A stretch of DNA of 64,000 nucleotides, taken from assembly GCF_000769655.1 (NCBI RefSeq), contig NZ_CP008887.1, positions 992,001-1,056,000 of the forward strand, written 5' to 3'. This DNA is from Thermococcus eurythermalis. GTDB taxonomy: Archaea; Methanobacteriota_B; Thermococci; Thermococcales; Thermococcaceae. The translations under genes and the position numbers were made by a program. Positions 1 to 64,000 of the stretch are shown here, one piece after another. Numbering within the stretch: position 1 is the first letter of the stretch; each line of letters starts with the position of its first letter. The notes beneath the pieces were generated by a model that worked only from the letters and a program-made list of their open reading frames with translations, was not told where the DNA came from and searched no databases.

Positions 1-845
1 GCGACCCAGAGAAAGCCCTCTATCCGGCTGCCGCGGTCGAGTTCATCCACAACTATTCGCTGGTTCACGACGACATCATGGACATGGACGAGCTCAGGCG
101 CGGAAGGCCCACCGTCCACAAGCTATGGGGCGTCAACATGGCAATTCTGGCCGGCGACCTGCTCTTCAGTAAGGCCTTCGAGGCGGTAGCCAGGGCAGAA
201 GTAAGCCCAGAGAAGAAGGCTAGAATCCTAGATGTCCTCGTGAAGACCTCCAACGAGCTCTGCGAGGGCCAGGCGCTCGACATAGAGTTCGAGACGAGGG
301 ACGAGGTAACGGTTGACGAGTACCTCAAGATGATTAGCGGAAAGACGGGGGCGCTCTTCAACGGCTCGGCAACGATAGGTGCAATCGTCGGAACTGACAA
401 CGAGAAGTACATCCAGGCGCTCTCAAAATGGGGAAGGAACGTGGGAATCGCCTTCCAGATATGGGACGACGTGCTCGATTTGATTGCCGACGAGGAGAAG
501 CTTGGAAAGCCCGTCGGGAGCGACATAAGGAAGGGCAAGAAGACGCTCATAGTCAGCCACTTCTTCCAGCACGCGAACGAGGAGGACAAGGCCGAGTTCC
601 TGAAGGTCTTTGGAAAATACGCGGGAGACGCCAAGGGGGACGCTCTCATCCACGACGAGAAGGTCAAGGAGGAAGTTGCCAAGGCCATCGAGCTCCTCAA
701 GAAGTACGGCAGCATAGACTACGCGGCCAACTACGCAAAGAACCTCGTGAGGGAGGCCAACGAGGCCCTGAAAGTCCTCCCCGAGAGCGAGGCGAGGAAA
801 GACCTTGAACTCCTCGCCGAGTTCCTCGTCGAGAGGGAGTTCTGA
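1..845 (+). CDS. idsA: Bifunctional short-chain isoprenyl diphosphate synthase (GGPP/FPP synthase), 3' part
   Basis: Condenses isopentenyl diphosphate with allylic diphosphates to make the C15/C20 chains used for archaeal ether lipids; cytosolic trans-prenyltransferase family. The reading frame is open from the left edge (first complete codon at base 3), so the N-terminus with the IPP-binding part lies outside the window. Visible are the first aspartate-rich motif DDIMDMD followed by RRGRPTVH, and the second one in FQIWDDVLDLIADEEKLGKPVGSD, with the KGKKTLI segment after it. Both Mg2+-binding motifs are intact, so the enzyme should be active. Chain length cannot be decided because the residues before the first motif are mostly missing. 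The gene ends in a T-rich stretch at 845-860. Confidence 0.93.
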   Translation, partial: DPEKALYPAAAVEFIHNYSLVHDDIMDMDELRRGRPTVHKLWGVNMAILAGDLLFSKAFEAVARAEVSPEKKARILDVLVKTSNELCEGQALDIEFETRDEVTVDEYLKMISGKTGALFNGSATIGAIVGTDNEKYIQALSKWGRNVGIAFQIWDDVLDLIADEEKLGKPVGSDIRKGKKTLIVSHFFQHANEEDKAEFLKVFGKYAGDAKGDALIHDEKVKEEVAKAIELLKKYGSIDYAANYAKNLVREANEALKVLPESEARKDLELLAEFLVEREF

Positions 846-1140
846 TTTTTCTCTTTTGGATAAATTAGTATCTGATAGATATGGTAGATTTAAGATTCTT
901 TCCCTGTGTTGTGTTTCTTATGCTGTGGTGTATTTTGCTTGGGATGTTCTACTCGATTGCGTCATCATGCAACTCTTTTACTTGGGCTTCTTTTGGACAA
1001 AAATGGCAGTAAAATCTAACTCTACATAAATTTATCTCCCTAAAAAAGAAGAAAGATATCTTAATAGTAGCAAGTAGTAAAGCTTATAAGGGTGAAGTGT
1101 GTATGCTTCATTGCAAAAACTGCAAGGTGGTGAAACTCCT
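846..1140. other. AT-rich intergenic region, promoter of the next gene
   Basis: This stretch of about 295 bases has much lower GC than its neighbours. The only long open frame in it (805-1029) overlaps the end of the prenyl synthase gene and has no plausible start signal. A TATA-like AGCTTATAAGG lies at about 1081-1091, placing a transcription start roughly 25-30 bases downstream and just ahead of the ribosome binding site of the gene starting at 1141. I see no RNA gene or repeat here. Confidence 0.5.
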
Positions 1141-2064
1141 ATGCGGTGGAAGCCATTATTCGCAGTTCTATTGGGACTGCTGATGGTTGGCGTGACGGCA
1201 GGGAGTACCAACGCGCAGGTTTTCAGACCTACTATCTCTGAAACTTTGAGTGTCAGTGGAGTGGTCTTTGCCAGTGTCTCAGCGTTATCAACACAGATAC
1301 CCTGTCCAACTAAAACAGTCTCTCCACAGGACAGAGCCTACTATATGAACTGGATTAGCACCCACACATTCAAAGCTAAGGTTTACGAGCGTAAAATCCC
1401 AATAGGGGACACAATTTATATCACAAGGACTATCATAATTCCTCGGCTTAACATAAAGTTGACAATGACTTCAACTGAGAACATTCGCAAGTTCATTAAC
1501 GCCCCTTCAATGGATAACACGCGATCTCTGCTTATCATAGACAGAATCACGTACTATGAGACCAACGTAATAGTAACAAGAAACGATGATCCGTTTAAAT
1601 GGTGGGCAGTGAGTCCCTATTTACCAAGATGGACTTGGGAAAGAAGTGGGGATTACTATGTTGCCGTAGACCCTATAAACCTCGTTTGGGGAGCGCCGAA
1701 GAGCATGGTTAAAGATACTCTTTCAGAGCACTCTTGGCATGACTATACAAGTTACGGTGGCAGACAATATATTTATATCCCAAGTAGGGGGTGGGTAGAA
1801 GCTGATGATATGTTCAAGGGTTTTTACTTTGGAACCCAACGACATGTAAGACTGTGGCAGCTTCCTAATGGGATAACTGTGGGTTCTGTTCATCTAGAAC
1901 ACTGGTCTTGGACTAAATTTGACCATGTAGTGGACTCTTATGAGAAACCAGAAGTTGAGATGCTCTCAACGTTTAGCTCATGGAACAAAGAATATGACTA
2001 TTATAATCTCAACAATCCCAAGAAAGATGGAGATGGGAAAGCTACTTATATTTGGAAAACGTAA
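1141..2064 (+). CDS. Secreted protein of unknown function
   Basis: A 307-residue protein I do not recognise. The ATG at 1141 is preferred over one 42 bases upstream: it follows AAGGTGGTG at a suitable distance and opens a classical signal peptide (MRWKPLFAVLLGLLMVG, then small residues ending ...STNA before QV). The mature part is rich in Trp and Tyr, has no further membrane segment and only one cysteine, which suggests an extracellular beta-rich domain. Base composition is lower in GC than the housekeeping genes around it, and it sits next to a small membrane protein gene, so the pair may be recently acquired. The next gene starts 19 bases after the stop and is likely co-transcribed. Confidence 0.6.
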   Translation: MRWKPLFAVLLGLLMVGVTAGSTNAQVFRPTISETLSVSGVVFASVSALSTQIPCPTKTVSPQDRAYYMNWISTHTFKAKVYERKIPIGDTIYITRTIIIPRLNIKLTMTSTENIRKFINAPSMDNTRSLLIIDRITYYETNVIVTRNDDPFKWWAVSPYLPRWTWERSGDYYVAVDPINLVWGAPKSMVKDTLSEHSWHDYTSYGGRQYIYIPSRGWVEADDMFKGFYFGTQRHVRLWQLPNGITVGSVHLEHWSWTKFDHVVDSYEKPEVEMLSTFSSWNKEYDYYNLNNPKKDGDGKATYIWKT

Positions 2065-2082
2065 TCTCAACGGGTGATTATC

Positions 2083-2496
2083 ATGAGAAAGAGGATAACA
2101 AGAAAAGTAGAAGTCTCTGTCATCATAGTCTCTCTTTCCTTTTTGGCAGGCTTCCTCCTCGGGATTGATGCTAGGGGGCTCCTTCCGCTTGCACTCTACT
2201 TAACAGGACTCCTGCTGGGCTCACTGTTTGTTGCATTCGTTGCCTTTAGGCTCGGCGTTAAGCCGAGAGAACTCGCAAAGACTTCTCTAATTGCGGTTCC
2301 AGTCGTTCTCGCTGCCCTGCTGGTACTGATAAGGTTCGTGGCTTCCTTCATTGAAGCGCCTGCATCGGGCCCCACCGATGGCGACGGGTTTATGATAGTG
2401 CTGCTCTTCCTCCTGCTACCGGCTATTCTTCTCGGCCTACTTGGAAGTCTTTTCGAGCTATCCCTGTGGGGGCGGGACGGCAACCTCTCGGCCTGA
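2083..2496 (+). CDS. Small membrane protein, about four transmembrane segments
   Basis: A 137-residue hydrophobic protein with four predicted helices (about residues 10-28, 30-52, 65-88 and 103-127), a basic N-terminus (MRKRITRKVE) and a short polar loop between helices 3 and 4 (EAPASGPTDGDG). The start is the ATG at 2083, preceded by GGTGA; a GTG nine bases upstream is in frame but has no spacing for a binding site. It follows the secreted-protein gene closely and may belong to the same transcript. No family assignment is possible by eye. Confidence 0.6.
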   Translation: MRKRITRKVEVSVIIVSLSFLAGFLLGIDARGLLPLALYLTGLLLGSLFVAFVAFRLGVKPRELAKTSLIAVPVVLAALLVLIRFVASFIEAPASGPTDGDGFMIVLLFLLLPAILLGLLGSLFELSLWGRDGNLSA

Positions 2497-2515
2497 TGTT
2501 TCTGGTTTTCTCTTT

Positions 2516-3319
2516 TCAGCGCTTTGCAATCAGCCATCCAACCGGCGGGTGATCTGCTCCGGCCTTCCACTTTCCATAGGCTTTTTCCCACCTTCTCAAA
2601 AGCTCGGCGCGCTTTTCCTCGTCTTCTACCCTCTCTACGTACTCGCGAGGAATATATGCGAGGTAGTGAGGCAACTTAGGCTCGAAGGTCCCGCTCTTGA
2701 TTACTCTCCCTCCAGCCTGCTCAACGAGCGCCTTGAGCTTCTCAAGCGTCGGGTAATGAAGGTCGTCCTTCTCGCCGAACAGCGCCTCAAAGATTTCCTC
2801 GCGCAGATTGTAGAGTTCGAGATGCGCTCTCTGCCTCTCATTGTTCGCCACTGGAAGGCTCTCCGCGATGAATACCCGCTCCGAGACTCGAAGCATCTCC
2901 GAGATGACCTTCACCATGGTTTCTTCACTCTTTAAGCTCCTGACCCCATGGACGAGAACCGCCAAGTCGAAGGCTCTGAACGGGAACGGAAGCTCCCTTG
3001 CATCAACCTTGAGCGGGATTATCCTGTGCTTTAAGCCTGCTGAAGCTGTTATCTCCTCGAAGAAGCTCCAGCGGGAGCGGTCAATCGTGACTACCCTCCC
3101 GGTTTCTCCGACCAAATACGCCAGAGGTACTGTGGTTAGCGCGTGGGCACCGCAGCCAACTTCGAGGACGTTCATTCCCTCCCTGATGGGAGCGAACCTG
3201 AGGACGCGGAGGCGTTCGAGCATCTCCGTGTGAAGCCAGTCGGGTGGTAAAGGTGGCTCGTTCCGGGGTGGGATTTTTGAAAGGACGCCTTTCTTGAAAG
3301 TTTCTTCGCTAACGGGCAT
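2516..3319 (-). CDS. Class I SAM-dependent methyltransferase
   Basis: A 267-residue Rossmann-fold methyltransferase. Motif I is VLEVGCGAHALT (about residues 50-61), the acidic ribose-binding residue is in VVTIDRSRW, followed by the DARELPF segment and the motif IV-like FDLAVLVHGVRSL. The substrate is not evident; the layout resembles small-molecule or quinone-type methylases rather than rRNA enzymes. The start chosen is ATG at 3319 because GGTG lies a few bases upstream on the minus strand; the TTG four codons earlier overlaps that site. The gene converges with the membrane-protein gene ending at 2496. Confidence 0.78.
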   Translation of the reverse strand: MPVSEETFKKGVLSKIPPRNEPPLPPDWLHTEMLERLRVLRFAPIREGMNVLEVGCGAHALTTVPLAYLVGETGRVVTIDRSRWSFFEEITASAGLKHRIIPLKVDARELPFPFRAFDLAVLVHGVRSLKSEETMVKVISEMLRVSERVFIAESLPVANNERQRAHLELYNLREEIFEALFGEKDDLHYPTLEKLKALVEQAGGRVIKSGTFEPKLPHYLAYIPREYVERVEDEEKRAELLRRWEKAYGKWKAGADHPPVGWLIAKR

Positions 3320-3439
3320 GGAAAACACCAAAAATGGTTAAAGGCCTTCTATTTAAGGCGTTTTCGGAGAAAAGGTCTTATAAGTCGAGGACGAATTGAT
3401 AGCTGGACTGAATTTTTAAAATGAAAAGAGAATAGTCCC

Positions 3440-6343
3440 TCACTCCACAAACACAGCGGGCTTCAGCGGCATCGCCTGCTTCTTCTTTCCTCCCCTGTCC
3501 TCCTCGGGGTTGATTATCAGCTCGACGCCGAGCTCCTTCTCTATGAAGTCCTTGGCCTCCCTCAGCGCCTTTTCCTCGTCTATTCTCTTGACCTCGAAGG
3601 CCCTCTCCTTGATGAGCCTCTGTATCAGCTTGCTTATCTCCTTGCCGTGCTTCCTCATCTCCGGGTCCTTCATGAGCTCCGCCATCGCCGACTTGAAGTC
3701 CCTCTTCTCGGCAACGACCTCAACGACCTTCCACTTCCACTCGGGGGCTGTGTAGACGTAAACCCTGCTCGGGTTCTCTATCTTCGCAACGCGGATTATC
3801 TCCTTGACGTCCTCGATGAAGGCCTTGACGAACTCTTCCTCCGCTTCAACAGTCTCGTCCCACCACTCGGGGACTGGCTCTGGCCACTTCGCCAGGCTCA
3901 CGAAGCCCTCTCCTCCAAGCTTCTCCCAGAGCTCCTCGCTGATGTGCGGTGTGAACGGTGCCATCAGCCTGACCCAGACGTCGGCGAGTTTTCTAAGGAC
4001 GAAGCGCTTTGCCTCGTCGTCCCTGCCCTCGGTTCTGCGCATGTACCAGCGCAGGTCGTTGAGAACCGTGTAGAACGCCCACTGGACGGCAGTCCTCGTC
4101 CTGAACTCCTCAAGGGCCTTGGTGGTTCCCTCGATGGCCTTGTTAAGGCGGTGGAGCATCCAGCGGTCAATGGCTTTGAGCTCGACGCCCTCTTTGGCTT
4201 CATAGCTTGAGAACTCGCTTATCAGCTCGTAGAAGCGCTCGACCTGTCTGCGGAGCTTTCCGACCTCCTTCCTGCGCCAGTCGAAGTCGCTGTCGTGCTC
4301 GGCAAGGCCCATTATGTAGAGCCTCACAACATCTGCCCCATTCTCCTCTATGGCATCTATGAAGTTCAGCACGTTGCCCTTGCTCTTGCTCATCTTCTGG
4401 CCCTCGAGCGTTCCGAAGCCGTTCACAGCTATGCCCTTCGGCCAGTGCTCCCTCTTGAATATGGCCGTGTGGTTGAATATGAAGAACGTCAGGTGGTTCG
4501 GAATGAGGTCTTTAGCTGAACAGCGCCAATCGAGCGGGTACCAGTACTCGAACTCCTCCTTCATCTCGTGGATTATCTCGGCTGGAATTCCAGTCTTCTC
4601 GGCAAGCTCCTTCTCCTTCTCCTCGCTGAAGTCCTCGCGGAAGATGTAGTCGAAGAACTCCCTCGTGAGCTTCTCGGGATCGAGTCTGCCCTCCTCGCGG
4701 AGCTTGTTTATGTGCCTGCTTATCGTGTAGTAGGCCATGTAGATTGTCGAGTCGCTCAGGCTCTCGATTACCCACTCGGGGTCCCAGGGCAGGGGCGTTC
4801 CAAGGCCGACCTTTCTGGCACAGGCCTTCTTGTCGAGCCAGTCTATAACGGCCTCGAACTGCGCGCGCCTGCTCTCAGGGTAAATCGTCATGCTGGCGAG
4901 CGCTTCCCTCGCCTTCTCCTTCCACTCGGGGTTCCCGTAGTCTATGAACCACTGGTCGTGGATTATCTTGATGACGGCCTGGTTGCCGAAGCGCGAGATG
5001 ACGGGCTTCTCCGCGAACTCGTACATTATCTCCGCTATTCCCTTTTCCTGGAGCTCCTTTGCAATGAGCTCTTTGACCTCCTGGACGGGCTTGCCTTTGT
5101 AGGGCTCAATCTTGAATACTCCCTTGTGGTACTCGGCCTTGTAGATGTTCTTTGTGGCCTCTTCGAGCTTCTCCTTGTCCCTCTGGCTCTTCACGCCGAG
5201 TTTCTCAGCCTCCTCAACAGCTGGAAACTCGCCGTAGCCCTCAAGCTCTATCAGCGAGATGTAAGTGATGTCCTCTAAGACGCGCGGGTCGATGTCGAAC
5301 TTGAGTAGCAGTTCGGTTTCCTTCTTTAGGTCTTCGAGGGCTATGTGGTCAAAGGGGGCATGCGCTGGAACGCTCATGACTACTCCCGTCGCGTTGTCCG
5401 GGTCAACGAACTCTGCAGGAAGGATAATGACCTCGTCGCCCGTTACTGGGTTCTTAACGTACTTGCCGATGAGCTTCTCGCCCTTGAACTCCTCTATGAC
5501 CTCAATCTCCCTGTCCTGGAAGGAGAGCTTGTAAGCGGCCTCCTTGCTGATTATCCATGTCTCAACTTTATCGCCGCGCTTGACCTTTGCCTTGACGTAC
5601 GTGGCGTTTGGATTCAGCCACATGTTGGTCACGCCGTAAACCGTCTCGGGCCTAAGCGTCGCCGCTGGAAGGTAGATTTTCTCGCCGTTCTCCTCCAGGA
5701 TGAACTTGATTATCACGTATTCGAGAATCTGGACGTCCTCACCCTCCATTATGTCGTGGTCGCCGAGGGGGGTTCCAACAACGGGGTCCCAGCGGACGCG
5801 GTGGGCGCCCTTAACGACCAGCCCCATGTCCTTGAGCGTCCAGAACTGCCACTCTACGAACTTGCTGAAGGGCGGGAAGAGACTGGTAGTGTGGAACTCG
5901 CGCGTCCAGTCAACTGAAAAACCTGCCCTGATGAACGTCTCCTTCGCGGCCCTCATGAAGTACTTGACGATTTCCTTGGGGTCCTCGAACTTCCAGAGTA
6001 TCTCCTCCGGAACCTTGTAGACGTCGCGGTAGATGTGTATGGTCTTCGGGTCGCGGTTCTTTATGCGCTCTGCTATGCCCACTATCGGAGCTCCCGTGAT
6101 GTGCCAGGCCATCGGAAACAGCACGTTGTAGCCCTGCATCCTCTTGAAGCGTGCTATCACATCGGGAATCGTGTAAGTCCTCGCGTGGCCGACGTGGAGG
6201 TGCCCCGAAAGGTACGGGAAGGCGACGGTGATGTAGAACTTTTTCTCCTTGGGCTTCGCGTTTCTGTCGGGTTCGAAGACCTTCTCCTCAAGCCAGCGCT
6301 TCTGCCACTTCTCCTCAATGGCCTTGAAGTTAAGCTCAGCCAT
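3440..6343 (-). CDS. leuS: Leucyl-tRNA synthetase
   Basis: Charges tRNA-Leu in the cytosol. The 967-residue protein has the archaeal LeuRS order: HIGH signature as HLHVGH (about 45-50), a CP1 editing domain inserted in the catalytic core ([12 protein letters not shown], then [14 protein letters not shown]), KMSKS as [11 protein letters not shown], the anticodon-binding helical domain, and a C-terminal domain ending KPAVFVE. Length matches Pyrococcus LeuRS. Of two near-adjacent ATGs, 6343 (MAELNF) is preferred because the strong AGGAGGT site abuts the upstream ATG and sits six bases from this one. A TATA-like TTTAAATAT at about 6486-6496 implies a leader of roughly 120 nt that contains a short hairpin at 6386-6403. 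Confidence 0.98.
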
Positions 6344-6385
6344 GGCCATACCTCCTCAGAATTTTTTCAAAAGAGCATGAGCGAT

Positions 6386-6403
6386 ACTCCAGAATAGGGG
6401 AGT
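6386..6403 (-). promoter_or_regulatory. Hairpin in the leuS leader
   Basis: ACTCC and GGAGT arms separated by eight bases form a stem-loop in the 5' leader of leuS, about 45 bases before the start codon. A second small GGAG/CTCC stem lies further upstream. No T-box features (specifier loop plus antiterminator) are present and such riboswitches are not known in Thermococcales, so the role is open; it may only keep the ribosome binding site accessible. Confidence 0.3.
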
Positions 6404-6592
6404 CTTTCAGGAAATCAGGCGCTTTGCAACCAGCGGTGGAGAAGACACTCCCCCCTCATTGGCATCGGAGCGAGTAGGGTTTTTGATATTTAAATCTTTT
6501 GGAATCCTGGCTGGGCGGAGCGGGCTGCATCGGGGCACGTTGGGGTAAAGTATAAAGAAGAAGCAGAAGAAATCCAAAAACAGAGGCCGAGC

Positions 6593-6734
6593 CTAAAAGG
6601 TGGGCTCTTCCACGGGGTTCAGCTTCAACCTCTTCTCCCGCGCGACTGTGCCGTAGAAGCGGGCGCTCTCCCTGGGGATTCTCCGGAAGTTCGCCCCTAC
6701 TTCCACCAGCCCGAACTTAGGCTCGAACCCGCTG
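6593..6734 (-). pseudogene. C-terminal remnant of a GH1 beta-glycosidase
   Basis: Reading the minus strand in a frame different from the debranching enzyme gives GFEPKFGLVEVGANFRRIPR followed by ESARFYGTVAREKR and a stop at 6593-6595. The pattern (W)..GF..(R/K)FGLV.V......R.PR.SA..Y is the C-terminal end of family 1 glycosidases. Nothing upstream in this frame continues the family; an in-frame TAA lies just before the homologous part. The scrap begins almost exactly where the debranching-enzyme gene ends, overlapping its last codons, so a deletion probably removed a GH1 gene and joined its tail to the neighbour. Assignment rests on about 45 residues. Confidence 0.55.
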
Positions 6735-8432
6735 TTCTCTGAATTTTACCTTTCTTCCACCTCCCAGTACCCTCAGCATCGCGAGCGCACCGGCGGCGCT
6801 CCACGCCTGCGGGCAGTTTGCGTACGGAACTGGCACCGGTTCGCTGAAGCCTGCAAAAAGCTCGGGTATCTTTCCGAGCGCCCGGAAGGCCTTCACCTGC
6901 GCCCTGGCGAGCGCCTTGGCCTCCCCCACCTTTCCTGCCCTGAGGAGGCCGAGGCATATAATGGCGTTGTCGTGGGGCCACACGCTCCCGTTGTGGTAGC
7001 TCATCGGGTTGTAGGCCCTCTCCTCCGTGCCGAGCGTCCGCACCCCAAGGCCAGAAAACAGGTTCGGCCTGAACAGCCTCTCCGCGGTCTCGTCTATGCG
7101 GTCTGCTATCCCGGTTATGAGGACGTGTCCCATGTTTGAGGAGGCGACCCCTATGGCCCTGCCCCTCCCGTCTATGGCGAGTGCGTAGTATTCACCCGTC
7201 CAGAAGTCCCTGTTGAACCTCTCCCTCAGCTCCCTGGCCGTCTTCAGGAGCATCTCCCCATCAAGGCCGGTGAGCTCAAGCTCCCCCGCGAGCCTGAGCG
7301 CCCAGTATGCGTAGGCCTGCACCTCCACGAGCGCGATTGGGTGGACTGCCTGCTCCCCGCTCTCGTCCGGTATGCTCCCCTTCCAGTCCTTCCAGCCCTG
7401 GTTCTCAAGGAGGCCCCTCCCGTAGCGTATGTAGCCTTCCCCCTCCCCAAGCCTGCGGAGTATCCAGCCAACCGCCGAGGTCAGGCTCTCCCTGAGCGTG
7501 CGTACTGTCCCCCTGTCCCCTGTCCTTGTCAGGTACTCGCCGGCCAGGGCTACGTAGAGGGGGGTGGAGTCAACGCTCCCGTAATAGGGGGAGAACGGGA
7601 TTCTGCCGGCCTGGCACAGCTCCCCGAACCTGTACTCGTGGGGTATCTTTCCGGGCTCCTCCTCGCTCCTCTCGTCCCATTTCCTTCCCTGGAGTCTGGC
7701 CAGGGTCAGGAGGACGCCGCGCGCAAGCTCTGGGAATACATCGAGGAGGAAGAACGAAGTCCACAGGCTGTCCCTGCCGAAGATGGCGGCGAAGTACGGG
7801 ATTCCGGCAAGCGGAAAGAGGTTCCCGTCCACCCTCACGAGGAGGCGCTCAAGGTCTCTCGCCGCCATGCCCCCGATGTAGGGTTCTGCCCTTGGAACGA
7901 GGAAGTCGAGCTTTATACCAGCCGGGAGCGGAGGAGCTATTTGGTGGCTACCCTCGACCGAAGGTGTTGCCCGCAGGAAGCACGTCTCGGTGCTCCTCGG
8001 CGCGACGGTTATCTTTCCGCTCTTCTCCTCTATCTTCAGCCGCCGCACCCTGCCGTCGGCCCCCTTCCAGACGAGGGTGTTGCCCTCCTGGAGCGGGTGC
8101 CTCTCGACTCTCCCCCAGTCAGCTTCAAGGATGTCCTCAAAAGGCGTGGAGTAGCTGAACGCTACGTCCAGTTCAACCGGGGAATGGGTGGGGTTGAAGA
8201 CGAGCACCCCCTCATGGTAGCCGTTTCCGGTTGTTATTCTCCTGATGACGTAGCACTTTCCGGCCCGGTAAACTGCGGTTATGCCCTCCCCTCCTGACAC
8301 TTCAAGGAGCTTTGCCCCCTCAATGGAAACCCCGACGCCCCGCAGAAAAATTGTATCGTAGGCTATGTAGTCCGCTTCCCCCGAAATTTCGTTTAGAATC
8401 GCGATTTCGTGGCCATAAGAAGCCGTGAGCAC
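6717..8432 (-). CDS. Glycogen-debranching enzyme (amylo-alpha-1,6-glucosidase type)
   Basis: A 571-residue protein with an N-terminal beta-rich domain of the GDE_N_bis kind (about 1-200, including the GNGYHEGVLVFNPTHSP stretch) and a C-terminal alpha/alpha barrel of the amylo-1,6-glucosidase kind (about 200-555), with FAAIFGRDSLWTSFF, MSYHNGSVWPHDN and CPQAWSAAGA, all typical of the family. It should hydrolyse alpha-1,6 branch points of glycogen or malto-oligosaccharides; other glycan-active genes in the window are the branching enzyme and a glucan phosphorylase. The start is a GTG preceded by GGGTGA. The minus-strand promoter (CGAAAAACC then TTTTATAC around 8462-8478) lies inside an inverted repeat described separately. 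The last residues may have been changed by the GH1 deletion junction. Confidence 0.82.
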   Translation of the reverse strand: MLTASYGHEIAILNEISGEADYIAYDTIFLRGVGVSIEGAKLLEVSGGEGITAVYRAGKCYVIRRITTGNGYHEGVLVFNPTHSPVELDVAFSYSTPFEDILEADWGRVERHPLQEGNTLVWKGADGRVRRLKIEEKSGKITVAPRSTETCFLRATPSVEGSHQIAPPLPAGIKLDFLVPRAEPYIGGMAARDLERLLVRVDGNLFPLAGIPYFAAIFGRDSLWTSFFLLDVFPELARGVLLTLARLQGRKWDERSEEEPGKIPHEYRFGELCQAGRIPFSPYYGSVDSTPLYVALAGEYLTRTGDRGTVRTLRESLTSAVGWILRRLGEGEGYIRYGRGLLENQGWKDWKGSIPDESGEQAVHPIALVEVQAYAYWALRLAGELELTGLDGEMLLKTARELRERFNRDFWTGEYYALAIDGRGRAIGVASSNMGHVLITGIADRIDETAERLFRPNLFSGLGVRTLGTEERAYNPMSYHNGSVWPHDNAIICLGLLRAGKVGEAKALARAQVKAFRALGKIPELFAGFSEPVPVPYANCPQAWSAAGALAMLRVLGGGRKVKFREQRVRA

Positions 8433-8529
8433 GCCGTTTCACCCGTAGTGTGTATCTTGGGGAGTATAAAAGGTTTTTCGGCACCATGGCCGTCGTGAGG
8501 CTGTTAAACAGCATGCTCACGGCTTCTTA
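8416..8529. repeat. 24-bp inverted repeat flanking the debranching-enzyme promoter
   Basis: The left arm at 8416-8439 and the right arm at 8506-8529 are inverted copies: the outer 16 bases match perfectly and the remaining eight differ at two positions. The left arm contains the first codons of the debranching enzyme on the minus strand. The right arm presents the same bases on the plus strand as ATG CTC ACG GCT TCT TAA, the same first five residues followed by a stop. The 66 bases between the arms hold the BRE/TATA element of the gene. The arrangement resembles an invertible promoter segment or a duplicated fragment, but inversion cannot be shown from one sequence. Confidence 0.8.
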
Positions 8530-8607
8530 AGTAGGTGCAGAAAGGCACTGATGCGATACCAAAACAGCCGTTTTCAGGCTTTAAGGGATAAAAAATAAAG
8601 AAATCCC

Positions 8608-8724
8608 TCATCTCTTCCTGTCCATGCACGAGCCCAGCCCGCACAGGAGCAGTATCGGGACGTCCTCAAGACCGATTTTGCCCTCGATAATCTTTTTCTT
8701 GACGACCTCTCTGAGACTCACCAT
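8608..8724 (-). CDS. Small ORF, 38 residues, with C-terminal cysteine pair
   Basis: Not in any long-ORF list, but well signposted: ATG at 8724 preceded by GAGAGGTGAGAG, and a TATA-like AAATTTAAG about 40 bases upstream. The peptide starts MVSLREVVKKKIIEGKIG, continues through a hydrophobic stretch (VPILLLCGLGSC) and ends MDRKR. The CGLGSC motif near the C-terminus after a basic helix could be a metal-binding or disulphide site, or a modified-peptide core. It lies between the prolidase and debranching-enzyme genes in the same direction but with its own promoter. I do not recognise a family. The coding call rests on the start signals and sensible composition, not homology. Confidence 0.55.
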   Translation of the reverse strand: MVSLREVVKKKIIEGKIGLEDVPILLLCGLGSCMDRKR

Positions 8725-8862
8725 TGCTCTCACCTCTCCGGCGGGGAGGGCCATCGCTTCTTAAATTTTTGTGACTGAAAACAAGTATCAATGGATACAA
8801 AAGTGCATTGAGAAATGGAAAATGTGTTGAGTAGTGCATTCGGCCGCTTCCCGGCCACGGGT

Positions 8863-9933
8863 TCAAAGCACTATTAGCTCCCGCTCCGCCTTTGTTAGCC
8901 TCTTTCCCCTACCACTCAATACAACAACGTCGTCCTCTATCCTGACACCTCCGAGACTGGGGACGTAGATGCCGGGCTCTATTGTGAAAGTCATGCCGTT
9001 TTCGAGGACTGTCTCTTCGGTGGGGCCGATGTACGGCTCCTCGTGGACGTCCAGGCCAAGACCGTGCCCGGTTCTGTGGGTGAAGTATTTGCCGTAGCCG
9101 GCCCTTGCTATCGTGTCCCGCGCGGCCCTGTCAACTTCCTTTGCCTTTACTCCTTCCCTTACGGTCTGAAACGCGTTTTCCTGAGCCTCCCAGACAACCT
9201 CGTAAATCTTGATGAGCTTTTCATCTGGCTGTCCGAGGGCTATCGTCCTCGTTATGTCCGAGCAGTAGCCCTTCCATTTTGCACCGTAGTCGAGCACCAC
9301 CATGTCTCCTTTCCGTAGTTTTCTGTCCCCCGGCTCGTGGTGGGGATTGGCACCGTTCTCACCGGAAGCGACTATCGGCTCGAAGGAGATTCCGTCCGAG
9401 CGTTCCCTTATCGCGAGCTCTATCTTTAGGGCGAGCTCTCTCTCAGTCATCCCAACCAAATCCCAGCTCAGGATTTCGTTGAAAACCTCGTCTACGACCT
9501 TTGCCGCCCTCTCCATGAGCCTGATTTCATCGTCGTCTTTTCGCATTCTCAGTTCCTTCATAACGATGCTGAGGGGATAAGGCCTCATTCTGACAGTTCT
9601 GCTGATTTCTATGAGCCAGTCTGCGCGCATTGTGTTCTCAATCAGGAGTTTTCCATCGCTCAGGCTCAGGTCGTGCATAATCGTTGCGAGCTTTGCATAG
9701 GGGTTCTCCCCGTCGCGCCAGAACGTAACAGGAACGTCCTCAATAACGTTCTCGTAGAGGCTCGGTGCGAGGATGTGGAAGTCCCCTTTCGGGTTTACTG
9801 CGAGAATGGTCGGCCTCTCGCCTGCTTCGTGGATTCTAATGCCAGTCAGATAGTAAAAGTTCGAGCCGGGACTTATAAGCGCCCCATCGAAGTCTCTCTC
9901 TTTCATTACTTTTGCGAACTTCTCGATCCGCAT
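8863..9933 (-). CDS. pepQ: Xaa-Pro dipeptidase (prolidase)
   Basis: A 356-residue cytosolic metallopeptidase of the M24 pita-bread fold that cleaves Xaa-Pro dipeptides. The five metal ligands are all present: D215 (VLDYG), D226 (CSDITRT), H290 (RTGHGLG), E319 (TIEPGIY) and E333 (RIEDDVV), each offset by six from the Pyrococcus furiosus prolidase numbering (D209, D220, H284, E313, E327). The N-terminal dimerisation/creatinase-like domain covers about 1-125. It fits the peptide-fermenting lifestyle of Thermococcales. The next gene upstream on the same strand, a PAP2 protein, ends 26 bases before this start and may be co-transcribed. Confidence 0.95.
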   Translation of the reverse strand: MRIEKFAKVMKERDFDGALISPGSNFYYLTGIRIHEAGERPTILAVNPKGDFHILAPSLYENVIEDVPVTFWRDGENPYAKLATIMHDLSLSDGKLLIENTMRADWLIEISRTVRMRPYPLSIVMKELRMRKDDDEIRLMERAAKVVDEVFNEILSWDLVGMTERELALKIELAIRERSDGISFEPIVASGENGANPHHEPGDRKLRKGDMVVLDYGAKWKGYCSDITRTIALGQPDEKLIKIYEVVWEAQENAFQTVREGVKAKEVDRAARDTIARAGYGKYFTHRTGHGLGLDVHEEPYIGPTEETVLENGMTFTIEPGIYVPSLGGVRIEDDVVVLSGRGKRLTKAERELIVL

Positions 9934-9958
9934 ACGACCACCTTTTAGTTATTTCTCT

Positions 9959-10609
9959 TCAGGCCTTAAACAATTTTCTGCCATCTTTCTCAATCTCTAC
10001 CGCGGCAAGTGCCACGAGAAGGCCTGCCACTGCGTCCCATACCCAGTGCTCCCCAAGGAAAACCGTCGAGGGTGGGACGAGCGCAAGAAAGATTGCCAGG
10101 GGTATTGCGTCCTTTCTTTTTGTCTCCAGAACCGAAAACAGGCCTATGAACGCCAGTGTGCAGTGGGGCGACGGGAAGACGAACTCCGGTCTTGCCGTCC
10201 AGTCGTTGGGCGCGTAGCGTTCCGGGAGGACGTAGACGACATGGGGGGCGTGGACGTGGAATATCAGGAAGGATATTGCCAGTATCCCGAAGCCGAGTGC
10301 GAACCTGGTGGCGAGCCGTCTGGCTTTCTCCTGCTGGGTGAGGACAAAATAGAGCGCCGGCAACCAGAAGCTGCCTGCAAAGCCCGCCCTGTAAATCGCC
10401 CTCATGAAGGCGTGGAATGCCCTGTGTGAGACCGTCCAGCTGACGAGGGAGTACTCGAAGTGGTATGACGTCAGCGGGAGCTTGAGGAAGTGCGGGAGTA
10501 TATCAACGCTCCAGCGACCTATGTACGGGTAAACCAGGGCGTAGGCGTACCAGGAGATATAAACGATAATGAACGGGACGAGGCGTCTGAGTTTTTCTCT
10601 GACCATCAT
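9959..10609 (-). CDS. PAP2-superfamily membrane protein (phosphatase or phosphotransferase)
   Basis: A 216-residue protein with five or six transmembrane helices. Two of the PAP2 motifs are readable: [11 protein letters not shown] (motif 2, PSxH) and [13 protein letters not shown] (motif 3, HxxxD), which supply the catalytic histidines. Such enzymes hydrolyse or transfer phosphate groups on lipids such as prenyl diphosphates or inositol phospholipids; the [14 protein letters not shown] segment before motif 2 recalls the AUR1/inositol-phosphotransferase branch. Two consecutive ATGs (10609, 10606) are possible and the ribosome binding site is weak. It is divergently oriented to the L15e gene. 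Confidence 0.75.
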
Positions 10610-10659
10610 ATCCAGTTAATCCGCAACCCTTAAAAACTAACCCTCGAAACTCGACCGAC

Positions 10660-10705
10660 TGGGCGGGTTCGCCCGCGGGATGTTCCGCTCTGCGGAGAAC
10701 CACAA
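10660..10705 (+). promoter_or_regulatory. Two consecutive hairpins in the L15e leader
   Basis: Between a TATA-like TTAAAAAC at about 10629-10637 and the L15e start the plus strand contains GCGGG-TTCG-CCCGC (UUCG-type tetraloop) and then TCCGC-TCT-GCGGA. They lie at or just after the expected transcription start. They could be a ribosomal-protein leader structure, or part of a small RNA ending in ACAAACA, which would suit an H/ACA-like 3' box. I cannot choose between these. Confidence 0.4.
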
Positions 10706-10725
10706 ACAGGGAAGAGGTGAAAGAG

Positions 10726-11310
10726 ATGGGAATGTACAAGTACATTAGGGAAGCCTGGAAGAGCCCCAAGAAGAGCTACGTGGGAGAGCTCCTCAAGAAG
10801 AGGATGGTTAAGTGGAGGAGAGAGCCCGTTGTCGTTCGCGTTGAGAGGCCGACGAGGCTTGACCGCGCCCGTTCGCTCGGCTACCAGGCCAAGCAGGGCT
10901 ACGTCATCGTTCGCGTTAGGGTTAGAAGAGGAGGAAGGAAGAGGCCCCGCTGGAAGGGCGGAAGGAAGCCGAGCAAGATGGGTATGGTCAAGTACTCGCC
11001 GAAGAAGAGCCTCCAGTGGATAGCCGAGGAGAAGGCCGCGAGAAAGTTCCCGAACCTCGAGGTTCTCAACTCCTACTGGGTTGGCGAGGACGGAATGTAC
11101 AAGTGGTTTGAGGTCATAATGGTCGACCCGCACCACCCGGTCATAAAGAGCGACCCGAAGATAGCCTGGATTGCCCTCAAGCCCCACAAGGGTAGGGTCT
11201 TCCGCGGACTCACCAGCGCCGGCAGGAAGAGCCGCGGCCTGAGGAACAAGGGTAAGGGTGCCGAAAAGGTCAGGCCCAGCGTGAGGGCCAACAAGGGTAA
11301 GGGCAAGTGA
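10726..11310 (+). CDS. rpl15e: 50S ribosomal protein L15e
   Basis: A 194-residue basic protein of the large ribosomal subunit, found in archaea and eukaryotes only. It begins [17 protein letters not shown] and ends with the lysine/glycine-rich VRANKGKGK, matching Pyrococcus L15e in length and sequence. The ATG at 10726 follows GAGGTGA; a GTG three codons earlier overlaps that site. It stands alone here, with a T-rich terminator directly after the stop. Confidence 0.98.
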
Positions 11311-11338
11311 TGTTGTTATTCTTTTTTTGAGTTTTTTG
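11311..11338 (+). terminator. T-run terminator after rpl15e
   Basis: The stop codon of L15e is followed within about ten bases by a run of seven T and then a run of six T, the usual signal for intrinsic termination by archaeal RNA polymerase. It overlaps the last codons of the convergent winged-helix gene. Confidence 0.6.
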
Positions 11339-11636
11339 AAATTATTTCAACATGTACACCTTTTTCTAGCCGAATTACCAAGGTGTTGATGGTTGTATAA
11401 TATAGAATTTTCTTCGAGCGTGTGCAATATTTTTTGCTCAAAACCCCTGTTTCAACCATTTTTTCGAGTTCTCTGTATATGCTTTCCCTGCGAAGAGGTT
11501 TATAGCGCTGTGAGTACTCTCTAAATACTTCTGCGGCGGAGAGCTCACCTTTCTCGGATATTATTTCCAAAAGCTCTATCCGCGTTTCAGAGGACAATGA
11601 TTTTAGTAATCTAGCTATAGTTTTTGCATCATTCAT
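11316..11636 (-). CDS. Winged-helix transcriptional regulator (ArsR-like)
   Basis: A 106-residue DNA-binding protein. The pattern LLKSLSSETRIELLEII, then GELSAAEVFREY and RRESIYRELEKMVETGVL, is a winged helix-turn-helix of the ArsR type; the C-terminal wing is ILYYTTINTLVIRLEKG. No metal-binding cysteine pair is visible. Low GC and its position back-to-back with the restriction gene (118 bases between start codons) suggest that it belongs to the restriction-modification island and may control expression of the endonuclease, like the C proteins of other systems although from a different family. That role is inferred from position only. Confidence 0.7.
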   Translation of the reverse strand: MNDAKTIARLLKSLSSETRIELLEIISEKGELSAAEVFREYSQRYKPLRRESIYRELEKMVETGVLSKKYCTRSKKILYYTTINTLVIRLEKGVHVEIISKNSKKE

Positions 11637-11717
11637 ACTACATCAATGTTCTTTCTTATTGTGACCTTTTTGTAATTTTGTTGTTTTTCTTGTTAACATG
11701 TTTCGTGCATTGTCAAA

Positions 11718-11753
11718 AAAATCTCATATAATCCCTTTCGCACATAGTAATAT
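11718..11753 (+). promoter_or_regulatory. Promoter giving a leaderless restriction-gene mRNA
   Basis: An A-rich BRE (CAAAAAAAT) precedes CATATAAT at about 11725-11732, and the ATG of the endonuclease lies only about 25 bases beyond the TATA centre with no ribosome binding site between. This geometry predicts a leaderless transcript starting at the ATG. The segment is shared with the divergent winged-helix gene. Confidence 0.55.
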
Positions 11754-12662
11754 ATGACGACTCGAAAAAACAATGCTCCCAAATTTAGAAATTCTGGATT
11801 TGCAATACGTTGGCACCAGGGTAGATGGGCAGAAGAAAAAGTCTACGAGTCAATAAACAGTACTGGTACCCTTGTGGCACTGTACTATGGCCGTTCGGGG
11901 GTAGGCCCTTCAGATAAGTCGAAAGTGTCTGAGTATTGGCAGGAGTATAAGTCTATAGAAAAATATGGAAAACGTCCCGACATCCTCGTATTCAAACGAG
12001 AAGTATATGAGGATCTAAAAAATGAGCTCCCCGAGGATCTAACTGTTGTTCCTGAAGATGACATTGAAGATATTGTTAAAAAGAGTCTTGGTGGGATAGA
12101 GGTCGAAATGAGCATGTGGATATCTTCTAAAATGCCGGACTATGGAAAACCAATCACAAAAAAGAACATGACACTGCCAACAATTTGGATTAAGGTAGAA
12201 GATTTACCCGGATTAGTACAATGGAAAGAACACTACAACAAGCCCATTTATTCGGTTCAGGTCTTCTTGGATCAGGCATTCATGGTGTCTTTTGATTGGG
12301 TATTGGATACACTAAATAACTATGGAGTCCCTATCCTTAACGACACAAAACTCAGGGAACTATTCCAGCGAGAGAAAGGCAAACGGAATGGAGTACTGTC
12401 ACAGTTATGGAAAAACAAGGGGATACTCTTAACTGTTCAGAAGTATGGTGATAGACCTGCAGACTCTTCGGAATCTCTTAAAGCCGTTTTGAGGGTTGCA
12501 TATAGCTCGGGGGTTAAATTTGGTGTTTTCACGAAGAAACCTCAATTTAAGGCTGGTATCATTGAACAGTCGAATGGTCAGATTATACCCTTTGTAAAGC
12601 CTGTAGGGGGTATTTTAAAAATGACAGAAGAAGCAGAAAAAGTGTTCTTAGGGTGTGGTTAG
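11754..12662 (+). CDS. Type II restriction endonuclease, AccI-like
   Basis: A 302-residue protein of low GC. The N-terminal part (FAIRWHQGRWAEEKVYESIN, YGRSGVGPSD, YGKRPDILVF) and GGIEVEMSMW resemble, from memory, AccI-family endonucleases annotated in archaea. RPD followed about 40 residues later by EVE gives a candidate PD-(D/E)xK-type nuclease centre, in which the usual lysine is replaced by Glu as in BamHI. The neighbouring adenine methylase gene converges with it (11 bases between the stop codons), the normal pairing for a type II system. The recognition sequence cannot be read from the protein. The start is leaderless. Confidence 0.68.
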   Translation: MTTRKNNAPKFRNSGFAIRWHQGRWAEEKVYESINSTGTLVALYYGRSGVGPSDKSKVSEYWQEYKSIEKYGKRPDILVFKREVYEDLKNELPEDLTVVPEDDIEDIVKKSLGGIEVEMSMWISSKMPDYGKPITKKNMTLPTIWIKVEDLPGLVQWKEHYNKPIYSVQVFLDQAFMVSFDWVLDTLNNYGVPILNDTKLRELFQREKGKRNGVLSQLWKNKGILLTVQKYGDRPADSSESLKAVLRVAYSSGVKFGVFTKKPQFKAGIIEQSNGQIIPFVKPVGGILKMTEEAEKVFLGCG

Positions 12663-12673
12663 ATTGACAAGAA

Positions 12674-14428
12674 CTACATTTCTTTGTTATTCAACTTTTT
12701 GTGTTTTTCAAAAATTTCAAATAATGTTTTTTGATTAGATTTTTGTTTAGAGGAGATACTATTGTCCAAAATTTCTGGGGGCAGTAATATCTTATCTAAT
12801 TCACGAGGCTCAAGTTTTATCGTATTCTCTCCATAATTTTTACTAGTAGCTCTGAGTTGCTCTTGAACTTCTTCTCCATTTAAGAATTTGACAATATTAA
12901 CTAACGTCTCGCGAGACAATTTAATCTTGGGATATAGGCATAGGAACGAATTAAGGGGCACGACTTTGGCATCATTCAATACAAACTTTGGCCTGCCTCT
13001 GGAGAGGTACGATACGAAAATCGCGGGGGGATCCCTTTTTTCGAGTTTATACCAAGGATTCCTAGTTTTTACTAGGCTTCTTTGAGGAATCCCTTCCTCT
13101 TCGCCTCGTTTGATGTATTTTCTAACGTTTATGTCGTGTTCCCCTTTTGTTAAGTCAATTAAATATACTTTTTTCCCCTTGTTTTTTAGATTTTCCCAAT
13201 CTTCTTTTGTGAATATCATACCCTTAACGTCTCTTGATCGCGAGATTGCAGGGATTGCTATATCACGTGGGAGACCAAATTTTCTCAGTTCTTCCTCAGA
13301 CAACAAAAAGTAAGAATTTGCTCCTGTAGCCACTCCGCGCATTATTTTAAATACTTCTTTAAGCGGAATACCCTCAAAAGAAAGGTTGGCTTCATATACG
13401 AGCATAGTCCAGTATGCATCGTTGGATAATTTTTTTACGTCAATGTTCTTTTTTAGTTGTATCTCTATTTTATTATTGATCTTGCACAAATTCATTGATA
13501 TCTTATCTGGCTTATTTAAAGAATCAAAATACGAAATAACTGCTCCCACGTCGGCATCGGGAAATACATTCTGGTTATCAAATATGTCGAGTCTCTTTGG
13601 ATACATTTCTGATGTTATAATGAACTTTTTGACTCTTCTCGCAGAAATTGAGTCATATATAAGACGAGGAGTAATTATAGTAGCATACTTCCACAGTCTT
13701 TGATGTCCAAGTATGTTAAGAACAAAATACACAAACAAGCTAGATTTTTTGGGGGGTGTAATTCTGATTTTGTTTTTAATGTTTTCCAAATATACCTCTT
13801 TCAGATCCCCTAGGGCATGATGTCTGGTATAGGGGGGATTAGAGATCCATAAATCTGCAGAAGGGAGATCTTTTTTTAGCAGGAAATCTCCAAGAATTAA
13901 CTTATATTTTCTGAATGGATATTTAGTTAGTTGGTATCGCAAAATATCTAGTAAAATTGGTGATTTTTCAATACCATAGTAGTGTTTAATGCCTAATGTA
14001 TATCCCTTCTTCAAAAATGCACCTCCTCCAGAACCGACATCAAAAATCGAGGTTATTTTCTCAGAAGACTCGGCTATAGTTTGAGCTATCATCCATTCCG
14101 CAATCCTATCCGGGGTCCAGAACTGTCCCCATGCTCGCCTTGACGTCACGTTTAGAATGTTTATGTACAAATCTGCAGGATCGACATTATGTATCCGTGC
14201 TTTTATCTGTTCTACACTCGTTCTGTCAACTATTGCTGGGAGTTTTTTCCTAATTTCTAGTAGCTCTAAAATATATGGGCGTTCTTGTTCATGAAATGAT
14301 TGAAGATCGACTTCAAAATCTCTTATTCCATAGTTATCTGCAATTTCTTTAGACACTAACCACAAAGATAATAGTTTAGGATTGCTCTTTACTGCTCTGT
14401 ACGCTTCAGGTACTTTTGATGTGGTCAT
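12674..14428 (-). CDS. N6-adenine DNA methyltransferase, gamma class (TaqI-like)
   Basis: A 584-residue modification methylase. The SAM-binding motif I is IFDVGSGGGAFL (about 127-138) preceded by motif X (WGQFWTPDRIAEWM), and motif IV is the catalytic NPPYTRHH (about 197-204), giving the X-I-IV order of gamma-class m6A enzymes. The second half (about 330-540) has the layout of a target-recognition domain, with SYLSRGRPKFVLN and a C-terminal LPPEILDN segment. It should protect the host from the adjacent endonuclease. The start at 14428 follows GTGAGGT. AT-rich codon use sets the whole 11.3-14.4 kb segment apart from its neighbours and suggests horizontal acquisition. Confidence 0.88.
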   Translation of the reverse strand: MTTSKVPEAYRAVKSNPKLLSLWLVSKEIADNYGIRDFEVDLQSFHEQERPYILELLEIRKKLPAIVDRTSVEQIKARIHNVDPADLYINILNVTSRRAWGQFWTPDRIAEWMIAQTIAESSEKITSIFDVGSGGGAFLKKGYTLGIKHYYGIEKSPILLDILRYQLTKYPFRKYKLILGDFLLKKDLPSADLWISNPPYTRHHALGDLKEVYLENIKNKIRITPPKKSSLFVYFVLNILGHQRLWKYATIITPRLIYDSISARRVKKFIITSEMYPKRLDIFDNQNVFPDADVGAVISYFDSLNKPDKISMNLCKINNKIEIQLKKNIDVKKLSNDAYWTMLVYEANLSFEGIPLKEVFKIMRGVATGANSYFLLSEEELRKFGLPRDIAIPAISRSRDVKGMIFTKEDWENLKNKGKKVYLIDLTKGEHDINVRKYIKRGEEEGIPQRSLVKTRNPWYKLEKRDPPAIFVSYLSRGRPKFVLNDAKVVPLNSFLCLYPKIKLSRETLVNIVKFLNGEEVQEQLRATSKNYGENTIKLEPRELDKILLPPEILDNSISSKQKSNQKTLFEIFEKHKKLNNKEM

Positions 14429-14629
14429 TGTACCTCACAGCGAGGAATGCATTATGGCATTTAAATGTTGTTGTTTTATTTGTACTATCTTCTTCTGAAG
14501 CCGTTCTTGGTGTTCTTCTGAAAGTTTTGATGTCTCTCGATAGGTATGTATTTAGGCTGACCGTCCGTGCCCCCGGAGTGCCACTCACCTTTTTAAATCC
14601 CTCCTCCAAAGGAGTTCTGGTGGGAGAAG

Positions 14630-15088
14630 ATGACGCTCAGGGCACACCACGTCAGGATTACCACGTTCATCCAGGCAACTGAAGATGAGGACAAGGTTCT
14701 TGAGGCGATAGGGACGTTCATTCCCGAGGAAATCGACGACGAGGACATTCACTTCGACATCCTTGAGACGGAGGGCTTTTTCGGGAACCCGATTAAGGTC
14801 GTTAACGTCGAGATAAAGAGGAGCAAAGCTGTGAGGGCTTTCCTCAGGCACTTCAAGGAGCTCCTTGACGAGGAAGCAAAGCGCTACATCCTTGAGAACC
14901 TTGAGGAGAAGGTTGACGAAGAGGGGACGCTCTACGTCCGCTTCAACAAGCAGAAGGCGTACCTCGGCGAGCCCGAGATAGACGAGGGCGGCGACACGAT
15001 TCAGGTCAAGATAAAGGTCAAGGCCTTTCCGATGAGGAAAGAGGCCGTCGTTAAGTCAGTCATGGAGTGGCTGGAGGACGGGGAATGA
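14630..15088 (+). CDS. RNA-binding protein of the COG1325 family (predicted exosome-associated)
   Basis: A 152-residue protein matching the archaeal family predicted to bind RNA and act with the exosome. Readable features are HHVRITTFIQATEDEDKVLEAI, ETEGFFGNPIKVVNVEIKR and a C-terminal beta-strand block IKVKAFPMRKEAV. The ATG follows GGTGGGAG, with a TTTTTAAAT promoter element about 35 bases upstream. Its last four bases overlap the start of the RNase P protein gene (ATGA), so the two are translationally coupled, which suits a shared role in RNA metabolism. Biochemical function is known only by inference for this family. Confidence 0.82.
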   Translation: MTLRAHHVRITTFIQATEDEDKVLEAIGTFIPEEIDDEDIHFDILETEGFFGNPIKVVNVEIKRSKAVRAFLRHFKELLDEEAKRYILENLEEKVDEEGTLYVRFNKQKAYLGEPEIDEGGDTIQVKIKVKAFPMRKEAVVKSVMEWLEDGE

Positions 15089-15744
15089 GCGAGGAAGTCT
15101 CGTTTTCAAGGGACTACTTCATCGAGATGGACGTGAGAAGCGAGGAAGCCTACGAGCTGGCCAGCGAGTGGTTTGACGAGGTGGTCTTCACCAAAAAGCT
15201 CGTCCTCGACCGCGAGCCCGACTGGGACTCGCTCAAGGAGGAGCTCCGGGAGCTGAGGAAGGCCTACGGGAAGGTGGCCGTCCTGTTGGTCACCAAAAAG
15301 CCGAGCCTCGTGCGCGAGTTCAAGAGCAGAAACCTGAAGGCCCTGCTCTACGTTCAGGGCGGGGACATGAGGGTCAACAGGATGGCAATAGAGGCCAAGG
15401 CAGATGCCCTTATAAGCCCCTGGCTCGGCAGGAGGGACTACGGCTTCGACCACACTTTAGCGGGAATGGCCGGGAGAAGGGGCGTTGCCATAGGGTTTTC
15501 GCTCTCCCCGCTTTTGCGGGCTGGCCCGTATGAGCGGGCGCTGATGCTTCGCTTCATGGCAAAGGCCTGGGAGCTCGTCAGGAAGTACCGCGTGCCCCGG
15601 TTCATCACCAGCTCGGCGGAGAGCAAATGGGAAGTCCGCGGGCCGAGGGACTTGATGAGCCTTGGAATAAACATAGGAATGGAAATTCCGGAGGCCAGGG
15701 CGAGCCTGAACTTCCATCCGAGGAAGATTTTATCCGGGGTCTGA
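15085..15744 (+). CDS. rnp3: Ribonuclease P protein component 3 (Rpp30)
   Basis: A 219-residue TIM-barrel-like protein subunit of archaeal RNase P, which processes the 5' ends of pre-tRNAs. Diagnostic stretches are FIEMDVRSEEAYELA, DALISPWLGRRDYGFDHTLA, the GVAIGFSLSPLL block and RFITSSAESKWEVRGPRDL. The ATG at 15085 overlaps the stop of the upstream gene. An in-frame alternative at 15067 lies deep in the upstream gene and is less likely. Confidence 0.93.
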   Translation: MSEEVSFSRDYFIEMDVRSEEAYELASEWFDEVVFTKKLVLDREPDWDSLKEELRELRKAYGKVAVLLVTKKPSLVREFKSRNLKALLYVQGGDMRVNRMAIEAKADALISPWLGRRDYGFDHTLAGMAGRRGVAIGFSLSPLLRAGPYERALMLRFMAKAWELVRKYRVPRFITSSAESKWEVRGPRDLMSLGINIGMEIPEARASLNFHPRKILSGV

Positions 15745-15778
15745 GCCGGGGCGGATTCTGCTTCTCATGCCTTCATCA

Positions 15779-15819
15779 CCAAATTGCAATTTTGGCAGAA
15801 ATTATTTCTAATTTTGGCA
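15779..15819. promoter_or_regulatory. Possible operator upstream of the methionine operon
   Basis: A near-palindrome CCAAATTGCAATTTTGG (15779-15795) is followed by AGAAATTATTTCT, and the decamer AATTTTGGCA occurs twice (15788-15797 and 15810-15819), 22 bases apart, i.e. on the same face of the helix. They lie about 110-140 bases upstream of the TATA box of the cystathionine gamma-synthase operon. A methionine- or amino-acid-responsive regulator is a natural candidate, but no site consensus is recognised. Confidence 0.35.
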
Positions 15820-15920
15820 TTTGTGTGTTAAAATCCAGTGGGAAAAGAAAGCTTGACTTGTCTTTTCTGTGACTTTTCAAAGTTGTATAACTCTCAAGAA
15901 TATTTAGTGTCTAAGAATAT

Positions 15921-15938
15921 GTCGAAAAATATATAAAT
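15921..15938 (+). promoter_or_regulatory. Strong BRE/TATA promoter of the methionine/homoserine operon
   Basis: CGAAAAA (BRE) is followed directly by TATATAAAT. Transcription should start about 20-25 bases downstream, leaving a very short leader carrying the GGTGAT binding site ahead of the ATG at 15968. No other convincing promoter is seen before 23017, so the seven genes that follow probably share this one. Confidence 0.75.
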
Positions 15939-15967
15939 TGGGCCCCTTATTCTGTGTCGGTGATTGC

Positions 15968-17065
15968 ATGAGACCCCTCCACGAGCCGGTCTACGTTACG
16001 GCGGTGTTCAGGCAGGCAGGTGAAACGGAGCTCTCAGACAGGGGCTTTGACCTGAAGTACAGCAGGGAAGAGAACCCCACCGTCAGGGTTCTCGAAAAGA
16101 GCGTCTCCCTGCTTGAGGGCGGGCGCGATGCCCTGGCTTTCAACAGCGGAATGGGGGCAATAAGCTGCCTCTACCTGTCCCAGCTTTCAGCGGGAAGCGA
16201 GGTCGTCGTCCCGATGGAGGCCTACGGCACGACGGTTCAGCTTGCGGAGGAGCTCGGCAAGTTCGGGGTTCGGGTCAAACTTGCCTATCCGAGTGCAGAG
16301 GCCATAGCCGAGGCGATTGGGGAGAACACGTCCCTCGTGCTCCTTGAAACGGTGACAAACCCTACGCTGAAGGTGATAGACGTCCCCGAAGTCATAAAGA
16401 GGGCGCGGGAAGTTGGGGCGAAGGTCGTCGTTGACAACACATTCTCGCCTACAGTCTTCCACCCGCTCAAGGCAGGCGCCGACGGGGTCGTCCACAGCCT
16501 CACGAAGTACATCGCCGGCCACAACGACGTCCTTGGAGGGGCGATAGTCCTCGGGAGCCTTGACGTCTCCGGACTCTGGCACTGGCGCAGGAGGCTGGGC
16601 TCAATAATCCAGCCATTGGATGCGTGGCTCGTCGTGAGGGGTATGAAGACCCTTGAAGTCCGCTTTGAGAGGCTGAGCAGAAACGCACTTGCAGTGGCCG
16701 AGTTCCTGAGCGAGCACCCCAGGGTGCGGGAGGTGCACTATCCCGGCCTTAAAGAAGACCCCCACCACGAAACCGCGCGGAGGCTCTTTGAGAGGCCCCT
16801 CTACGGTGGTGTGGTCTCTTTCAAGCACGCGGGCGGAAAGGGGGGTGCGGTGGGCTTTCTCCGCTCCCTGAGAAAGATATTCCCGTCCCCCTCACTTGGG
16901 GGCGTTGAAAGCATTGCTTCCTACCCCGTCATGAGCGCGGCCAAAACAATGCCCCCGGAGCGGAGGGAGCTTCTCGGAATCACAGACGACCTTGTGCGTC
17001 TATCAATCGGCATTGAAGATGTCGACGAGCTGATAGAAGACATTGACAGAGCGTTGGGGAGGTGA
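15968..17065 (+). CDS. metB: Cystathionine gamma-synthase-family PLP enzyme
   Basis: A 365-residue enzyme of the Cys/Met-metabolism PLP family. The cofactor lysine is K180 in HSLTKYIAGHND; DNTFSPTVFHPL and the substrate-binding SREENPTVRVLE are also present. It should join an activated homoserine to cysteine (cystathionine) or to sulfide (homocysteine). As homoserine kinase is in the same operon and no homoserine acyltransferase is visible, O-phosphohomoserine is the probable substrate, as for plant CGS; this is inferred from context. A beta- or gamma-lyase cannot be excluded by sequence alone. The start at 15968 follows GGTGAT; the upstream TTG would have no binding site. Its stop overlaps the next start. 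Confidence 0.82.
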   Translation: MRPLHEPVYVTAVFRQAGETELSDRGFDLKYSREENPTVRVLEKSVSLLEGGRDALAFNSGMGAISCLYLSQLSAGSEVVVPMEAYGTTVQLAEELGKFGVRVKLAYPSAEAIAEAIGENTSLVLLETVTNPTLKVIDVPEVIKRAREVGAKVVVDNTFSPTVFHPLKAGADGVVHSLTKYIAGHNDVLGGAIVLGSLDVSGLWHWRRRLGSIIQPLDAWLVVRGMKTLEVRFERLSRNALAVAEFLSEHPRVREVHYPGLKEDPHHETARRLFERPLYGGVVSFKHAGGKGGAVGFLRSLRKIFPSPSLGGVESIASYPVMSAAKTMPPERRELLGITDDLVRLSIGIEDVDELIEDIDRALGR

Positions 17066-18123
17066 TGGAGCTCAGGGTGTACACTTGTCCAAAGAAGCTC
17101 CTCAACGGCCCCTGCGGGGGAGTTGTTGAGGGGAGGTGCGAAGCAACCGGGGAACCCTGCCCTTGGAAGGGCGTAATCGAGCGCCTATCCCCGCTTGAGC
17201 AGGAGATGCTCTTTGACGAGCACCCCCTCCTGGCCCAGCTGGAGAGGCTGGTTGACTCCGACCCAGGGCCCGCGGACTCGTCCCTCTGGGAGAAGGTCAC
17301 CCGCGGCAAGGTGCTCACGGTGGAGTTCCCGGTCAGGGCAGTACGCTCGGAGGGGGACATACGCAGGCTCGCCGCCGCGGTGGAGGCCGACCTCTTTACC
17401 GTGCCCGACAACCCGCTCGGCTACCCGCACTTCGACCCGGTGGCCTTCGGCACCCGCCTGAAGGACGTTGCCCCCTGCCTCGGCGTGATGCCTCACATAA
17501 CAGCCAAGGACAGGAACCTGTCGGCGCTGGCGTCGGAGCTCAGGACCGCTCATGTCTTCGGCTTCGAGGCGGTTCTGCTCACGACGGGCGACTGGCCAGG
17601 CCTTTCAATGCCCAGCAGGCCGGTCTTTGACCTGGACTCGGCCAACCTGATCAGGCTTGCAAGGATAGTCTTTGCCGGTGTGCTTCCCCCAGGGGAGCGC
17701 GTTCCGGTGGGGGGCCGTCCGATAGTCGCGGGGGCGATGAACCCGCACTACCGGCCGAGGGTCGAGGCGAGGAGGCTCCTCAGGAAGCTAATCGCGGGTG
17801 TGGAGGTCTTTTTCACCCAGGTGGTCGCGAGGAAGGAAAGCGTCTGGGCGGTCTCAGAGGTGCTTGAAGAAGTCAGAAGGGTCTACGAATCTGACGTTCC
17901 GGTCGTCGTCTCCCTAGTCTACCCCCTGCGGCAGGATATGAAGCCCTTCCTCGAAAGAATGGGCATTCCAACGGGAGACGACACGTTTGAGGGGCTCCTT
18001 GAGGAGGTCAAGGCGCTCGACGTGAAAGGGGGAATCAACCTGATTGTGGTTTCGAGGACCGCCGATGAGTGGGTCGAGCTCTGGGGCGAGGCAAGAGAAC
18101 TGGTTAAGGAGGTGTTGGAATGA
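17065..18123 (+). CDS. Methylenetetrahydrofolate reductase-like protein with N-terminal MTHFR_C zinc-type domain
   Basis: A 352-residue protein in two parts. Residues about 1-50 carry CPKKLLNGPCGG, then GRCEATGEPCPWK, a cysteine-rich module normally called MTHFR_C and usually found separately or at the other end. From about 75 onward is a TIM barrel of the MTHFR type (VLTVEFPVRAV, MPHITAKDRN, VLLTTGDWPG, VEVFFTQVV, GGINLIVVSRT). It should supply the methyl group for methionine synthesis by reducing a methylene carrier (a folate or modified pterin). The ATG overlaps the metB stop (TGATG) and the stop overlaps the next ATG. Confidence 0.72.
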   Translation: MELRVYTCPKKLLNGPCGGVVEGRCEATGEPCPWKGVIERLSPLEQEMLFDEHPLLAQLERLVDSDPGPADSSLWEKVTRGKVLTVEFPVRAVRSEGDIRRLAAAVEADLFTVPDNPLGYPHFDPVAFGTRLKDVAPCLGVMPHITAKDRNLSALASELRTAHVFGFEAVLLTTGDWPGLSMPSRPVFDLDSANLIRLARIVFAGVLPPGERVPVGGRPIVAGAMNPHYRPRVEARRLLRKLIAGVEVFFTQVVARKESVWAVSEVLEEVRRVYESDVPVVVSLVYPLRQDMKPFLERMGIPTGDDTFEGLLEEVKALDVKGGINLIVVSRTADEWVELWGEARELVKEVLE

Positions 18124-19049
18124 TAGTCCCCGCTCTGATTGGTAGCCTTCCGAGGCCTGTTTCACTGGCAAAGAAGATAGAGCAGTACTCAATAGGCAGG
18201 CTTAGCGAGGAGAAGCTTGAGGAGGCCTACGTGGAGCACACAAGGCGTGCGTTTGTAAAGCTGAAGGATGCAGGCATAAAGGTAATCACCGACGGCCTCT
18301 ACCGCTGGGACGACATATTCAACCCGCTGATAGGGTTCATAGACGGCGTTGAGGTCAACGGGCTCTTCAAGTTCTACGAGAACAACTTCTTCTACCGCTC
18401 CCCGGTGGTTAGGGGCGAGCTCTCGCTGAGGGAGAACCCGATTCCTGAGTGGCTCAACACGGCGCTTGGAATAAAAGAGGAGGTCTACCCTGAGGCCACC
18501 CTCAAGGCGGTTTTGCCCGGCCCAGTGACCCTGGCGTACCACTCCATAAACGAGGCCTACAAGAGCCTTGACGAGCTGGCCGAGGCCTACGCCGGAGTCC
18601 TGGCCGAGCTCATAAAGGAGCTGCCGGTCGGGCTCGTTGAACTCCAGGAGCCCGTCCTGGCGGCCGAGCTCTCAAGGGCCACGAGGGAGAAGAGCGATTC
18701 CGTGTCCAGAGAAACCGCGAAGAGGCTTATAGAAGACCTCTCCCGCAGGAAGGAGCTGTGGGTGGTTACCTACTTCGGAACCCCGCGCGTTCTGCCGGAG
18801 GGTGTAATCGTAAACTTTGACCTCGTTGAGGGCTCGGTTCCGGAGAGGTTCCAGGGACGGCCCGCCCTTGGAATAGTGGACGCGAGGAAGACGAAGATGG
18901 AGCGGCGTGACAGGCTCGTGGACAAGCTCAAACCGTTCCTCAGGAGGTATCGGGAGCTTTACGTCACTCCGAACACGCTCCTCGACTTCCTCCCGGAGAG
19001 CGTCGCATGGAGGAAGCTGAAGCTCCTTGGAAAGCTCGGAGGTGAGTGA
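18120..19049 (+). CDS. MetE-like protein, non-catalytic (N-terminal-half-like) partner
   Basis: A 309-residue TIM barrel homologous to cobalamin-independent methionine synthase. It starts MIVPALIGSLPRPVSL and keeps LPGPVTLAY and VELQEPVLA, but the zinc ligands of the catalytic half are absent: there is no HxC where VVTYFGTPRVL occurs, and the C-terminal cysteine region reads VTPNTLLDFLP. In full-length MetE the N-terminal half is a degenerate duplicate of the catalytic half. This gene, directly before the catalytic core gene, looks like that half as a separate subunit. It could bind the methyl donor or homocysteine carrier. Start and stop are tightly coupled to its neighbours. Confidence 0.72.
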   Translation: MIVPALIGSLPRPVSLAKKIEQYSIGRLSEEKLEEAYVEHTRRAFVKLKDAGIKVITDGLYRWDDIFNPLIGFIDGVEVNGLFKFYENNFFYRSPVVRGELSLRENPIPEWLNTALGIKEEVYPEATLKAVLPGPVTLAYHSINEAYKSLDELAEAYAGVLAELIKELPVGLVELQEPVLAAELSRATREKSDSVSRETAKRLIEDLSRRKELWVVTYFGTPRVLPEGVIVNFDLVEGSVPERFQGRPALGIVDARKTKMERRDRLVDKLKPFLRRYRELYVTPNTLLDFLPESVAWRKLKLLGKLGGE

Positions 19050-19050
19050 G

Positions 19051-20061
19051 GTGGAACTTCCAATCCTTCCCACAAGCGTCATAGGGAGCTATCCAAAACC
19101 GAGGTGGCTCCTCAGGATATACAGCCTCTACGAGCTCGGCAGGCTCCAGGAGGAGGACTTCAGGGAGGCGATAAGGGACGCGAGCGTTGCCGTACTGAGG
19201 GAGCACGAGAGGGCCGGTATAGACATCCCCTGGGACGGTGAGATGGGCAGAAGCGAGATGACCGAGCACTTTACGGCCAGGATATCGGGCTTCAAGTTCT
19301 ACGGCCCGGTGAGGGTCTGGGGCAACGCCTACTTCAACAAGGCGGCGGCCGTCTCAAAGCTTGAGTACAGCGAGCCCCTTGTGCTCGACGAGTTCCGCTG
19401 GATTAAGGCCAACACCACGAGGGAAGTCGTCAAAGTCCCGATAACCGGCCCGTACACGATAGCCGAGTGGAGCTTCAACGAGTACTATTCGAGCAAGGAA
19501 GAGCTGGCCTTTGAGCTCGCGGGGATACTCAACAAGGAATTCAAGCTCCTTGAGAGGGAGGGGGCGAAGTTCATTCAGCTCGACGAACCCGCGATGCTCA
19601 ACCACCCCGACGAGGTTCCGATAGCGGTTGAGGCTATCAACAGGGCCGTGAAGGGCGTTAACATGAAGTTTGGACTCCACGTCTGCTACTCCAACTACAA
19701 CCTCCTCGCCGACTACTTCGATGAGATTAACGTCTCCCAGTTTGCCCTTGAGTTCGCCAACAGGGGCTTCCGCGACATGGAGTTCCTGAGGAAGCTCACC
19801 CACGGGGAGCTTGGTTTCGGTGTCGTTGACGTGCACAACCCGCGCGTTGAGAGTCCCGAAGAGGTCGCGAGGGCAATCAGAAAGGTCATGGGGTACGTCG
19901 AGCCTGAGCGGCTGTACGTAAACCCAGACTGCGGACTGAAGCTCCTCGACAGGAGGATAGCGTACCAGAAGCTCGTGAACATGGTCAGGGGCGTTGAGAT
20001 AGTCAGGCGGGAGCTTAAGAGGGCTGGGAGGGAAACAATCCCCTTCAGGAGGTCCGCCTGA
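19051..20061 (+). CDS. metE: Methionine synthase, core MetE catalytic subunit
   Basis: A 336-residue protein corresponding to the catalytic half of MetE. The zinc site is complete: H210 and C212 (GLHVCYSN), E234 (FALEFANRG) and C294 (NPDCGLK), with QLDEPAM binding homocysteine. In methanogens such core-MetE proteins transfer a methyl group from a corrinoid protein to homocysteine; in Thermococcales the donor is not settled. The GTG at 19051 is chosen because AGGTGA is five bases upstream; an alternative GTG at 19042 would overlap that site. It lies one base after the previous stop and its stop overlaps the aspartokinase ATG. Confidence 0.88.
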   Translation: MELPILPTSVIGSYPKPRWLLRIYSLYELGRLQEEDFREAIRDASVAVLREHERAGIDIPWDGEMGRSEMTEHFTARISGFKFYGPVRVWGNAYFNKAAAVSKLEYSEPLVLDEFRWIKANTTREVVKVPITGPYTIAEWSFNEYYSSKEELAFELAGILNKEFKLLEREGAKFIQLDEPAMLNHPDEVPIAVEAINRAVKGVNMKFGLHVCYSNYNLLADYFDEINVSQFALEFANRGFRDMEFLRKLTHGELGFGVVDVHNPRVESPEEVARAIRKVMGYVEPERLYVNPDCGLKLLDRRIAYQKLVNMVRGVEIVRRELKRAGRETIPFRRSA

Positions 20062-21128
20062 TGCTCTGCTCCGGAAAGAGGCTCGTGGTCAAGTTCGGTG
20101 GGAGCTCGGTGGCGGGTCATTTTGACTCGGCGGTCTCCTTCGCCGCCCGCCTGTGGGATGCGGGAGAGGTGGCCGTGGTCGTCTCCGCTCTGAAATGGGT
20201 TACCGACGCCCTCATCAGGCTGGCAAAAACTGGGAAGGGCCTCGATGAGATAATCCAGAGGCACAGGGAATTCGCGAGGGCGCACGGCCTTGACCCCTCC
20301 ATTTTTTCTCCCTTCTTCAGGGAGCTGAAGGAGGCCGTTAGGTCAAGGGGCTCGTTTCCCGGCGAGAGGGCCTTTCTCGACCACGTGCTATCATTCGGCG
20401 AGCTGCTCTCCGCGAGGGCCTTCGCAGAAGCCCTCTCCGCGAGGGGCGTGCCCGTTGTCATTTTCGCCCCGTGGGAGGTCATAGCTACGGACGGCAACTT
20501 CGGAAACGCCAGGGTCAGCCTGAGGGGGACCCTGTCCCGGAGCGCCCAGGTGAGGGAGGCCGTAGAGGAGGGGTTTGTGGCCGTGGTGCCGGGTTTCGTC
20601 GGTGGCTACCGCGGCTACAGGACTACCCTTGGGAGGAACGGAAGCGACTACACGGCCTCCGTCCTGGGGGAGGCGATAGGCGCGGACGCTGTTCTAATAA
20701 TGGGCGATGTTGATGGAATCTACACCGCCGACCCCCGGAGGGTTCCCTTTGCCCGTCCAGTGCCGTTTGTCTCGAAGGAAAAGGTGAGGGTGGCCTCCGC
20801 CCTTGGAATGAGGGCACTGCACCCAGGCGCTACCGAGTTTGGAGTCCCCCTGCTTATCGGGAGAACCGAGGACTGGGTCTTCTCCACAATCGTGGGCACC
20901 TCCGACTCTGGGATGCCGATTATAACGTACACGGGAGATGACGGCCTTTTCAGGGTCTCGGTCGTTGGGGCGGATGCGGTTTACGGGTACAGCGGCGAGA
21001 CCTTCGAGATTGACGGTGTAAGGGTCGTGTCCTTCTGGGTTGAGGGCCGCTCCCTTGGAGGCTTCCTGAACTCCCTCCACTGGAACCTGCTGGGTGCGAG
21101 GAGACCAGTGCCTCTGGAGGTGGTGTAA
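20061..21128 (+). CDS. lysC: Aspartate kinase
   Basis: A 355-residue amino-acid kinase catalysing the first step toward homoserine. Signatures are VVKFGGSSVAG (1-16), the FGELLSARAFAE helix, TLGRNGSDYTAS (nucleotide/aspartate binding) and VDGIYTADPR. After the kinase domain only about 90 residues remain (IVGTSDSGMPIITYTG ...), shorter than enzymes with two full ACT domains, so feedback control by lysine or threonine may be reduced. It overlaps both neighbours by one base (TGATG) in the operon and feeds homoserine kinase and Asd next to it. Confidence 0.93.
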   Translation: MLCSGKRLVVKFGGSSVAGHFDSAVSFAARLWDAGEVAVVVSALKWVTDALIRLAKTGKGLDEIIQRHREFARAHGLDPSIFSPFFRELKEAVRSRGSFPGERAFLDHVLSFGELLSARAFAEALSARGVPVVIFAPWEVIATDGNFGNARVSLRGTLSRSAQVREAVEEGFVAVVPGFVGGYRGYRTTLGRNGSDYTASVLGEAIGADAVLIMGDVDGIYTADPRRVPFARPVPFVSKEKVRVASALGMRALHPGATEFGVPLLIGRTEDWVFSTIVGTSDSGMPIITYTGDDGLFRVSVVGADAVYGYSGETFEIDGVRVVSFWVEGRSLGGFLNSLHWNLLGARRPVPLEVV

Positions 21129-22003
21129 TGCGCGTCCGCGTCCACGCGAGCATAGCGAACTTCGGGCCGGGGTTCGACGTGTTCGGCGTCGGTGTTGGGG
21201 CTCCCTATGACGAGCTCACCTTCAGGGAGTCCAACGAGTGGGAGGTGAGAGTTAATGGGTTCAGTGTCCCCTCAGATGGCAGAAACGTCGCGGTGGTCTC
21301 CGCGAAGGCCCTGGCTTCTCTCGTCGGGGAGGAGCTTGCGCTCAAACTGGAGCTCAGGAAGGGTGTACCTCCTGCCGGTGGCCTTGGAAGCTCCGGGGCC
21401 TCGTCCCTCGCGGGGGCCCTGGCGGCTGCCAGGACGCTGGGCGTCGAGGACGAGCGCCTTATCCTGAGGGCGGCAATGGAAGGCGAGAGGCACGCCGCGG
21501 GAAGCGCCCACGCCGACAACGTTGTTCCCGCCTACTACGGGGACTTCACGCTCATAACGTCAACCGCGCCCCTCCAAGTGATGAGGGTTCCCGTGGACTT
21601 CGACGTTGTCATCGTCCTCCCGCACCTCAAAATCCCCACCAGAAAGGCCAGAGAGGTTCTCCCGGGGAGCGTCCCGCTGGATACCGCCGTCAGGGCCATC
21701 TCACTCGCCAGCTCCCTCGTTCTGGCGCTTAGGGAGGGGGACCTTCCCGCCGTGGGCCGCCTCCTTGACGACCCGGTGGCGCTTCCGTACCGGAAGAGGC
21801 TCATGCCGTGGTACGACCGGGTTAGGGAAGCGGCCCTCGAAGCGGGGGCGTACGGGCTTTCGGTCTCGGGCTCAGGCCCCGCAGTGTTCGCGCTTGGGGA
21901 GGATCCGGAGGACATAGGTGAGGCCGTTGCGGGGGCTTTTGCGGAGATGGGTGTTGCTTCGGACGTCTACGTTACGAGGGCAGGTGTTGGAGCAGTGTGG
22001 TAG
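21128..22003 (+). CDS. thrB: Homoserine kinase
   Basis: A 291-residue GHMP-family kinase that makes O-phosphohomoserine, precursor of threonine and probably of methionine here. The phosphate-binding loop is PPAGGLGSSGASS, the N-terminal strand is ANFGPGFDVFGVGV, and the C-terminal motif is LSVSGSGPAVFAL. Homoserine dehydrogenase, which must supply its substrate, is not in this operon. It starts on the last base of lysC and ends three bases before the asd start. Confidence 0.94.
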   Translation: MRVRVHASIANFGPGFDVFGVGVGAPYDELTFRESNEWEVRVNGFSVPSDGRNVAVVSAKALASLVGEELALKLELRKGVPPAGGLGSSGASSLAGALAAARTLGVEDERLILRAAMEGERHAAGSAHADNVVPAYYGDFTLITSTAPLQVMRVPVDFDVVIVLPHLKIPTRKAREVLPGSVPLDTAVRAISLASSLVLALREGDLPAVGRLLDDPVALPYRKRLMPWYDRVREAALEAGAYGLSVSGSGPAVFALGEDPEDIGEAVAGAFAEMGVASDVYVTRAGVGAVW

Positions 22004-22006
22004 GTG

Positions 22007-23017
22007 ATGCCCGTGAAGGTCGCCGTCCTTGGTGCGACGGGAATGGTTGGAAGAACGTTCGTGAGGCTCCTTGAAGGTCATCCCTGGTTCAGGGTCGAGA
22101 AACTCGTCGCGTCGGAGCGCTCTGCGGGGAGGCCCTACGGTGAGGTCGTTGAGGACTCCCCGGACGAGTTCAGGGGGCTCGAAATAGTCTCCCTTGGGGA
22201 GTTCCTTGAAGACCCCGGCGTTGACCTCGTCTTCAACGCCCTTCCCGCTTCCCTCTCGCGGGAGGTTGAAGAAAAGCTCGCGGAGGAAATCCCGGTCTTC
22301 ACCAACGCGAGGGCACACCGCTACGACGAGGACGTGCCGATACTCGTCCCCGAGGTCAACCCCGACCACCTGGGGCTCGTTGAGGTTCAGCGCGAGAGGC
22401 GGGGCTGGGAGGGCTTCATAGTGACGAACCCAAACTGCTCCACCGCGGTTCTGACGGTCTCCCTCGCTCCACTTCGGGAGTTCGGGATACGAAGAGTCCA
22501 CGTGGCCACGATGCAGGCGGTGAGCGGTGCCGGCTTCTCGGGCCTCCCCGCGCTGGCAGTTCACGACAACGTGATTCCATTCATAAGCGGTGAGGAGTGG
22601 AAGATTGAGAACGAGAGCAGAAAAATCCTCGGGCGGATAAAGGGTGGAAAGATAGAGCCGGCGCCCTTTGAAGTCTCCGCAATAGCGACGCGCGTTCCGG
22701 TTCTGCACGGCCACACTGAGGCGGTCTTTGTAGAGCTTGCTCGCGGGAGCGTAGAAGACGTGAGGGAAGCCTTTGAGTCGTTTGACCCTCTTGGGAGGCT
22801 CGGCCTTCCGAGCTACGAGAAGCCCCTTATCTACACGGAAGTGCCCCAGCCGAGGCTCCACAGGGATCGGGGCAGGGGGCTGACCGTTGCCGTGGGGCGG
22901 CTGGAGAAAAGCGGCCGGGTCTTCAAGTACGTTGTTACCGGTCACAACCTCGTCCGCGGGGCGGCGGGAGGCTCTCTGCTCAACGCGGAGCTGGCTGTGA
23001 AGCTTGGATACATTTGA
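22007..23017 (+). CDS. asd: Aspartate-semialdehyde dehydrogenase
   Basis: A 336-residue NADP-dependent enzyme that reduces aspartyl phosphate to the semialdehyde. It shows the nucleotide loop VAVLGATGMVGRTF (4-17), catalytic C144 in NPNCSTAV, MQAVSGAGFSG, and the VPVLHGHTEAVF histidine region, with lengths typical of the archaeal/fungal class. The ATG at 22007 directly follows the thrB stop; a GTG at 22004 is the alternative. It is the last gene of the operon and converges with trpB2 16 bases beyond its stop. Confidence 0.95.
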   Translation: MPVKVAVLGATGMVGRTFVRLLEGHPWFRVEKLVASERSAGRPYGEVVEDSPDEFRGLEIVSLGEFLEDPGVDLVFNALPASLSREVEEKLAEEIPVFTNARAHRYDEDVPILVPEVNPDHLGLVEVQRERRGWEGFIVTNPNCSTAVLTVSLAPLREFGIRRVHVATMQAVSGAGFSGLPALAVHDNVIPFISGEEWKIENESRKILGRIKGGKIEPAPFEVSAIATRVPVLHGHTEAVFVELARGSVEDVREAFESFDPLGRLGLPSYEKPLIYTEVPQPRLHRDRGRGLTVAVGRLEKSGRVFKYVVTGHNLVRGAAGGSLLNAELAVKLGYI

Positions 23018-23033
23018 GAAAAAAAGGAAAAGC

Positions 23034-24359
23034 TCAGCCTTCCAGCGCCGGAAAGTAGTCCGGCTCATAATCCTGGAGCCTTCCATCAAGGTAATCTTCG
23101 TAGCCCTTCAGGTCGAGCAGACCGTGACCGCTCAGGTTGAAAAGTACTACCTCCGCCTTTCCTTCCTCCTTCGCTTTCAACGCCCTGTCTATGGCAGCCT
23201 TTATGGCGTGTGAGCTCTCCGGGGCGGGGATTATTCCCTCCGTCTTCGCGAACAGCTCGGCAGCTTGGAAGACCTCGTTCTGGTGGTAAGCGACTGGCTT
23301 GACGATGCCATGATTTATCAGGACACTCAGCGTTGGAGCTAAGCCGTGGTAGCGAAGCCCTCCAGCGTGAATCGGTGGGACGTAGTAGGTGTGGCCGAGT
23401 GTGTGCATCTTCATCTTTGGAGTGTAACCGCCGGAGTCGCCGAAGTCGTACTTGTAAACCCCGCGCGTCATGCTTGGGGCGGCCCTCGGCTCGACCGCTA
23501 TGAACTCGTACTCTTTTTTACCGCTCAGAACGTCCCTCACGAAGGGATATGCTAATCCCGCGAAGTTGCTTCCACCTCCGACGCACCCGACTATAACGTC
23601 CGGCTCCTCGAACTCCTTCATCTGCTCCTGGGCTTCGAGGCCGATGACGGTCTGGTGCATGAGCACATGATTGAGAACGCTTCCGAGGGCGTAGCGGGCT
23701 TTTTCGTCCTTTAAAACGTCCTCAATGGCCTCGCTTATCGCTATTCCAAGCCCACCGGGGTGGTTCGGGTCTTCTGCGAGGAACTTCCTCCCGATCTCCG
23801 TCCTGTCGCTTGGACTTGGATAGATTTCGGCTCCATAGAGGCGCATTATCGTCTTCCTGTAGGGTTTCTGCTGGTAGCTCGCGCGCGCCATGTAAACGCG
23901 GACTTTCAGACCGAGAAGCGCCCCGGCGAGGCTCAAAGCAGTCCCCCACTGGCCGGCTCCAGTTTCAGTTACGAGCCTTTCGATGCCCTGCTCTTTAGCG
24001 TAGTAGGCCTGGGCTAAGGCCGTGTTTATCTTGTGGCTCCCGGTTACGGTTGCCCCCTCGTACTTGAAGTAAATCCTCGCGGGCGTTCCGAGGACCTTCT
24101 CGAGGTTTGTCGCGCGGAAAAGTGGTGTCGGCCTTCCAATCTTGGCGTAGAGCTCCCTGACTTCCTTCGGAATCTCAATGTGCCTTTCCGTGCTCATCTC
24201 CTGCTTCACGAGCTCCTCAGCGAAAATCCTCAACAGCTTCTCCGGCTCCATCGGCTCATCGGTCTCCGGGTCGAGGGGTGGAGCCAAGGGCTCAGGGAGG
24301 TCGGGTAGTATGTTGTACCACCTCTTGGGTATCTTCGAATCGGGCAGAACGGCTTTCAT
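23034..24359 (-). CDS. trpB2: Tryptophan synthase beta-like protein TrpB2
   Basis: A 441-residue PLP enzyme of the TrpB2 subgroup, recognisable by the N-terminal extension ([20 protein letters not shown]) missing from TrpB1. The cofactor lysine lies in [19 protein letters not shown], the [10 protein letters not shown] phosphate loop and [10 protein letters not shown] are present. TrpB2 makes tryptophan from indole and serine and generally does not form the tight TrpA complex. Neither trpA nor other trp genes are nearby, so it may salvage indole or use a related acceptor such as O-phosphoserine. The start has a strong GGAGGTGG site. Confidence 0.93.
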
Positions 24360-24458
24360 TCTACCACCTCCTCCGGTTTTAGGGTTTTGAGAAGTCCCAA
24401 AAGGCGAGGGAATAAGAGCGTGAGGACTAGGCCTGTGATGAGAGGACTTTCAGAACTG

Positions 24459-24567
24459 CCAAAAGCAACCCCTCCTCAGCTCAGCGCCAAAAACAATCCC
24501 GCCCAGAAGTTTTTGGACTAACACTCATCTCGAAGGGGAACCCGTCAAAGCCAAAAACAATCACTCC
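24459..24567. repeat. Three imperfect 17-bp direct repeats upstream of trpB2
   Basis: CCAAAAGCAACCCCTCC (24459-24475), CCAAAAACAATCCCGCC (24487-24503) and CCAAAAACAATCACTCC (24551-24567) are variants of one sequence in the same direction, with starts 28 and 64 bases apart. They occupy the 248-base gap between trpB2 and the membrane-protein gene, 100-210 bases upstream of the trpB2 start. They could be regulator sites. The rest of the gap shows no coding potential or RNA gene that I can support. Confidence 0.55.
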
Positions 24568-24607
24568 TGGCAATCATGGTGCATCGAAGTATGGGGATTG
24601 GACTGTC

Positions 24608-25954
24608 TTAAGTTCTTTTCGGTCGTTTTATTGATGATAAGACGAAGCTCACGTCTTTAGCTTCCCCTTTAACTGCCACGGCGACAAAGTATCCATCGCG
24701 TTCGAGGCAAATGGAAGTCGTTTCCTTGTTGGAAGTGTCGAGCAGGTAGCGGGCGTAGTCGCACTGTCCGCGAATTCCGTACACGAGAAGGGTCACGCTG
24801 ACGTTCTTCTCACCCACAGATGTCAAAAACTCTTTTCCAGCGAGGGCCCAGAGCGCGGGTTCTCCGACAGGTTTCACGACAAAGCTCCCGTTGAGTTCCT
24901 TAATTACGGAGTTGAGCACCTCTTCAGGCGTCGGCTCGTGGACTTCGCGGGCGTTCTTCGTTCCACAGGGCGAAATCTTCTCCGCGGAGTTCTCAACTTT
25001 TCTGGTTTCCCCGCTTATAACGAGGATTTCCTTCCCCCTCAGGGAGACGTAGTGCGACTTTTCACCCCTCGTCCAGAGAGACCACCTGCAGTCCCCGCTT
25101 TCTCCCTCCGCCCTCTTGACGTATCCGGTTCCTTTGAGCTCGATTTCTATGGCCTTGTAGGTGTTCTTAACCCACTCGCCGGGCCAGTCAGATAGGTCGA
25201 GCTTTCCAACTCTGACGCTCCCGCTTGAGCTCCAGTTGAAGCGGTATCTCTCAAGGATTGGCGGCTCGCTGGCGTTCCAGAGGTAGTCGTCGTGCCAGCG
25301 GAGTGCGAACCTCTTGACGCCCCTGCAGGGGCCTCTTGCCGAGACTACCGCAAGACCGCCGCCGAGAATCCTTGTTTCGACCAGATATATGCATTCCTCG
25401 CCCTTGGCGAAGAGGGCGTCTCTCAGGATGTGGGAATACGTTCCGTAATCCTCCACAAGCTTGAGGTATCCCTCCGATTCGACGCGTTCCGTGGCCTCGC
25501 GGTAGGCATTGTCAGCCTTCTCCCGCGGTTCGTGGAGGGTAACAAAGTGGCCGATGAGGGGGAGCTCGACTATTGCCGACTTCCAAGCGACCCCATTGAT
25601 GCTGATTGTTGAGCCTGCAAAGGGCTTGTTACATGAGTAAGCGAGCTTCCCACCGCTCAGTGGCCAGGTATTGCCCTCTCTCCCCCAACAACCAGTGACA
25701 AAGTGGAGACCAAACTCGACGTTCGGGCCCGTCACCGGGGGAGGTGTCAGTAGAATCACCAAAACGAACGAGACCGCAAAAAACGGCACGAGCATGCGGG
25801 GCCGTTTCGTGTAGTATCCCCGAAAGAGAATGGGCGGAACGAGGAAGGCGGAGATGAACAGAATGACGCCGATGAGGTGGTGGAGCTGAACCGCTATCCA
25901 GGCGAAAAACGATATGAGGGCTGAGGCCCCTACGGAGACGGCGAACTCCCTCAT
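24608..25954 (-). CDS. Membrane-anchored protein of unknown function
   Basis: A 448-residue protein with two to three N-terminal membrane helices (about 5-25, 27-46 and 55-75), followed by a domain of about 370 residues without further helices, probably outside the cell. That domain has several cysteines (TGCWGREG, SCNKPF, KGEECIYL, ARGPCRG, ESGDCRW, SPCGTKN), suggesting disulphides. No enzymatic motif is recognised. The ATG at 25954 follows AGGGGTGT; a GTG two codons earlier is possible. It is divergent to the DUF389 gene. Confidence 0.6.
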   Translation of the reverse strand: MREFAVSVGASALISFFAWIAVQLHHLIGVILFISAFLVPPILFRGYYTKRPRMLVPFFAVSFVLVILLTPPPVTGPNVEFGLHFVTGCWGREGNTWPLSGGKLAYSCNKPFAGSTISINGVAWKSAIVELPLIGHFVTLHEPREKADNAYREATERVESEGYLKLVEDYGTYSHILRDALFAKGEECIYLVETRILGGGLAVVSARGPCRGVKRFALRWHDDYLWNASEPPILERYRFNWSSSGSVRVGKLDLSDWPGEWVKNTYKAIEIELKGTGYVKRAEGESGDCRWSLWTRGEKSHYVSLRGKEILVISGETRKVENSAEKISPCGTKNAREVHEPTPEEVLNSVIKELNGSFVVKPVGEPALWALAGKEFLTSVGEKNVSVTLLVYGIRGQCDYARYLLDTSNKETTSICLERDGYFVAVAVKGEAKDVSFVLSSIKRPKRT

Positions 25955-26071
25955 ACACACCCCTTTATTTTCTACGACGGCTGGAGTTATAAGGTTTACA
26001 ATCGCTTCAAATTACTTTGAAGCGTTCCACAAGGGTTATTAGTCGTGGGGGCGTAGTCAGTAGGGTGAGCT

Positions 26072-27073
26072 ATGCTCAGGCTGGAACTCTACTGCGACGG
26101 GAGCGAAGGTGAAAAAGTCCGGGAAGTCCTGACGAAGTGGAACCTCCAGTTCTACGCGGAAGAAGTTCAGGGGGGCGGAAAGGGGGTGCTCAAGTTCACC
26201 GCCCTGGTGCCCGATTTTGTGATTAACGACGTCGCCGACGAGCTCATGAAAGCGGTAGACTTGAGGCGGGCCCATTCATCGATAACGTGGGCACCGGTCA
26301 CCGGGAAGTCCGTGAAGTACGAAAACTCCGTTAAATCACTCAAGAAGCTCAAGGGACAGTGGAGCCTGGCGGCGATAGAGGGCCTCATCGAGAACGCCAA
26401 CAGGCAGGCCAGGGTTGACCCCATACAGCTCACGCTCGGCGCCGTTGCCTCGATAATAGCTCTCTTCGGTCTGATCAACGATAACGTGGTGATGATAATC
26501 TCCGCCATGCTACTCTCGCCGATTCTCGGCCCCCTCTACGGGTTCTCGCTCAACGTCGTCATGGGCAGGGGCAGAGATGCCCTCGATGCAGTGGCCTCAA
26601 TTCTGAAGCTTATCGGTGTCATATTCCTGTCCGCTCTCCTTATGGCCATTGCACTGAGGTTTGCGGGAGCAATGCCCTCGGAGCCGACCGGTGAGATACT
26701 GGCCCGTGGTGATTCCGGCCTCGTTTACATCGTCCTTGCGATAATCCTCGGCTACGCGGGGATAGTTGCGATAGTGAGTAAAATCCCGGAGATTCTGGCG
26801 GGTGTTTCAATAGCTGCGGCGCTGGTTCCGCCGACGACTGTCATTGGAATTTCCCTCGCAATGGGCTGGCGGGGAGTCTTCTTTGGCTCCCTCTGTCTCA
26901 CCGTTGAGAACGTCCTTGGTCTCCTCAGCGGCTCGCTCATTGGACTCTACGTCCTCAACGTCTCCCCCAGGAGCTACTATGAGAAGAGGGCCGCAAAACT
27001 GTATACAAAAAGGACGATGCTGGTGCTGGCAGTTATGCTTGTTGCACTCGCCCTCTTGGAAATAATGAAGTGA
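26072..27073 (+). CDS. TIGR00341/DUF389 family membrane protein
   Basis: A 333-residue conserved membrane protein. The N-terminal soluble part (about 1-110) is followed by helices containing the family stretches VDPIQLTLGAVASIIALFG, ISAMLLSPILGPLYGFSL, IVAIVSKIPEILAGVSIA and AALVPPTTVIG. The family is widespread in archaea and bacteria; its transport or channel role is not established. It is divergent to the preceding membrane-protein gene and convergent with the small gene ending at 27083. Confidence 0.85.
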   Translation: MLRLELYCDGSEGEKVREVLTKWNLQFYAEEVQGGGKGVLKFTALVPDFVINDVADELMKAVDLRRAHSSITWAPVTGKSVKYENSVKSLKKLKGQWSLAAIEGLIENANRQARVDPIQLTLGAVASIIALFGLINDNVVMIISAMLLSPILGPLYGFSLNVVMGRGRDALDAVASILKLIGVIFLSALLMAIALRFAGAMPSEPTGEILARGDSGLVYIVLAIILGYAGIVAIVSKIPEILAGVSIAAALVPPTTVIGISLAMGWRGVFFGSLCLTVENVLGLLSGSLIGLYVLNVSPRSYYEKRAAKLYTKRTMLVLAVMLVALALLEIMK

Positions 27074-27082
27074 GGGAGAGGC

Positions 27083-27331
27083 TCAGCGGAACATCTTCCA
27101 GCTGTCCATCTCGTCGAGTCTTGGGTATGAACTTGCCATGAGAACCGCATCTGTGACCTGCAACGCCATCTCCACCAAATCCTTTCCGCGTTTGTAGTCA
27201 ATCAGCCGGGCTATGTCCGTGCCCCTTGCGTGGAAAACTCCGACGTTTATCTCGGGGTCTTCGAGGAGGAACTCGGCGACGCCTTTTGCGAGGGTTTTCT
27301 CGCTGACTATCCCGTAGGTCACGGTCTTCAT
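27083..27331 (-). CDS. Conserved small protein, 82 residues
   Basis: A soluble 82-residue protein I cannot assign to a family. It begins MKTVTYGIVSEKTLAKGVAE and alternates strand-like and helix-like segments (INVGVFHARGTDIARLIDY, ALQVTDAVLMASSYPRLDEM), consistent with a small alpha/beta fold. The start lacks a clear ribosome binding site. The gene lies downstream of another small gene on the same strand. Confidence 0.55.
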   Translation of the reverse strand: MKTVTYGIVSEKTLAKGVAEFLLEDPEINVGVFHARGTDIARLIDYKRGKDLVEMALQVTDAVLMASSYPRLDEMDSWKMFR

Positions 27332-27342
27332 TGTTAGCAGTG

Positions 27343-27406
27343 TCCAGAGTGAAACGGCGTCAAAGGTGAGCTGCTGACCTCCTCCCCGTCGTGAAGGGTT
27401 AACCCT
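27343..27406 (+). repeat. Possible relic of an IS605-type (TnpB element) right end
   Basis: The plus strand reads CCTCCCCGTCGTGAAGGGTT, closely resembling the right end of the TnpB element at 58301-59707 (CCTCCCCGTCCGTGGCGAGG, then GGTTAA) read on the tnpB strand. The bases just before it can be read as KGELLTSSPS and a stop, like the C-terminal tails of some TnpB proteins. It fills the gap between two small genes and ends at GGGTTAACCC. The match is short, so this is a candidate scar and not a proven one. Confidence 0.35.
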
Positions 27407-27605
27407 CCGAGGGGGCCTCGTCCCATGTTCTGACCGGGATTATCCTGGGGGCTTTTCCTTTGACCCCTGTTATCTCATCTACAAGGGCCGAGAAGCTTTC
27501 AAGGGCAGTGTTCACGTTCTCGGAAAACTCTTTTTCATCTTTCGACGTCAGAAACGCTTTGAGAACTTCCATCTCCACCGACCGCGAAGGCGGTTCGTCG
27601 TCCAT
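27399..27605 (-). CDS. Small acidic protein, 68 residues
   Basis: A 68-residue hydrophilic protein (MDDEPPSRSVEMEVLKAFLT ... VRTWDEAPSEG) that is mainly helical in the middle and has no recognised motif. It has good expression signals: GGTGATTCCCT before the ATG and a TATA-like CATATAAATTTTA upstream at about 27618-27632. The stop codon falls in the GGGTTAACCC palindrome next to the putative insertion scar, so the C-terminus might have been altered by that event. Confidence 0.5.
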   Translation of the reverse strand: MDDEPPSRSVEMEVLKAFLTSKDEKEFSENVNTALESFSALVDEITGVKGKAPRIIPVRTWDEAPSEG

Positions 27606-27742
27606 AGGGAATCACCATAAAATTTATATGTTTGAGGATAGATAAAAAGCTTCTGCGTGCCAAAAAATTCAGTGCTGTTTTAAAGTGTGCCGTGATGGAA
27701 TAAAATGAATCGTGGGACAAAAATGGCCATTGATCCTTCGCA

Positions 27743-28186
27743 TCATGCAACCTCGGTCTGCTCGTAGGGGCTCTTGCCCTGGCGGTGCTTCGCGAGGATT
27801 GAGTAGAAGAACTCCTTCAGCTCCGGAGACATGCCGTCGTCGAGGAGTATGTCCGCCTTCCCCCGGTACTCCTTTTCGGCCTTCGTCACGAGCAGGGCGA
27901 TCTTCGGCGTCAGGTGCTCCAGGAGCGCCTTCCCGACCCCGGCGTATTCCTCCTCGTCGAGCTCTTCGTCGCTCTCTATGGCTATGTAGACGATGAACCC
28001 CTTAACCTGGACGGCGAGCACGGTTTCGGTCTCGGTCACCTCGAAGAACGAGAAGTTGTAGCCCTCTCTATCCGCCCTGGCTATCAGCAGGCCCTTTATT
28101 GATAGCACGACTGACCTGTCCCCGATTTCGAAGATTAAATCTTCCGCGAACTCGCTCCTTGCTATCGAATAGAGTTCGTCCCTCAT
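27743..28186 (-). CDS. Conserved hypothetical protein, 147 residues
   Basis: Begins MRDELYSIARSEFAEDLIFE and shows repeated strand patterns (RSVVLSIKGLLIARADREG, VLAVQVKGFIVYIAIESDE) followed by helices (GVGKALLEHLTPKIALLVTK, ELKEFFYSILAKHRQGKSP). It may be a regulatory or binding domain, but no family is recognised. A longer open frame continues upstream to 28642, but that extension is the shadow of nikR. The true start is the ATG at 28186, next to the GGGGATATCCCC palindrome at 28191-28202, with a TTTTATTC promoter element upstream. It is divergent to nikR. Confidence 0.6.
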   Translation of the reverse strand: MRDELYSIARSEFAEDLIFEIGDRSVVLSIKGLLIARADREGYNFSFFEVTETETVLAVQVKGFIVYIAIESDEELDEEEYAGVGKALLEHLTPKIALLVTKAEKEYRGKADILLDDGMSPELKEFFYSILAKHRQGKSPYEQTEVA

Positions 28187-28190
28187 GCTA

Positions 28191-28202
28191 GGGGATATCC
28201 CC
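28191..28202. promoter_or_regulatory. 12-bp palindrome in the nikR / 27743 intergenic region
   Basis: GGGGATATCCCC is a perfect palindrome in the 81-base space between two divergent start codons, four bases before the ATG at 28186. It may serve as an operator or as part of the leader. It does not match the bacterial NikR site (GTATGA-N16-TCATAC), so NikR binding is not implied. Confidence 0.35.
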
Positions 28203-28267
28203 GGCCGAATAAAAGGCTTTTGGGACAGGTTTATAACTCCCGTGCTATAGTTTTGTGAGGTGGTGTT

Positions 28268-28684
28268 ATGAAGGTCGTCCGTTTTGGCGTCTCCGTGCCC
28301 GAGGAGCTTCTTGAGAAGTTCGACAGGATAATCGAGGAGAAGGGCTACGTGAACAGGAGCGAGGCTATAAGGGACTTGATGAGAGACTTCATAATCAGGC
28401 ACGAGTGGGAAACCGGAGACGCGGAGGTTGCCGGGACGATAACGATGCTCTACAACCACGACGAGGCGGACGTCGTTAAAGAGCTCCTCGACCTCCAGCA
28501 CGACTACCTTGATGAAATAGTTTCCAGCATTCACGTCCACATGGACGAGCACAACTGCCTTGAGGTCGTCATAGTGAAGGGAAAGGCGAGCAGAATAAAA
28601 GAGATAGCGGACAGGCTCCTGAGCCTCAAGGGGGTCAAGCACGGCAAGCTCGTGATGACCGGAACTGGAAAGGAGCTGGTCTAA
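28268..28684 (+). CDS. nikR: Nickel-responsive transcriptional regulator NikR
   Basis: A 138-residue homotetrameric repressor. The N-terminal ribbon-helix-helix ([33 protein letters not shown]) binds DNA; the C-terminal ACT-like domain binds nickel through H78, H89, H91 and C97, which correspond to H76, H87, H89 and C95 of E. coli NikR. Nickel is needed in Thermococcales mainly for NiFe hydrogenases; none are in the window, so the regulated genes lie elsewhere. TTTATAAC at about 28230-28237 is its TATA box and GAGGTGGTGTT its binding site. The stop overlaps that of the convergent rqcH by four bases. Confidence 0.95.
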
Positions 28685-30633
28685 CCCACCACCTCAACTA
28701 TTTCTCCACCTCCCGGAGGAAGGATTGCGTTGAGGTCTTCTTCCCTGACCTTGTAGCCCCACTTCTCAAGGATTCCGCGTATCTTCTTGACGAGCTCGCC
28801 CTTCTTGAGCTTTCCCGGCCTTATAATGATGTACTTGTTCGTGTGGGCCTTAATCGCGTCAACGGGCGCGCAAACGACGTAATCCTCGCCTTCGTAGTTT
28901 ATAACTCCCACCGCCAGCTTGAGCGGAAGCCCGCGAAGCCAGTTTCTCTTTCCGTAGACCATGAAGGCGCCCTTCCCGAGGTACTCACCGCTGGGGGCCT
29001 GCTTCGTAACCTGATTTGGATGGGCCCAGTAAGCGTCGGCTCCGTAAAGGCCCTGACCCCAAGCCCTGCTCATCGAGACCGCGAACTGGCAGGCCTCGAA
29101 GATGGTCTTCTCTCCTGCCTTCTGTCCGTCCTTGATGACCACGTGTGGCGCTCCGTAAATGTCGGCGTGGCAGTAGAGGTCGTTCTCGGCCATGTGCTTC
29201 TTTATCAGGGTTTCGTTTGTGCTCGCGTCCTTTCCCGCCAAAACCAGAAAGCCCTCACTTGAGACAAACCAGCGGAACTTCTCGAACCACTTCTTCTTTC
29301 TCCTCTCGATTTTCTTCACGTTCAGTTCCTTCTTCATCTCCTCCTCGATGAGCTTCTCGACCTCGTCGAGCTTCCTCTTCGTGTCCTCGTAGGCCTTCAG
29401 AGCTCCCTCGTACTTGTGGCGGAACTTTTTGGCCTTCTCGTAGTAGAGCTCGGCGTTCTCGCCTATGCTTTTGTTGAGGTAGAGCTTGACCTTCTTCCCC
29501 TCGAGCTCAATCGTTACAGATTTTTCTTTCGGGTCGATGGATTTTACCATCAGTGCGACCCTGTTTCCTGCCTTCTTGCCCTCCTCTATGCGCTTCTTGA
29601 ACTCGTCCCAGCCGAGCTTTTCAGTTGCTTTCCTGAACTCTTCGAGAAGTTTCTCTACGAGGGCGTAGTTCGCGTAGATCAGGTCGCCTATCTCCTGGTT
29701 CTCGTTCATGGCCTTTTCGAAGCCCTTGAGCATCTCCTCCTGCTTTCTGAGGGTTGCAAGAAGTTGTCTTTTCTTTGACTCAAGCTTCTTCGTCTGCTCG
29801 ATTTTTGCCTTCTCGATGGTGAGCTTTCCAAAGTACTCGTCAAGGGCCTCGCTGAAGGTTTTAAAATAGCGCTTCTCAAGGCCCTCGTAGATTTTCAGCT
29901 CTATCGGAACGACGTCGTGCATGCTGCCGTCCTTGTAGACGATGTTCGGCCTCGGCTCGTCGTTGAACGTTCTCATCATAGCCTCGTAAACCTTCTTCAA
30001 ATCCTCATCGCTCAGCTCCTTCACCGGCGTCGTCTTCTCGAAGCCCGCCCTGAGGGAAATCTCCTCTGCGTACATGCCGCCCATGTTGAGCTTCCTGGCT
30101 AAAGCACGGACGAGCTCAAGCTCCTCATCTTCCCTCATCAGTTCAAGAAAGCGCTCGAAAGAGACCTCAAGCGGGTTTTCCCTGGCGGGTGGAAACTTGT
30201 ACTCCGCCTTCGGCTTTATCGCCCTGTCTTTGTACTCCTCATAGCGGAGAGCGGCAACAATTCTGTTCTCGGAATCAACGAGGACGATGTTTCCCCTCCT
30301 GAAGAGCTCGCCGATGAGCGTGTAATCACCAACCCTAATCTTGACAATCCTGTCGAACTGGTGCTGTTCTATCGCGTCTATGAAGCCCCCGCCTAGGTGC
30401 TTCCTGAGGAGCATGGTGAAGCTCGACGGCTGTTTCGGGGCCTCCTTGACGTAGCTCGTGAGGTGGAACCTCTTGCCGGCCTGCAGGATTAAATCCGCCC
30501 TCCCTTCCTTCGTGCGGAGCTTAATCCTTATCTCGTCGCCGTCGTGATAGACCTTATCAACGCGAGAGCCGAGGAGCCACTGGAGCTCTCTCACGACGTA
30601 GCGTATGTCAACGCTGCTCATTTCTTCCTTCAT
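28681..30633 (-). CDS. rqcH: NFACT family ribosome quality-control protein (RqcH/Rqc2 homologue)
   Basis: A 650-residue protein of the NFACT family that binds obstructed 50S-peptidyl-tRNA complexes. It has an N-terminal NFACT-N domain ([40 protein letters not shown]), a long coiled-coil middle section (about 290-440), and the NFACT-R domain ([20 protein letters not shown], the [15 protein letters not shown] block). In bacteria and eukaryotes relatives add C-terminal Ala or Ala/Thr tails; archaeal members are thought to do likewise. ATG at 30633 after GGGTGAGAGA is preferred to an upstream in-frame start that adds 20 residues. Confidence 0.9.
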
Positions 30634-30682
30634 TCTCTCACCCAAAAAAGAGTCAAAAAAGGGGTTTAAAGCGTTGCCTTCA

Positions 30683-30937
30683 CTACCAAGCAAAAGCTAT
30701 GAGCACTGCCACGGCTATCGCAAGCGCCGCCTTATAAACGTCGCTCCCGTCGCCTTCAAAGAGCTCCTGCATGAAAACCCAGATTGCTCCAGCGATGCCT
30801 ATGTCAAAAATCACCCTTCCAAACTTTACTGCATCGTCTATGGGCATTCCGAGAACCGCTATTATCTCTCCTAACAGCAGTATCCCCACTATCCCCGCTA
30901 GGAATCCACTTCCGGACTCTCTTTTTAGGACCTCCAC
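30683..30937 (-). CDS. Small membrane protein
   Basis: An 84-residue protein with two or three hydrophobic helices (about 13-31, 42-56 and 65-83) and no recognised motif. The GTG at 30937 is preferred because AAGGTGG precedes it; an upstream GTG at 30946 would overlap that site. A perfect inverted repeat TGGAG-TAC-CTCCA lies at 30960-30972, just upstream of the start and possibly in the leader or promoter. Confidence 0.5.
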   Translation of the reverse strand: MEVLKRESGSGFLAGIVGILLLGEIIAVLGMPIDDAVKFGRVIFDIGIAGAIWVFMQELFEGDGSDVYKAALAIAVAVLIAFAW

Positions 30938-31058
30938 CCTGACCACCTTCCCAACTTATTGGAGTACCTCCACTTTAAGATACGATACTTCTTTGCTTAA
31001 AAGTAGTTTGCTCCTCCAATGTACACTTTTTAGTCGACGACCAGGTGGGGGCACGCTA

Positions 31059-31101
31059 ACGTTAAATACTCCCCGCTTGATAACACTCTGGGTGATACTA
31101 A
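31059..31101 (+). promoter_or_regulatory. Branching-enzyme promoter with near-consensus Thermococcales glycolytic motif
   Basis: GTTAAATAC at about 31059-31067 is the TATA element. Downstream, TAACAC-TCTGG-GTGATA (31081-31097) differs at one base from the Thermococcales glycolytic motif TATCAC-N5-GTGATA bound by Tgr/TrmBL1. It ends four bases before the ATG and contains the ribosome binding site. In this family of sites, a position downstream of the TATA box is associated with repression by the regulator when sugar is absent. Function here is inferred from the match. Confidence 0.55.
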
Positions 31102-33123
31102 ATGAAAGGCTACTTCACGTTCGTCCTCCACACCCACATCCCGTACGTTAGAAAGCACGGGAAGTGGCCCTTTGGGGAGGAATGGCTCTACGAGGCAATG
31201 GCTGAGACCTATCTGCCCCTTCTGATGGAGTTTGAGCGCCTCCGCTCCGCAGGAGTTCGGTTCCAGCTCGTAATCAACATAACGCCCGTACTGGCGGAAC
31301 AGCTTGCCGACGACTACATCAAGGCCGAGTTTGAAAAGTACCTCCTCAGGAAAATCAAGGCGACTGAGGCGGATCTAAAATCAGGCAAGTACGATGAAAA
31401 GGCTGTTAAGGCTTCCCTTGACCACTTCAGAAAGGTTTACGACTACTGGAAGGCCATAAATGGAGACATCATCGGCAAGTTCCGGGAGTTTCAGGACGCC
31501 GGTTACATAGAGGTAATAACCTCCGCCGCGACCCACGGCTACCTCCCCCTCCTGGCCAGGGACGAGGCGATAAGGGCTCAGCTCGCCAATGGAGTCGCCA
31601 CTTACGAGAAGCACTTCGGCAGGAGGCCGAGGGGGATATGGCTGCCGGAGTGCGCCTACCGGCCGGCCGGAGAGTGGGAGCTCCCCGACGGGCGGAAGGT
31701 TAAGAGGCGGGGCATAGAAAAGTTCCTTGAGGAGTTCAGCCTCGAATACTTCTTCGTGGAGAGCAATCTGATCGATGAGGGTCCGGTGACAAGGGGCTAC
31801 GGTGAGATTCCGCTCTACAAGGGAGAGAAGAGCACGCTGAGGCCCTACTGGATTAAGGGCTCTAAGGTTGCTGTATTTGCCCGCAACAGGGAGACGGGCC
31901 ACCAGGTCTGGAGCGCGCACTACGGCTACCCCGGCGACTTCTGGTACAGGGAGTTCCACAGGAAGGCCCCGAAGAGCGGCGGCCAGTACTGGCGCGTTAC
32001 CGGTAAGGACGTTGACCTTGGCCGGAAGGAGGTCTACGACCCTGACAAGGCTATGGAGCGCGTGGAGGAGCACGCGAGGCACTTCGTCTGGCTGGTAAGC
32101 ACTTTGCTAGAGGCCCACGAGGAGAAGTTTGGGGAGAAGGGGATAATTATCGCCCCCTATGACACCGAGCTTTTCGGCCACTGGTGGTTCGAGGGCGTCA
32201 GGTGGCTCGGCAGGGTTCTTGAGCTTATGGCAGAGAGGGGAATAGTCACCACGACCATCTCGGCTTTCCTTGACAACTATGCGGGAGAGAGGTACGAGGT
32301 CGAGCTTCCGGAGGGCTCTTGGGGGGCCAACGCAGACCACTCGACGTGGTGGAACGAGGAGACCAGATGGACCTGGGACCACGTCTACCGCGCTGAGGAG
32401 AGAATGGTGGCGCTGGCGAGCAGGTACTACGGAAGGGAGGGAACCGCCGATAGAATCCTTGAACAGCTCGCGAGGGAGCTTCTGATACTTGAGGCAAGCG
32501 ACTGGCAGTTCCTTATAACGACCGGGCAGGCGAAGGAATACGGGAAGAGAAGAGTCCTTATACACAGCAGGGACTTCCACAGGCTGGCAAATGAGCTCGT
32601 GAAGTACGTGAAGACCGGAAGCTTCGACGTTAAGCTCCTTGAGGAACTTGAGGAGAGGGACAACGCATTCAGGCCGGTTGTGGTTTCCTACTATGTGAGC
32701 GAGAACCCACCCGAGCTTGAGGAGTTTGTGGAGCCCCCCGAAGTTCCGCCGGAAGAGTCCGGTGAAAAGGAAGAAGACGCTGAAGTGCTGAGGGACGGTG
32801 GGAGGTTCTACGCGACATCTTTGGCCTTTGTGAAGAGGAGAAGGCCAAAGGTTCCTCTGAGGGAGAGAGTTGACACAAGGCTCACTAAGAGACTTGATAG
32901 GGATCCAAAAAAGACCAAAAAGCCCGAATCTGGAGAAAAACCGACACCGAAAGTGAAAAGTCTCATAGACATCAAGGGCATCGGCCCCAAAACGCTCGCA
33001 AAGCTGAACGATGCCGGCGTAAAGACGCCCGAAGACCTTCTTAAGGCCGACCTTGGGGAGCTGGCCAGAAAGACCCGCATCTCCATCAAGAGATTGAGGA
33101 AGTTTCTGGCCCAGATTTCCTGA
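31102..33123 (+). CDS. GH57 1,4-alpha-glucan branching enzyme
   Basis: A 673-residue enzyme forming alpha-1,6 branches in glycogen. The nucleophile E183 (GIWLPECAYRP) and the acid/base D354 (IIAPYDTELFGHWW) are at the same numbers as in T. kodakarensis TK1436, and the GH57 start FTFVLHTHIPYVR is intact. The catalytic barrel and helical domains run to about residue 530. A charged linker (EVPPEESGEKEEDAE) then leads to a C-terminal pair of helix-hairpin-helix motifs (IDIKGIGPKTLAKLNDAGV), a known oddity of Thermococcus branching enzymes. It works in glycogen metabolism with the debranching enzyme and glucan phosphorylase also in this window. Confidence 0.95.
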   Translation: MKGYFTFVLHTHIPYVRKHGKWPFGEEWLYEAMAETYLPLLMEFERLRSAGVRFQLVINITPVLAEQLADDYIKAEFEKYLLRKIKATEADLKSGKYDEKAVKASLDHFRKVYDYWKAINGDIIGKFREFQDAGYIEVITSAATHGYLPLLARDEAIRAQLANGVATYEKHFGRRPRGIWLPECAYRPAGEWELPDGRKVKRRGIEKFLEEFSLEYFFVESNLIDEGPVTRGYGEIPLYKGEKSTLRPYWIKGSKVAVFARNRETGHQVWSAHYGYPGDFWYREFHRKAPKSGGQYWRVTGKDVDLGRKEVYDPDKAMERVEEHARHFVWLVSTLLEAHEEKFGEKGIIIAPYDTELFGHWWFEGVRWLGRVLELMAERGIVTTTISAFLDNYAGERYEVELPEGSWGANADHSTWWNEETRWTWDHVYRAEERMVALASRYYGREGTADRILEQLARELLILEASDWQFLITTGQAKEYGKRRVLIHSRDFHRLANELVKYVKTGSFDVKLLEELEERDNAFRPVVVSYYVSENPPELEEFVEPPEVPPEESGEKEEDAEVLRDGGRFYATSLAFVKRRRPKVPLRERVDTRLTKRLDRDPKKTKKPESGEKPTPKVKSLIDIKGIGPKTLAKLNDAGVKTPEDLLKADLGELARKTRISIKRLRKFLAQIS

Positions 33124-33162
33124 GTTTTCTTTTCCTTTCGAAAGTCTTTTTTGGACTTTTAA

Positions 33163-33501
<339 letters not shown>

Positions 33502-33513
33502 CTGCTTTTCTTT

Positions 33514-34248
33514 TCAGAGGAAGGCGTGCCTGTGCTTGTAGAGACCTACCAACGCGCTTCCCAGCAGGTAGAGCTCAACCGCCGCGAGGATTATCAGAAA
33601 GGTGAGGTATCCTTGCGCGAAGGTAGTGCTCTTTCCGAGGGCCTCTGCTATTTCCTGGACTTTCTGTGGGTCAATGAGGCTGGCGAGACTGTAGCGCAGT
33701 ACCATAACACCGGCGATAATGGGAATCGGCATCGCGGAATACGCCAAGAGAAGCCCGGTGTAGCCCCTCCTCTGGAGGGAGAGCATTGAGAGGATTATTG
33801 GGATTGCAAGGATTAGGGCTGTTACCGCAAGGAACGGGTTAAGGTAAGCGCCGGTGAGCACGAAGAACGACGTCATGCCGAAGATGTACTTCCTGTATAC
33901 CTTCTTTAGCTCGGCTAGTTCTCCCGGCTTGAAGTCGTACTTCGCTGAGCGGGAATACAGGAGGGTTTTGCTTACGGCCTTCAGGTAGTTCTTTTTGCCC
34001 TCCTTTTCTATGTTTTTGTCTGTGCTCATCACTTTTAGCTCCTTGGCCTTCTTGTAGAAGAACTCGGCGAGCTCCTCGTTGTCATTTTCGACCTGGGAAG
34101 CAAGCTCGCGGAGGTTCTTCGCGGCTTCTCTGAGGGCCTCTTTGACCCTGGCCTTTTCCTTTTCGTTTAAGCTGCTTAGCCTCTCAACCCTTTCAATAGT
34201 TGATTCAAGGACTTCGGCAGTTTCAAGAAGTATCTTTTCGCTTTTCAC
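33514..34248 (-). CDS. Membrane protein with N-terminal coiled coil
   Basis: A 244-residue protein of unknown family. Residues about 1-95 form a charged helical region (ESTIERVERLSSLNEKEKAR and onward), followed by four or five membrane helices from about 118 (YIFGMTSFFVLTGAYLNPFL, LILAIPIILSML, LLLAYSAMPIPIIAG, LTFLIILAAVELYLLG). The GTG start follows GGGGGTG. It lies 32 bases downstream of the small transporter-subunit gene and is probably in the same transcript as the NSS transporter. Confidence 0.6.
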   Translation of the reverse strand: MKSEKILLETAEVLESTIERVERLSSLNEKEKARVKEALREAAKNLRELASQVENDNEELAEFFYKKAKELKVMSTDKNIEKEGKKNYLKAVSKTLLYSRSAKYDFKPGELAELKKVYRKYIFGMTSFFVLTGAYLNPFLAVTALILAIPIILSMLSLQRRGYTGLLLAYSAMPIPIIAGVMVLRYSLASLIDPQKVQEIAEALGKSTTFAQGYLTFLIILAAVELYLLGSALVGLYKHRHAFL

Positions 34249-34280
34249 TTATACACCCCCAAAAGAGAAAGAAAAAAGGT

Positions 34281-34388
34281 TTAAGATACTTGCCCCTGTT
34301 CCGCCTTGAGGAGCCTGCTGATGCTCCAGCCCATCATGGCAAATATTACCAGCCATGCCAGCAACATGTAGATTGCCCAGCTTTCCAT
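34281..34388 (-). CDS. MetS-like small subunit of the NSS transporter, 35 residues
   Basis: A tiny gene missed by length cut-offs. ATG at 34388 follows GAGGTGGTGACG, ten bases after the transporter stop. The product is one membrane helix (WAIYMLLAWLVIFAMMGWS) with a short basic tail (ISRLLKAEQGQVS). Size, topology and position match the small subunit found next to methionine/alanine-importing NSS transporters (MetPS in Corynebacterium), whose members also have one helix followed by a basic tail. It probably assembles with the transporter encoded directly upstream. Confidence 0.72.
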   Translation of the reverse strand: MESWAIYMLLAWLVIFAMMGWSISRLLKAEQGQVS

Positions 34389-34398
34389 CGTCACCACC

Positions 34399-35958
34399 TC
34401 AAACCTTTATTATGACCTCGTTCTTCTCGAGCTCCTCGCCGTACTTCTTCTTGATGGAGTAGTAGCTCTCTACTGCACCGATGATCCACATGATGATTAT
34501 TGCAATCCTGGCCGGCCACTCGAGTGTAGCCCCTACAAGGGTGGTGACCATTCCGACGAGCGGTATCAGGAGGAGTATTGGGGCTATGTAGAGAATTATT
34601 GGCTTGTACCACTCTGGAACCTTCATGTAGGCTCCCTTGTGGAGCTCCTCCCAGAAGTTGTCCGGCTTGAAGAGCCACACCGCAACTATAACGTCAAAGA
34701 GTGCCAGCAGTGTGAGCTGGAAGCTGACCCACGCATCGACCTGATCCATGTAGCCGTCGATGAAGACGACGGGAAGGCCTGCTATGAGGTAGATTACGAA
34801 CACTATCCAGGTTCCGACTTTTCTGTTGATGTTGAGGTCCTCTTCGAGGAGGGCGGCGAGGTAGTTGTACATGGCTATAGCTGAGGTGAAACCAGCGAAC
34901 CAGAGGAGGAGGAACCACATTGCTCCGAAGATCCTTCCTATGTCTCCCATGCTGACGAAGACGTTCGGCAGGCTGGTGTATGAGAATCCAAGGCCGAACT
35001 CCTCGCCTATCCATGAGAGGGCCTCAGTCTTGCCCTGCTGGAGAACCTCTGGCGGGACGATCTTGGGGGCGTAGGCCGTTGCCAGGGGGATGGCTAGTGA
35101 GCCACCGAGGACTACCTCTGCGAACTCGTTCAGGGAAACCGTTGCAAGACCGCTGAGAGCAACGTCGTCATCCGGACCGAGGTAGCTGGCGTAGTTCTGG
35201 ATGATACCCATACCGAGCGAGAGCGTGAAGAATATCTGTCCTGTTGCGGCAAGCATAACGGCCGCGAAGTGGTCTTTGAGGTACGCCCAGTTGGGGGTCC
35301 AGATGAACCTGAATCCGTCAATGGTGCTCCAGTTGGGGTCTACTGGTGAGCCAAGGACGAAAACGTAGCCGATCATTATGATCGCAAAGACGTAGAGCAA
35401 CGGCATCATAACCTTGACCCAGCGCTCGATACCCTTGCTAACACCCTGTCCGACTGCTATTGCAAGGAGGACAACTGTTACGCCCCAGAACAGCATAACC
35501 TGGCCATAGTTGCTGAGGTAGCTGCTGAAGAAGTCTCCCGGGTTCTGGCCGAAGTAGGCCCCTGTCACGCTGAAGTATGAGTATGCCGCTGACCAGCCAA
35601 CGATGTGGAGGTAGTAGCTGTTCATGAGGACCGTCAGTGAAAATGCCAGCATTCCGCTGATTATACCAAAGATGAACGCTGTCTTCGGCTTGACACTTTC
35701 CCTGGCCATGAGGTAGTAGGTTGGGCCGAGGGTACCGTGGCCATACTTGCCACCATAGCGACCAGCTACCCATTCAATCCACATCACTGGAATTCCAAGG
35801 AGGAACAGTGCTACGAAGTACGGCACCATAAAGGCGCCGCCACCATTCTGGGCAACCTGAGTTGGAAACCTTACGAAGTTACCAAGACCGACGGCATTTC
35901 CTGCCATCGCTAAAATCAAACCAATCTTGGTCGCCCATTGATCCCTTGCCTGCTCCAC
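34399..35958 (-). CDS. Sodium-dependent amino-acid transporter, NSS (SNF) family
   Basis: A 519-residue secondary transporter with about 12 helices. The N-terminal signature WATKIGLILAMAGNAVGLGN FVRFP (unwound TM1 sodium site) and GGGAFMVPYFVALFLLGIPV are diagnostic. It imports an amino acid with sodium; the MetS-like partner gene downstream points to methionine, alanine or similar neutral substrates. The GTG start follows GAGGTGATTAAAA. A long leader and a palindrome at the predicted transcription start suggest regulated expression. Confidence 0.9.
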   Translation of the reverse strand: MEQARDQWATKIGLILAMAGNAVGLGNFVRFPTQVAQNGGGAFMVPYFVALFLLGIPVMWIEWVAGRYGGKYGHGTLGPTYYLMARESVKPKTAFIFGIISGMLAFSLTVLMNSYYLHIVGWSAAYSYFSVTGAYFGQNPGDFFSSYLSNYGQVMLFWGVTVVLLAIAVGQGVSKGIERWVKVMMPLLYVFAIIMIGYVFVLGSPVDPNWSTIDGFRFIWTPNWAYLKDHFAAVMLAATGQIFFTLSLGMGIIQNYASYLGPDDDVALSGLATVSLNEFAEVVLGGSLAIPLATAYAPKIVPPEVLQQGKTEALSWIGEEFGLGFSYTSLPNVFVSMGDIGRIFGAMWFLLLWFAGFTSAIAMYNYLAALLEEDLNINRKVGTWIVFVIYLIAGLPVVFIDGYMDQVDAWVSFQLTLLALFDVIVAVWLFKPDNFWEELHKGAYMKVPEWYKPIILYIAPILLLIPLVGMVTTLVGATLEWPARIAIIIMWIIGAVESYYSIKKKYGEELEKNEVIIKV

Positions 35959-36002
35959 TTTTAATCACCTCGGACTGCATATTGTATTGAATTGCAGTTG
36001 AA

Positions 36003-36019
36003 TGTCCCAAATAGGGACA
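36003..36019. promoter_or_regulatory. Palindromic operator at the NSS transporter transcription start
   Basis: TGTCCC-AAATA-GGGACA is a perfect 6+5+6 inverted repeat. The minus-strand TATA box (CTTTTTATACC, about 36041-36051) places the transporter transcription start about 25-30 bases downstream, at the palindrome. A protein bound here would block initiation, the usual mode for archaeal repressors such as Lrp-type proteins. The regulator is unknown. Confidence 0.55.
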
Positions 36020-36277
36020 CTTATGTATAAGGGCTTTCAAGGTATAAAAAGCTTTTTGAGAGCGCTTTTCGACGAAAGACGATTTACGTTTCCGTAAAAT
36101 AATTTTGGAGGGCTCTCGTCATTTTTTCGGTGATGTCGAGTTACCTCTGGTCATCGTGAGTCATTGTGGCAGGGGATTTAAATAAGATATCGTCAATGTG
36201 TCAATGCATAAATTGAACATGTGACAAAAGAAATGGGAATAGAAGGGTTTTTATAACGTCTCCCCGGACATAAACCC

Positions 36278-36340
36278 CGCCCGATGATTGGAACGAGAGT
36301 GAGCTGACGGGATGATGACCGACTTCTCGCTGAGGGTTTA
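36278..36340 (+). ncRNA. C/D box small RNA (2'-O-methylation guide)
   Basis: All four boxes occur in order with normal spacing: C (GATGATT, 36283-36289), D' (CTGA, 36304-36307), C' (ATGATGA, 36312-36318) and D (CTGA, 36330-36333). GCCC before C and GGGT after D allow a terminal stem. Guides are about 36290-36303 (GGAACGAGAGTGAG) and 36319-36329 (CCGACTTCTCG). It has its own promoter, TTTTTATAA at about 36249-36257, one helical distance upstream, and a T-rich terminator (TTTATTTTTCTTCTT) directly after. It sits in the 608-base gap between the NSS transporter and gdh; the rest of that gap holds only promoters and short AT-rich repeats such as AATGTTCATC/AATGTTCATA near 36360. Confidence 0.85.
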
Positions 36341-36500
36341 TTTTTCTTCTTCGTTGCATTCCAATGTTCATCAATGTTCATAAAATCTTGGATGTACATC
36401 GTTCTTTTTGGCCAAAAATTTTGGGAGCTCTTTTTATTTCTCCGAAAATTTGAGAGAGTAACTTTATGTTGAAAACTAAGCCTTCTCCTGCCTCCTTTAT

Positions 36501-36540
36501 CGAAAGGTTTATATATGCAAAGGTCGTAGGGGATATCGCA
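36501..36540 (+). promoter_or_regulatory. Promoter of glutamate dehydrogenase
   Basis: CGAAAGG (BRE) is followed by TTTATATATG, a strong archaeal promoter, with the start expected near 36540. A TCGC-AAATTA-GCGA inverted repeat (about 36536-36549) lies at the predicted start and could be an operator. The ribosome binding site GAGGTGAT precedes the ATG at 36567. Confidence 0.65.
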
Positions 36541-36566
36541 AATTAGCGAAACCTGAGGTGATATGA

Positions 36567-37832
36567 ATGGTCGAGATTGACCCGTTTGAGATGGCCGTTA
36601 AGCAGCTCGAGAGGGCTGCCCAGTTCATGGACATAAGTGACGAGGCCCTTGAGTGGCTCAAGAGGCCCATGAGGATTGTTGAGGTCAGCGTCCCCGTTGA
36701 GATGGACGATGGTTCTGTTAAGGTTTTCACCGGTTTCCGCGTTCAGCACAACTGGGCCCGCGGCCCGACCAAGGGTGGTATAAGGTGGCACCCGGCCGAG
36801 ACCCTCAGCACCGTTAAGGCTCTCGCCACCTGGATGACCTGGAAGGTCGCTGTCGTTGACCTTCCGTACGGTGGCGGTAAGGGTGGTATCATCGTTGACC
36901 CGAAGAAGCTCAGCGAGAGGGAGCAGGAGAGGCTTGCTCGCTCCTACATAAGGGCCGTCTACGACGTCATCGGCCCGTGGACCGACATCCCGGCCCCGGA
37001 CGTTTATACCAACCCGAAGATAATGGCCTGGATGATGGACGAGTACGAGACCATAATGAGGCGCAAGGGCCCGGCCTTCGGTGTTATCACCGGTAAGCCG
37101 CCGGGAGTTGGCGGTATCGTCGCCAGGATGGACGCTACCGCCCGTGGTGCCGCCTTCACGATCCGTGAGGCCGCCAAGGCCCTCGGCTGGGACGACCTCA
37201 AGGGCAAGACCATCGCCATCCAGGGTTACGGTAACGCCGGCTACTACCTCCACAAGATAATGAGCGAGGAGTTCGGCATGAAGGTCGTCGCCGTAAGCGA
37301 CAGCAAGGGCGGCATCTACAACCCGGACGGACTCCCGTCTGCTGACGAGGTCCTCAAGTGGAAGAAGGAGCACGGCTCAGTTAAGGACTTCCCAGGCGCC
37401 ACCAACATCACCAACGAAGAGCTCCTCGAGCTCGAGGTTGACATCCTCGCCCCGAGCGCCATTGAGGGCGTCATCACCAAGGACAACGCCGACAAGGTCA
37501 AGGCCAAGATTGTCGCCGAGGTTGCCAACGGTCCGGTCACCCCGGAGGCCGACGAGATACTCTACGAGAAGGGTATTCTCCAGATCCCGGACTTCCTCTG
37601 TAACGCCGGTGGTGTCACCGTCAGCTACTTCGAGTGGGTGCAGAACGTCAACGGATTCTACTGGACGGTCGAGGAGACCAGGAAGAGGCTCGACGACAAG
37701 ATGACCAAGGCCTTCTGGGACGTCTTCAACACCCACAAGGAGAAGAACATCCACATGCGTGACGCCGCCTACGTCGTCTCCGTCCAGAGGGTCTACGAGG
37801 CTATGAAACACCGCGGATGGGTGAAGAAGTGA
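36567..37832 (+). CDS. gdhA: Glutamate dehydrogenase
   Basis: A 421-residue hexameric NAD(P)-dependent enzyme interconverting glutamate and 2-oxoglutarate plus ammonia, usually one of the most abundant proteins of Thermococcales. It has [11 protein letters not shown] and the catalytic-lysine motif [10 protein letters not shown], the dinucleotide-binding [12 protein letters not shown], and the C-terminal [17 protein letters not shown]. Length and start match the Pyrococcus/Thermococcus enzymes. It is monocistronic, with a strong promoter and codon use typical of highly expressed genes. Confidence 0.98.
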
Positions 37833-37922
37833 TTTCTTCTCCCTTACTTTTCTGTTCATATCCTTTTTGGAGGGTAGACGAAACTTTATAACGGGCATTT
37901 TCTCGGCTTTTCTGGTGGTGGT

Positions 37923-38501
37923 ATGAAAGATAAGCGGCAGATAGTCCTGTTGCTGTCCATAATAATCGTGGTTGTTTCGGGCTGCATCTTCTCACAGCCA
38001 GGTGATTACTCATCAACGTCCCCGTCCCAGAGTTTCACTCCCACGAACTCTTCGTGGGTTCCCGCTTACGTCACTAGGGTGGTTGATGGGGACACAGCCT
38101 GGGTTAGGTTTTCCAATGGGACCGAAGAGAAAGTGAGGTTTCTGGGGGTTGATACCCCTGAGACTGAGGAGGAAAGAAACAGGCCCTACGAATACGGCAA
38201 CATAACCGATTTGCGGTGTCTGAAGGTATGGGGCCTGAGGGCCAAACAGTTCACGAAAGACGCTATAGAGCACAAGAACGTTTACCTAGTCTTTGACCCA
38301 ATCTCCCCTAGAAGGGGATACTACGGGAGGCTCTTGGCCTATGTCTATCTCACAAACGGCACCGATTTCACTGCCGAGCTGATAAAGAGGGGCTACGCCC
38401 GCGTTTACGTCGAGGGGACGTTTGAGAAAAAAGAAGAGTATCTGAGATACCAGCAGGAGGCAATGGAAAACGGACTGGGCCTCTGGGGGGCGTGCGGTTA
38501 G
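37923..38501 (+). CDS. Lipoprotein with thermonuclease (SNase-like) domain
   Basis: A 192-residue secreted nuclease. The N-terminus is a lipoprotein signal (KRQIVLLLSIIIVVVSGC) with the lipobox cysteine at about 21, then a Ser/Thr/Pro-rich linker. The nuclease domain shows VVDGDTAWVRF, the catalytic RFLGVDTPET (arginine and glutamate) and GRLLAYVYL (second arginine), so the active site is complete. It probably degrades extracellular DNA or RNA for nutrients while tethered to the membrane. Its stop overlaps that of the convergent downstream gene by four bases. Confidence 0.88.
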   Translation: MKDKRQIVLLLSIIIVVVSGCIFSQPGDYSSTSPSQSFTPTNSSWVPAYVTRVVDGDTAWVRFSNGTEEKVRFLGVDTPETEEERNRPYEYGNITDLRCLKVWGLRAKQFTKDAIEHKNVYLVFDPISPRRGYYGRLLAYVYLTNGTDFTAELIKRGYARVYVEGTFEKKEEYLRYQQEAMENGLGLWGACG

Positions 38502-39673
38502 CCCTTCGTCCAGTAGTCTCTCTCTTCAACCATTGCCCTTATCATCTCGTCTTCATTTTTGAACATCGTCCTCCTCGACGGGTTCTGCATGCCGTAGAAC
38601 TCCATGAACGGGCTCGGGCGCCTCTTGAACGGGTAGTAAAGGTATATCGCCGCGAGCGTCCTGTAGGCCTCGGCCATCTCGCTGACGACCCCGGCGGAGA
38701 CGCCCTCCGCGTAGTGGTAGACGGCTATTGCCCTGCTCACATCGACGAGGTTGAAGTCCCTCTCGACGAGCTGGCGTCTCAGTATCTCAGTGGCCTGCTC
38801 GATGTCCTCCCTGTCGAGCTCGTCCACTTCGTTTCCGTCGAGGAGGTGCTTTATCCTGATTTTCTTCACGTTCGGGTTCTTCGCCACTTGGTTGTCGTAC
38901 TCGGCGACGACCCACCAGTCGTCGAGCGCTCCGGGGTCGAGGACTGTGAAGTGCTCGCTGAGCTTGTTGTAGAAGCCCCTGACGCGGTGGTAGTACTCCT
39001 CCTCGTGGCCGGTCATCGGATAGCTGAGGTAGACGAGTGGCTTCTCCTTCTCCCTGAACAGCAGGTCGAGGAAAACCTCCGATGGGTGCCTTATGCCGAA
39101 CTGGAGGACGTAGCGGACGTTTATTCCCTCCTTCTTGAGCTCGTGGACCAGGGTTTTCACGTGGTTTATTGCATCTTCGCGCCACATTACAAGGGTCGTC
39201 AGCTTTATGTTGTCCGGGTCGTTGCCGAAGCGCTCGAACCACTCCGGGTCGTTGATTATCCTCCTCCTGACCGAGAGCACGTCGTCGAGGACGATGATGA
39301 CCCTGTTCGGCTTGAGGAGCTTGAGGTTGCTGAGGGTGAATCCTATGACGCTCCCGCTTCCCCAGCGGAAGAGACTTGGCGTCGAAACGAGGTGGAACTT
39401 CCTGTCGCTTTCGTCTATCTCCCGCCTAATTCTCTCAAAGGCCTCGTCGCGAATCTCGTTCATCAAATCCTGGTGGTTTATCGCGAAGTCAAGGACGTTC
39501 TTGCGGGTTATCTTAACACCCCTCTCCTTTCCGACCTCCTTGAGGTAGTCGAAGACGTGGTAGTAGGCGTAGCTCTCTCCGTTGGCCTTTTCAAGGGCCT
39601 CCTCAAGGTATTCGTCGCGCCCGTTGAGAGGCGGGCCCGTCAGCAAAATTACCTCTTTTTCTATGTTTTCCAT
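38498..39673 (-). CDS. Fusion of P-loop kinase-like and nucleoside-deoxyribosyltransferase-like domains
   Basis: A 391-residue protein. The first half (about 1-180) begins EVILLTGPPLNGRDEYLEEA, a P-loop variant like adenylate kinases but without the usual GK(S/T), then has a RVIIVLDDVLSVRRR strand. The second half (about 205-330) has PLVYLSYPMTGHEEEYYHRV, VLDPGALDDWW and IAVYHYAEGVSAGVVSEMAE, the layout of nucleoside 2-deoxyribosyltransferase-like proteins with a glutamate in the Gxx.E motif. It probably acts on nucleotides or a modified nucleoside. Function is unassigned. The ATG at 39673 follows AGGTGG; the GTG three codons upstream overlaps that site. Confidence 0.6.
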   Translation of the reverse strand: MENIEKEVILLTGPPLNGRDEYLEEALEKANGESYAYYHVFDYLKEVGKERGVKITRKNVLDFAINHQDLMNEIRDEAFERIRREIDESDRKFHLVSTPSLFRWGSGSVIGFTLSNLKLLKPNRVIIVLDDVLSVRRRIINDPEWFERFGNDPDNIKLTTLVMWREDAINHVKTLVHELKKEGINVRYVLQFGIRHPSEVFLDLLFREKEKPLVYLSYPMTGHEEEYYHRVRGFYNKLSEHFTVLDPGALDDWWVVAEYDNQVAKNPNVKKIRIKHLLDGNEVDELDREDIEQATEILRRQLVERDFNLVDVSRAIAVYHYAEGVSAGVVSEMAEAYRTLAAIYLYYPFKRRPSPFMEFYGMQNPSRRTMFKNEDEMIRAMVEERDYWTKG

Positions 39674-39776
39674 GGCAACCACCTATTGTACGTGGGGCGA
39701 AACCTTTAAATACTCTTTCTCCAAGCGGGGTTCAGAGGTTCTTCTATTCTAAAAACCAACTCCAGGGGTGTTGTAA

Positions 39777-40385
39777 TTGACTGAGAAACTAAAGGGAACC
39801 ACTACCGTCGGAGTAGTTTGCAAGGACGGTGTAGTTTTAGCGGCGGACAGGAGGGCATCGCTCGGCAACATGGTGCTTTCAGAGAGCGTTACGAAGGTCT
39901 TCCAGATAGATGACCACCTTGCCCTGGCAGGGGCGGGGAGTGTTGGGGACATACTGAGTCTTGTAAGGCTTCTAAGGGCTGAGGCGAAGCTCTACCGGGC
40001 GCGTGTTGGGAAAGAGATGAGCGTCAAGGCCCTCGCCACCCTAACGTCGAACATACTGCACGGGAACCGCTTCATGCCTTACTACGGCTGGTTTCTGGTC
40101 GCCGGTTACGACGAGAAACCGGGTCTCTACTCGATAGACATGGCCGGTGGCGTTACAGAGGATAAGTTCACCGCCGCCGGTTCGGGTATGGAGTTTGCCT
40201 TCTCAATCCTGGAGGAGAACTACCGCGATGACGTGTCATTAGAAGACGGGATAAGGCTCGCCCTTAAGGCGATCCAGGCCTCAACGAGGAGGGACGTCTT
40301 CACGGGTGGTGGCGTTACCCTCGTGACTGTCACCAGGGAAGGCTACCGTGAATGGAGCGAGGAGGAGCTTAGAGCACTTTTCTGA
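39777..40385 (+). CDS. psmB: Proteasome subunit beta
   Basis: A 202-residue N-terminal-nucleophile hydrolase subunit of the 20S proteasome. A very short propeptide (MTEKLKG) precedes TTTVGVV; autocleavage exposes the catalytic threonine at residue 8. Supporting motifs are [12 protein letters not shown] (including the conserved Asp and Lys region), AGAGSVGD and [10 protein letters not shown]. The start is TTG, preceded by GGGGTG. Thermococcales carry two beta subunits; this one has an intact active site. The fttA start follows four bases after the stop. Confidence 0.95.
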
Positions 40386-40389
40386 GGTG

Positions 40390-42342
40390 ATGGCCTTGAT
40401 TCGGAGGGAAACATACGTTGACGAGATACTCAAGGAGATTCGCGAAGTCATAGCACAGATGGTTCCACCAAACGCCAAGATTACAGAGGTTGAGTTCGAA
40501 GGGCCAGAGCTCGTCATATACACCAAGAACCCCGAGGCAATAATGAAGGACGGCGAGCTCATCAGGAACCTCGCAAAGGTTCTGAAGAAGAGGATAAGCG
40601 TGCGTCCGGATCCGGACATCCTTATCCCGCCTGAGAAAGCTGAAGAGATGATTAAGGAACTTGTCCCCGAGGAGGCCGAGATTACCAACATCAGCTTTGA
40701 CCCTTCTGTGGGTGAGGTTCTTATAGAGGCCAAGAAGCCGGGCCTCGTTATCGGAAAGAACGGTGAGACCCTTCGCCTCATCACGCAGAAAGTCCACTGG
40801 GCGCCTAAGGTCGTTAGGACGCCCCCGCTCCAGAGCCAGACGATTTACTCGATAAGGCAGATTCTCCAGACCGAGAGCAAGGACAGGAGGAAGTTCCTCA
40901 GGCAGGTGGGCAGGAACATCTACCGCAAGTCCGAGTACAAGAGCAGGTGGATCAGGATTACCGGTCTTGGAGGCTTCCGCGAGGTCGGTAGGAGCGCCCT
41001 CTTAGTCCAGACCGACGAGAGCTACGTCCTCGTTGACTTCGGTGTGAACATCGCCGCGATGAAAGACCCGCTCAAGGCCTTCCCACACTTCGACGCTCCA
41101 GAATTCCGCTACGTCCTCGACGAGGGCCTTCTCGACGCGATTATCATAACCCACGCTCACCTCGACCACAGCGGGATGCTCCCCTACCTCTTCCGCTACA
41201 AGCTCTTCGATGGGCCGATTTACACCACTCCCCCGACGAGGGACCTGATGACCCTCCTCCAGCAGGACTTCATTGAGATTCAGCACATGAACGGCGTCGA
41301 GCCCCTGTACAGGCCAAGGGACATAAAGGAGGTCATAAAGCACACCATAACCCTCGACTATGGCGAAGTCCGCGACATAGCCCCTGACATAAGGCTGACC
41401 CTCCACAACGCGGGCCACATCCTTGGTTCGGCCATCGTCCACCTCCATATAGGCAACGGCCTCCACAACATAGCCGTAACCGGAGACTTCAAGTTCATAC
41501 CGACCAGGCTCTTCGAGCCCGCCGTGAGCAGGTTCCCGCGCCTTGAGACCCTGGTCATGGAGTCCACCTACGGCGGAAGCAACGACTATCAGATGCCTCG
41601 TGAGGAGGCCGAGAAGAAGCTCATAGAGGTTATAAGAGAAACCATCAAGCGCGGTGGAAAGGTGCTCATCCCGGCGATGGCCGTTGGAAGGGCTCAGGAG
41701 ATAATGATGGTTCTCGAAGAGTACGCGCGCGTCGGGGGAATAGAGGTCCCGATTTACCTCGACGGAATGATTTGGGAGGCTACCGCCATCCACACGGCTT
41801 ATCCAGAATACCTGAGCAAGAGCATCAGGGAGCAGATATTCCACGAGGGATACAACCCGTTCCTCAACCCGATATTCAAACCCGTCGCCAACTCGCGCGA
41901 GAGGCAGGACATCATAGACTCTGGAGAGCCCGCGATAATCATAGCCACCTCGGGCATGCTCGTCGGCGGACCGAGCGTTGAGTACTTCAAACAGCTCGCC
42001 CCCGACCCGAAGAACAGCATCATCTTCGTCAGCTACCAGGCAGAGGGCACCCTCGGAAGGCAGGTGCAGAGGGGACTGCGCGAGATACCGCTCATCGGCG
42101 AGGACGGAAGAACAGAGGTCGTTCAGGTCAACATGGAGGTCCACACAATAGACGGCTTCTCCGGCCACGCGGACAGGAGAGAACTTATAAGCTACGTCGC
42201 CCGCGTCAGGCCGAGGCCGGAAAGGATAATCACCGTCCACGGCGAGGCCCACAAGTGCCTCGACCTCAGCTCCAGCATACACAGGAAGTTCGGCATAAGC
42301 ACGCGCGCACCCAACAACCTCGACGCCATAAGGCTTAAGTGA
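40390..42342 (+). CDS. fttA: aCPSF1/FttA, beta-CASP ribonuclease and transcription termination factor
   Basis: A 650-residue archaeal homologue of CPSF73, reported in Thermococcus as the factor that terminates transcription by RNA cleavage. The N-terminus holds two KH domains (about 1-140, with KPGLVIGKNGETLRLIT), the metallo-beta-lactamase core has the zinc motif ITHAHLDHSGM, and the beta-CASP insert and C-terminal VNMEVHTIDGFSGHADRREL and VHGEAHKC motifs are complete. GAGGTG directly abuts the ATG at 40390, so the TTG six bases later (MIRRETYVDEIL) could be the real start. It is probably co-transcribed with psmB. Confidence 0.95.
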   Translation: MALIRRETYVDEILKEIREVIAQMVPPNAKITEVEFEGPELVIYTKNPEAIMKDGELIRNLAKVLKKRISVRPDPDILIPPEKAEEMIKELVPEEAEITNISFDPSVGEVLIEAKKPGLVIGKNGETLRLITQKVHWAPKVVRTPPLQSQTIYSIRQILQTESKDRRKFLRQVGRNIYRKSEYKSRWIRITGLGGFREVGRSALLVQTDESYVLVDFGVNIAAMKDPLKAFPHFDAPEFRYVLDEGLLDAIIITHAHLDHSGMLPYLFRYKLFDGPIYTTPPTRDLMTLLQQDFIEIQHMNGVEPLYRPRDIKEVIKHTITLDYGEVRDIAPDIRLTLHNAGHILGSAIVHLHIGNGLHNIAVTGDFKFIPTRLFEPAVSRFPRLETLVMESTYGGSNDYQMPREEAEKKLIEVIRETIKRGGKVLIPAMAVGRAQEIMMVLEEYARVGGIEVPIYLDGMIWEATAIHTAYPEYLSKSIREQIFHEGYNPFLNPIFKPVANSRERQDIIDSGEPAIIIATSGMLVGGPSVEYFKQLAPDPKNSIIFVSYQAEGTLGRQVQRGLREIPLIGEDGRTEVVQVNMEVHTIDGFSGHADRRELISYVARVRPRPERIITVHGEAHKCLDLSSSIHRKFGISTRAPNNLDAIRLK

Positions 42343-42392
42343 CGCCCTCTTTTCTTTTCGCTTTCGATAATGTTTTAAATCTCTCTCCCGAG

Positions 42393-42776
42393 ATGGCCCT
42401 TAGGTGGGAGGACGTGAAGATAGAGTACAAGTTCTCGTTCGCAGTCTACCTGTGGGGCATTATCACCGGCATAATTAGTGGAGTCCTGGCATCGTACAAC
42501 AGAAGCGCATGGATACTGGGCTTTCTGCTGTACTTCCTGGTTGACAAGTTCGTCATGGCAGTGATCAAGGAGCTTCCGCCGGACGTTCCAGAGGAGCGGG
42601 CGATACTCAAGAAGGCCTTCTGGGGCTGGCTGTTGTTCTGGCTCTACTTCACGATGCTCAGCTACTCAGTGGCCACTGACTTCCAGCCGGTTTGCTACTC
42701 AAACCAGAGCCTCCTCTATCAGGTCGTTCAAAACGGAACCGCTAGGATAAAATGCGTGTTTAACGTAGTGGGGTGA
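42393..42776 (+). CDS. Small membrane protein, Thermococcales type
   Basis: A 127-residue protein with about three membrane helices (KFSFAVYLWGIITGIISGVL, SAWILGFLLYFLVDKFVM, AFWGWLLFWLYFTMLSYSV) and two C-terminal cysteines in the external tail. TATA-like GTTTTAAAT at 42369-42377 lies only about 20 bases before the ATG and no ribosome binding site is seen, suggesting an almost leaderless mRNA. It ends five bases before rpiA. No function is evident. Confidence 0.6.
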   Translation: MALRWEDVKIEYKFSFAVYLWGIITGIISGVLASYNRSAWILGFLLYFLVDKFVMAVIKELPPDVPEERAILKKAFWGWLLFWLYFTMLSYSVATDFQPVCYSNQSLLYQVVQNGTARIKCVFNVVG

Positions 42777-42780
42777 TTGT

Positions 42781-43470
42781 ATGAACGTTGAGGAAATGAA
42801 GAAGGCCGTCGCTAAAGAGGCCCTCAAGTTCATCGAGGACGAAATGGTCGTTGGCCTCGGCACGGGCTCAACAACTGCGTACTTCATTAAGTACCTCGGA
42901 AAGCTCATCATGGACGGTGAACTTGAGGAGGTCTACGGCGTCCCTACATCATACCAGGCGAGGCTTTTGGCCCTTGAAGCCGGCGTTCCGGTTGTGGGCC
43001 TCGACGAGGTTGACGCGATAGACATAGCGGTTGACGGAGCGGACGAGGTTGACCCGCAGATGAACCTCATCAAGGGACGCGGTGCCGCGTTGACCATGGA
43101 GAAAATCATCGAGTACAGAGCCGGAATGTTCGTTGTCCTCGTTGACGAGACCAAGCTCGTCGAGTGGCTCGGTCAGAAGATGCCCGTGCCCATCGAGGTG
43201 GTTCCCGTTGCTTGGCGCGCCATAGCGGAGGAGCTGGAAGTCTTTAACGCTACCGCCCAGCTCAGGATGGCCGAAAAGAAGGACGGGCCGGTCGTCACCG
43301 ACAACGGCAACTTTATCCTTGACGCCAAGTTCCACCGCATAGAAGACCCGCTCGACCTTGAGATAGAGCTCAACAACATTCCAGGCGTCGTCGAGAACGG
43401 TATCTTCGCGGACATAGCTGACCTTGTCCTCGTCGGCACGAAGGATGGAGTCAAGAGGATGGAGCGCTGA
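42781..43470 (+). CDS. rpiA: Ribose-5-phosphate isomerase A
   Basis: A 229-residue enzyme interconverting ribose 5-phosphate and ribulose 5-phosphate. Motifs are VVGLGTGSTTAYF, the catalytic DIAVDGADEVDPQ, LIKGRGAALTMEKI and VTDNGNFILDAKF. In Thermococcales ribulose 5-phosphate comes from the ribulose monophosphate pathway, and this enzyme makes ribose for nucleotides. GGGGTGAT precedes the ATG. The TATA box of tRNA-Leu overlaps its last codons. Confidence 0.97.
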   Translation: MNVEEMKKAVAKEALKFIEDEMVVGLGTGSTTAYFIKYLGKLIMDGELEEVYGVPTSYQARLLALEAGVPVVGLDEVDAIDIAVDGADEVDPQMNLIKGRGAALTMEKIIEYRAGMFVVLVDETKLVEWLGQKMPVPIEVVPVAWRAIAEELEVFNATAQLRMAEKKDGPVVTDNGNFILDAKFHRIEDPLDLEIELNNIPGVVENGIFADIADLVLVGTKDGVKRMER

Positions 43471-43522
43471 AGCAAGGTTTATAAACTCAGCCCTTTTTCA
43501 CTTCTTCGGGAGTCCCGCGAGC

Positions 43523-43610
43523 GCGGGGGTTGCCGAGCCTGGTCAAAGGCGGTGGACTCAAGATCCACTCCCGTAGGGGTTCCGGGGTTCAAATCCCCGC
43601 CCCCGCACCA
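43523..43610 (+). tRNA. tRNA-Leu (anticodon CAA)
   Basis: Acceptor arms GCGGGGG and CCCCCGC pair, the discriminator is A and CCA is encoded. The anticodon stem GTGGA/TCCAC encloses CTCAAGA, anticodon CAA. The long variable arm (CCCGTAGGGG) and total length of 88 nt are typical of a class II leucine tRNA; the T-loop is TTCAAAT. Its promoter is GTTTATAAAC at about 43476-43485, inside the end of rpiA, and a T-rich stretch follows the gene. Unlike the other three tRNAs here, it has no hairpin repeat behind it. Confidence 0.95.
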
Positions 43611-43805
43611 GCTTTTGTTTTGTGGTGGTTTGTTGTATGCTGACTGGATTGTGGCATTTTGCTTAGTGGTTTTTTGTAGATATCCTGCAAGACTCCCCCT
43701 GAACAGAGGTTCTGCAGTATGCTCGGGGTTGCCATGCATCTAAATGGGGCATCTCATTTCCCAAGCGAAAAACTTAATAAGGCAACTCGTGATGCACCTA
43801 CCGCT

Positions 43806-43883
43806 GGGGCCGTAGGGTAGCTTGGCCCATCCTGCGGGCTTTGGGAGCCCGTGACCCGGGTTCAAATCCCGGCGGCCCCACCA
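43806..43883 (+). tRNA. tRNA-Pro (anticodon TGG)
   Basis: Acceptor GGGGCCG pairs with CGGCCCC, the discriminator is A and CCA is encoded. The anticodon stem CGGGC/GCCCG encloses TTTGGGA, anticodon TGG. The promoter CGAAAAACTTAATAAG lies about 40 bases upstream, within the 195-base gap after tRNA-Leu, in which I see nothing else. The first hairpin unit of repeat island A begins four bases after the CCA. Confidence 0.95.
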
Positions 43884-44580
43884 CAAGAAACTTTTGCCAA
43901 GCAAAAGTTTCATCAAAGTTCGTAGCTCCTTTTGAGGGTTCAAATTTTGAATGCTTTTCTCGTTAGATAATTGCTCTTTAAGTGAGAACTTCTTAAATTG
44001 CTCCCTTATTGTTGGTTTAACGTTGGAATAGACGCCCGAAGGGCGTCATGAAGGAAGTAAACCCTCTGGTAAGGCTGGCCTAAATGCCTTCTCCTTGGAG
44101 CAAGAACTTGTTTTGAGTAAAATCTTGCATTACTGCCTTTGTGGAAGGAGCTACAAACTTTTGGTGAACCTTTCTCCAGAAGCTTCAATGCAGTTCTCAC
44201 TATCGTCCGAATGTCTTGACGGATGGCGGGAAGATTGGGTGCTTCTTAGAATTACTCAGTTTGAGTTGCCCTTTGGGGAATTGGTCAAACTTTGTGGGGG
44301 AAAGTTAGTGATTCCCTAAAGAAGTTCCTTGTGAGTGTTTGCACTTCCCCAGTGTCCTAGGAGCTTAGAATTAAATGCTCAAAGACCCTGCGTAAGGGGT
44401 TTACCTCACTCGCGCTCCTCCGGAGCGCTTCCAAGAAGAAACCCCATTCTCGGGTTGTTATTTGCAATAAGGAATTCCCTGCAAAAAGTCCCCTTGAAAG
44501 CGCAAACTTTCTCCAGAACAACACTCCAGAAAAGAATCACGAGCCTTGATCAAACTTCGCGCAGGCGAAGTTTGTGAGAA
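43884..44580. repeat. Non-coding repeat island A: two elements with inverted terminal hairpins
   Basis: No coding frame is credible here. The island contains inward-facing repeat units, each a hairpin of about 22-23 nt followed by a flank close to CATCAAAGTTCGTGATTC. Forward units: 43888-43930 (AAACTTTTGCC/AAGCAAAAGTTT) and 44286-44316. Reverse units: 44147-44187 and 44531-44574 (AAACTTCGC/GCGAAGTTT). They delimit two elements, 43888-44187 (300 bp) and 44286-44573 (288 bp), with 98 bp between. Each element has a central hairpin near TTGGAA and GTAAACCC-like sequences (GACGCCC-GAA-GGGCGTC at 44030-44046; GCGCTCCTCCGGAGCGC at 44412-44428). The first element is clearly homologous to the first element of island B. 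The island fills the whole space between convergent tRNA-Pro and tRNA-Thr. Confidence 0.85.
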
Positions 44581-44657
44581 TGGAGCCCCGGGCGGGGTTT
44601 GAACCCGCGACCTGCCGCTTACCAAGCGGCCGCTCCACCAGGCTGAGCCACCGGGGC
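44581..44657 (-). tRNA. tRNA-Thr (anticodon GGT)
   Basis: On the minus strand GCCCCGG pairs with CCGGGGC, the discriminator is T and CCA is encoded. The anticodon stem GCCGC/GCGGC encloses TTGGTAA, anticodon GGT. The TATA box (ATTTATAAAGG, about 44687-44697) overlaps the stop codon of the PIN-domain gene upstream. A reverse hairpin unit of island A begins seven bases after the CCA, as with the tRNA-Pro and tRNA-Arg genes. Confidence 0.95.
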
Positions 44658-44688
44658 AGTCGTGACGTTGATACGATGGAGACAGCCT

Positions 44689-45291
44689 TTATAAATTTTT
44701 CCCTCCCAACTTCTCGACGAGACCTTCAAGGACGTCTTTAAATGCCGGCGCGTCAATCCACTTGATGCCCATCTTCTGCGCCCACGTCAGTATTCCGACG
44801 TCGGCCGAGACTATGGTGGCGTCCAGCTCCTTTGCGAGCAGGATTAGCTCGAAGTCTTCCTTGCTGTCCACTATCCCCTCCCGGAGGGCCTTGCGGTAGT
44901 TCCTCCTGAGCTTCTGGATTATTTTGTCCACGTTGTCTGTCTCAATGACGCTCTCGCGCACGGCCTTCTCGGCGACCCGGAGTCCCTTATCAATCCTGCG
45001 CCTTATGTCGTCTATCAGCTCGTAAACTACAAAGGCGGGGATTTTAATGTCATGGACGTTGGGGGGCTTTTTGATGATGTACAGCTCGACCTCTGGAAGA
45101 AGCTCGTCCTCACCGACGAAATGCATGACTTCCCGGTAGATGCCGGGGGGCATGTAGAACTCGACTTTTCCGAAGAGCTTCTCCGCGTATTTCAGGAAGC
45201 CCTTCATGGCCTCAGTAGGGCTGTCCCCGAAGTCCTTCCGGATTTCGGGGTTGACGAATATGCTCGTGTCAAGGACGAACTTCAGGGTCAT
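44689..45291 (-). CDS. RNA ligase partner protein, PIN domain (UPF0278/COG1458)
   Basis: A 200-residue PIN-domain protein. Acidic metal-binding residues are visible in KFVLDTSIFVNPEI, YELIDDIRRR, DSKEDFELILLAKELDATIVSADVG and LTWAQKMG. The family co-occurs with archaeal ATP-dependent RNA ligases, hence its name, but no ligase gene is adjacent here; it may be an RNase. ATG at 45291 (MTLKFVLD) follows GGTGGCAG. The 3' end doubles as the promoter of tRNA-Thr. Confidence 0.82.
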   Translation of the reverse strand: MTLKFVLDTSIFVNPEIRKDFGDSPTEAMKGFLKYAEKLFGKVEFYMPPGIYREVMHFVGEDELLPEVELYIIKKPPNVHDIKIPAFVVYELIDDIRRRIDKGLRVAEKAVRESVIETDNVDKIIQKLRRNYRKALREGIVDSKEDFELILLAKELDATIVSADVGILTWAQKMGIKWIDAPAFKDVLEGLVEKLGGKNL

Positions 45292-45343
45292 CTGCCACCA
45301 CAAGATTATTTAGGGCTTGAACTTTAAAAGGTTGGGTGAAAGC

Positions 45344-46552
45344 ATGAAAGTAGGCGTCGTCTTTGGGGTTAGTGAACTTGCAAATCCCAAGGCCTTTGAG
45401 AAGAGAGTCTCAGAGTTTCTGACGGCCCTTGCGAAGGACTTTGAGGTCGTTGGGGGCTTCGTTTTGAGCTCAAAAGGTGACTTCAAGGAGGCCAAAGGGG
45501 AGCTCAACTTCAACGAAGTTGATGCACTCGTTCTGTATCCTCTGACAGGAGGCACTGAGGGCTTCCTCAAGGAGTTTTTCGTCTTCAGGAGACCCACCGT
45601 CATCTTCGGCGACCCGTTCAACAACTCCACCGCCGCGGGGATTGAAATCAGGGAGTTCCTCCGCGAGAGGCTCGTTCCCTCCACCCTAGTCAAGACTATG
45701 GACGAGCTCAAGGCCGCGCTCCTTGCCTATGACGACTCCCTTGAGACGCTGGAGCCGTTCCTCAGGGCCAGACTCGGCCTCATCGGCAGGATTTCCCCCT
45801 GGCTGGTCAACGAGAAGTTTGACCTACCGTATACGAAGATTAGCCTTAAGAAGTTCTACGAGTACTACGACAAAGTGCCAGATGAGGAGGGCTGGAAGGT
45901 CGTTGAGGAAATCTTTGAGAGGGCAAGCGAAATAAAAGAGCCAGGGAAAGAGGCCTTAACAAAGGCCGGTAAGATGTACCTTGCTATCAAAGAAATCCTG
46001 CACGACTACCGGCTCGACGGCTTCACAATAGGCTGTTTTGACCTCATAGGCAAGCTTAAGGCAACCCCGTGTCTGGCGCTTGCCATGTTCAACGCTGAAG
46101 GTATTCCCGCAGGTTGCGAGGGGGAGCTAAACTCCCTTCTCGGAATGTACATCATCAGGAAGTACTTCGACAAGCCCGCATTCATGGGCAACGTTGCGGA
46201 CTTTGGGGAGAACCACATCACAATAGCCCACTGTACTGCGCCCCTGCTGTGGAAGTACAGGCTCAGGAGCCACTTTGAGAGCGGCATGGGCGTCGGTGTT
46301 GACGTGGAGTTCCCCACCGGGAAGGCGGCCCTCTTCAAGATTCGCGGAAGGCGTGCCGTTGTTGCGGGAGTCGAGGTCGCCGGCAACGAGCACCTTGAGA
46401 ACCGGTGCCGGACGCAGGTTAAGCTCAAGATTGATGATGCTCCAGAGTTCCTTGATGGGACGCTCGGAAACCACCATCTCTTGGCCTACGTTGACCCCGA
46501 AGAGCTGGCCGATTTGCTCAGTGAGCTTGGATTTGAGGTTATGCTGTACTGA
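45344..46552 (+). CDS. L-fucose/arabinose isomerase-family protein
   Basis: A 402-residue protein with the fucose-isomerase fold: an N-terminal Rossmann-like part (MKVGVVFGVSELANPKAF, VDALVLYPLTGGTEG) and a C-terminal part with DGFTIGCFDLIGK, TPCLALAMFNAEGIPAGCEG, MGNVADFGENHITIAHCTAP and GTLGNHHLLAYVD. Catalytic acidic residues of true isomerases are expected around FDLIG and CEGEL, where D and E are seen. The substrate is unknown; archaeal members often lack proven sugar isomerase activity. GGGTGAAAGC precedes the ATG; the gene is divergent to the PIN gene. Confidence 0.75.
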   Translation: MKVGVVFGVSELANPKAFEKRVSEFLTALAKDFEVVGGFVLSSKGDFKEAKGELNFNEVDALVLYPLTGGTEGFLKEFFVFRRPTVIFGDPFNNSTAAGIEIREFLRERLVPSTLVKTMDELKAALLAYDDSLETLEPFLRARLGLIGRISPWLVNEKFDLPYTKISLKKFYEYYDKVPDEEGWKVVEEIFERASEIKEPGKEALTKAGKMYLAIKEILHDYRLDGFTIGCFDLIGKLKATPCLALAMFNAEGIPAGCEGELNSLLGMYIIRKYFDKPAFMGNVADFGENHITIAHCTAPLLWKYRLRSHFESGMGVGVDVEFPTGKAALFKIRGRRAVVAGVEVAGNEHLENRCRTQVKLKIDDAPEFLDGTLGNHHLLAYVDPEELADLLSELGFEVMLY

Positions 46553-46645
46553 TATCCGAATGCCTCTTTTTCTACTATTTTAGAGCACTCGAAATGTTTA
46601 TTAACCTTAAGTTATTTAATCGGCATGGAAGAGGGGGTGATACCC

Positions 46646-46822
46646 ATGAGGCGGGCCCAGGCCGCAATAGAGTACCTGTTTATGATAGCCGTTGCGTTGG
46701 TTGTTGTGCTTATCACTATTAGACTCCTGCGAAGGACAAGTCAAACAGCCGCCGAGCAGATAGACAGAGCCAGTGAAGAAGTGCTTGAACTGCTTCGGAA
46801 CATGACCAATAATCAGAGCTGA
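46646..46822 (+). CDS. Small class III signal-peptide (type IV pilin-like) protein
   Basis: A 58-residue protein. MRRAQAAIEYLFMIAVALVV is a typical euryarchaeal class III signal peptide, processed by an archaeal prepilin peptidase between A and Q, followed by the hydrophobic assembly helix and a short polar tail (RRTSQTAAEQIDRASEEVLE). The ATG at 46646 follows GGGGGTGATACCC; a start seven codons earlier is less likely. It is not beside pilus-assembly or archaellum genes. It may be a minor pilin or a membrane-anchored adaptor. Confidence 0.75.
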   Translation: MRRAQAAIEYLFMIAVALVVVLITIRLLRRTSQTAAEQIDRASEEVLELLRNMTNNQS

Positions 46823-47000
46823 GTAGCTTATGTTAGCACTCCTGCAGTTTGTCTCAGGGAGGCTTTTCTGTCGAAACGGTATGCACGTCCTCTGTCAATG
46901 TTAAAATGGTTGAATGTTAGATCTACACCAAAGCTTTTCAGGCTTTTAAGGTCCACAACGTTTTAAACTTCTCCCCAAAACCCCGCCCTGGTGGAAAGTC

Positions 47001-47819
47001 ATGAAAGTCATCATGACAACAAAAATCGACAAAGCCTCGATGAACATAAAGGAAAAGCTCGTCGAGAACTTTGGGTTCAAAGAGACTGAGCTGGTTTTCG
47101 ACGGCAACCAGGTCTATAAGAAGGGGGATACCTTAATCCTAACGACCAATGAGGAGATGATATACTACGACAACCTCGACAGGACCATAGAAACCCAGCT
47201 CGGGTTCAGGCCGGAACTCATAGCTTTTGCCTCCCGGCACTCCAGCAAACAGAAGCTCCCCGCGCTGACGACCCACGTTACCGGCAACTGGGGCAGCGCT
47301 ATGTACGGGGGAAAGGACGAAAGCCTTGCCGTTGCAGTCCCCAGCGCGATGAAGCTTGCCCTCCTCACGATGAACGAGCTCAACGACCTCGGCTGGACAG
47401 TCTGCTACGAAGCAACGCACCACGGGCCGAGTGAGCTCGATGTGCCGAGCTTTTTCATCGAGATTGGCTCAAGTGAGGAGGAATGGGTGAACGACCGGGC
47501 CGGTGAAATAATAGCCGAGACGATTGTTTACGTCCTTGAAAACTACAAAGATGCTAAGTTTAAGACAGCCATTGGAATTGGCGGTGGCCATTACGCGCCC
47601 AAGCAGACCAAGCGTGCCCTTGAAGGGGACATGGCCTTTGGTCACATTGCACCGAAGTACGTCCACCCTCTCTCCAGGGAGATGCTGTTGAAGGCGATTG
47701 AGAGAACCGCTGAGAAAGTTGAGGCGATATACGTGGACTGGAAGGGGAGTAAAGGTGAGACCAGACAGCTGGCCCGTTCCCTGGCGGAGGAACTTGGACT
47801 TGAGTTCATTCGTGACTGA
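47001..47819 (+). CDS. dtdA: D-aminoacyl-tRNA deacylase DtdA
   Basis: A 272-residue zinc-dependent proofreading enzyme of the archaeal/plant GEK1 family that removes D-amino acids from mischarged tRNA. Family blocks seen are [56 protein letters not shown] and [12 protein letters not shown], which carry the conserved histidines. The 178-base gap upstream contains only a promoter-like AACGTTTTAAAC near 46963. Confidence 0.95.
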
Positions 47820-47933
47820 GCCGAAACCTTTAAAGATATAGTCGGTCAGTTAAGTTCAGTTTCGGGTTAGCTAAGTTTATATACTCTCCATCTCAAACTC
47901 CCAAGGGTGTTAAACTCTTCGGAGGGTGAAAAG

Positions 47934-49058
47934 ATGCTGAAGCTGATTGAAGATGCCCTTGAGAGAACCTCTGCGGCCCAGCCCAAGGCCGCTCCAGAGG
48001 TTCAGCCCCGGTCGGACATAGATGAAGAGCTTAAGAAGCTCCTTGAGCAGATTCAGGCCAAGATATACGTTGTCGGTGTCGGCGGTGCCGGCTGTAACAC
48101 CGTTAACAGAATGATGCAAGTTGGAATAGAGGGTGCCAAGATAATTGCAATCAATACTGATGCTCAGGACTTGCTGAAAATTAAGGCTCACCAGAAGATA
48201 CTCATCGGAAAGGAGCTCACAAGGGGCCTTGGGGCAGGCAACAACCCCAAGATGGGTGAGGAAGCCGCAAAGGAGAGCGAGAGGGAGATAAGGGAGGCCC
48301 TCGAAGGGGCTGACATGGTCTTCATAACCTGCGGTCTCGGTGGTGGAACCGGAACCGGTGCGGCCCCTGTGGTCGCTGAGATTGCTAAGAAGATGGGTGC
48401 CCTTACCGTTGCGGTTGTTACGCTCCCGTTCACCGTTGAGGGAATAAGGCGCATCAAGAACGCCGAGTACGGCCTTGAGAGGCTCAGGAAGAACACCGAC
48501 ACCGTTATCGTCATCCCGAACGACAAGCTCATGGAAGTCGCACCGAACCTCCCAATCCACATGGCCTTCAAGGTCGCCGACGAGATACTCGTCCAGGCCG
48601 TCAAGGGTATCACCGAGCTCATCACCAAGCCGGGTCTCGTCAACCTCGACTTCAACGACGTTAGGGCAGTCATGAAGGACGGCGGCGTTGCAATGATCGG
48701 TATCGGTGAGAGCGACAGCGAGAAGAGGGCTTTGGAGGCCGCCCAGCAGGCCCTTAACAGCCCGCTCCTCGACGTTGACATCAGCGGTGCCAAGGGCGCT
48801 CTGATAAGCATCAGCGGAAGCGACGTCAAGCTCGAGGAGGCCCAGCAGATTATAGAGCTAGTCACCAGCAAGCTCGACCCGGAGGCCCAGGTTATCTGGG
48901 GTATCCAGCTCGACGAGGAGCTCGGCAAGATGATTAGAATCCTCCTCGTTGTTACGGGCGTCAGCTCCCCCTACTCGGTTGCTGAGGAGGAAGAAGAGAG
49001 ACCGTACTTCGGGGAAGAGGAGAAGAAGACCATCAAGCTCGACCTTGACGAGCTTTGA
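47934..49058 (+). CDS. ftsZ: Cell division protein FtsZ
   Basis: A 374-residue tubulin-like GTPase forming the division ring. Motifs are [22 protein letters not shown], the tubulin signature [26 protein letters not shown], and the T7 loop [15 protein letters not shown]. The N-terminal extension of about 45 residues and the acidic tail ([18 protein letters not shown]) are usual for archaeal FtsZ1. The ATG at 47934 follows GGAGGGTGAAAAG; the promoter is GTTTATATAC at 47875-47884. It heads the cluster ftsZ-secE-spt5-L11-L1-P0-L12, a conserved archaeal order. Confidence 0.97.
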
Positions 49059-49088
49059 CTCCTTTAAACTTTTAGAGGGGTGAAAGAA

Positions 49089-49274
49089 GTGGCAAGTGCC
49101 GTCGAGAAGATAAGGGACTTCCTGTCAGAGTCGAAGAGAGTGCTCCTGGTTACAAGAAAGCCTGGAATGAAGGAGTTCAAGATGGCTGTCAAAATTACGG
49201 GCATTGGAATGATCTTAATAGGCCTAATTGGGATGCTCATCAGAATAGTTGGCTACTTCGTCACCGGTTCGTGA
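49089..49274 (+). CDS. secE: Preprotein translocase subunit SecE (Sec61 gamma)
   Basis: A 61-residue single-span membrane protein of the Sec translocon. A cytoplasmic amphipathic helix ([20 protein letters not shown]) is followed by [22 protein letters not shown] and the membrane helix. The GTG at 49089 lies six bases after GAGGGGTGA and gives the usual archaeal length; the GTG at 49080 overlaps that site. It sits between ftsZ and spt5 with short spacers. Confidence 0.92.
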
Positions 49275-49284
49275 GGGTTGCGCC

Positions 49285-49743
49285 ATGGCTGAGGGGAAGA
49301 TATTCACAGTCAGCGTTACCGTTGGTCAGGAAACAACGACGGCAAACCTAGTGTACAGTAAGGCCAAAACGTACAACATTCCGATTCAGGCGATACTCGC
49401 GCCGAGCAAGGTCAAGGGCTACATCTTTGTTGAGGCTCCTGACAAGAGCACAGTGGACGAGGCCATAAGGGGAATCCGCCACGCCAAGCGTGTTCTCCCC
49501 GGGGAAATTCCCTTCCATGAGATCGAGCACTTCCTCGAAGAGAAGCCTGCCGTAAGCGGCTTCGAGCCTGGCGACATCGTTGAGCTCATAGCCGGCCCGT
49601 TCAAGGGCGAGAAGGCCAAGGTCGTCAGAGTTGATGAGGCCAAGGACGAGATAGTCGTTGAGCTCATCGGCTCAATCGTCCCGATACCGGTCACGGTTAG
49701 GGGCGAATACGTTAGACTTATAAGCAAACGCCAGAAGGAGTGA
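49285..49743 (+). CDS. spt5: Transcription elongation factor Spt5
   Basis: A 152-residue NusG/Spt5 protein that closes the RNA polymerase clamp and couples it to ribosomes. The NGN domain covers about 1-85 ([31 protein letters not shown]) and the KOW domain about 92-150 ([27 protein letters not shown]). The ATG at 49285 follows GTGAGGG. Its place next to secE and L11 is the conserved archaeal and bacterial arrangement. Confidence 0.96.
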
Positions 49744-49777
49744 CAGGTTCGAGACAAAAGTGAAGGTGGTGAGATGA

Positions 49778-50269
49778 ATGGCACAGGTTGTCGAAGTCCT
49801 CGTTGAAGGTGGAAAGGCTACCCCTGGACCCCCGCTTGGTCCGGCAATCGGTCCCCTTGGACTGAACGTTAAGCAGGTCGTTGACGAGATAAACAAGGCC
49901 ACCAAGGAATTCGAGGGAATGCAGGTTCCCGTCAAGATTATCGTTGAGGATCCCAAGAAAAAGACCTTCAGGATTGAGGTCGGTATCCCGCCGACCAGCC
50001 AGCTCATCAAGAAGGAGCTTGGAATCCCGAAGGGCTCAAGCGAGGCCGGCCACACCCCGGTCGGAAACCTCACAATGGAGCAGGTCATCAAGATAGCCAA
50101 GATGAAGATTGACCAGATGCTCGCACCGAACCTCAAGGCTGCAGCGAAAGAAGTCATCGGTACCGCCCTCAGCATGGGCGTTACCGTCGAAGGCAAGGAC
50201 CCCCGGGAAGTTCAGAGGGAAATTGACGAGGGCGTTTACGACGAGCTTTTTGAGAAAGCCGAGGAGTGA
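49778..50269 (+). CDS. rpl11: 50S ribosomal protein L11
   Basis: A 163-residue protein of the GTPase-associated centre. It begins [20 protein letters not shown] and continues [10 protein letters not shown], with the C-terminal rRNA-binding domain ([20 protein letters not shown]). The ATG follows GGTGGTGAGATGA. It is part of the L11-L1-P0-L12 cluster. Confidence 0.98.
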
Positions 50270-50348
50270 GGGAAAACTTTAAAAATCCCTCCTTTTAGGC
50301 ATCTTTGACTTTTTCGGCTCAAATCGAAAACAAAAGGGAGGGCTGTAA

Positions 50349-50999
50349 ATGGCCTTCGACAGGCAGAAACTCGTGGAAGCGGTGAAGGAGGCGAAGGCCC
50401 GGGCTAAGCCGCGCAACTTCACACAGACCGTCGAGATAGCAGTCAACCTCAAGGATATAGACCTCCGCAAGCCGGAGAACAGGTTTAAGCTTGAGGTTGT
50501 ACTGCCTCACGGTCGCGGGAAGGAGCCCAAAATCGCGGTCATCGCTGATGGTGCCGTGGCTGAAGCGGCTAAAAAGCTCGGGCTTGATGTGATTAGTGGA
50601 GAGCAGCTTGAGGAGCTTGCAAAGAGCCCGAGGGAAGCGAGAAAACTGGCCAAGCGCTACGACTTCTTCATAGCTGCTGCACCGTTGATGCCAAAGATAG
50701 GTAAGTACCTCGGTAGGTACCTCGGTCCGAGGAACAAGATGCCGCAGGTCGTTCCGCCGACAATGACCAACCTTGAGCCGATAGTTGGGAGGCTCAAGAG
50801 AACCGTCAGGATACAGCTCAAGAACAACCCGGTGGTTCACGCTCCGATCGGAACCGAGAACATGGACGACGAGAAGCTCGCTGAGAACGCCGAGGCAGTT
50901 CTCAACGCCATCATCAACAAGCTTGAGCGCGGCGAGAACCAGGTGAAGTCAGTGTACGTGAAGACCACAATGGGCCCGGCCGTTAAGGTTGAGAGGTGA
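50349..50999 (+). CDS. rpl1: 50S ribosomal protein L1
   Basis: A 216-residue protein binding the L1 stalk of 23S rRNA. Family sequences are [20 protein letters not shown], the [13 protein letters not shown] loop and [10 protein letters not shown]. In methanogens L1 represses its own operon by binding an rRNA-like site in the mRNA; the 79-base gap before this gene starts with an AAACTTTAAAAATC promoter-like sequence at 50274-50287, so it may also have an internal promoter. Confidence 0.98.
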
Positions 51000-51004
51000 G
51001 GGAG

Positions 51005-52024
51005 ATGGCCCACGTAGCCGAGTGGAAGAAGAAGGAAGTTGAGGAGCTCACCAAGATTATCAAAAGCTATCCAGTGATCGCCCTCGTTGATGTGGCCGGT
51101 GTCCCAGCTTACCCGCTCAGCAAGATGCGTGACAAACTCCGCGGGAAGGCTCTCCTCAGGGTTAGCAGGAACACCCTCATCGAGCTGGCCATAAAGAGGG
51201 CGGCCCAGGAGCTGAACAAGCCCGAACTCGAAAAGCTCGCCGACTACATCGAAGGCGGAGCCGCCATACTGGCCACCGAGATGAACCCGTTCAAGCTCTA
51301 CAAGTTCCTCGAGGAGAGCAAGACTCCGGCTCCGGCCAAGCCTGGAGCTGTGGTTCCCAAGGACGTGGTCATCCCAGCTGGGCCGACTTCAATCCCGCCG
51401 GGCCCGCTCGTCGGTGAGATGCAGGCCCTTGGAATCCCGGCGAGGATTGAGAAGGGTAAGGTCAGCATCCAGAAGGATTACACTGTCCTTAAGGCGGGCG
51501 AGGTCATAACCGAACAGCTCGCGAGAATCCTTAACGCCCTTGGTATTGAGCCCCTCGAGGTGGGTCTCAACCTCCTCGCCGCCTACGAGGACGGTATCGT
51601 CTACACTCCGGACGTCCTTGCGATAGACGAGCAGGAATACATCAACATGCTCCAGAAGGCCTACATGCACGCCTTCAACCTGTCCGTCAACACTGCGTAT
51701 CCGACCAAGCAGACTATCGAGGCCATCATCCAGAAGGCCTTCCTCGGCGCGAAGAACGTCGCTGTGGAGGCTGGCTACATCACCCCAGAGACCGTCGAGG
51801 AGGTCTTTGGCAGGGCTCTGCGCGCTGTCCTGCTCATAGCACAGCAGCTGCCTGAGGACCTGCTCGACGAGAAGACCAAAGAACTTTTAAACGCTCAGGC
51901 CCAAGTGGCCGTTGCCGCGGCCCCTCAGCCAACCGAGGAGAAGGTTGAGGAGGCCGAAGAAGAGGAGGAAGAGGAGGCATCCGAGGAGGATGCGCTCGCT
52001 GGGCTGGGCGCCCTCTTCGGCTGA
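51005..52024 (+). CDS. rplP0: Acidic ribosomal protein P0 (L10)
   Basis: A 339-residue stalk base protein. It begins [20 protein letters not shown], has the archaeal insertion with [17 protein letters not shown], and ends with stalk-binding helices and the acidic tail [20 protein letters not shown] shared with L12, which recruits elongation factors. The ATG at 51005 follows GAGGTGAGGG. It overlaps nothing but is closely spaced after L1. Confidence 0.97.
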
Positions 52025-52100
52025 ACTTTCAATTTCCCTCGTATCCTGAAAACTCCACGTGAAAATGAATAAAAAATGAAGATGATTGGAGGTGCAAAAA

Positions 52101-52421
52101 ATGGAGTACGTGTATGCCGCTCTGCTGCTCCACGCCGCTGGTAAGGAGATAACCGAGGAGAACCTCAAGGCCGTCCTTGAGGCCGCTGGAGTTACCCCGG
52201 ACGAGGCTAGGATAAAGGCTCTCGTTGCCGCCCTTGAGGGCGTCAACATCGACGAGGTCATCGAGAAGGCCGCCATGCCGGTCGCCGCCCCGGTCGCCGT
52301 TGCCGCCGCTCCGGCTCCCGCCGAGGGCGGTGCCGAGCAGGCCCAGGAGGAGGAAGAGGAGGAAGAGGAAGAGGCCAGCGAGGAGGAGGCCCTCGCCGGT
52401 CTCGGTGCCCTCTTCGGCTGA
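52101..52421 (+). CDS. rpl12: 50S ribosomal protein L12 (P1-like)
   Basis: A 106-residue dimeric stalk protein. The N-terminal dimerisation domain starts [20 protein letters not shown], an Ala/Pro-rich hinge ([18 protein letters not shown]) follows, then the acidic tail ending [12 protein letters not shown], identical in type to that of P0. The ATG at 52101 follows GGAGGTGCAAAAA; an upstream in-frame ATG at 52086 overlaps that site. It is the last gene of the cluster. Confidence 0.97.
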
Positions 52422-52603
52422 ACCCCTTTCCTCCTTTTGTCCGCCTTTGGGCGGACGTTCTTACAACTTTTCTCGCGGTTCTTGGAGACTAAAAATGCCA
52501 AAATTTCTGGGTGTGTGGATTGGAGTAGAATAATCTTAACTGGCCTGCGGGACTTTGGAGACCGCAAGGTTTATGTTTGATGAGCCAAACCAATCAGGGG
52601 GAC

Positions 52604-52681
52604 GGGCCGGTGGCCTAGCCTGGATGGGGCGTCGGCCTTCGGAGCCGAAGGTCGCGGGTTCGAATCCCGCCCGGCCCGCCA
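52604..52681 (+). tRNA. tRNA-Arg (anticodon TCG)
   Basis: Acceptor GGGCCGG pairs with CCGGCCC, the discriminator is G and CCA is encoded. The anticodon stem TCGGC/GCCGA encloses CTTCGGA, anticodon TCG. The promoter is GGTTTATGTTT at about 52568-52578. Four bases after the CCA the first hairpin unit of repeat island B begins, with the same sequence as after tRNA-Pro. Confidence 0.95.
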
Positions 52682-53692
52682 TAAGAAACTTTTGCCAAGC
52701 AAAAGTTTCATCAAAGTTCGTAGCTCCTTTCTGAAAGTTCAAATTTCACAGTGATTTTCTCTTGGATATGTGGTCTTGGAAATGAGAACTTCTTAAATTG
52801 CTCCTTTGGTGTGGGTTTAATGTTGGAATAGACGCCCGAAGGGCGTCGGGAGGAGAGCAAACCCTCTGACAAAGCCTGTATAACTGTGTTCTCTTTGGGA
52901 ACAGGGGATTGTGAGGGGGTAAAAATCCTGCATTACGGCCTTATGGGGAGAGCTACGAACTTTTGGTGAAGCTTTTTCCAAAAGCTTCCTGTACTCTCAA
53001 ACCCCCGGAGTGGGGCTTCGCCCCACAACCCCGTTTTCTTCCAAACCTCCGGGGAGCTAACTCCCCCACACCCCCCAAACTTTATCTGCACAAAGTTTCA
53101 TCGAAGTTTGTGATTCTTTTACCGGGGCGTTTTGGGAGTGTTTGCGCTTTTAACGGCTTTTGTAGATTGTGAATTAATTCCCTACTTTTGGAAGCTTTCT
53201 CGTGCGGGTTTACTCTTGAAAATACCACATCTTGAGAGTGCAAACTCTCCAAATTATGCCCCCAAAGAAGAATCACGAACCTTAGTCAAACTCTGCGGGC
53301 TGTCGTCCCTCCGCGTCGAGCAAAGCTCAACGTCGCACAGGCAACTTTTTGGGGTTATGAGACGAAGCTCCACTCCAGGGGTTTGAGAGTACAGGAGGCT
53401 TTTGAAAAAAGCTTCACCAAAAGCTCGTGATTCCTCGTTAAAGCTCCCTTTGTAAGGGGATTTCAAACTCAAGCCCGCCATTGAAAGTTTGAATTCATTG
53501 GATTAGAGTCTTCCACGCGGGTTCTGCTTGAACCGCACTCCAAAGGAGCGCAAAAAGGCTTGAACCCCTTAAAAGGTGCACTCAAAGGGATTCACTCTCC
53601 AAGAAAACAACTCGGGAAGAAATCCACTCAACAAACAGCATTTCAAAAGGAATCACGAACTTTGATGAAACTTTTCGCCAGAAAAGTTTCCT
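52682..53692. repeat. Non-coding repeat island B: three elements with inverted terminal hairpins
   Basis: About 1 kb without a credible gene. Inward-facing units delimit three elements: 52686-52988 (303 bp), 53077-53300 (about 224 bp) and 53398-53689 (292 bp), separated by 88 and 97 bp. Forward units start at 52686, 53077 and 53398; reverse units end at 52988, 53300 and 53689. Each is a hairpin (for example AAACTTTTGCC/AAGCAAAAGTTT) plus a flank like CATCAAAGTTCGTGATTC; the reverse unit near 53300 has lost its hairpin symmetry. Element 1 matches element 1 of island A along its whole length, including GACGCCC-GAA-GGGCGTC at 52831-52847. The two spacers carry a further long inverted repeat (listed separately). 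The island lies between convergent tRNA-Arg and a C/D-box-like RNA. Confidence 0.85.
52967..53430. repeat. Long inverted repeat nested in island B
   Basis: The segment from about 52967 to 53035 (GGTGAAGCTTTTTCCAAAAG, then CCTGTACTCTCAAACCCCCG and GAGTGGGGCTTCG) recurs inverted at about 53350-53420 (read in reverse: GGTGAAGCTTTTTTCAAAAG, CCTGTACTCTCAAACCCCTG, GAGTGGAGCTTCG). The arms differ at only a few positions over about 70 bp and enclose the middle element. Thus not only the element ends but also parts of the spacers were duplicated in inverted orientation. Confidence 0.8.
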
Positions 53693-53694
53693 GG

Positions 53695-53755
53695 CCTCAG
53701 AAGTGGTGGCCCTCCGCACCCCTCGGTGCCGGGCCAACCGCTCATCATCGGCAGG
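53695..53755 (-). ncRNA. Probable C/D box small RNA
   Basis: On the minus strand a perfect C box ATGATGA (53742-53748) and a D box CTGA (53697-53700) are separated by 41 bases, the normal distance for archaeal C/D sRNAs, with GCC before and GGC after forming a terminal stem. The inner D'/C' boxes (CCGA, then GGTGCGG) are poor. The guide next to D would be AGGGCCACCACTT. A TTTAAG promoter element lies about 30 bases upstream in the dut promoter region. Directly after the D box comes the last hairpin unit of island B. Confidence is limited by the weak inner boxes. Confidence 0.55.
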
Positions 53756-53802
53756 ATTGTTTTTATACTCCCCCCTTAAATCTTCAGCGGTGGTATGTGA
53801 TG

Positions 53803-54279
53803 ATGCTCCCTGACTGGAAGATAAGGAAGGAGATTTTAATCGAGCCCTTCAGTGAGGAGTCCCTCCAGCCGGCTGGCTATGACCTGCGCGTCGGGAGGGA
53901 GGCTTATTTGAATGGAAAGCTGATCGACGTTGAGGAAGATGGAAAAGTCGTGATTCCACCCAAGACCCACGCTCTCGTCCTGACTCTGGAGAGAATTAAG
54001 CTTCCTGACGACGTTATGGGCGATATGAAGCTCAGGAGCAGTCTCGCCAGGGAAGGCCTCATCGGGTCATTCGCCTGGGTTGACCCTGGCTGGGACGGGA
54101 ATCTGACGCTGGCAATCTATAACTCCTCTGATGAGCCTGTAGAGCTTCATTACGGCGAGCGCTTCGTCCAGATTGCCTTTATTCGTCTCGAAGGGCCTGC
54201 CAAGAATCCCTATCGGGGAAGTTACCAGGGAAGCGTTAGAATTGCCCTCTCCAAGAGGAAAAAAGCGGAGAAAGTGTAA
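53803..54279 (+). CDS. dut: dUTP diphosphatase (archaeal dUTPase of the Dcd/Dut family)
   Basis: A 158-residue trimeric enzyme hydrolysing dUTP to dUMP, keeping uracil out of DNA. It belongs to the dCTP deaminase/dUTPase superfamily: SLQPAGYDLRVG, KLRSSLAREGLIGSFAWVDP and GERFVQIAFIRLEG. The glutamate that deaminates dCTP in Dcd (TLE.) is alanine here (LTLAIYN), which supports dUTPase rather than deaminase activity, as in the P. furiosus homologue. Two adjacent ATGs (53800, 53803) are possible. The long upstream reading frame to 53560 is chance sequence in the repeat island. The promoter is GTTTTTATAC at about 53759-53768. Confidence 0.9.
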   Translation: MLPDWKIRKEILIEPFSEESLQPAGYDLRVGREAYLNGKLIDVEEDGKVVIPPKTHALVLTLERIKLPDDVMGDMKLRSSLAREGLIGSFAWVDPGWDGNLTLAIYNSSDEPVELHYGERFVQIAFIRLEGPAKNPYRGSYQGSVRIALSKRKKAEKV

Positions 54280-54488
54280 TCTCTGCTGAGGCATTTTTTT
54301 CATATTTATGCTCTCCGTGAGCAGTTCCGATGGCGTTTTTATGGCATGACCTGGGTGGTGTCTTTTTCACTCTATTTGGCAATTGTTGTGAATTCTAATA
54401 TCCCTGTGGCTATTTTCCAATTTTCCACGTCCAAACGGCATGTATATTTAGGTTCACGCTAGATTTGGGGGCAGGATAGGCCCTTTTT

Positions 54489-54508
54489 CCGAAAGGTTTA
54501 TATATTTT
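54489..54508 (+). promoter_or_regulatory. Strong promoter of the histone gene
   Basis: CGAAAGG followed by TTTATATATTTTG is a near-ideal BRE/TATA pair, giving a start about 25 bases downstream and a leader of about 25-30 nt with GGAGGTGTT. The rest of the 275-base gap after dut holds no gene or repeat that I can support. Confidence 0.7.
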
Positions 54509-54554
54509 GAGCCTCTTAAAAAGCACTGAAAAACCCATTGAGGAGGTGTTGTGG

Positions 54555-54758
54555 ATGGCTGAGCTTCCAATTGCTCCGATTGACAGGCTTATAAGGAAGG
54601 CCGGCGCTGAGAGGGTCAGCGAGGAGGCTGCCAAGGTCCTCGCCGAGTACCTTGAGGAGTACGCTATCGAGCTTGCCAAGAGGGCCAACGACTTTGCCAG
54701 GCACGCTGGCAGGAAGACCGTCAAGGCCGAGGACATCAAGCTCGCCATCAAGGCCTGA
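54555..54758 (+). CDS. Archaeal histone
   Basis: A 67-residue histone-fold protein that wraps DNA as dimers and longer hypernucleosomes. It begins [20 protein letters not shown], with helix 2 [20 protein letters not shown] and the final [15 protein letters not shown]. The RxTVxxxD motif and paired arginines contacting DNA are intact. A strong promoter and ribosome binding site fit high expression. Confidence 0.97.
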
Positions 54759-54828
54759 AGGCCTTTTTGGCTTTTCTACCCCTTTCTAGACCGTTAGCGT
54801 TTTAAGGCCTCTTTTCGCGCTTTTCAAC

Positions 54829-56103
54829 ATGCCCGAAATAGCAGTCAGGATGACAAGGCGCAACCACAACGCATTCGTCCACCTTCTCGGCGCCCTTGAG
54901 AGTCAGGGCTTTGATTTAAGTGAGCTCTTAATCACCAAGGACTTTAAAGAAATTCTAAAGGCAAAGCCAAAGGCGGTTCTCTACTCATTCTTCACTGAGG
55001 AGATATGGGGCTCTCTGCCTGAAGAAGTCAAAATGTTGAAGGAGAAGGGTGCCCTTCTTGTTGCGGGGGGATACCACGCCATAGCGATGCCAAAGCATAC
55101 CCTTAACGCCCTTGGCTTTGACATAGTGGTCATTGGGGAGGGGGAAGAGGTAATATACCAGCTCCTAACGACCCTGAAGAGGACAAACTACAGAATAACC
55201 CCCGAGCTTGCCAAGGTGAAGGGTCTCGCATTCTATCTCAACGGGGAGTTTACCTTTACCGGCTTCGCGAAAGTCGAGGACTTCTGGCGTTTTCCTCCGT
55301 ATCCGGAGAGCGTCAGGCTGATTTCTCCGATAGAGATAAGCAGGGGCTGTCCTTTCCGCTGCTACTACTGCCAGACGCCATACATCAAGGGCTTCAGAAT
55401 GAGGCACAGGCCGATAGACCAAATCGTAAAGTACTCCCGCAGAATGAGGGACATGCGCTACATAACCCCTAACGCCTTCGCCTACGGCAGTCCTGGGGCG
55501 ATACTCAGGCTCAACAAGCTCGAGGCCCTGCTCAAGGCCCTCCAGTCCCTTCGGAAAGATGGCAGAAGGCTCTACTACGGCACGTTCCCAAGCGAGGTTC
55601 GCCCGGAGTTCGTCATCCCGGAGACGCTGGAGCTTCTCATCAACTATGCAGACAACAGGAGGCTGGCCATAGGGGCCCAGAGCGGGGACGATGCCATGCT
55701 CAAAGCCATGCACAGGCTCCACCGGGTTGAGCACGTTCAGCGGGCGGTGGAGTACATGGTTGAGTACGGTTTCGAGCCTGTGGTTGATTTCATCGTGGGT
55801 CTGCCCAACGAGACCCCTGAAAGCCAGAGGAAAAGCATCGAGCTCATGAAGTGGGTCATGAGAAAGGGCGGCAAGGTTCGCGCCCACTACTTCATGCCTC
55901 TACCCGGAACGCCCTGGGCGCGCTGTAAGCCAAGCCCGCTGAGCGAAGAGATGAAGAAGTTCCTCGGCCGGATGGCGGCGAAGGGCAAAATTGAGGGCTC
56001 GTGGGGCAAACAGATAGAACTGTCGAGAAGGCTCCAAAAACTCATCGAGGAGTTCTACGAGGAGCCGATGAGCTACCACGGGCGCGTGGTTTCGGTCTGT
56101 TGA
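54829..56103 (+). CDS. Radical SAM protein with N-terminal B12-binding domain (TIGR04013-like)
   Basis: A 424-residue protein. The N-terminal Rossmann part (about 1-125) has VLYSFFTEEIWGSLPEEVK and LVAGGYHAIAMPKHTLNALG, the layout of cobalamin-binding domains although the DxHxxG histidine loop is not obvious. The radical SAM cluster site is RGCPFRCYYCQTPYIKG (CxxxCxxC), followed by IGAQSGDDAML and FIVGLPNETPES. The product is unknown; related proteins make methyl transfers or ring rearrangements. TTTTAAGG at about 54799-54806 lies 25 bases before the ATG and there is no ribosome binding site, so the mRNA is probably leaderless. Confidence 0.85.
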   Translation: MPEIAVRMTRRNHNAFVHLLGALESQGFDLSELLITKDFKEILKAKPKAVLYSFFTEEIWGSLPEEVKMLKEKGALLVAGGYHAIAMPKHTLNALGFDIVVIGEGEEVIYQLLTTLKRTNYRITPELAKVKGLAFYLNGEFTFTGFAKVEDFWRFPPYPESVRLISPIEISRGCPFRCYYCQTPYIKGFRMRHRPIDQIVKYSRRMRDMRYITPNAFAYGSPGAILRLNKLEALLKALQSLRKDGRRLYYGTFPSEVRPEFVIPETLELLINYADNRRLAIGAQSGDDAMLKAMHRLHRVEHVQRAVEYMVEYGFEPVVDFIVGLPNETPESQRKSIELMKWVMRKGGKVRAHYFMPLPGTPWARCKPSPLSEEMKKFLGRMAAKGKIEGSWGKQIELSRRLQKLIEEFYEEPMSYHGRVVSVC

Positions 56104-56177
56104 GTCTGGAATTCTCTGGCATTGGAACCGCAACCCAAAAGCTTTTAACTTCAGGGAGTATCCGATGACGGGGCGTC

Positions 56178-56579
56178 ATGTACGCCGAAAACTATAAAAG
56201 ATTCCTGGAGCTTATAGACGAACTGCGAGAGTTTGAAGGGGCCCTCATCGTTGAGGGCATGCGAGACGAGGTGGCTCTAAGAAATTTGGGGGTCAGAGCG
56301 GAGATAATTAGGCTCTCCCGTCTGCCTCTGGCGGAAGTCGCACTCATCGCCTCATCCTACGGCGAAGTCAAGATACTTACCGACTTTGACAGGAAGGGGG
56401 AGGAGCTGGCCAAGAAGCTCCTGAACTACTTGGCCGGCTATCCCTGCAGGGTGGACATAAAGACGTGGAAGAAGCTCAGGAAGCTGGTGAAGAAGGACAT
56501 CAAGGGCGTCGAGGATCTCTATGGCCTCTATTTGAGGGTAATCTCCGTTTCTGACCCCCGGCTGGAGGGAACTAGATGA
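56178..56579 (+). CDS. Toprim-domain protein (UPF0292 family)
   Basis: A 133-residue protein consisting of a single Toprim domain: GALIVEGMRDEVALRNLGV supplies the glutamate and ILTDFDRKGEELAKKL the DxD-type acidic pair that binds Mg2+. Free-standing Toprim proteins of this family resemble 5S rRNA maturase M5-like nucleases and may act on RNA or DNA. Its stop overlaps the dnaG start (ATGA), and dnaG also has a Toprim domain, suggesting a shared role in nucleic-acid metabolism. Confidence 0.82.
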   Translation: MYAENYKRFLELIDELREFEGALIVEGMRDEVALRNLGVRAEIIRLSRLPLAEVALIASSYGEVKILTDFDRKGEELAKKLLNYLAGYPCRVDIKTWKKLRKLVKKDIKGVEDLYGLYLRVISVSDPRLEGTR

Positions 56580-57970
56580 AAAGGAAGAAGACGGTGCTCC
56601 AGCAGGTTTTGGCTGAAAAACGAAAAAAGGCTAAAGAGGGTGGTTTTATGTCAGGAAAGGACGAATTCGGAACGACCAAGTACGTCATCTATGCTGAATT
56701 TGAGGCTAACGGCATCGTCGAAAGGCCTGATGTTGTCGGTGCTATTTTTGGACAGACTGAGGGTCTTCTAGGAGACGACCTCGACCTGAGGGAGCTCCAG
56801 AAGACCGGAAGGATCGGCAGGATACGCGTTGAAGTCCACAACAAGGCCGGCAAGACCTACGGAACCATTACCGTCCCATCGAGCCTCGACAGGGTCGAGA
56901 CGGCAATCCTCGCCGCGGCGCTTGAAACCATCGACCGCGTTGGTCCGGCCGAGGCCAAGATAAGGGTTCTCCGCATAGAGGACGTCAGGGCGACCAAGAG
57001 GAAGTACATCATCGAGAGGGCCAAGGAGATACTCGAAACCCTCATGGAGCAGGAGATTCCGGAGACCCAGGAGCTCACGGAGGAAGTCAAGAAGGCCGTT
57101 CGCGCCAAGGAGCTCATCGAATACGGTCCGGAAAAGCTTCCCGCTGGGCCCCACGTCCCGTTCTCGGACTCCATCATAGTTGTTGAGGGTAGGGCCGACG
57201 TGCTGAACCTGCTCAAGCACGGCATAAAGAACGCGATAGCCGTGGAGGGAACCTCGATTCCAGAGACCATAATCAAGCTCAGCAAGGAACGCATTGTCAC
57301 GGCATTCACCGACGGCGACCGCGGTGGAGAGCTCATCCTCAAGGAGCTCCTGCAGGTTGCGGACGTTGACTATGTGGCGAGGGCACCGGAGGGCAAGGAA
57401 GTCGAGGAGCTCACCAAGAAGGAGATAGTCAAGGCCCTGAGGAGCAAGGTTCCCGCCGAGCAGGTCATCAACGAGATGTTCAACAAGGGCAAGAGCTTCT
57501 ACGAGCTGATAAGGGAAAGGGAAGAGAGGAAGCCAGAGCACAGGAGGGTCGAGCCCAGGGAGCCCAGGGTAGTCCCGGTTAAAGTCGAAGAAAAGAAACC
57601 TGAAGCTGCTGGAAAGGTCGAAAAGGTCGAGAAGCCCGAGCCCAGGGAGGAGAAAATCATCAAGCCCCTGGAAAAGGCCTCCGTCCCCGAGCTCAAGGAG
57701 TTCGGCGAGTTCATCGAGCGCGTTAAGAAGGACGGTGTAGCCCTGCTCCTCGATGAGAACAAGAACGTCATAGCCGAGATACCCGTCAGGGAGCTCACCA
57801 ACCAGCTCAAGGAGCGCAAGGACGTCTATGCTGTCGTGTTCAACGGGGTCATAACGCAGAGGCTCATCGACACGGTCAGCGAGACCGGCGTCCACTACCT
57901 CATCGGTGCCAGGAAGTACAACGTCGTTAGAAGGCCGGTTCAGCTCAAGATAATAACCTTCGCTGAATGA
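56576..57970 (+). CDS. dnaG: DnaG-like primase / exosome-associated Toprim protein
   Basis: A 464-residue archaeal DnaG homologue. The Toprim core is SIIVVEGRADVLNLLKHGIK and IVTAFTDGDRGGELILKELL, with the family N-terminal region DEFGTTKYVIYAEFEANGIV. In archaea this protein is found with the exosome, where it helps to bind poly(A) RNA; primase activity has been shown only weakly. A variable charged linker (about 305-365) precedes the C-terminal domain ending VRRPVQLKIITFAE. The ATG at 56576 overlaps the upstream stop; an internal ATG at 56648 with GAGGGTGG is a possible alternative. From memory the T. kodakarensis protein has the longer start. Confidence 0.93.
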   Translation: MKRKKTVLQQVLAEKRKKAKEGGFMSGKDEFGTTKYVIYAEFEANGIVERPDVVGAIFGQTEGLLGDDLDLRELQKTGRIGRIRVEVHNKAGKTYGTITVPSSLDRVETAILAAALETIDRVGPAEAKIRVLRIEDVRATKRKYIIERAKEILETLMEQEIPETQELTEEVKKAVRAKELIEYGPEKLPAGPHVPFSDSIIVVEGRADVLNLLKHGIKNAIAVEGTSIPETIIKLSKERIVTAFTDGDRGGELILKELLQVADVDYVARAPEGKEVEELTKKEIVKALRSKVPAEQVINEMFNKGKSFYELIREREERKPEHRRVEPREPRVVPVKVEEKKPEAAGKVEKVEKPEPREEKIIKPLEKASVPELKEFGEFIERVKKDGVALLLDENKNVIAEIPVRELTNQLKERKDVYAVVFNGVITQRLIDTVSETGVHYLIGARKYNVVRRPVQLKIITFAE

Positions 57971-58300
57971 TCTAGCCGAGAATTATTCCCCTTTTCCCTC
58001 TTTTTAATGGGATTCCGTCCTCTTTTGGCGTGTAGAAGAGGGGACTTTTCCTCACGTAGAGCCTTTCTTCTATTCCCTCCCTTGACACAACTTCAAGGAC
58101 GTAGTGGGCGTAGAGCGAAATCCACGAGAGGAACTTTCTCGACGTCCTGTCCCTGTTGAGGATCCATATGTTTATTGATTCTCTCTCCTCATTTTCACTC
58201 AAGGCGATGAACTTCTGGAATATCCTCAGCGTGTTCCTCTCGCCCAGGAAGAAGGTAAAGCCGTCGAGGCTGACCTTCTCCCCAGCTAAGGCGAGGGTTT

Positions 58301-59707
58301 GGCTTAACCCCTCGCCACGGACGGGGAGGTTTGAGGGGCTTCATTCAAACCCGCTGAAAAGCGGGTTTTCAACCCCTCTGGGAGGGTCTTCCCCCCGTTA
58401 CCCCTACCCGCCGATAAACCCGGCAGGCTCGGGGTTATGGTTTTCACAACCTTTTTTAAAATATTAAACGCTCCAACTAAATCCGCGTTAAAGATAAGCC
58501 CCGTTGCGGGACACTTAAACAAACCCCTAACAAAGCGAGCCCCCTCGTGAGGCTCCCCGCAGACGGGACAAGTCTTAGAAGTGAAAGCCTCACCAACGAG
58601 CACAACTTTAATACCATACTCTTCCGCAACTTCCGTCAAGCGTTTGATAACGTAATTAAACCGCCACACGTGGGAGAGAATAAAATTCTGCTTACTGCCC
58701 TTATCAGAGTTCCGAGCTATACCCTTAGGATAGCCAACGACAATTTTGGAAACTCCCAACTCGTAGAGCTTCTTAACCGTTCCTCTTACGGCAGTGTTGA
58801 TGTAGTGCTTGGCTTGAAGCTTAGCCTTCCCGTGCATTCTTTTAAGCCTTCTACTCGTCTTAGCTCCAGACTTGTTGAGTTTAGACTGGTAATCAGCAAT
58901 CTTCTTCCTCCAGTAGAAGTCAATACTCTTTAATGGTCGCCCATTCACGAGGAAGCTTTCACCGTTCTCAACGTAAACGGCCATTAAATTGTTCACTCCA
59001 AGGTCAATTCCCGCTGAAAGGCTTCCTTTTGGCGTTCTTGGAATGCTTATCCATTCCCCACCCTCAAGTTTTTCCCCGACAGTAAGGCTAACGTGAGCAT
59101 ACCATTTGCGTTTAACCTCATCGTAGGTGATTTCTAATCGCCCCTGCTTGCCCTTCAGGTGAATTCTGCCCTTAAACTGAATTTCGAGGCGTCTGAATTT
59201 CCCAAGGCCTTTGAGGATTAGTTTATTGCCCTCAATCTTATATTGGTCGTTTCTCAGGACGATTAAGGGTTTTCTCCTTCCATCTTCTTTCAAGTAGTTC
59301 GGTGGTTTTGGTTTGAGCCAGTTGGGGAGTTCTCCGTTCCGCTTTTTCCGAAGGAGTGAGAAAAAGCTCCGCCAGGCTTCAGCGTTTTTTCTCGCTATTT
59401 GCTGGACTGTGGCTGAGCCGATTTTTCTCTTGAATTCTTCATAAACGGTTTTCTCGGTTTTGTTAAAGTCCACGATTTGTTCTTGGAAGTATTGTTGTCT
59501 CCTCAAGTAGTTTACTCGGTTCCACGCTTTAGCTCCAGTGTCAGCTAACTTGAAAAGGATTCTTTCAGCTTCTTTTGAGGGTTGGAGTTTGATGGTTACT
59601 GTTCGCTTCATTTTAATGAATAGTATGAATTTTAGGCTTTAAAATAGTTTTGCTTTCCTGTTTGATTGCTCGTTGAGTGTCTACCACATCCCCACCGTGA
59701 ACGGCGA
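58301..59707 (-). mobile_element. IS605/IS1341-type insertion element with tnpB only
   Basis: A 1407-bp element inserted in the KaiC-like gene; its ends are known to within five bases because AAGCC occurs at both junctions (58301-58305 and 59708-59712). It encodes TnpB but no TnpA, so it cannot move alone. No target duplication or terminal inverted repeat is needed for this family and none is clear. The right end (58301-58450), overlapping the 3' end of tnpB, is GC-rich and includes the hairpin CCCGCTTTTC/GAAAAGCGGG (AACCCGCTGAAAAGCGGGTT at 58349-58368). This is where the guide (omega) RNA of TnpB systems is normally made. Confidence 0.88.
58304..59611 (-). CDS. tnpB: TnpB, RNA-guided nuclease of the insertion element
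   Basis: A 435-residue TnpB. The helical N-terminal region runs to about 120, the WED/REC-like part to about 195, then RuvC I SAGIDLGVNNLMAVYV (D203), the region where RuvC II normally has glutamate reads KIVVGYPKGIARN (G293), E341 precedes TSKTCPVCG, and RuvC III is IFNADLVGAFNIL (D377). The zinc finger has CPVC but only CPAT in its second half. The missing glutamate at 293 may be replaced by E341, as in TnpBs with rearranged catalytic sites, or the protein may be inactive. No ribosome binding site precedes the ATG. The stop lies in the element's terminal GGGGTTAA. Confidence 0.9.
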   Translation of the reverse strand: MKRTVTIKLQPSKEAERILFKLADTGAKAWNRVNYLRRQQYFQEQIVDFNKTEKTVYEEFKRKIGSATVQQIARKNAEAWRSFFSLLRKKRNGELPNWLKPKPPNYLKEDGRRKPLIVLRNDQYKIEGNKLILKGLGKFRRLEIQFKGRIHLKGKQGRLEITYDEVKRKWYAHVSLTVGEKLEGGEWISIPRTPKGSLSAGIDLGVNNLMAVYVENGESFLVNGRPLKSIDFYWRKKIADYQSKLNKSGAKTSRRLKRMHGKAKLQAKHYINTAVRGTVKKLYELGVSKIVVGYPKGIARNSDKGSKQNFILSHVWRFNYVIKRLTEVAEEYGIKVVLVGEAFTSKTCPVCGEPHEGARFVRGLFKCPATGLIFNADLVGAFNILKKVVKTITPSLPGLSAGRGNGGKTLPEGLKTRFSAGLNEAPQTSPSVARG

Positions 59708-60215
59708 GGCTTGAGAAAGAAAAAATGTCAAACAGCATCGAGTACTTTGGGACGAACGTATCCACTGAAAAATGGTTCCCAGAATGGACGAAATCCTCGT
59801 TGTACCGTATTCCATGGAGGGAGCCAAATATATCTATGACTGCTAAATTTCCGCTTTTTCCAAGGGCCTTTATGTCCACCCCGACCGGAATTAGCTCAAT
59901 CTCCAGCGATGACAGAGGCACTGCGGTGTTCGTGATGACGCCGAAGTCCCCCATTTGAACTCTGTTTTTCAGTATCTCAAACGCTATGGCCCAGCCTGTT
60001 GAGTAAGTGTTGTTGAGTATCAGGACGTTGGTGTTCGGGAGGATGCCCCCGCCTATTGCGCGGTCAAGTTTTTTAATTCCGGTGCTGAGGAGCCGCATGG
60101 TCATCCCCATAGTAATGTTCGCAAATTGAATCCTGACTTTTAGGTTTATTTTTCTTTCGCATTTTCGGACTAACATTTATAACTGCTCTCTACCTTTTCC
60201 CACAGGTGGTTAAAG

Positions 60216-61934
60216 ATGGTCGAGGAATTAATCTGGAAGTACGCGCTCATCAACGCCTACACCCACAAGGGAAAGGCGAACCCCAAAGCGGTGATAGGGA
60301 AGGTTCTCGGCGAGAACCCTGAGCTGAGGCCGAGGGCAAAGGAGATAATCCCGCTCGTGAACGAGATAGTCGCGAAGGTGAACGGGCTTTCCCTTGAGGA
60401 GCAGGAAGCCAAGCTTAGAGAGCTCTACCCCGAGTTCTTTGAGGAGAAGAAGACCAAGAAGGAGGAGAAGAAGGGCCTTCCCCCGCTTCCCAGGGCGGAG
60501 AAGGGGAAGGTCGTTACCCGCTTTGCCCCTAACCCCGACGGTGCCTTCCACCTCGGAAACGCGAGGGCCGCTATTCTGAGCCACGAGTACGCGAGGATGT
60601 ACGACGGCAAGTTCATACTCCGCTTCGACGACACCGACCCCAAGGTAAAACGGCCGGAGCCGATTTTCTACGAGTGGATTAAGGAAGACCTTGAGTGGCT
60701 CGGCTTCAAGATTGACGAGATACACATAGCGAGCGACAGGCTTGAGATATACTACGACTACGCTGAGAAGCTGATAAAGATGGGCAAGGCCTACGTCTGC
60801 ACCTGTGAGCCCGAGAAGTTCCGCGAGCTCAGGGACAAGGGTATAGCCTGCCCCCACAGGGACGAGCCGGTCGAGGTTCAGCTGGAGCGCTGGAGGAAGA
60901 TGCTGGGCGGAGAGTACAAGGAGGGCGAGGCGGTCGTCAGGATAAAGACAGACCTCAAGCACCCGAACCCTGCAGTTAGAGACTGGCCAGCGCTCAGGAT
61001 TATAGACAACCCCAACCACCCGAGGACTGGGAACAAGTACCGCGTCTGGCCGCTCTACAACTTTGCATCAGCGATAGACGACCACGAGCTTGGCGTCACC
61101 CACATCTTCCGTGGACAGGAGCACGCCGAGAACGAGACGAGGCAGAGGTACGTTTACGAGTACCTCGGCTGGGAGTACCCGGTCACCGTCCACCACGGCA
61201 GACTGAGCATCGAGGGAGTTATCCTCAGCAAGTCCAAGACGAGGAAGGGAATAGAGGAGGGCAAGTACCTCGGCTGGGACGACCCGAGGCTCGGAACGAT
61301 TCGTGCTTTAAGGAGGCGCGGCATAAGGCCTGAGGCAATAAGGGAGCTCATCATCGAGGTCGGCCTTAAGAGGAGCGACACGACGATAAGCTGGGATAAC
61401 CTTGCGGCCATAAACAGGCGCATAATCGAGCCGATAGCCAACCGCTACTTCTTCGTTGCAGACCCTATCCCAATGTACATCGAGGGTTACGATGAGGAGT
61501 TCGTTGCCGAGATACCGCTCCACCCCGACCATCCAGAGCGCGGGGTCAGGAAACTGAAGTTCGTTCCAGGAAAACCGGTCTATGTTTCAAAAGATGACAT
61601 GGAGCTCTTCAAGCCGGGCAACTTCGTCCGCCTTAAGGACCTCTTCAACGTTGAAATCCTCGAAGTTAACGAGGACGGCATAAAGGCAAGGTTCCACAGC
61701 GTTGAATACGAAATCGCCAGGGAGAACCGCTGGAGGATGGTTCACTGGGTCACCGAAGGGAAGCCCTGCGAGGTCTGGGTTCCGGAGGGCGAGGAGCTGA
61801 TAATCAGAAACGGCCTCCTCGAGAGCGACGCCAACGTCAAGGTCGATGACGTCGTCCAGTTCGAACGCTTCGGCTTCGTGAGAATCGATGAGGTAAAAGA
61901 TGGAAAGGTCAGGGCGATATTCGCCCACAAGTGA
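60216..61934 (+). CDS. gltX: Glutamyl-tRNA synthetase (archaeal, possibly for Glu only)
   Basis: A 572-residue class I synthetase of the archaeal/eukaryotic GlxRS type. An N-terminal helical domain (about 1-95) with a KKTKKEEKKG linker precedes the catalytic core with the HIGH-like FAPNPDGAFHLGNARAA and KMSKS-like VILSKSKTRKG, then the beta-barrel anticodon domain typical of GlnRS-like enzymes. Archaea charge tRNA-Glu with this enzyme and make Gln-tRNA by GatDE amidation. The ATG follows AGGTGGTT; it is divergent to the KaiC-like gene. Confidence 0.97.
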   Translation: MVEELIWKYALINAYTHKGKANPKAVIGKVLGENPELRPRAKEIIPLVNEIVAKVNGLSLEEQEAKLRELYPEFFEEKKTKKEEKKGLPPLPRAEKGKVVTRFAPNPDGAFHLGNARAAILSHEYARMYDGKFILRFDDTDPKVKRPEPIFYEWIKEDLEWLGFKIDEIHIASDRLEIYYDYAEKLIKMGKAYVCTCEPEKFRELRDKGIACPHRDEPVEVQLERWRKMLGGEYKEGEAVVRIKTDLKHPNPAVRDWPALRIIDNPNHPRTGNKYRVWPLYNFASAIDDHELGVTHIFRGQEHAENETRQRYVYEYLGWEYPVTVHHGRLSIEGVILSKSKTRKGIEEGKYLGWDDPRLGTIRALRRRGIRPEAIRELIIEVGLKRSDTTISWDNLAAINRRIIEPIANRYFFVADPIPMYIEGYDEEFVAEIPLHPDHPERGVRKLKFVPGKPVYVSKDDMELFKPGNFVRLKDLFNVEILEVNEDGIKARFHSVEYEIARENRWRMVHWVTEGKPCEVWVPEGEELIIRNGLLESDANVKVDDVVQFERFGFVRIDEVKDGKVRAIFAHK

Positions 61935-61935
61935 T

Positions 61936-63243
61936 TCATTCCTCTTCTTTTTTGACTATCTTGTCGCCGAGGATTCCCAGTCCAACAACGGTCACTGCGA
62001 ACAGTGCACCAATCAGGTTAACACCGCCGGACTTTGCCGTGGTGTACAGTGAATACAGCCCCATCGGTACAAAGATTGCGAGTAAGACCGCTCCCGTAGC
62101 CATCTGGAGTGGAGTCGGCTGAATCCCTGTGACCTTTCCAACTTCCCTAGAGATTATGGGAAGGTACTCAAAAATCGCAGTGAAGAGTGTCGCTGTAGTA
62201 ACCCCGAGAACCAGGGCTTGGGCCAGGCTCGGTACTGAGCTTGGGATACCAACTAGCAGCACTAAGAGCAGGAGGTACATGGCGGCTCTGTTCCTTCCAA
62301 CTCTGGTGTTGAACTCTATTATCTGTAGACCCACCTCAGAGGTCGGCAGAATGCTGGTAAGTCCTGCGAAGAACAGGGAGAGTGCTATCAGCACCAGAAG
62401 CCTCGGGTAATCAGCGAGGATTGTTGGGAGCTTCCCCATGAAGCTAATTGCGGCCTCTTCTCCCCCACCGACGTACCTTAGGAGCTCCTCGGGGGTTGAT
62501 GGGGCTATTGCGTAGATTATAGTTATTGTGGATAGGATACCGATGATGACCTGGATGAGGACTCCGGTACCGACGATGAGTTTAACGTTAAAGCGCTCGT
62601 TCATAAAGCTTCCGAGCATCAGATAGAACGCGAATCCAAGGCCTGAGGCGTAGATGGCCCTTTCAAGGGCTTCAACGATGAGGTCTGCGGTTATTGGGTG
62701 CCTGCTTGTTATCATGTGTTTGGCCATGCCAAGGAATGCTGCCGTTGAGGGTATCTCAGAAACGAAAGCAACCGTTGTGATGATGACTGAGGCAACGAGT
62801 ATCATTGAACCGGCTGCCATTATCGTGAACGTCTTTTCCTTTGCCCTTGTCAGGATTACGAAGATTATTGCAATCATGATGAGCTTGGCTACCAGCCTTC
62901 CAAGGGTTCCCGTGCCGACCACTGGAGACAGCAGAAACAGCATTGAGTTGGCCGTGTAGTACGAGAGGAACACTATTATCACTGCCAGCACCGCCAGCAT
63001 CATGGCGGGCTTTTTCAAGATTCTGTTGTACAGCTCGACGAAGTAGTACCCTGACTTGATTATCTTCTCGGCCTCAGCTATTGCCACGTATGTGAGGATT
63101 GCCAGGAAGACCAGGTGAACTATCAGGCCTGTCATTCCGTACTCAAGCCAGAACTGCGGAAAGAGTCCTATTGAGCCTATACCCGTCGTGAATCCCGCGA
63201 CTAGGAATATCAGATAGAGGGTCCATTTCTTTGTTTCGTCCAC
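61936..63243 (-). CDS. NSS-family sodium-dependent transporter-like protein
   Basis: A 435-residue membrane protein with about 11 helices. The first helix KWTLYLIFLVAGFTTGIGSI GLFPQFW resembles the NSS signature, and SEVGLQIIEFNTRVG sits where NSS proteins have the TM8 sodium-site region, but the sequence is far from classical amino-acid members such as the transporter at 34399-35958, so substrate and even coupling are uncertain. The GTG at 63243 is chosen because GGAGGTGG lies six bases upstream; a GTG at 63252 overlaps that site. It converges with gltX, with one base between stops. Confidence 0.72.
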   Translation of the reverse strand: MDETKKWTLYLIFLVAGFTTGIGSIGLFPQFWLEYGMTGLIVHLVFLAILTYVAIAEAEKIIKSGYYFVELYNRILKKPAMMLAVLAVIIVFLSYYTANSMLFLLSPVVGTGTLGRLVAKLIMIAIIFVILTRAKEKTFTIMAAGSMILVASVIITTVAFVSEIPSTAAFLGMAKHMITSRHPITADLIVEALERAIYASGLGFAFYLMLGSFMNERFNVKLIVGTGVLIQVIIGILSTITIIYAIAPSTPEELLRYVGGGEEAAISFMGKLPTILADYPRLLVLIALSLFFAGLTSILPTSEVGLQIIEFNTRVGRNRAAMYLLLLVLLVGIPSSVPSLAQALVLGVTTATLFTAIFEYLPIISREVGKVTGIQPTPLQMATGAVLLAIFVPMGLYSLYTTAKSGGVNLIGALFAVTVVGLGILGDKIVKKEEE

Positions 63244-63373
63244 TTTTGCCACCTCCGGCGTTTTCCGTTCGTTGGTGTGGGGCGGTGATTAAAAATTTTT
63301 ACCACTGGCTCCTGCCCAATTTGGATATTTGTTAAGAAATAGTCTGAAGAGAAAACAGACAGGAAAAAGGAAT

Positions 63374-64000
63374 TCAGTCGAGGCCAACCCACTTCACGAG
63401 GCCAAGGAGGAACCTGTGCGGGAGCTTCTCGTGGTGGGGGTGAACCCTGACCGCGTAGTGCCAGCACGGGTCTCCGAGGTGCTTCAGAGCGCTTCCGTGA
63501 TAGGCGTAGAGCCACTTGCCGTCTTCAAGCTTTTCTGGGTGCCTGAGCTCGACTATGTTTGGTCTCTCAACGGTGTTGCCGTCCGCACGGACGCCGTAGT
63601 AGAGCTCGACGCGGACGTCTTCCGGCTTGAGGCCGTCGAGGTCAACGGTGACCTCCAGGCCGGAGTTGTCGTCGAGGACTTTAACGTCAACGAAGTCCAC
63701 CTTTGGCCACGATGCGGTGACCCTGTCCTTCCATGCGGCTATCTCCTTCGCCCCCCTGTAGTTGTCCCTCGTGAGCCAGATGTAGTTACTCATGGCCTTG
63801 GAGTAGAACTTGTCCATGTACTCCTTGACCATCCTGTGGGTGCTGAAGCGCGGGGCGATGCTCTTTATGCTCTCCTTCATCATATATATCCAGCGCTCGC
63901 GGTTGTTGTAGTAGGTCGGAATGACTTCCTGCTCAAGGAGGTCGTAGAGTGCCTGTGCATCCTTGGGGTCGTCCTCCTCGCTCTCCGGCTCCGTGCTCTC
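63374..64000 (-). CDS. Alpha-glucan (maltodextrin) phosphorylase, C-terminal part
   Basis: The reading frame is open to the right edge of the window, so only about 208 C-terminal residues are seen. Sequence such as ALYDLLEQEVIPTYYNNRER, then IKSIAPRFSTHRMVKEYMDK, is the end of the GT35 phosphorylase catalytic domain as found in the archaeal GlgP group. It is followed by a beta-rich tail (DLDGLKPEDVRVELYYGVRA, VRVHPHHEKLPHR) typical of Thermococcus phosphorylases. The enzyme releases glucose 1-phosphate from glycogen or maltodextrin and complements the branching and debranching enzymes in this window. The PLP-binding lysine lies outside. Confidence 0.85.
   Translation of the reverse strand, partial: ESTEPESEEDDPKDAQALYDLLEQEVIPTYYNNRERWIYMMKESIKSIAPRFSTHRMVKEYMDKFYSKAMSNYIWLTRDNYRGAKEIAAWKDRVTASWPKVDFVDVKVLDDNSGLEVTVDLDGLKPEDVRVELYYGVRADGNTVERPNIVELRHPEKLEDGKWLYAYHGSALKHLGDPCWHYAVRVHPHHEKLPHRFLLGLVKWVGLD

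Follow-up and report, generated by a model that had tools for sequence, protein, structure and literature searches.

The island of non-coding repeats described here consists of elements of a family, designated F1, that is probably a mosaic repeat of the REP/BIME kind, specialised for the 3' ends of small-RNA genes and acting as a substrate for recombination. The anatomy of the repeat, its position and its fixed orientation were observed directly, as were the exchange between F1 and another family, F2, in one and the same slot, the nesting of one element in another, and the ending of synteny at or inside F1. The island (island A) lies in a window, the whole 64,000-nucleotide stretch of DNA that was analysed, from a 2.13-Mb genome (G000:C1:992001-1056000) whose close relatives in a public collection are Thermococcus.

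Island A fills its gap exactly, starting at the nucleotide after the gene for tRNA-Pro(TGG) and stopping at the nucleotide before the gene for tRNA-Thr(GGT), as located with ARAGORN. The island is thus not free-standing, a fit that the sequence-only reading had not seen. It had placed two non-coding elements here, and these, facing inward with ∼96 bp between them, lie where it put them, with terminal and central hairpins exactly as it gave them (Table 1). It described the ends as inverted copies of one terminal unit, but the two ends of an element differ, one being of a left type (AAACTTTTGC..) and the other of a right type (GAAGCTTTTT..). Similarly, the gap that it measured as 98 bp is of about that length but is not a plain spacer. 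It is itself a degenerate repeat unit that is found in other islands at 76 to 83% identity over ∼58 nt at at least eight loci; the R2 model shows a weak likeness to F2 left ends (positions 44204-44254, E 0.037), and the unit is possibly an F2 remnant.

The left terminal hairpin of element 1 belongs to a family of 89 ends. A model of the F1 left end (52 positions) matched element 1 at 43888-43939 (E 7e-16) and, on the minus strand, at its right end (44137-44186, E 1e-5), and it matched element 2 at 44523-44574 on the minus strand (E 2e-12). No protein gene is present, in agreement with the initial claim. The open reading frames in the island are short and variation follows a pattern of boxes and spacers rather than codons, which also rules out a decayed protein gene. 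A known RNA family was ruled out as well, because no Rfam family matched inside island A.

Table 1. Features of islands A and B and of the genes that bound them (positions in the window).
Feature	Positions	Strand	Basis
tRNA-Pro(TGG); its encoded CCA end bounds island A on the left	43806-43883	+	ARAGORN, Rfam RF00005
F1 element 1, subtype A, ∼304 bp; boxes GTAGCTCC/GGAGCTAC, centre GACGCCC	43884-44187	+	
Left terminal hairpin of element 1, GAAACTTTTGC-CAA-GCAAAAGTTTC, 3 nt after tRNA CCA	43887-43911	+	sequence
Left sub-terminal box of element 1, GTAGCTCC	43922-43929	+	sequence; co-variation with right box
Central hairpin of element 1, GACGCCC-GAA-GGGCGTC	44031-44047	+	sequence; stem positions co-vary
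Right sub-terminal box of element 1, GGAGCTAC	44147-44154	+	sequence, co-variation
Right terminal hairpin of element 1, imperfect (GAACCTTTCTCCAGAAGCTTC)	44167-44187	+	sequence
"Spacer", a degenerate repeat unit known from islands of other genomes	44188-44282	+	
F1 element 2, subtype B, ∼298 bp; boxes GTGATTC/GAATCAC, centre GCGCTCC	44283-44580	-	
Central hairpin of element 2, GCGCTCC-TCC-GGAGCGC	44412-44428	-	sequence
Left terminal hairpin of element 2, CAAACTTCGC-CTGC-GCGAAGTTTG (minus strand), 6 nt from tRNA-Thr 3' end	44551-44574	-	
tRNA-Thr(GGT), right boundary of island A	44581-44657	-	ARAGORN
tRNA-Arg(TCG), left boundary of island B	52604-52681	+	ARAGORN
F1 element, island B, 80% identity to element 1	52682-52990	+	sequence matches, left-end model
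∼84-bp repeat unit ("CTCTGTACTCTCAAACCCC" type), in several genomes	52991-53075	+	95% over 84 nt in another genome
F1 element, island B, truncated or rearranged	53073-53297	+	
F1 element, island B; left hairpin adjoins 3' end of C/D sRNA sR47	53393-53694	-	
C/D sRNA sR47	53695-53752	-	Rfam

The proposal that these elements form a defined family was borne out by BLAST and model searches, in which the same termini and length recurred in many copies in nearly all Thermococcus-like genomes. In its own genome, where the census of copies was based on sequence searches, island A gave 64 BLAST matches; the strongest fell at ∼15 other loci, with E values down to 1e-68, far beyond chance. BLAST also detected the island in 34 of 61 relatives. 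The left-end model gave 29 end-matches in the genome of the window and up to 40 per genome, and it found F1 in 76 of the 94 genomes of the order but in none of the nine that belong to genus g12. A sample of 24 genomes from outside the order gave no hit. A plasmid or viral origin was ruled out by the lack of any F1 match in PLSDB, in INPHARED, or, with a strict pattern, in IMG/VR.

F1 is a non-coding, imperfectly palindromic repeat of ∼290 to 305 bp. In 21 aligned full copies, a left arm composed of a 9- to 11-bp hairpin and the boxes ATCAAAGTTsGTAGCTCC, GATTTT, GAGAAC, and GGGTTTA is followed by the central GACGCCC hairpin, the mirror boxes TAAACCC, GTTCTC, AAAATC, and GGAGCTAC, and the right hairpin. 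The second family, F2 (CAGCCCTTTC..GAAAGCGCTGGCGGAAG), occurs in 71 of the 94 genomes, and the numbers of F1 and F2 copies vary independently among genomes. One genome (G007) carries an expansion of F2, with 27 F2 left ends versus 3 of F1. At five loci (L093, L105, L113, L132, and L055), a multi-hairpin segment (GACGTCGAGC..GCTCGACG..GGGACGAAAGTCCC) is inserted between the half-stems of some left hairpins.

The two arms of an element are matched in part. Box subtypes are paired within elements (among the main classes A..A in 53 and B..B in 17, with not one A..B mix among 129 elements), and the box subtype goes with the subtype of the centre. Co-variation between the arms falls at the central stem and the box GAGCTAC/GAATCAC, and more weakly at a few further columns, but does not extend along the whole arms. 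In a test against a consensus fold, covariation was confined to the terminal hairpins, the central hairpin, and this one box. Outside the centre and that box, complementarity of the arms was no higher inside one element than across elements (0.486 versus 0.511), a result that rules out a continuous long hairpin or cruciform. A suggestion of the sequence-only reading, a structured RNA unit, is not supported over the whole length, where co-variation between the arms is limited to the central hairpin and a single sub-terminal box. The hairpins are conserved and the element starts exactly behind the processing site, as might be expected if it encoded a long structured RNA, but the comparison of the arms weighs against this, both orientations occur, and Rfam holds no such family, and it seems very unlikely that the element has this function.

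In total, 136 islands were delimited in 132 loci. Eighty-four begin 0 to 8 bp after the 3' end of a tRNA, with more than 20 isoacceptors represented, and none of the 136 adjoins a tRNA 5' end. The slot that the elements occupy lies 0 to 6 nt past the 3' end of tRNA, box C/D RNA, and H/ACA RNA genes. Where ARAGORN had called no gene next to an intact left end, the neighbour was the H/ACA RNA Pab160, the C/D RNA sR47, or a tRNA missed by ARAGORN, which from its 3' sequence is probably an intron-bearing tRNA-Trp; a few such ends had no assigned RNA. Orientation is fixed, in that the left-type end faces the tRNA in nearly all adjoining F1 copies, and F2 left ends, too, mostly lie behind CCA plus 2 to 3 nt. 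At L006 (∼2400), L068 (∼2890), and L079 (∼3100), F1 or F2 left ends follow a GC-rich sequence ending ..CTGCCCCCC, possibly an undescribed small-RNA gene. In G034, a CRISPR-like array (repeat CTTTCAATTCTCCTAGAGTCTTATTGCAAC) is located within ∼130 bp downstream of tRNA-Arg(cct).

The hairpin on the tRNA side is perfect in 87 of 89 cases despite 15 different stem sequences, with compensatory GC/CG and TA/CG/GC exchanges occurring in step. All 91 left hairpins at tRNAs are intact; internal left ends behind another element usually have only the inner half-stem. T-tracts lie at fixed distances inward of the hairpin, with TTTT in the interval +12..32 in 42%, versus 19% of shuffles, and only 6 of the 136 islands are situated between divergent genes. 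In several pairs of copies at the same tRNA, the boxes were 86 to 95% identical and the spacers were at chance level (20 to 32%), an estimate from a multiple alignment to which the spacers had been added, so that spacer identity may be too low. Single copies look constrained because they are old and diverged and yet have kept their hairpins and boxes, which suggests that selection may act on each F1 copy.

Together with the exact spacing of 0 to 6 nt from mature 3' ends, these features could be accounted for by a module that the host maintains at RNA 3' ends, either as a bidirectional terminator or boundary or as a hairpin with a protective or positioning role in 3' processing. However, most tRNAs have no element, the same tRNA can be bare in a sister species, F1 is missing from the nine g12 genomes, and 300 bp is large for a terminator. 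We consider such a module possible rather than probable. A broader version, in which both F1 and F2 would be host-maintained 3'-end modules selected copy by copy, with the flipping of chromosomes in the order as a side effect, appears somewhat unlikely. F1 and F2 may point to a new archaeal 3'-end signal for stable RNAs.

When three genomes were compared tRNA by tRNA, each species could have something different behind the same tRNA (F1, F2, or a T-rich trailer), confirming the expectation that presence would differ between species. Behind tRNA-Ile(gat), F2 has its full hairpin in two species, and the genome of the window has F1 at the tRNA and then F2 from the inner half of the F2 hairpin onward; here a newer element has evidently been nested over half of an older terminal hairpin. 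The tRNA-Val(gac) element has been exchanged in place: identity between G034 and G036 is 90% and 97 to 100% in the flanks but only 48 to 71% in the elements. Purely vertical, locus-by-locus inheritance was ruled out by such slots, which hold different copies between conserved flanks. The body tracts of F1 are ∼52% identical, equally within and between genomes, ruling out an amplification burst within one genome. Recent copying is rare, since near identity over more than 100 bp was confined to 3 of the 223 pairs of tRNA-side copies compared within genomes.

The turnover of copies bears on the MITE-like character that the sequence-only reading had offered as its other option. Terminal inverted repeats and the absence of coding capacity agree with that comparison, but the copies are old and diverged, mostly occupy one exact slot, and have no linked transposase or visible target duplication. 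A non-autonomous element might have been moved by a trans-acting transposase that targets the region just past small-RNA genes, with the sub-terminal boxes as its binding sites. The matched box subtypes at both ends, the copies at small RNAs other than tRNAs, and the independent expansions of F1 and F2 would all be in keeping with such mobility. On the other hand, compared sites had no target-site duplication, although clean bare-to-filled pairs with a shared distal flank were few, and ∼130 loci with 2 to 8 kb of context contained no autonomous parent with the same ends. Large open reading frames in long islands, inspected by eye as a possible autonomous partner, were not transposase-like; one integrase-like frame lay beside one element. 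The Y1/HUH transposase (PF01797) matched in 25 of 94 genomes and is absent from most F1-rich ones, such as G036 (38 F1 copies), G001 (38), and G034 (35). Neither it nor an SSV integrase has a distribution matching that of F1, and both were rejected as the mobiliser by co-distribution. With copies that are old and diverged rather than in bursts, a MITE-like origin is doubtful.

Despite the rarity of insertion sequences, Thermococcus chromosomes rearrange fast, with published breakpoints at tRNA genes. Between G034 and G036, synteny at tRNA-Arg(gcg) passes through the element and ends at its right end, and at tRNA-Lys(ttt) it ends inside the element. Where the upstream flank was conserved, the downstream flank was kept in 12 of 42 element-bearing pairs versus 21 of 33 bare pairs (Fisher P = 0.005, for non-independent pairs from three genomes and a 1.5-kb reach that islands shorten).

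Cossu et al. (2017; PMC5495485) report a laboratory inversion in T. nautili between two tRNA-Gly genes, across a perfectly conserved segment of 176 bp extending out of the tRNA into the DNA behind it; one corrected sequencing error is mentioned at the recombined segment. Exactly this length (86 bp, one mismatch, and 89 bp) is common to the tRNA-Gly(ccc) and tRNA-Gly(tcc) loci of G036, with 41 bp belonging to the tRNA and 135 bp to F1. The published primer maps upstream of the tRNA-Gly gene in G036, and also in G034. From the match of the 176-bp segment, we infer that G036 is T. nautili. The G036 sequence and the published experiment jointly show that F1 made up the larger part of the recombining segment in the T. 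nautili inversion. According to the same text, the integrase work needed a shared segment of at least 104 bp, a length that the 176 bp with one mismatch at the tRNA-Gly pair exceeds.

A second inversion, of ∼140 kb between tRNA-Leu and tRNA-Thr, is described in that text (PMC5495485) as not reproducible with the tRNA sequences alone, and the authors consider that the two genes have too little common sequence to recombine. Between G013 and G062, tRNA-Leu(caa) swaps places beside rpiA with the Pro-Thr pair, which is homologous to the tRNAs that flank island A. We take G013 to be probably strain 4557 and G062 probably T. onnurineus. As mapped, tRNA-Leu(caa) and tRNA-Pro(tgg) of G013 would sit at the ends of published inversion 1, with which their positions fit. 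These two genes have no detectable shared sequence, and their 3' flanks have 128 bp in common at 77%, an F2-like element. A repeat family that caps these tRNA genes offers the homology that is missing. Downstream of rpiA at L167 (G036) and L170 (G002), an integrase-like reading frame splits tRNA-Leu(caa), the same arrangement as where pTN3-like elements have integrated, which agrees with the pTN3 site of T. nautili.

Similar F1 or F2 left arms stand at many tRNA 3' ends, which would therefore make up a scattered set of short homologous segments. A pTN3-type integrase or host recombination acting between these arms would flip chromosome segments, recombination between arms could also swap or convert elements in place, and left arms may pass from tRNA to tRNA via tracts that start within the tRNA, for which there are three clear pairs. 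Less surely, each copy may also serve its gene, given that the T-rich trailer of bare tRNAs is replaced by a stable hairpin and T-tracts and that old copies retain both hairpin and boxes. Several points count against a recombination substrate of this kind. Most copies lack the 104 bp of common sequence that the integrase work needed according to the available text, and arrival of F1 at C/D and H/ACA genes is impossible by tRNA homology. To reach a bare site for the first time, the repeat may depend on a trans-acting recombinase. The presence of SSV-type integrases did not track that of F1 or F2, although the SSV family may miss some pTN3-type integrases.

Like the REPs, BIMEs, and REPINs of bacteria, F1 is a dispersed non-coding palindrome at the 3' sides of genes, with paired inverted units and mosaic clusters, and it is in high copy in extragenic space. 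It differs in its length of ∼300 bp with a central hairpin, its location at small-RNA 3' ends, and the lack of a Y1/RAYT transposase in most carriers. Moreover, the GTAG tag of REPs is not constant next to the hairpin foot in F1, which is followed by ATC or ACC rather than GTAG or GGAG, with GTAG ∼10 nt further on, or GTGA in subtype B. The elements are short, non-coding, bounded by terminal inverted repeats, and variably present between species, as archaeal and bacterial MITEs are, but unlike MITEs they have one exact slot, a fixed orientation, no visible target duplication, and no burst of identical copies. Since membership among REPs and among MITEs each fails on a tested feature, F1 was filed among palindromic interspersed repeats. 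The Ty3 and Dictyostelium TRE retroelements insert beside tRNA genes, encode proteins, and duplicate their targets; F1 likewise adjoins tRNA genes but is non-coding. The inversions by the pTN3 integrase (Cossu et al. 2017; PMC5495485) occur at the same genomic places, and the recombined tRNA-Gly segment, as given in the accessible text, contains F1, which is, however, a substrate and not an integrase. In that text, the segment is presented as a tRNA with conserved sequence behind it, and no repeat family is named. A search of the open literature found no description of such a family, and term searches of the accessible text of RNA papers on T. kodakarensis, T. onnurineus, and P. abyssi and of the T. 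gammatolerans genome paper found no mention of it.

A second island in the window, island B (52682-53694), is likewise fitted between small-RNA genes, tRNA-Arg(TCG) and the C/D RNA sR47. It includes an 84-bp unit (CTCTGTACTCTCAAACCCC...GGGGCGAAGCCCC) that is present in islands of several genomes at 79 to 95% identity (for example, L074, positions 2209-2292) and that is a third repeat family.
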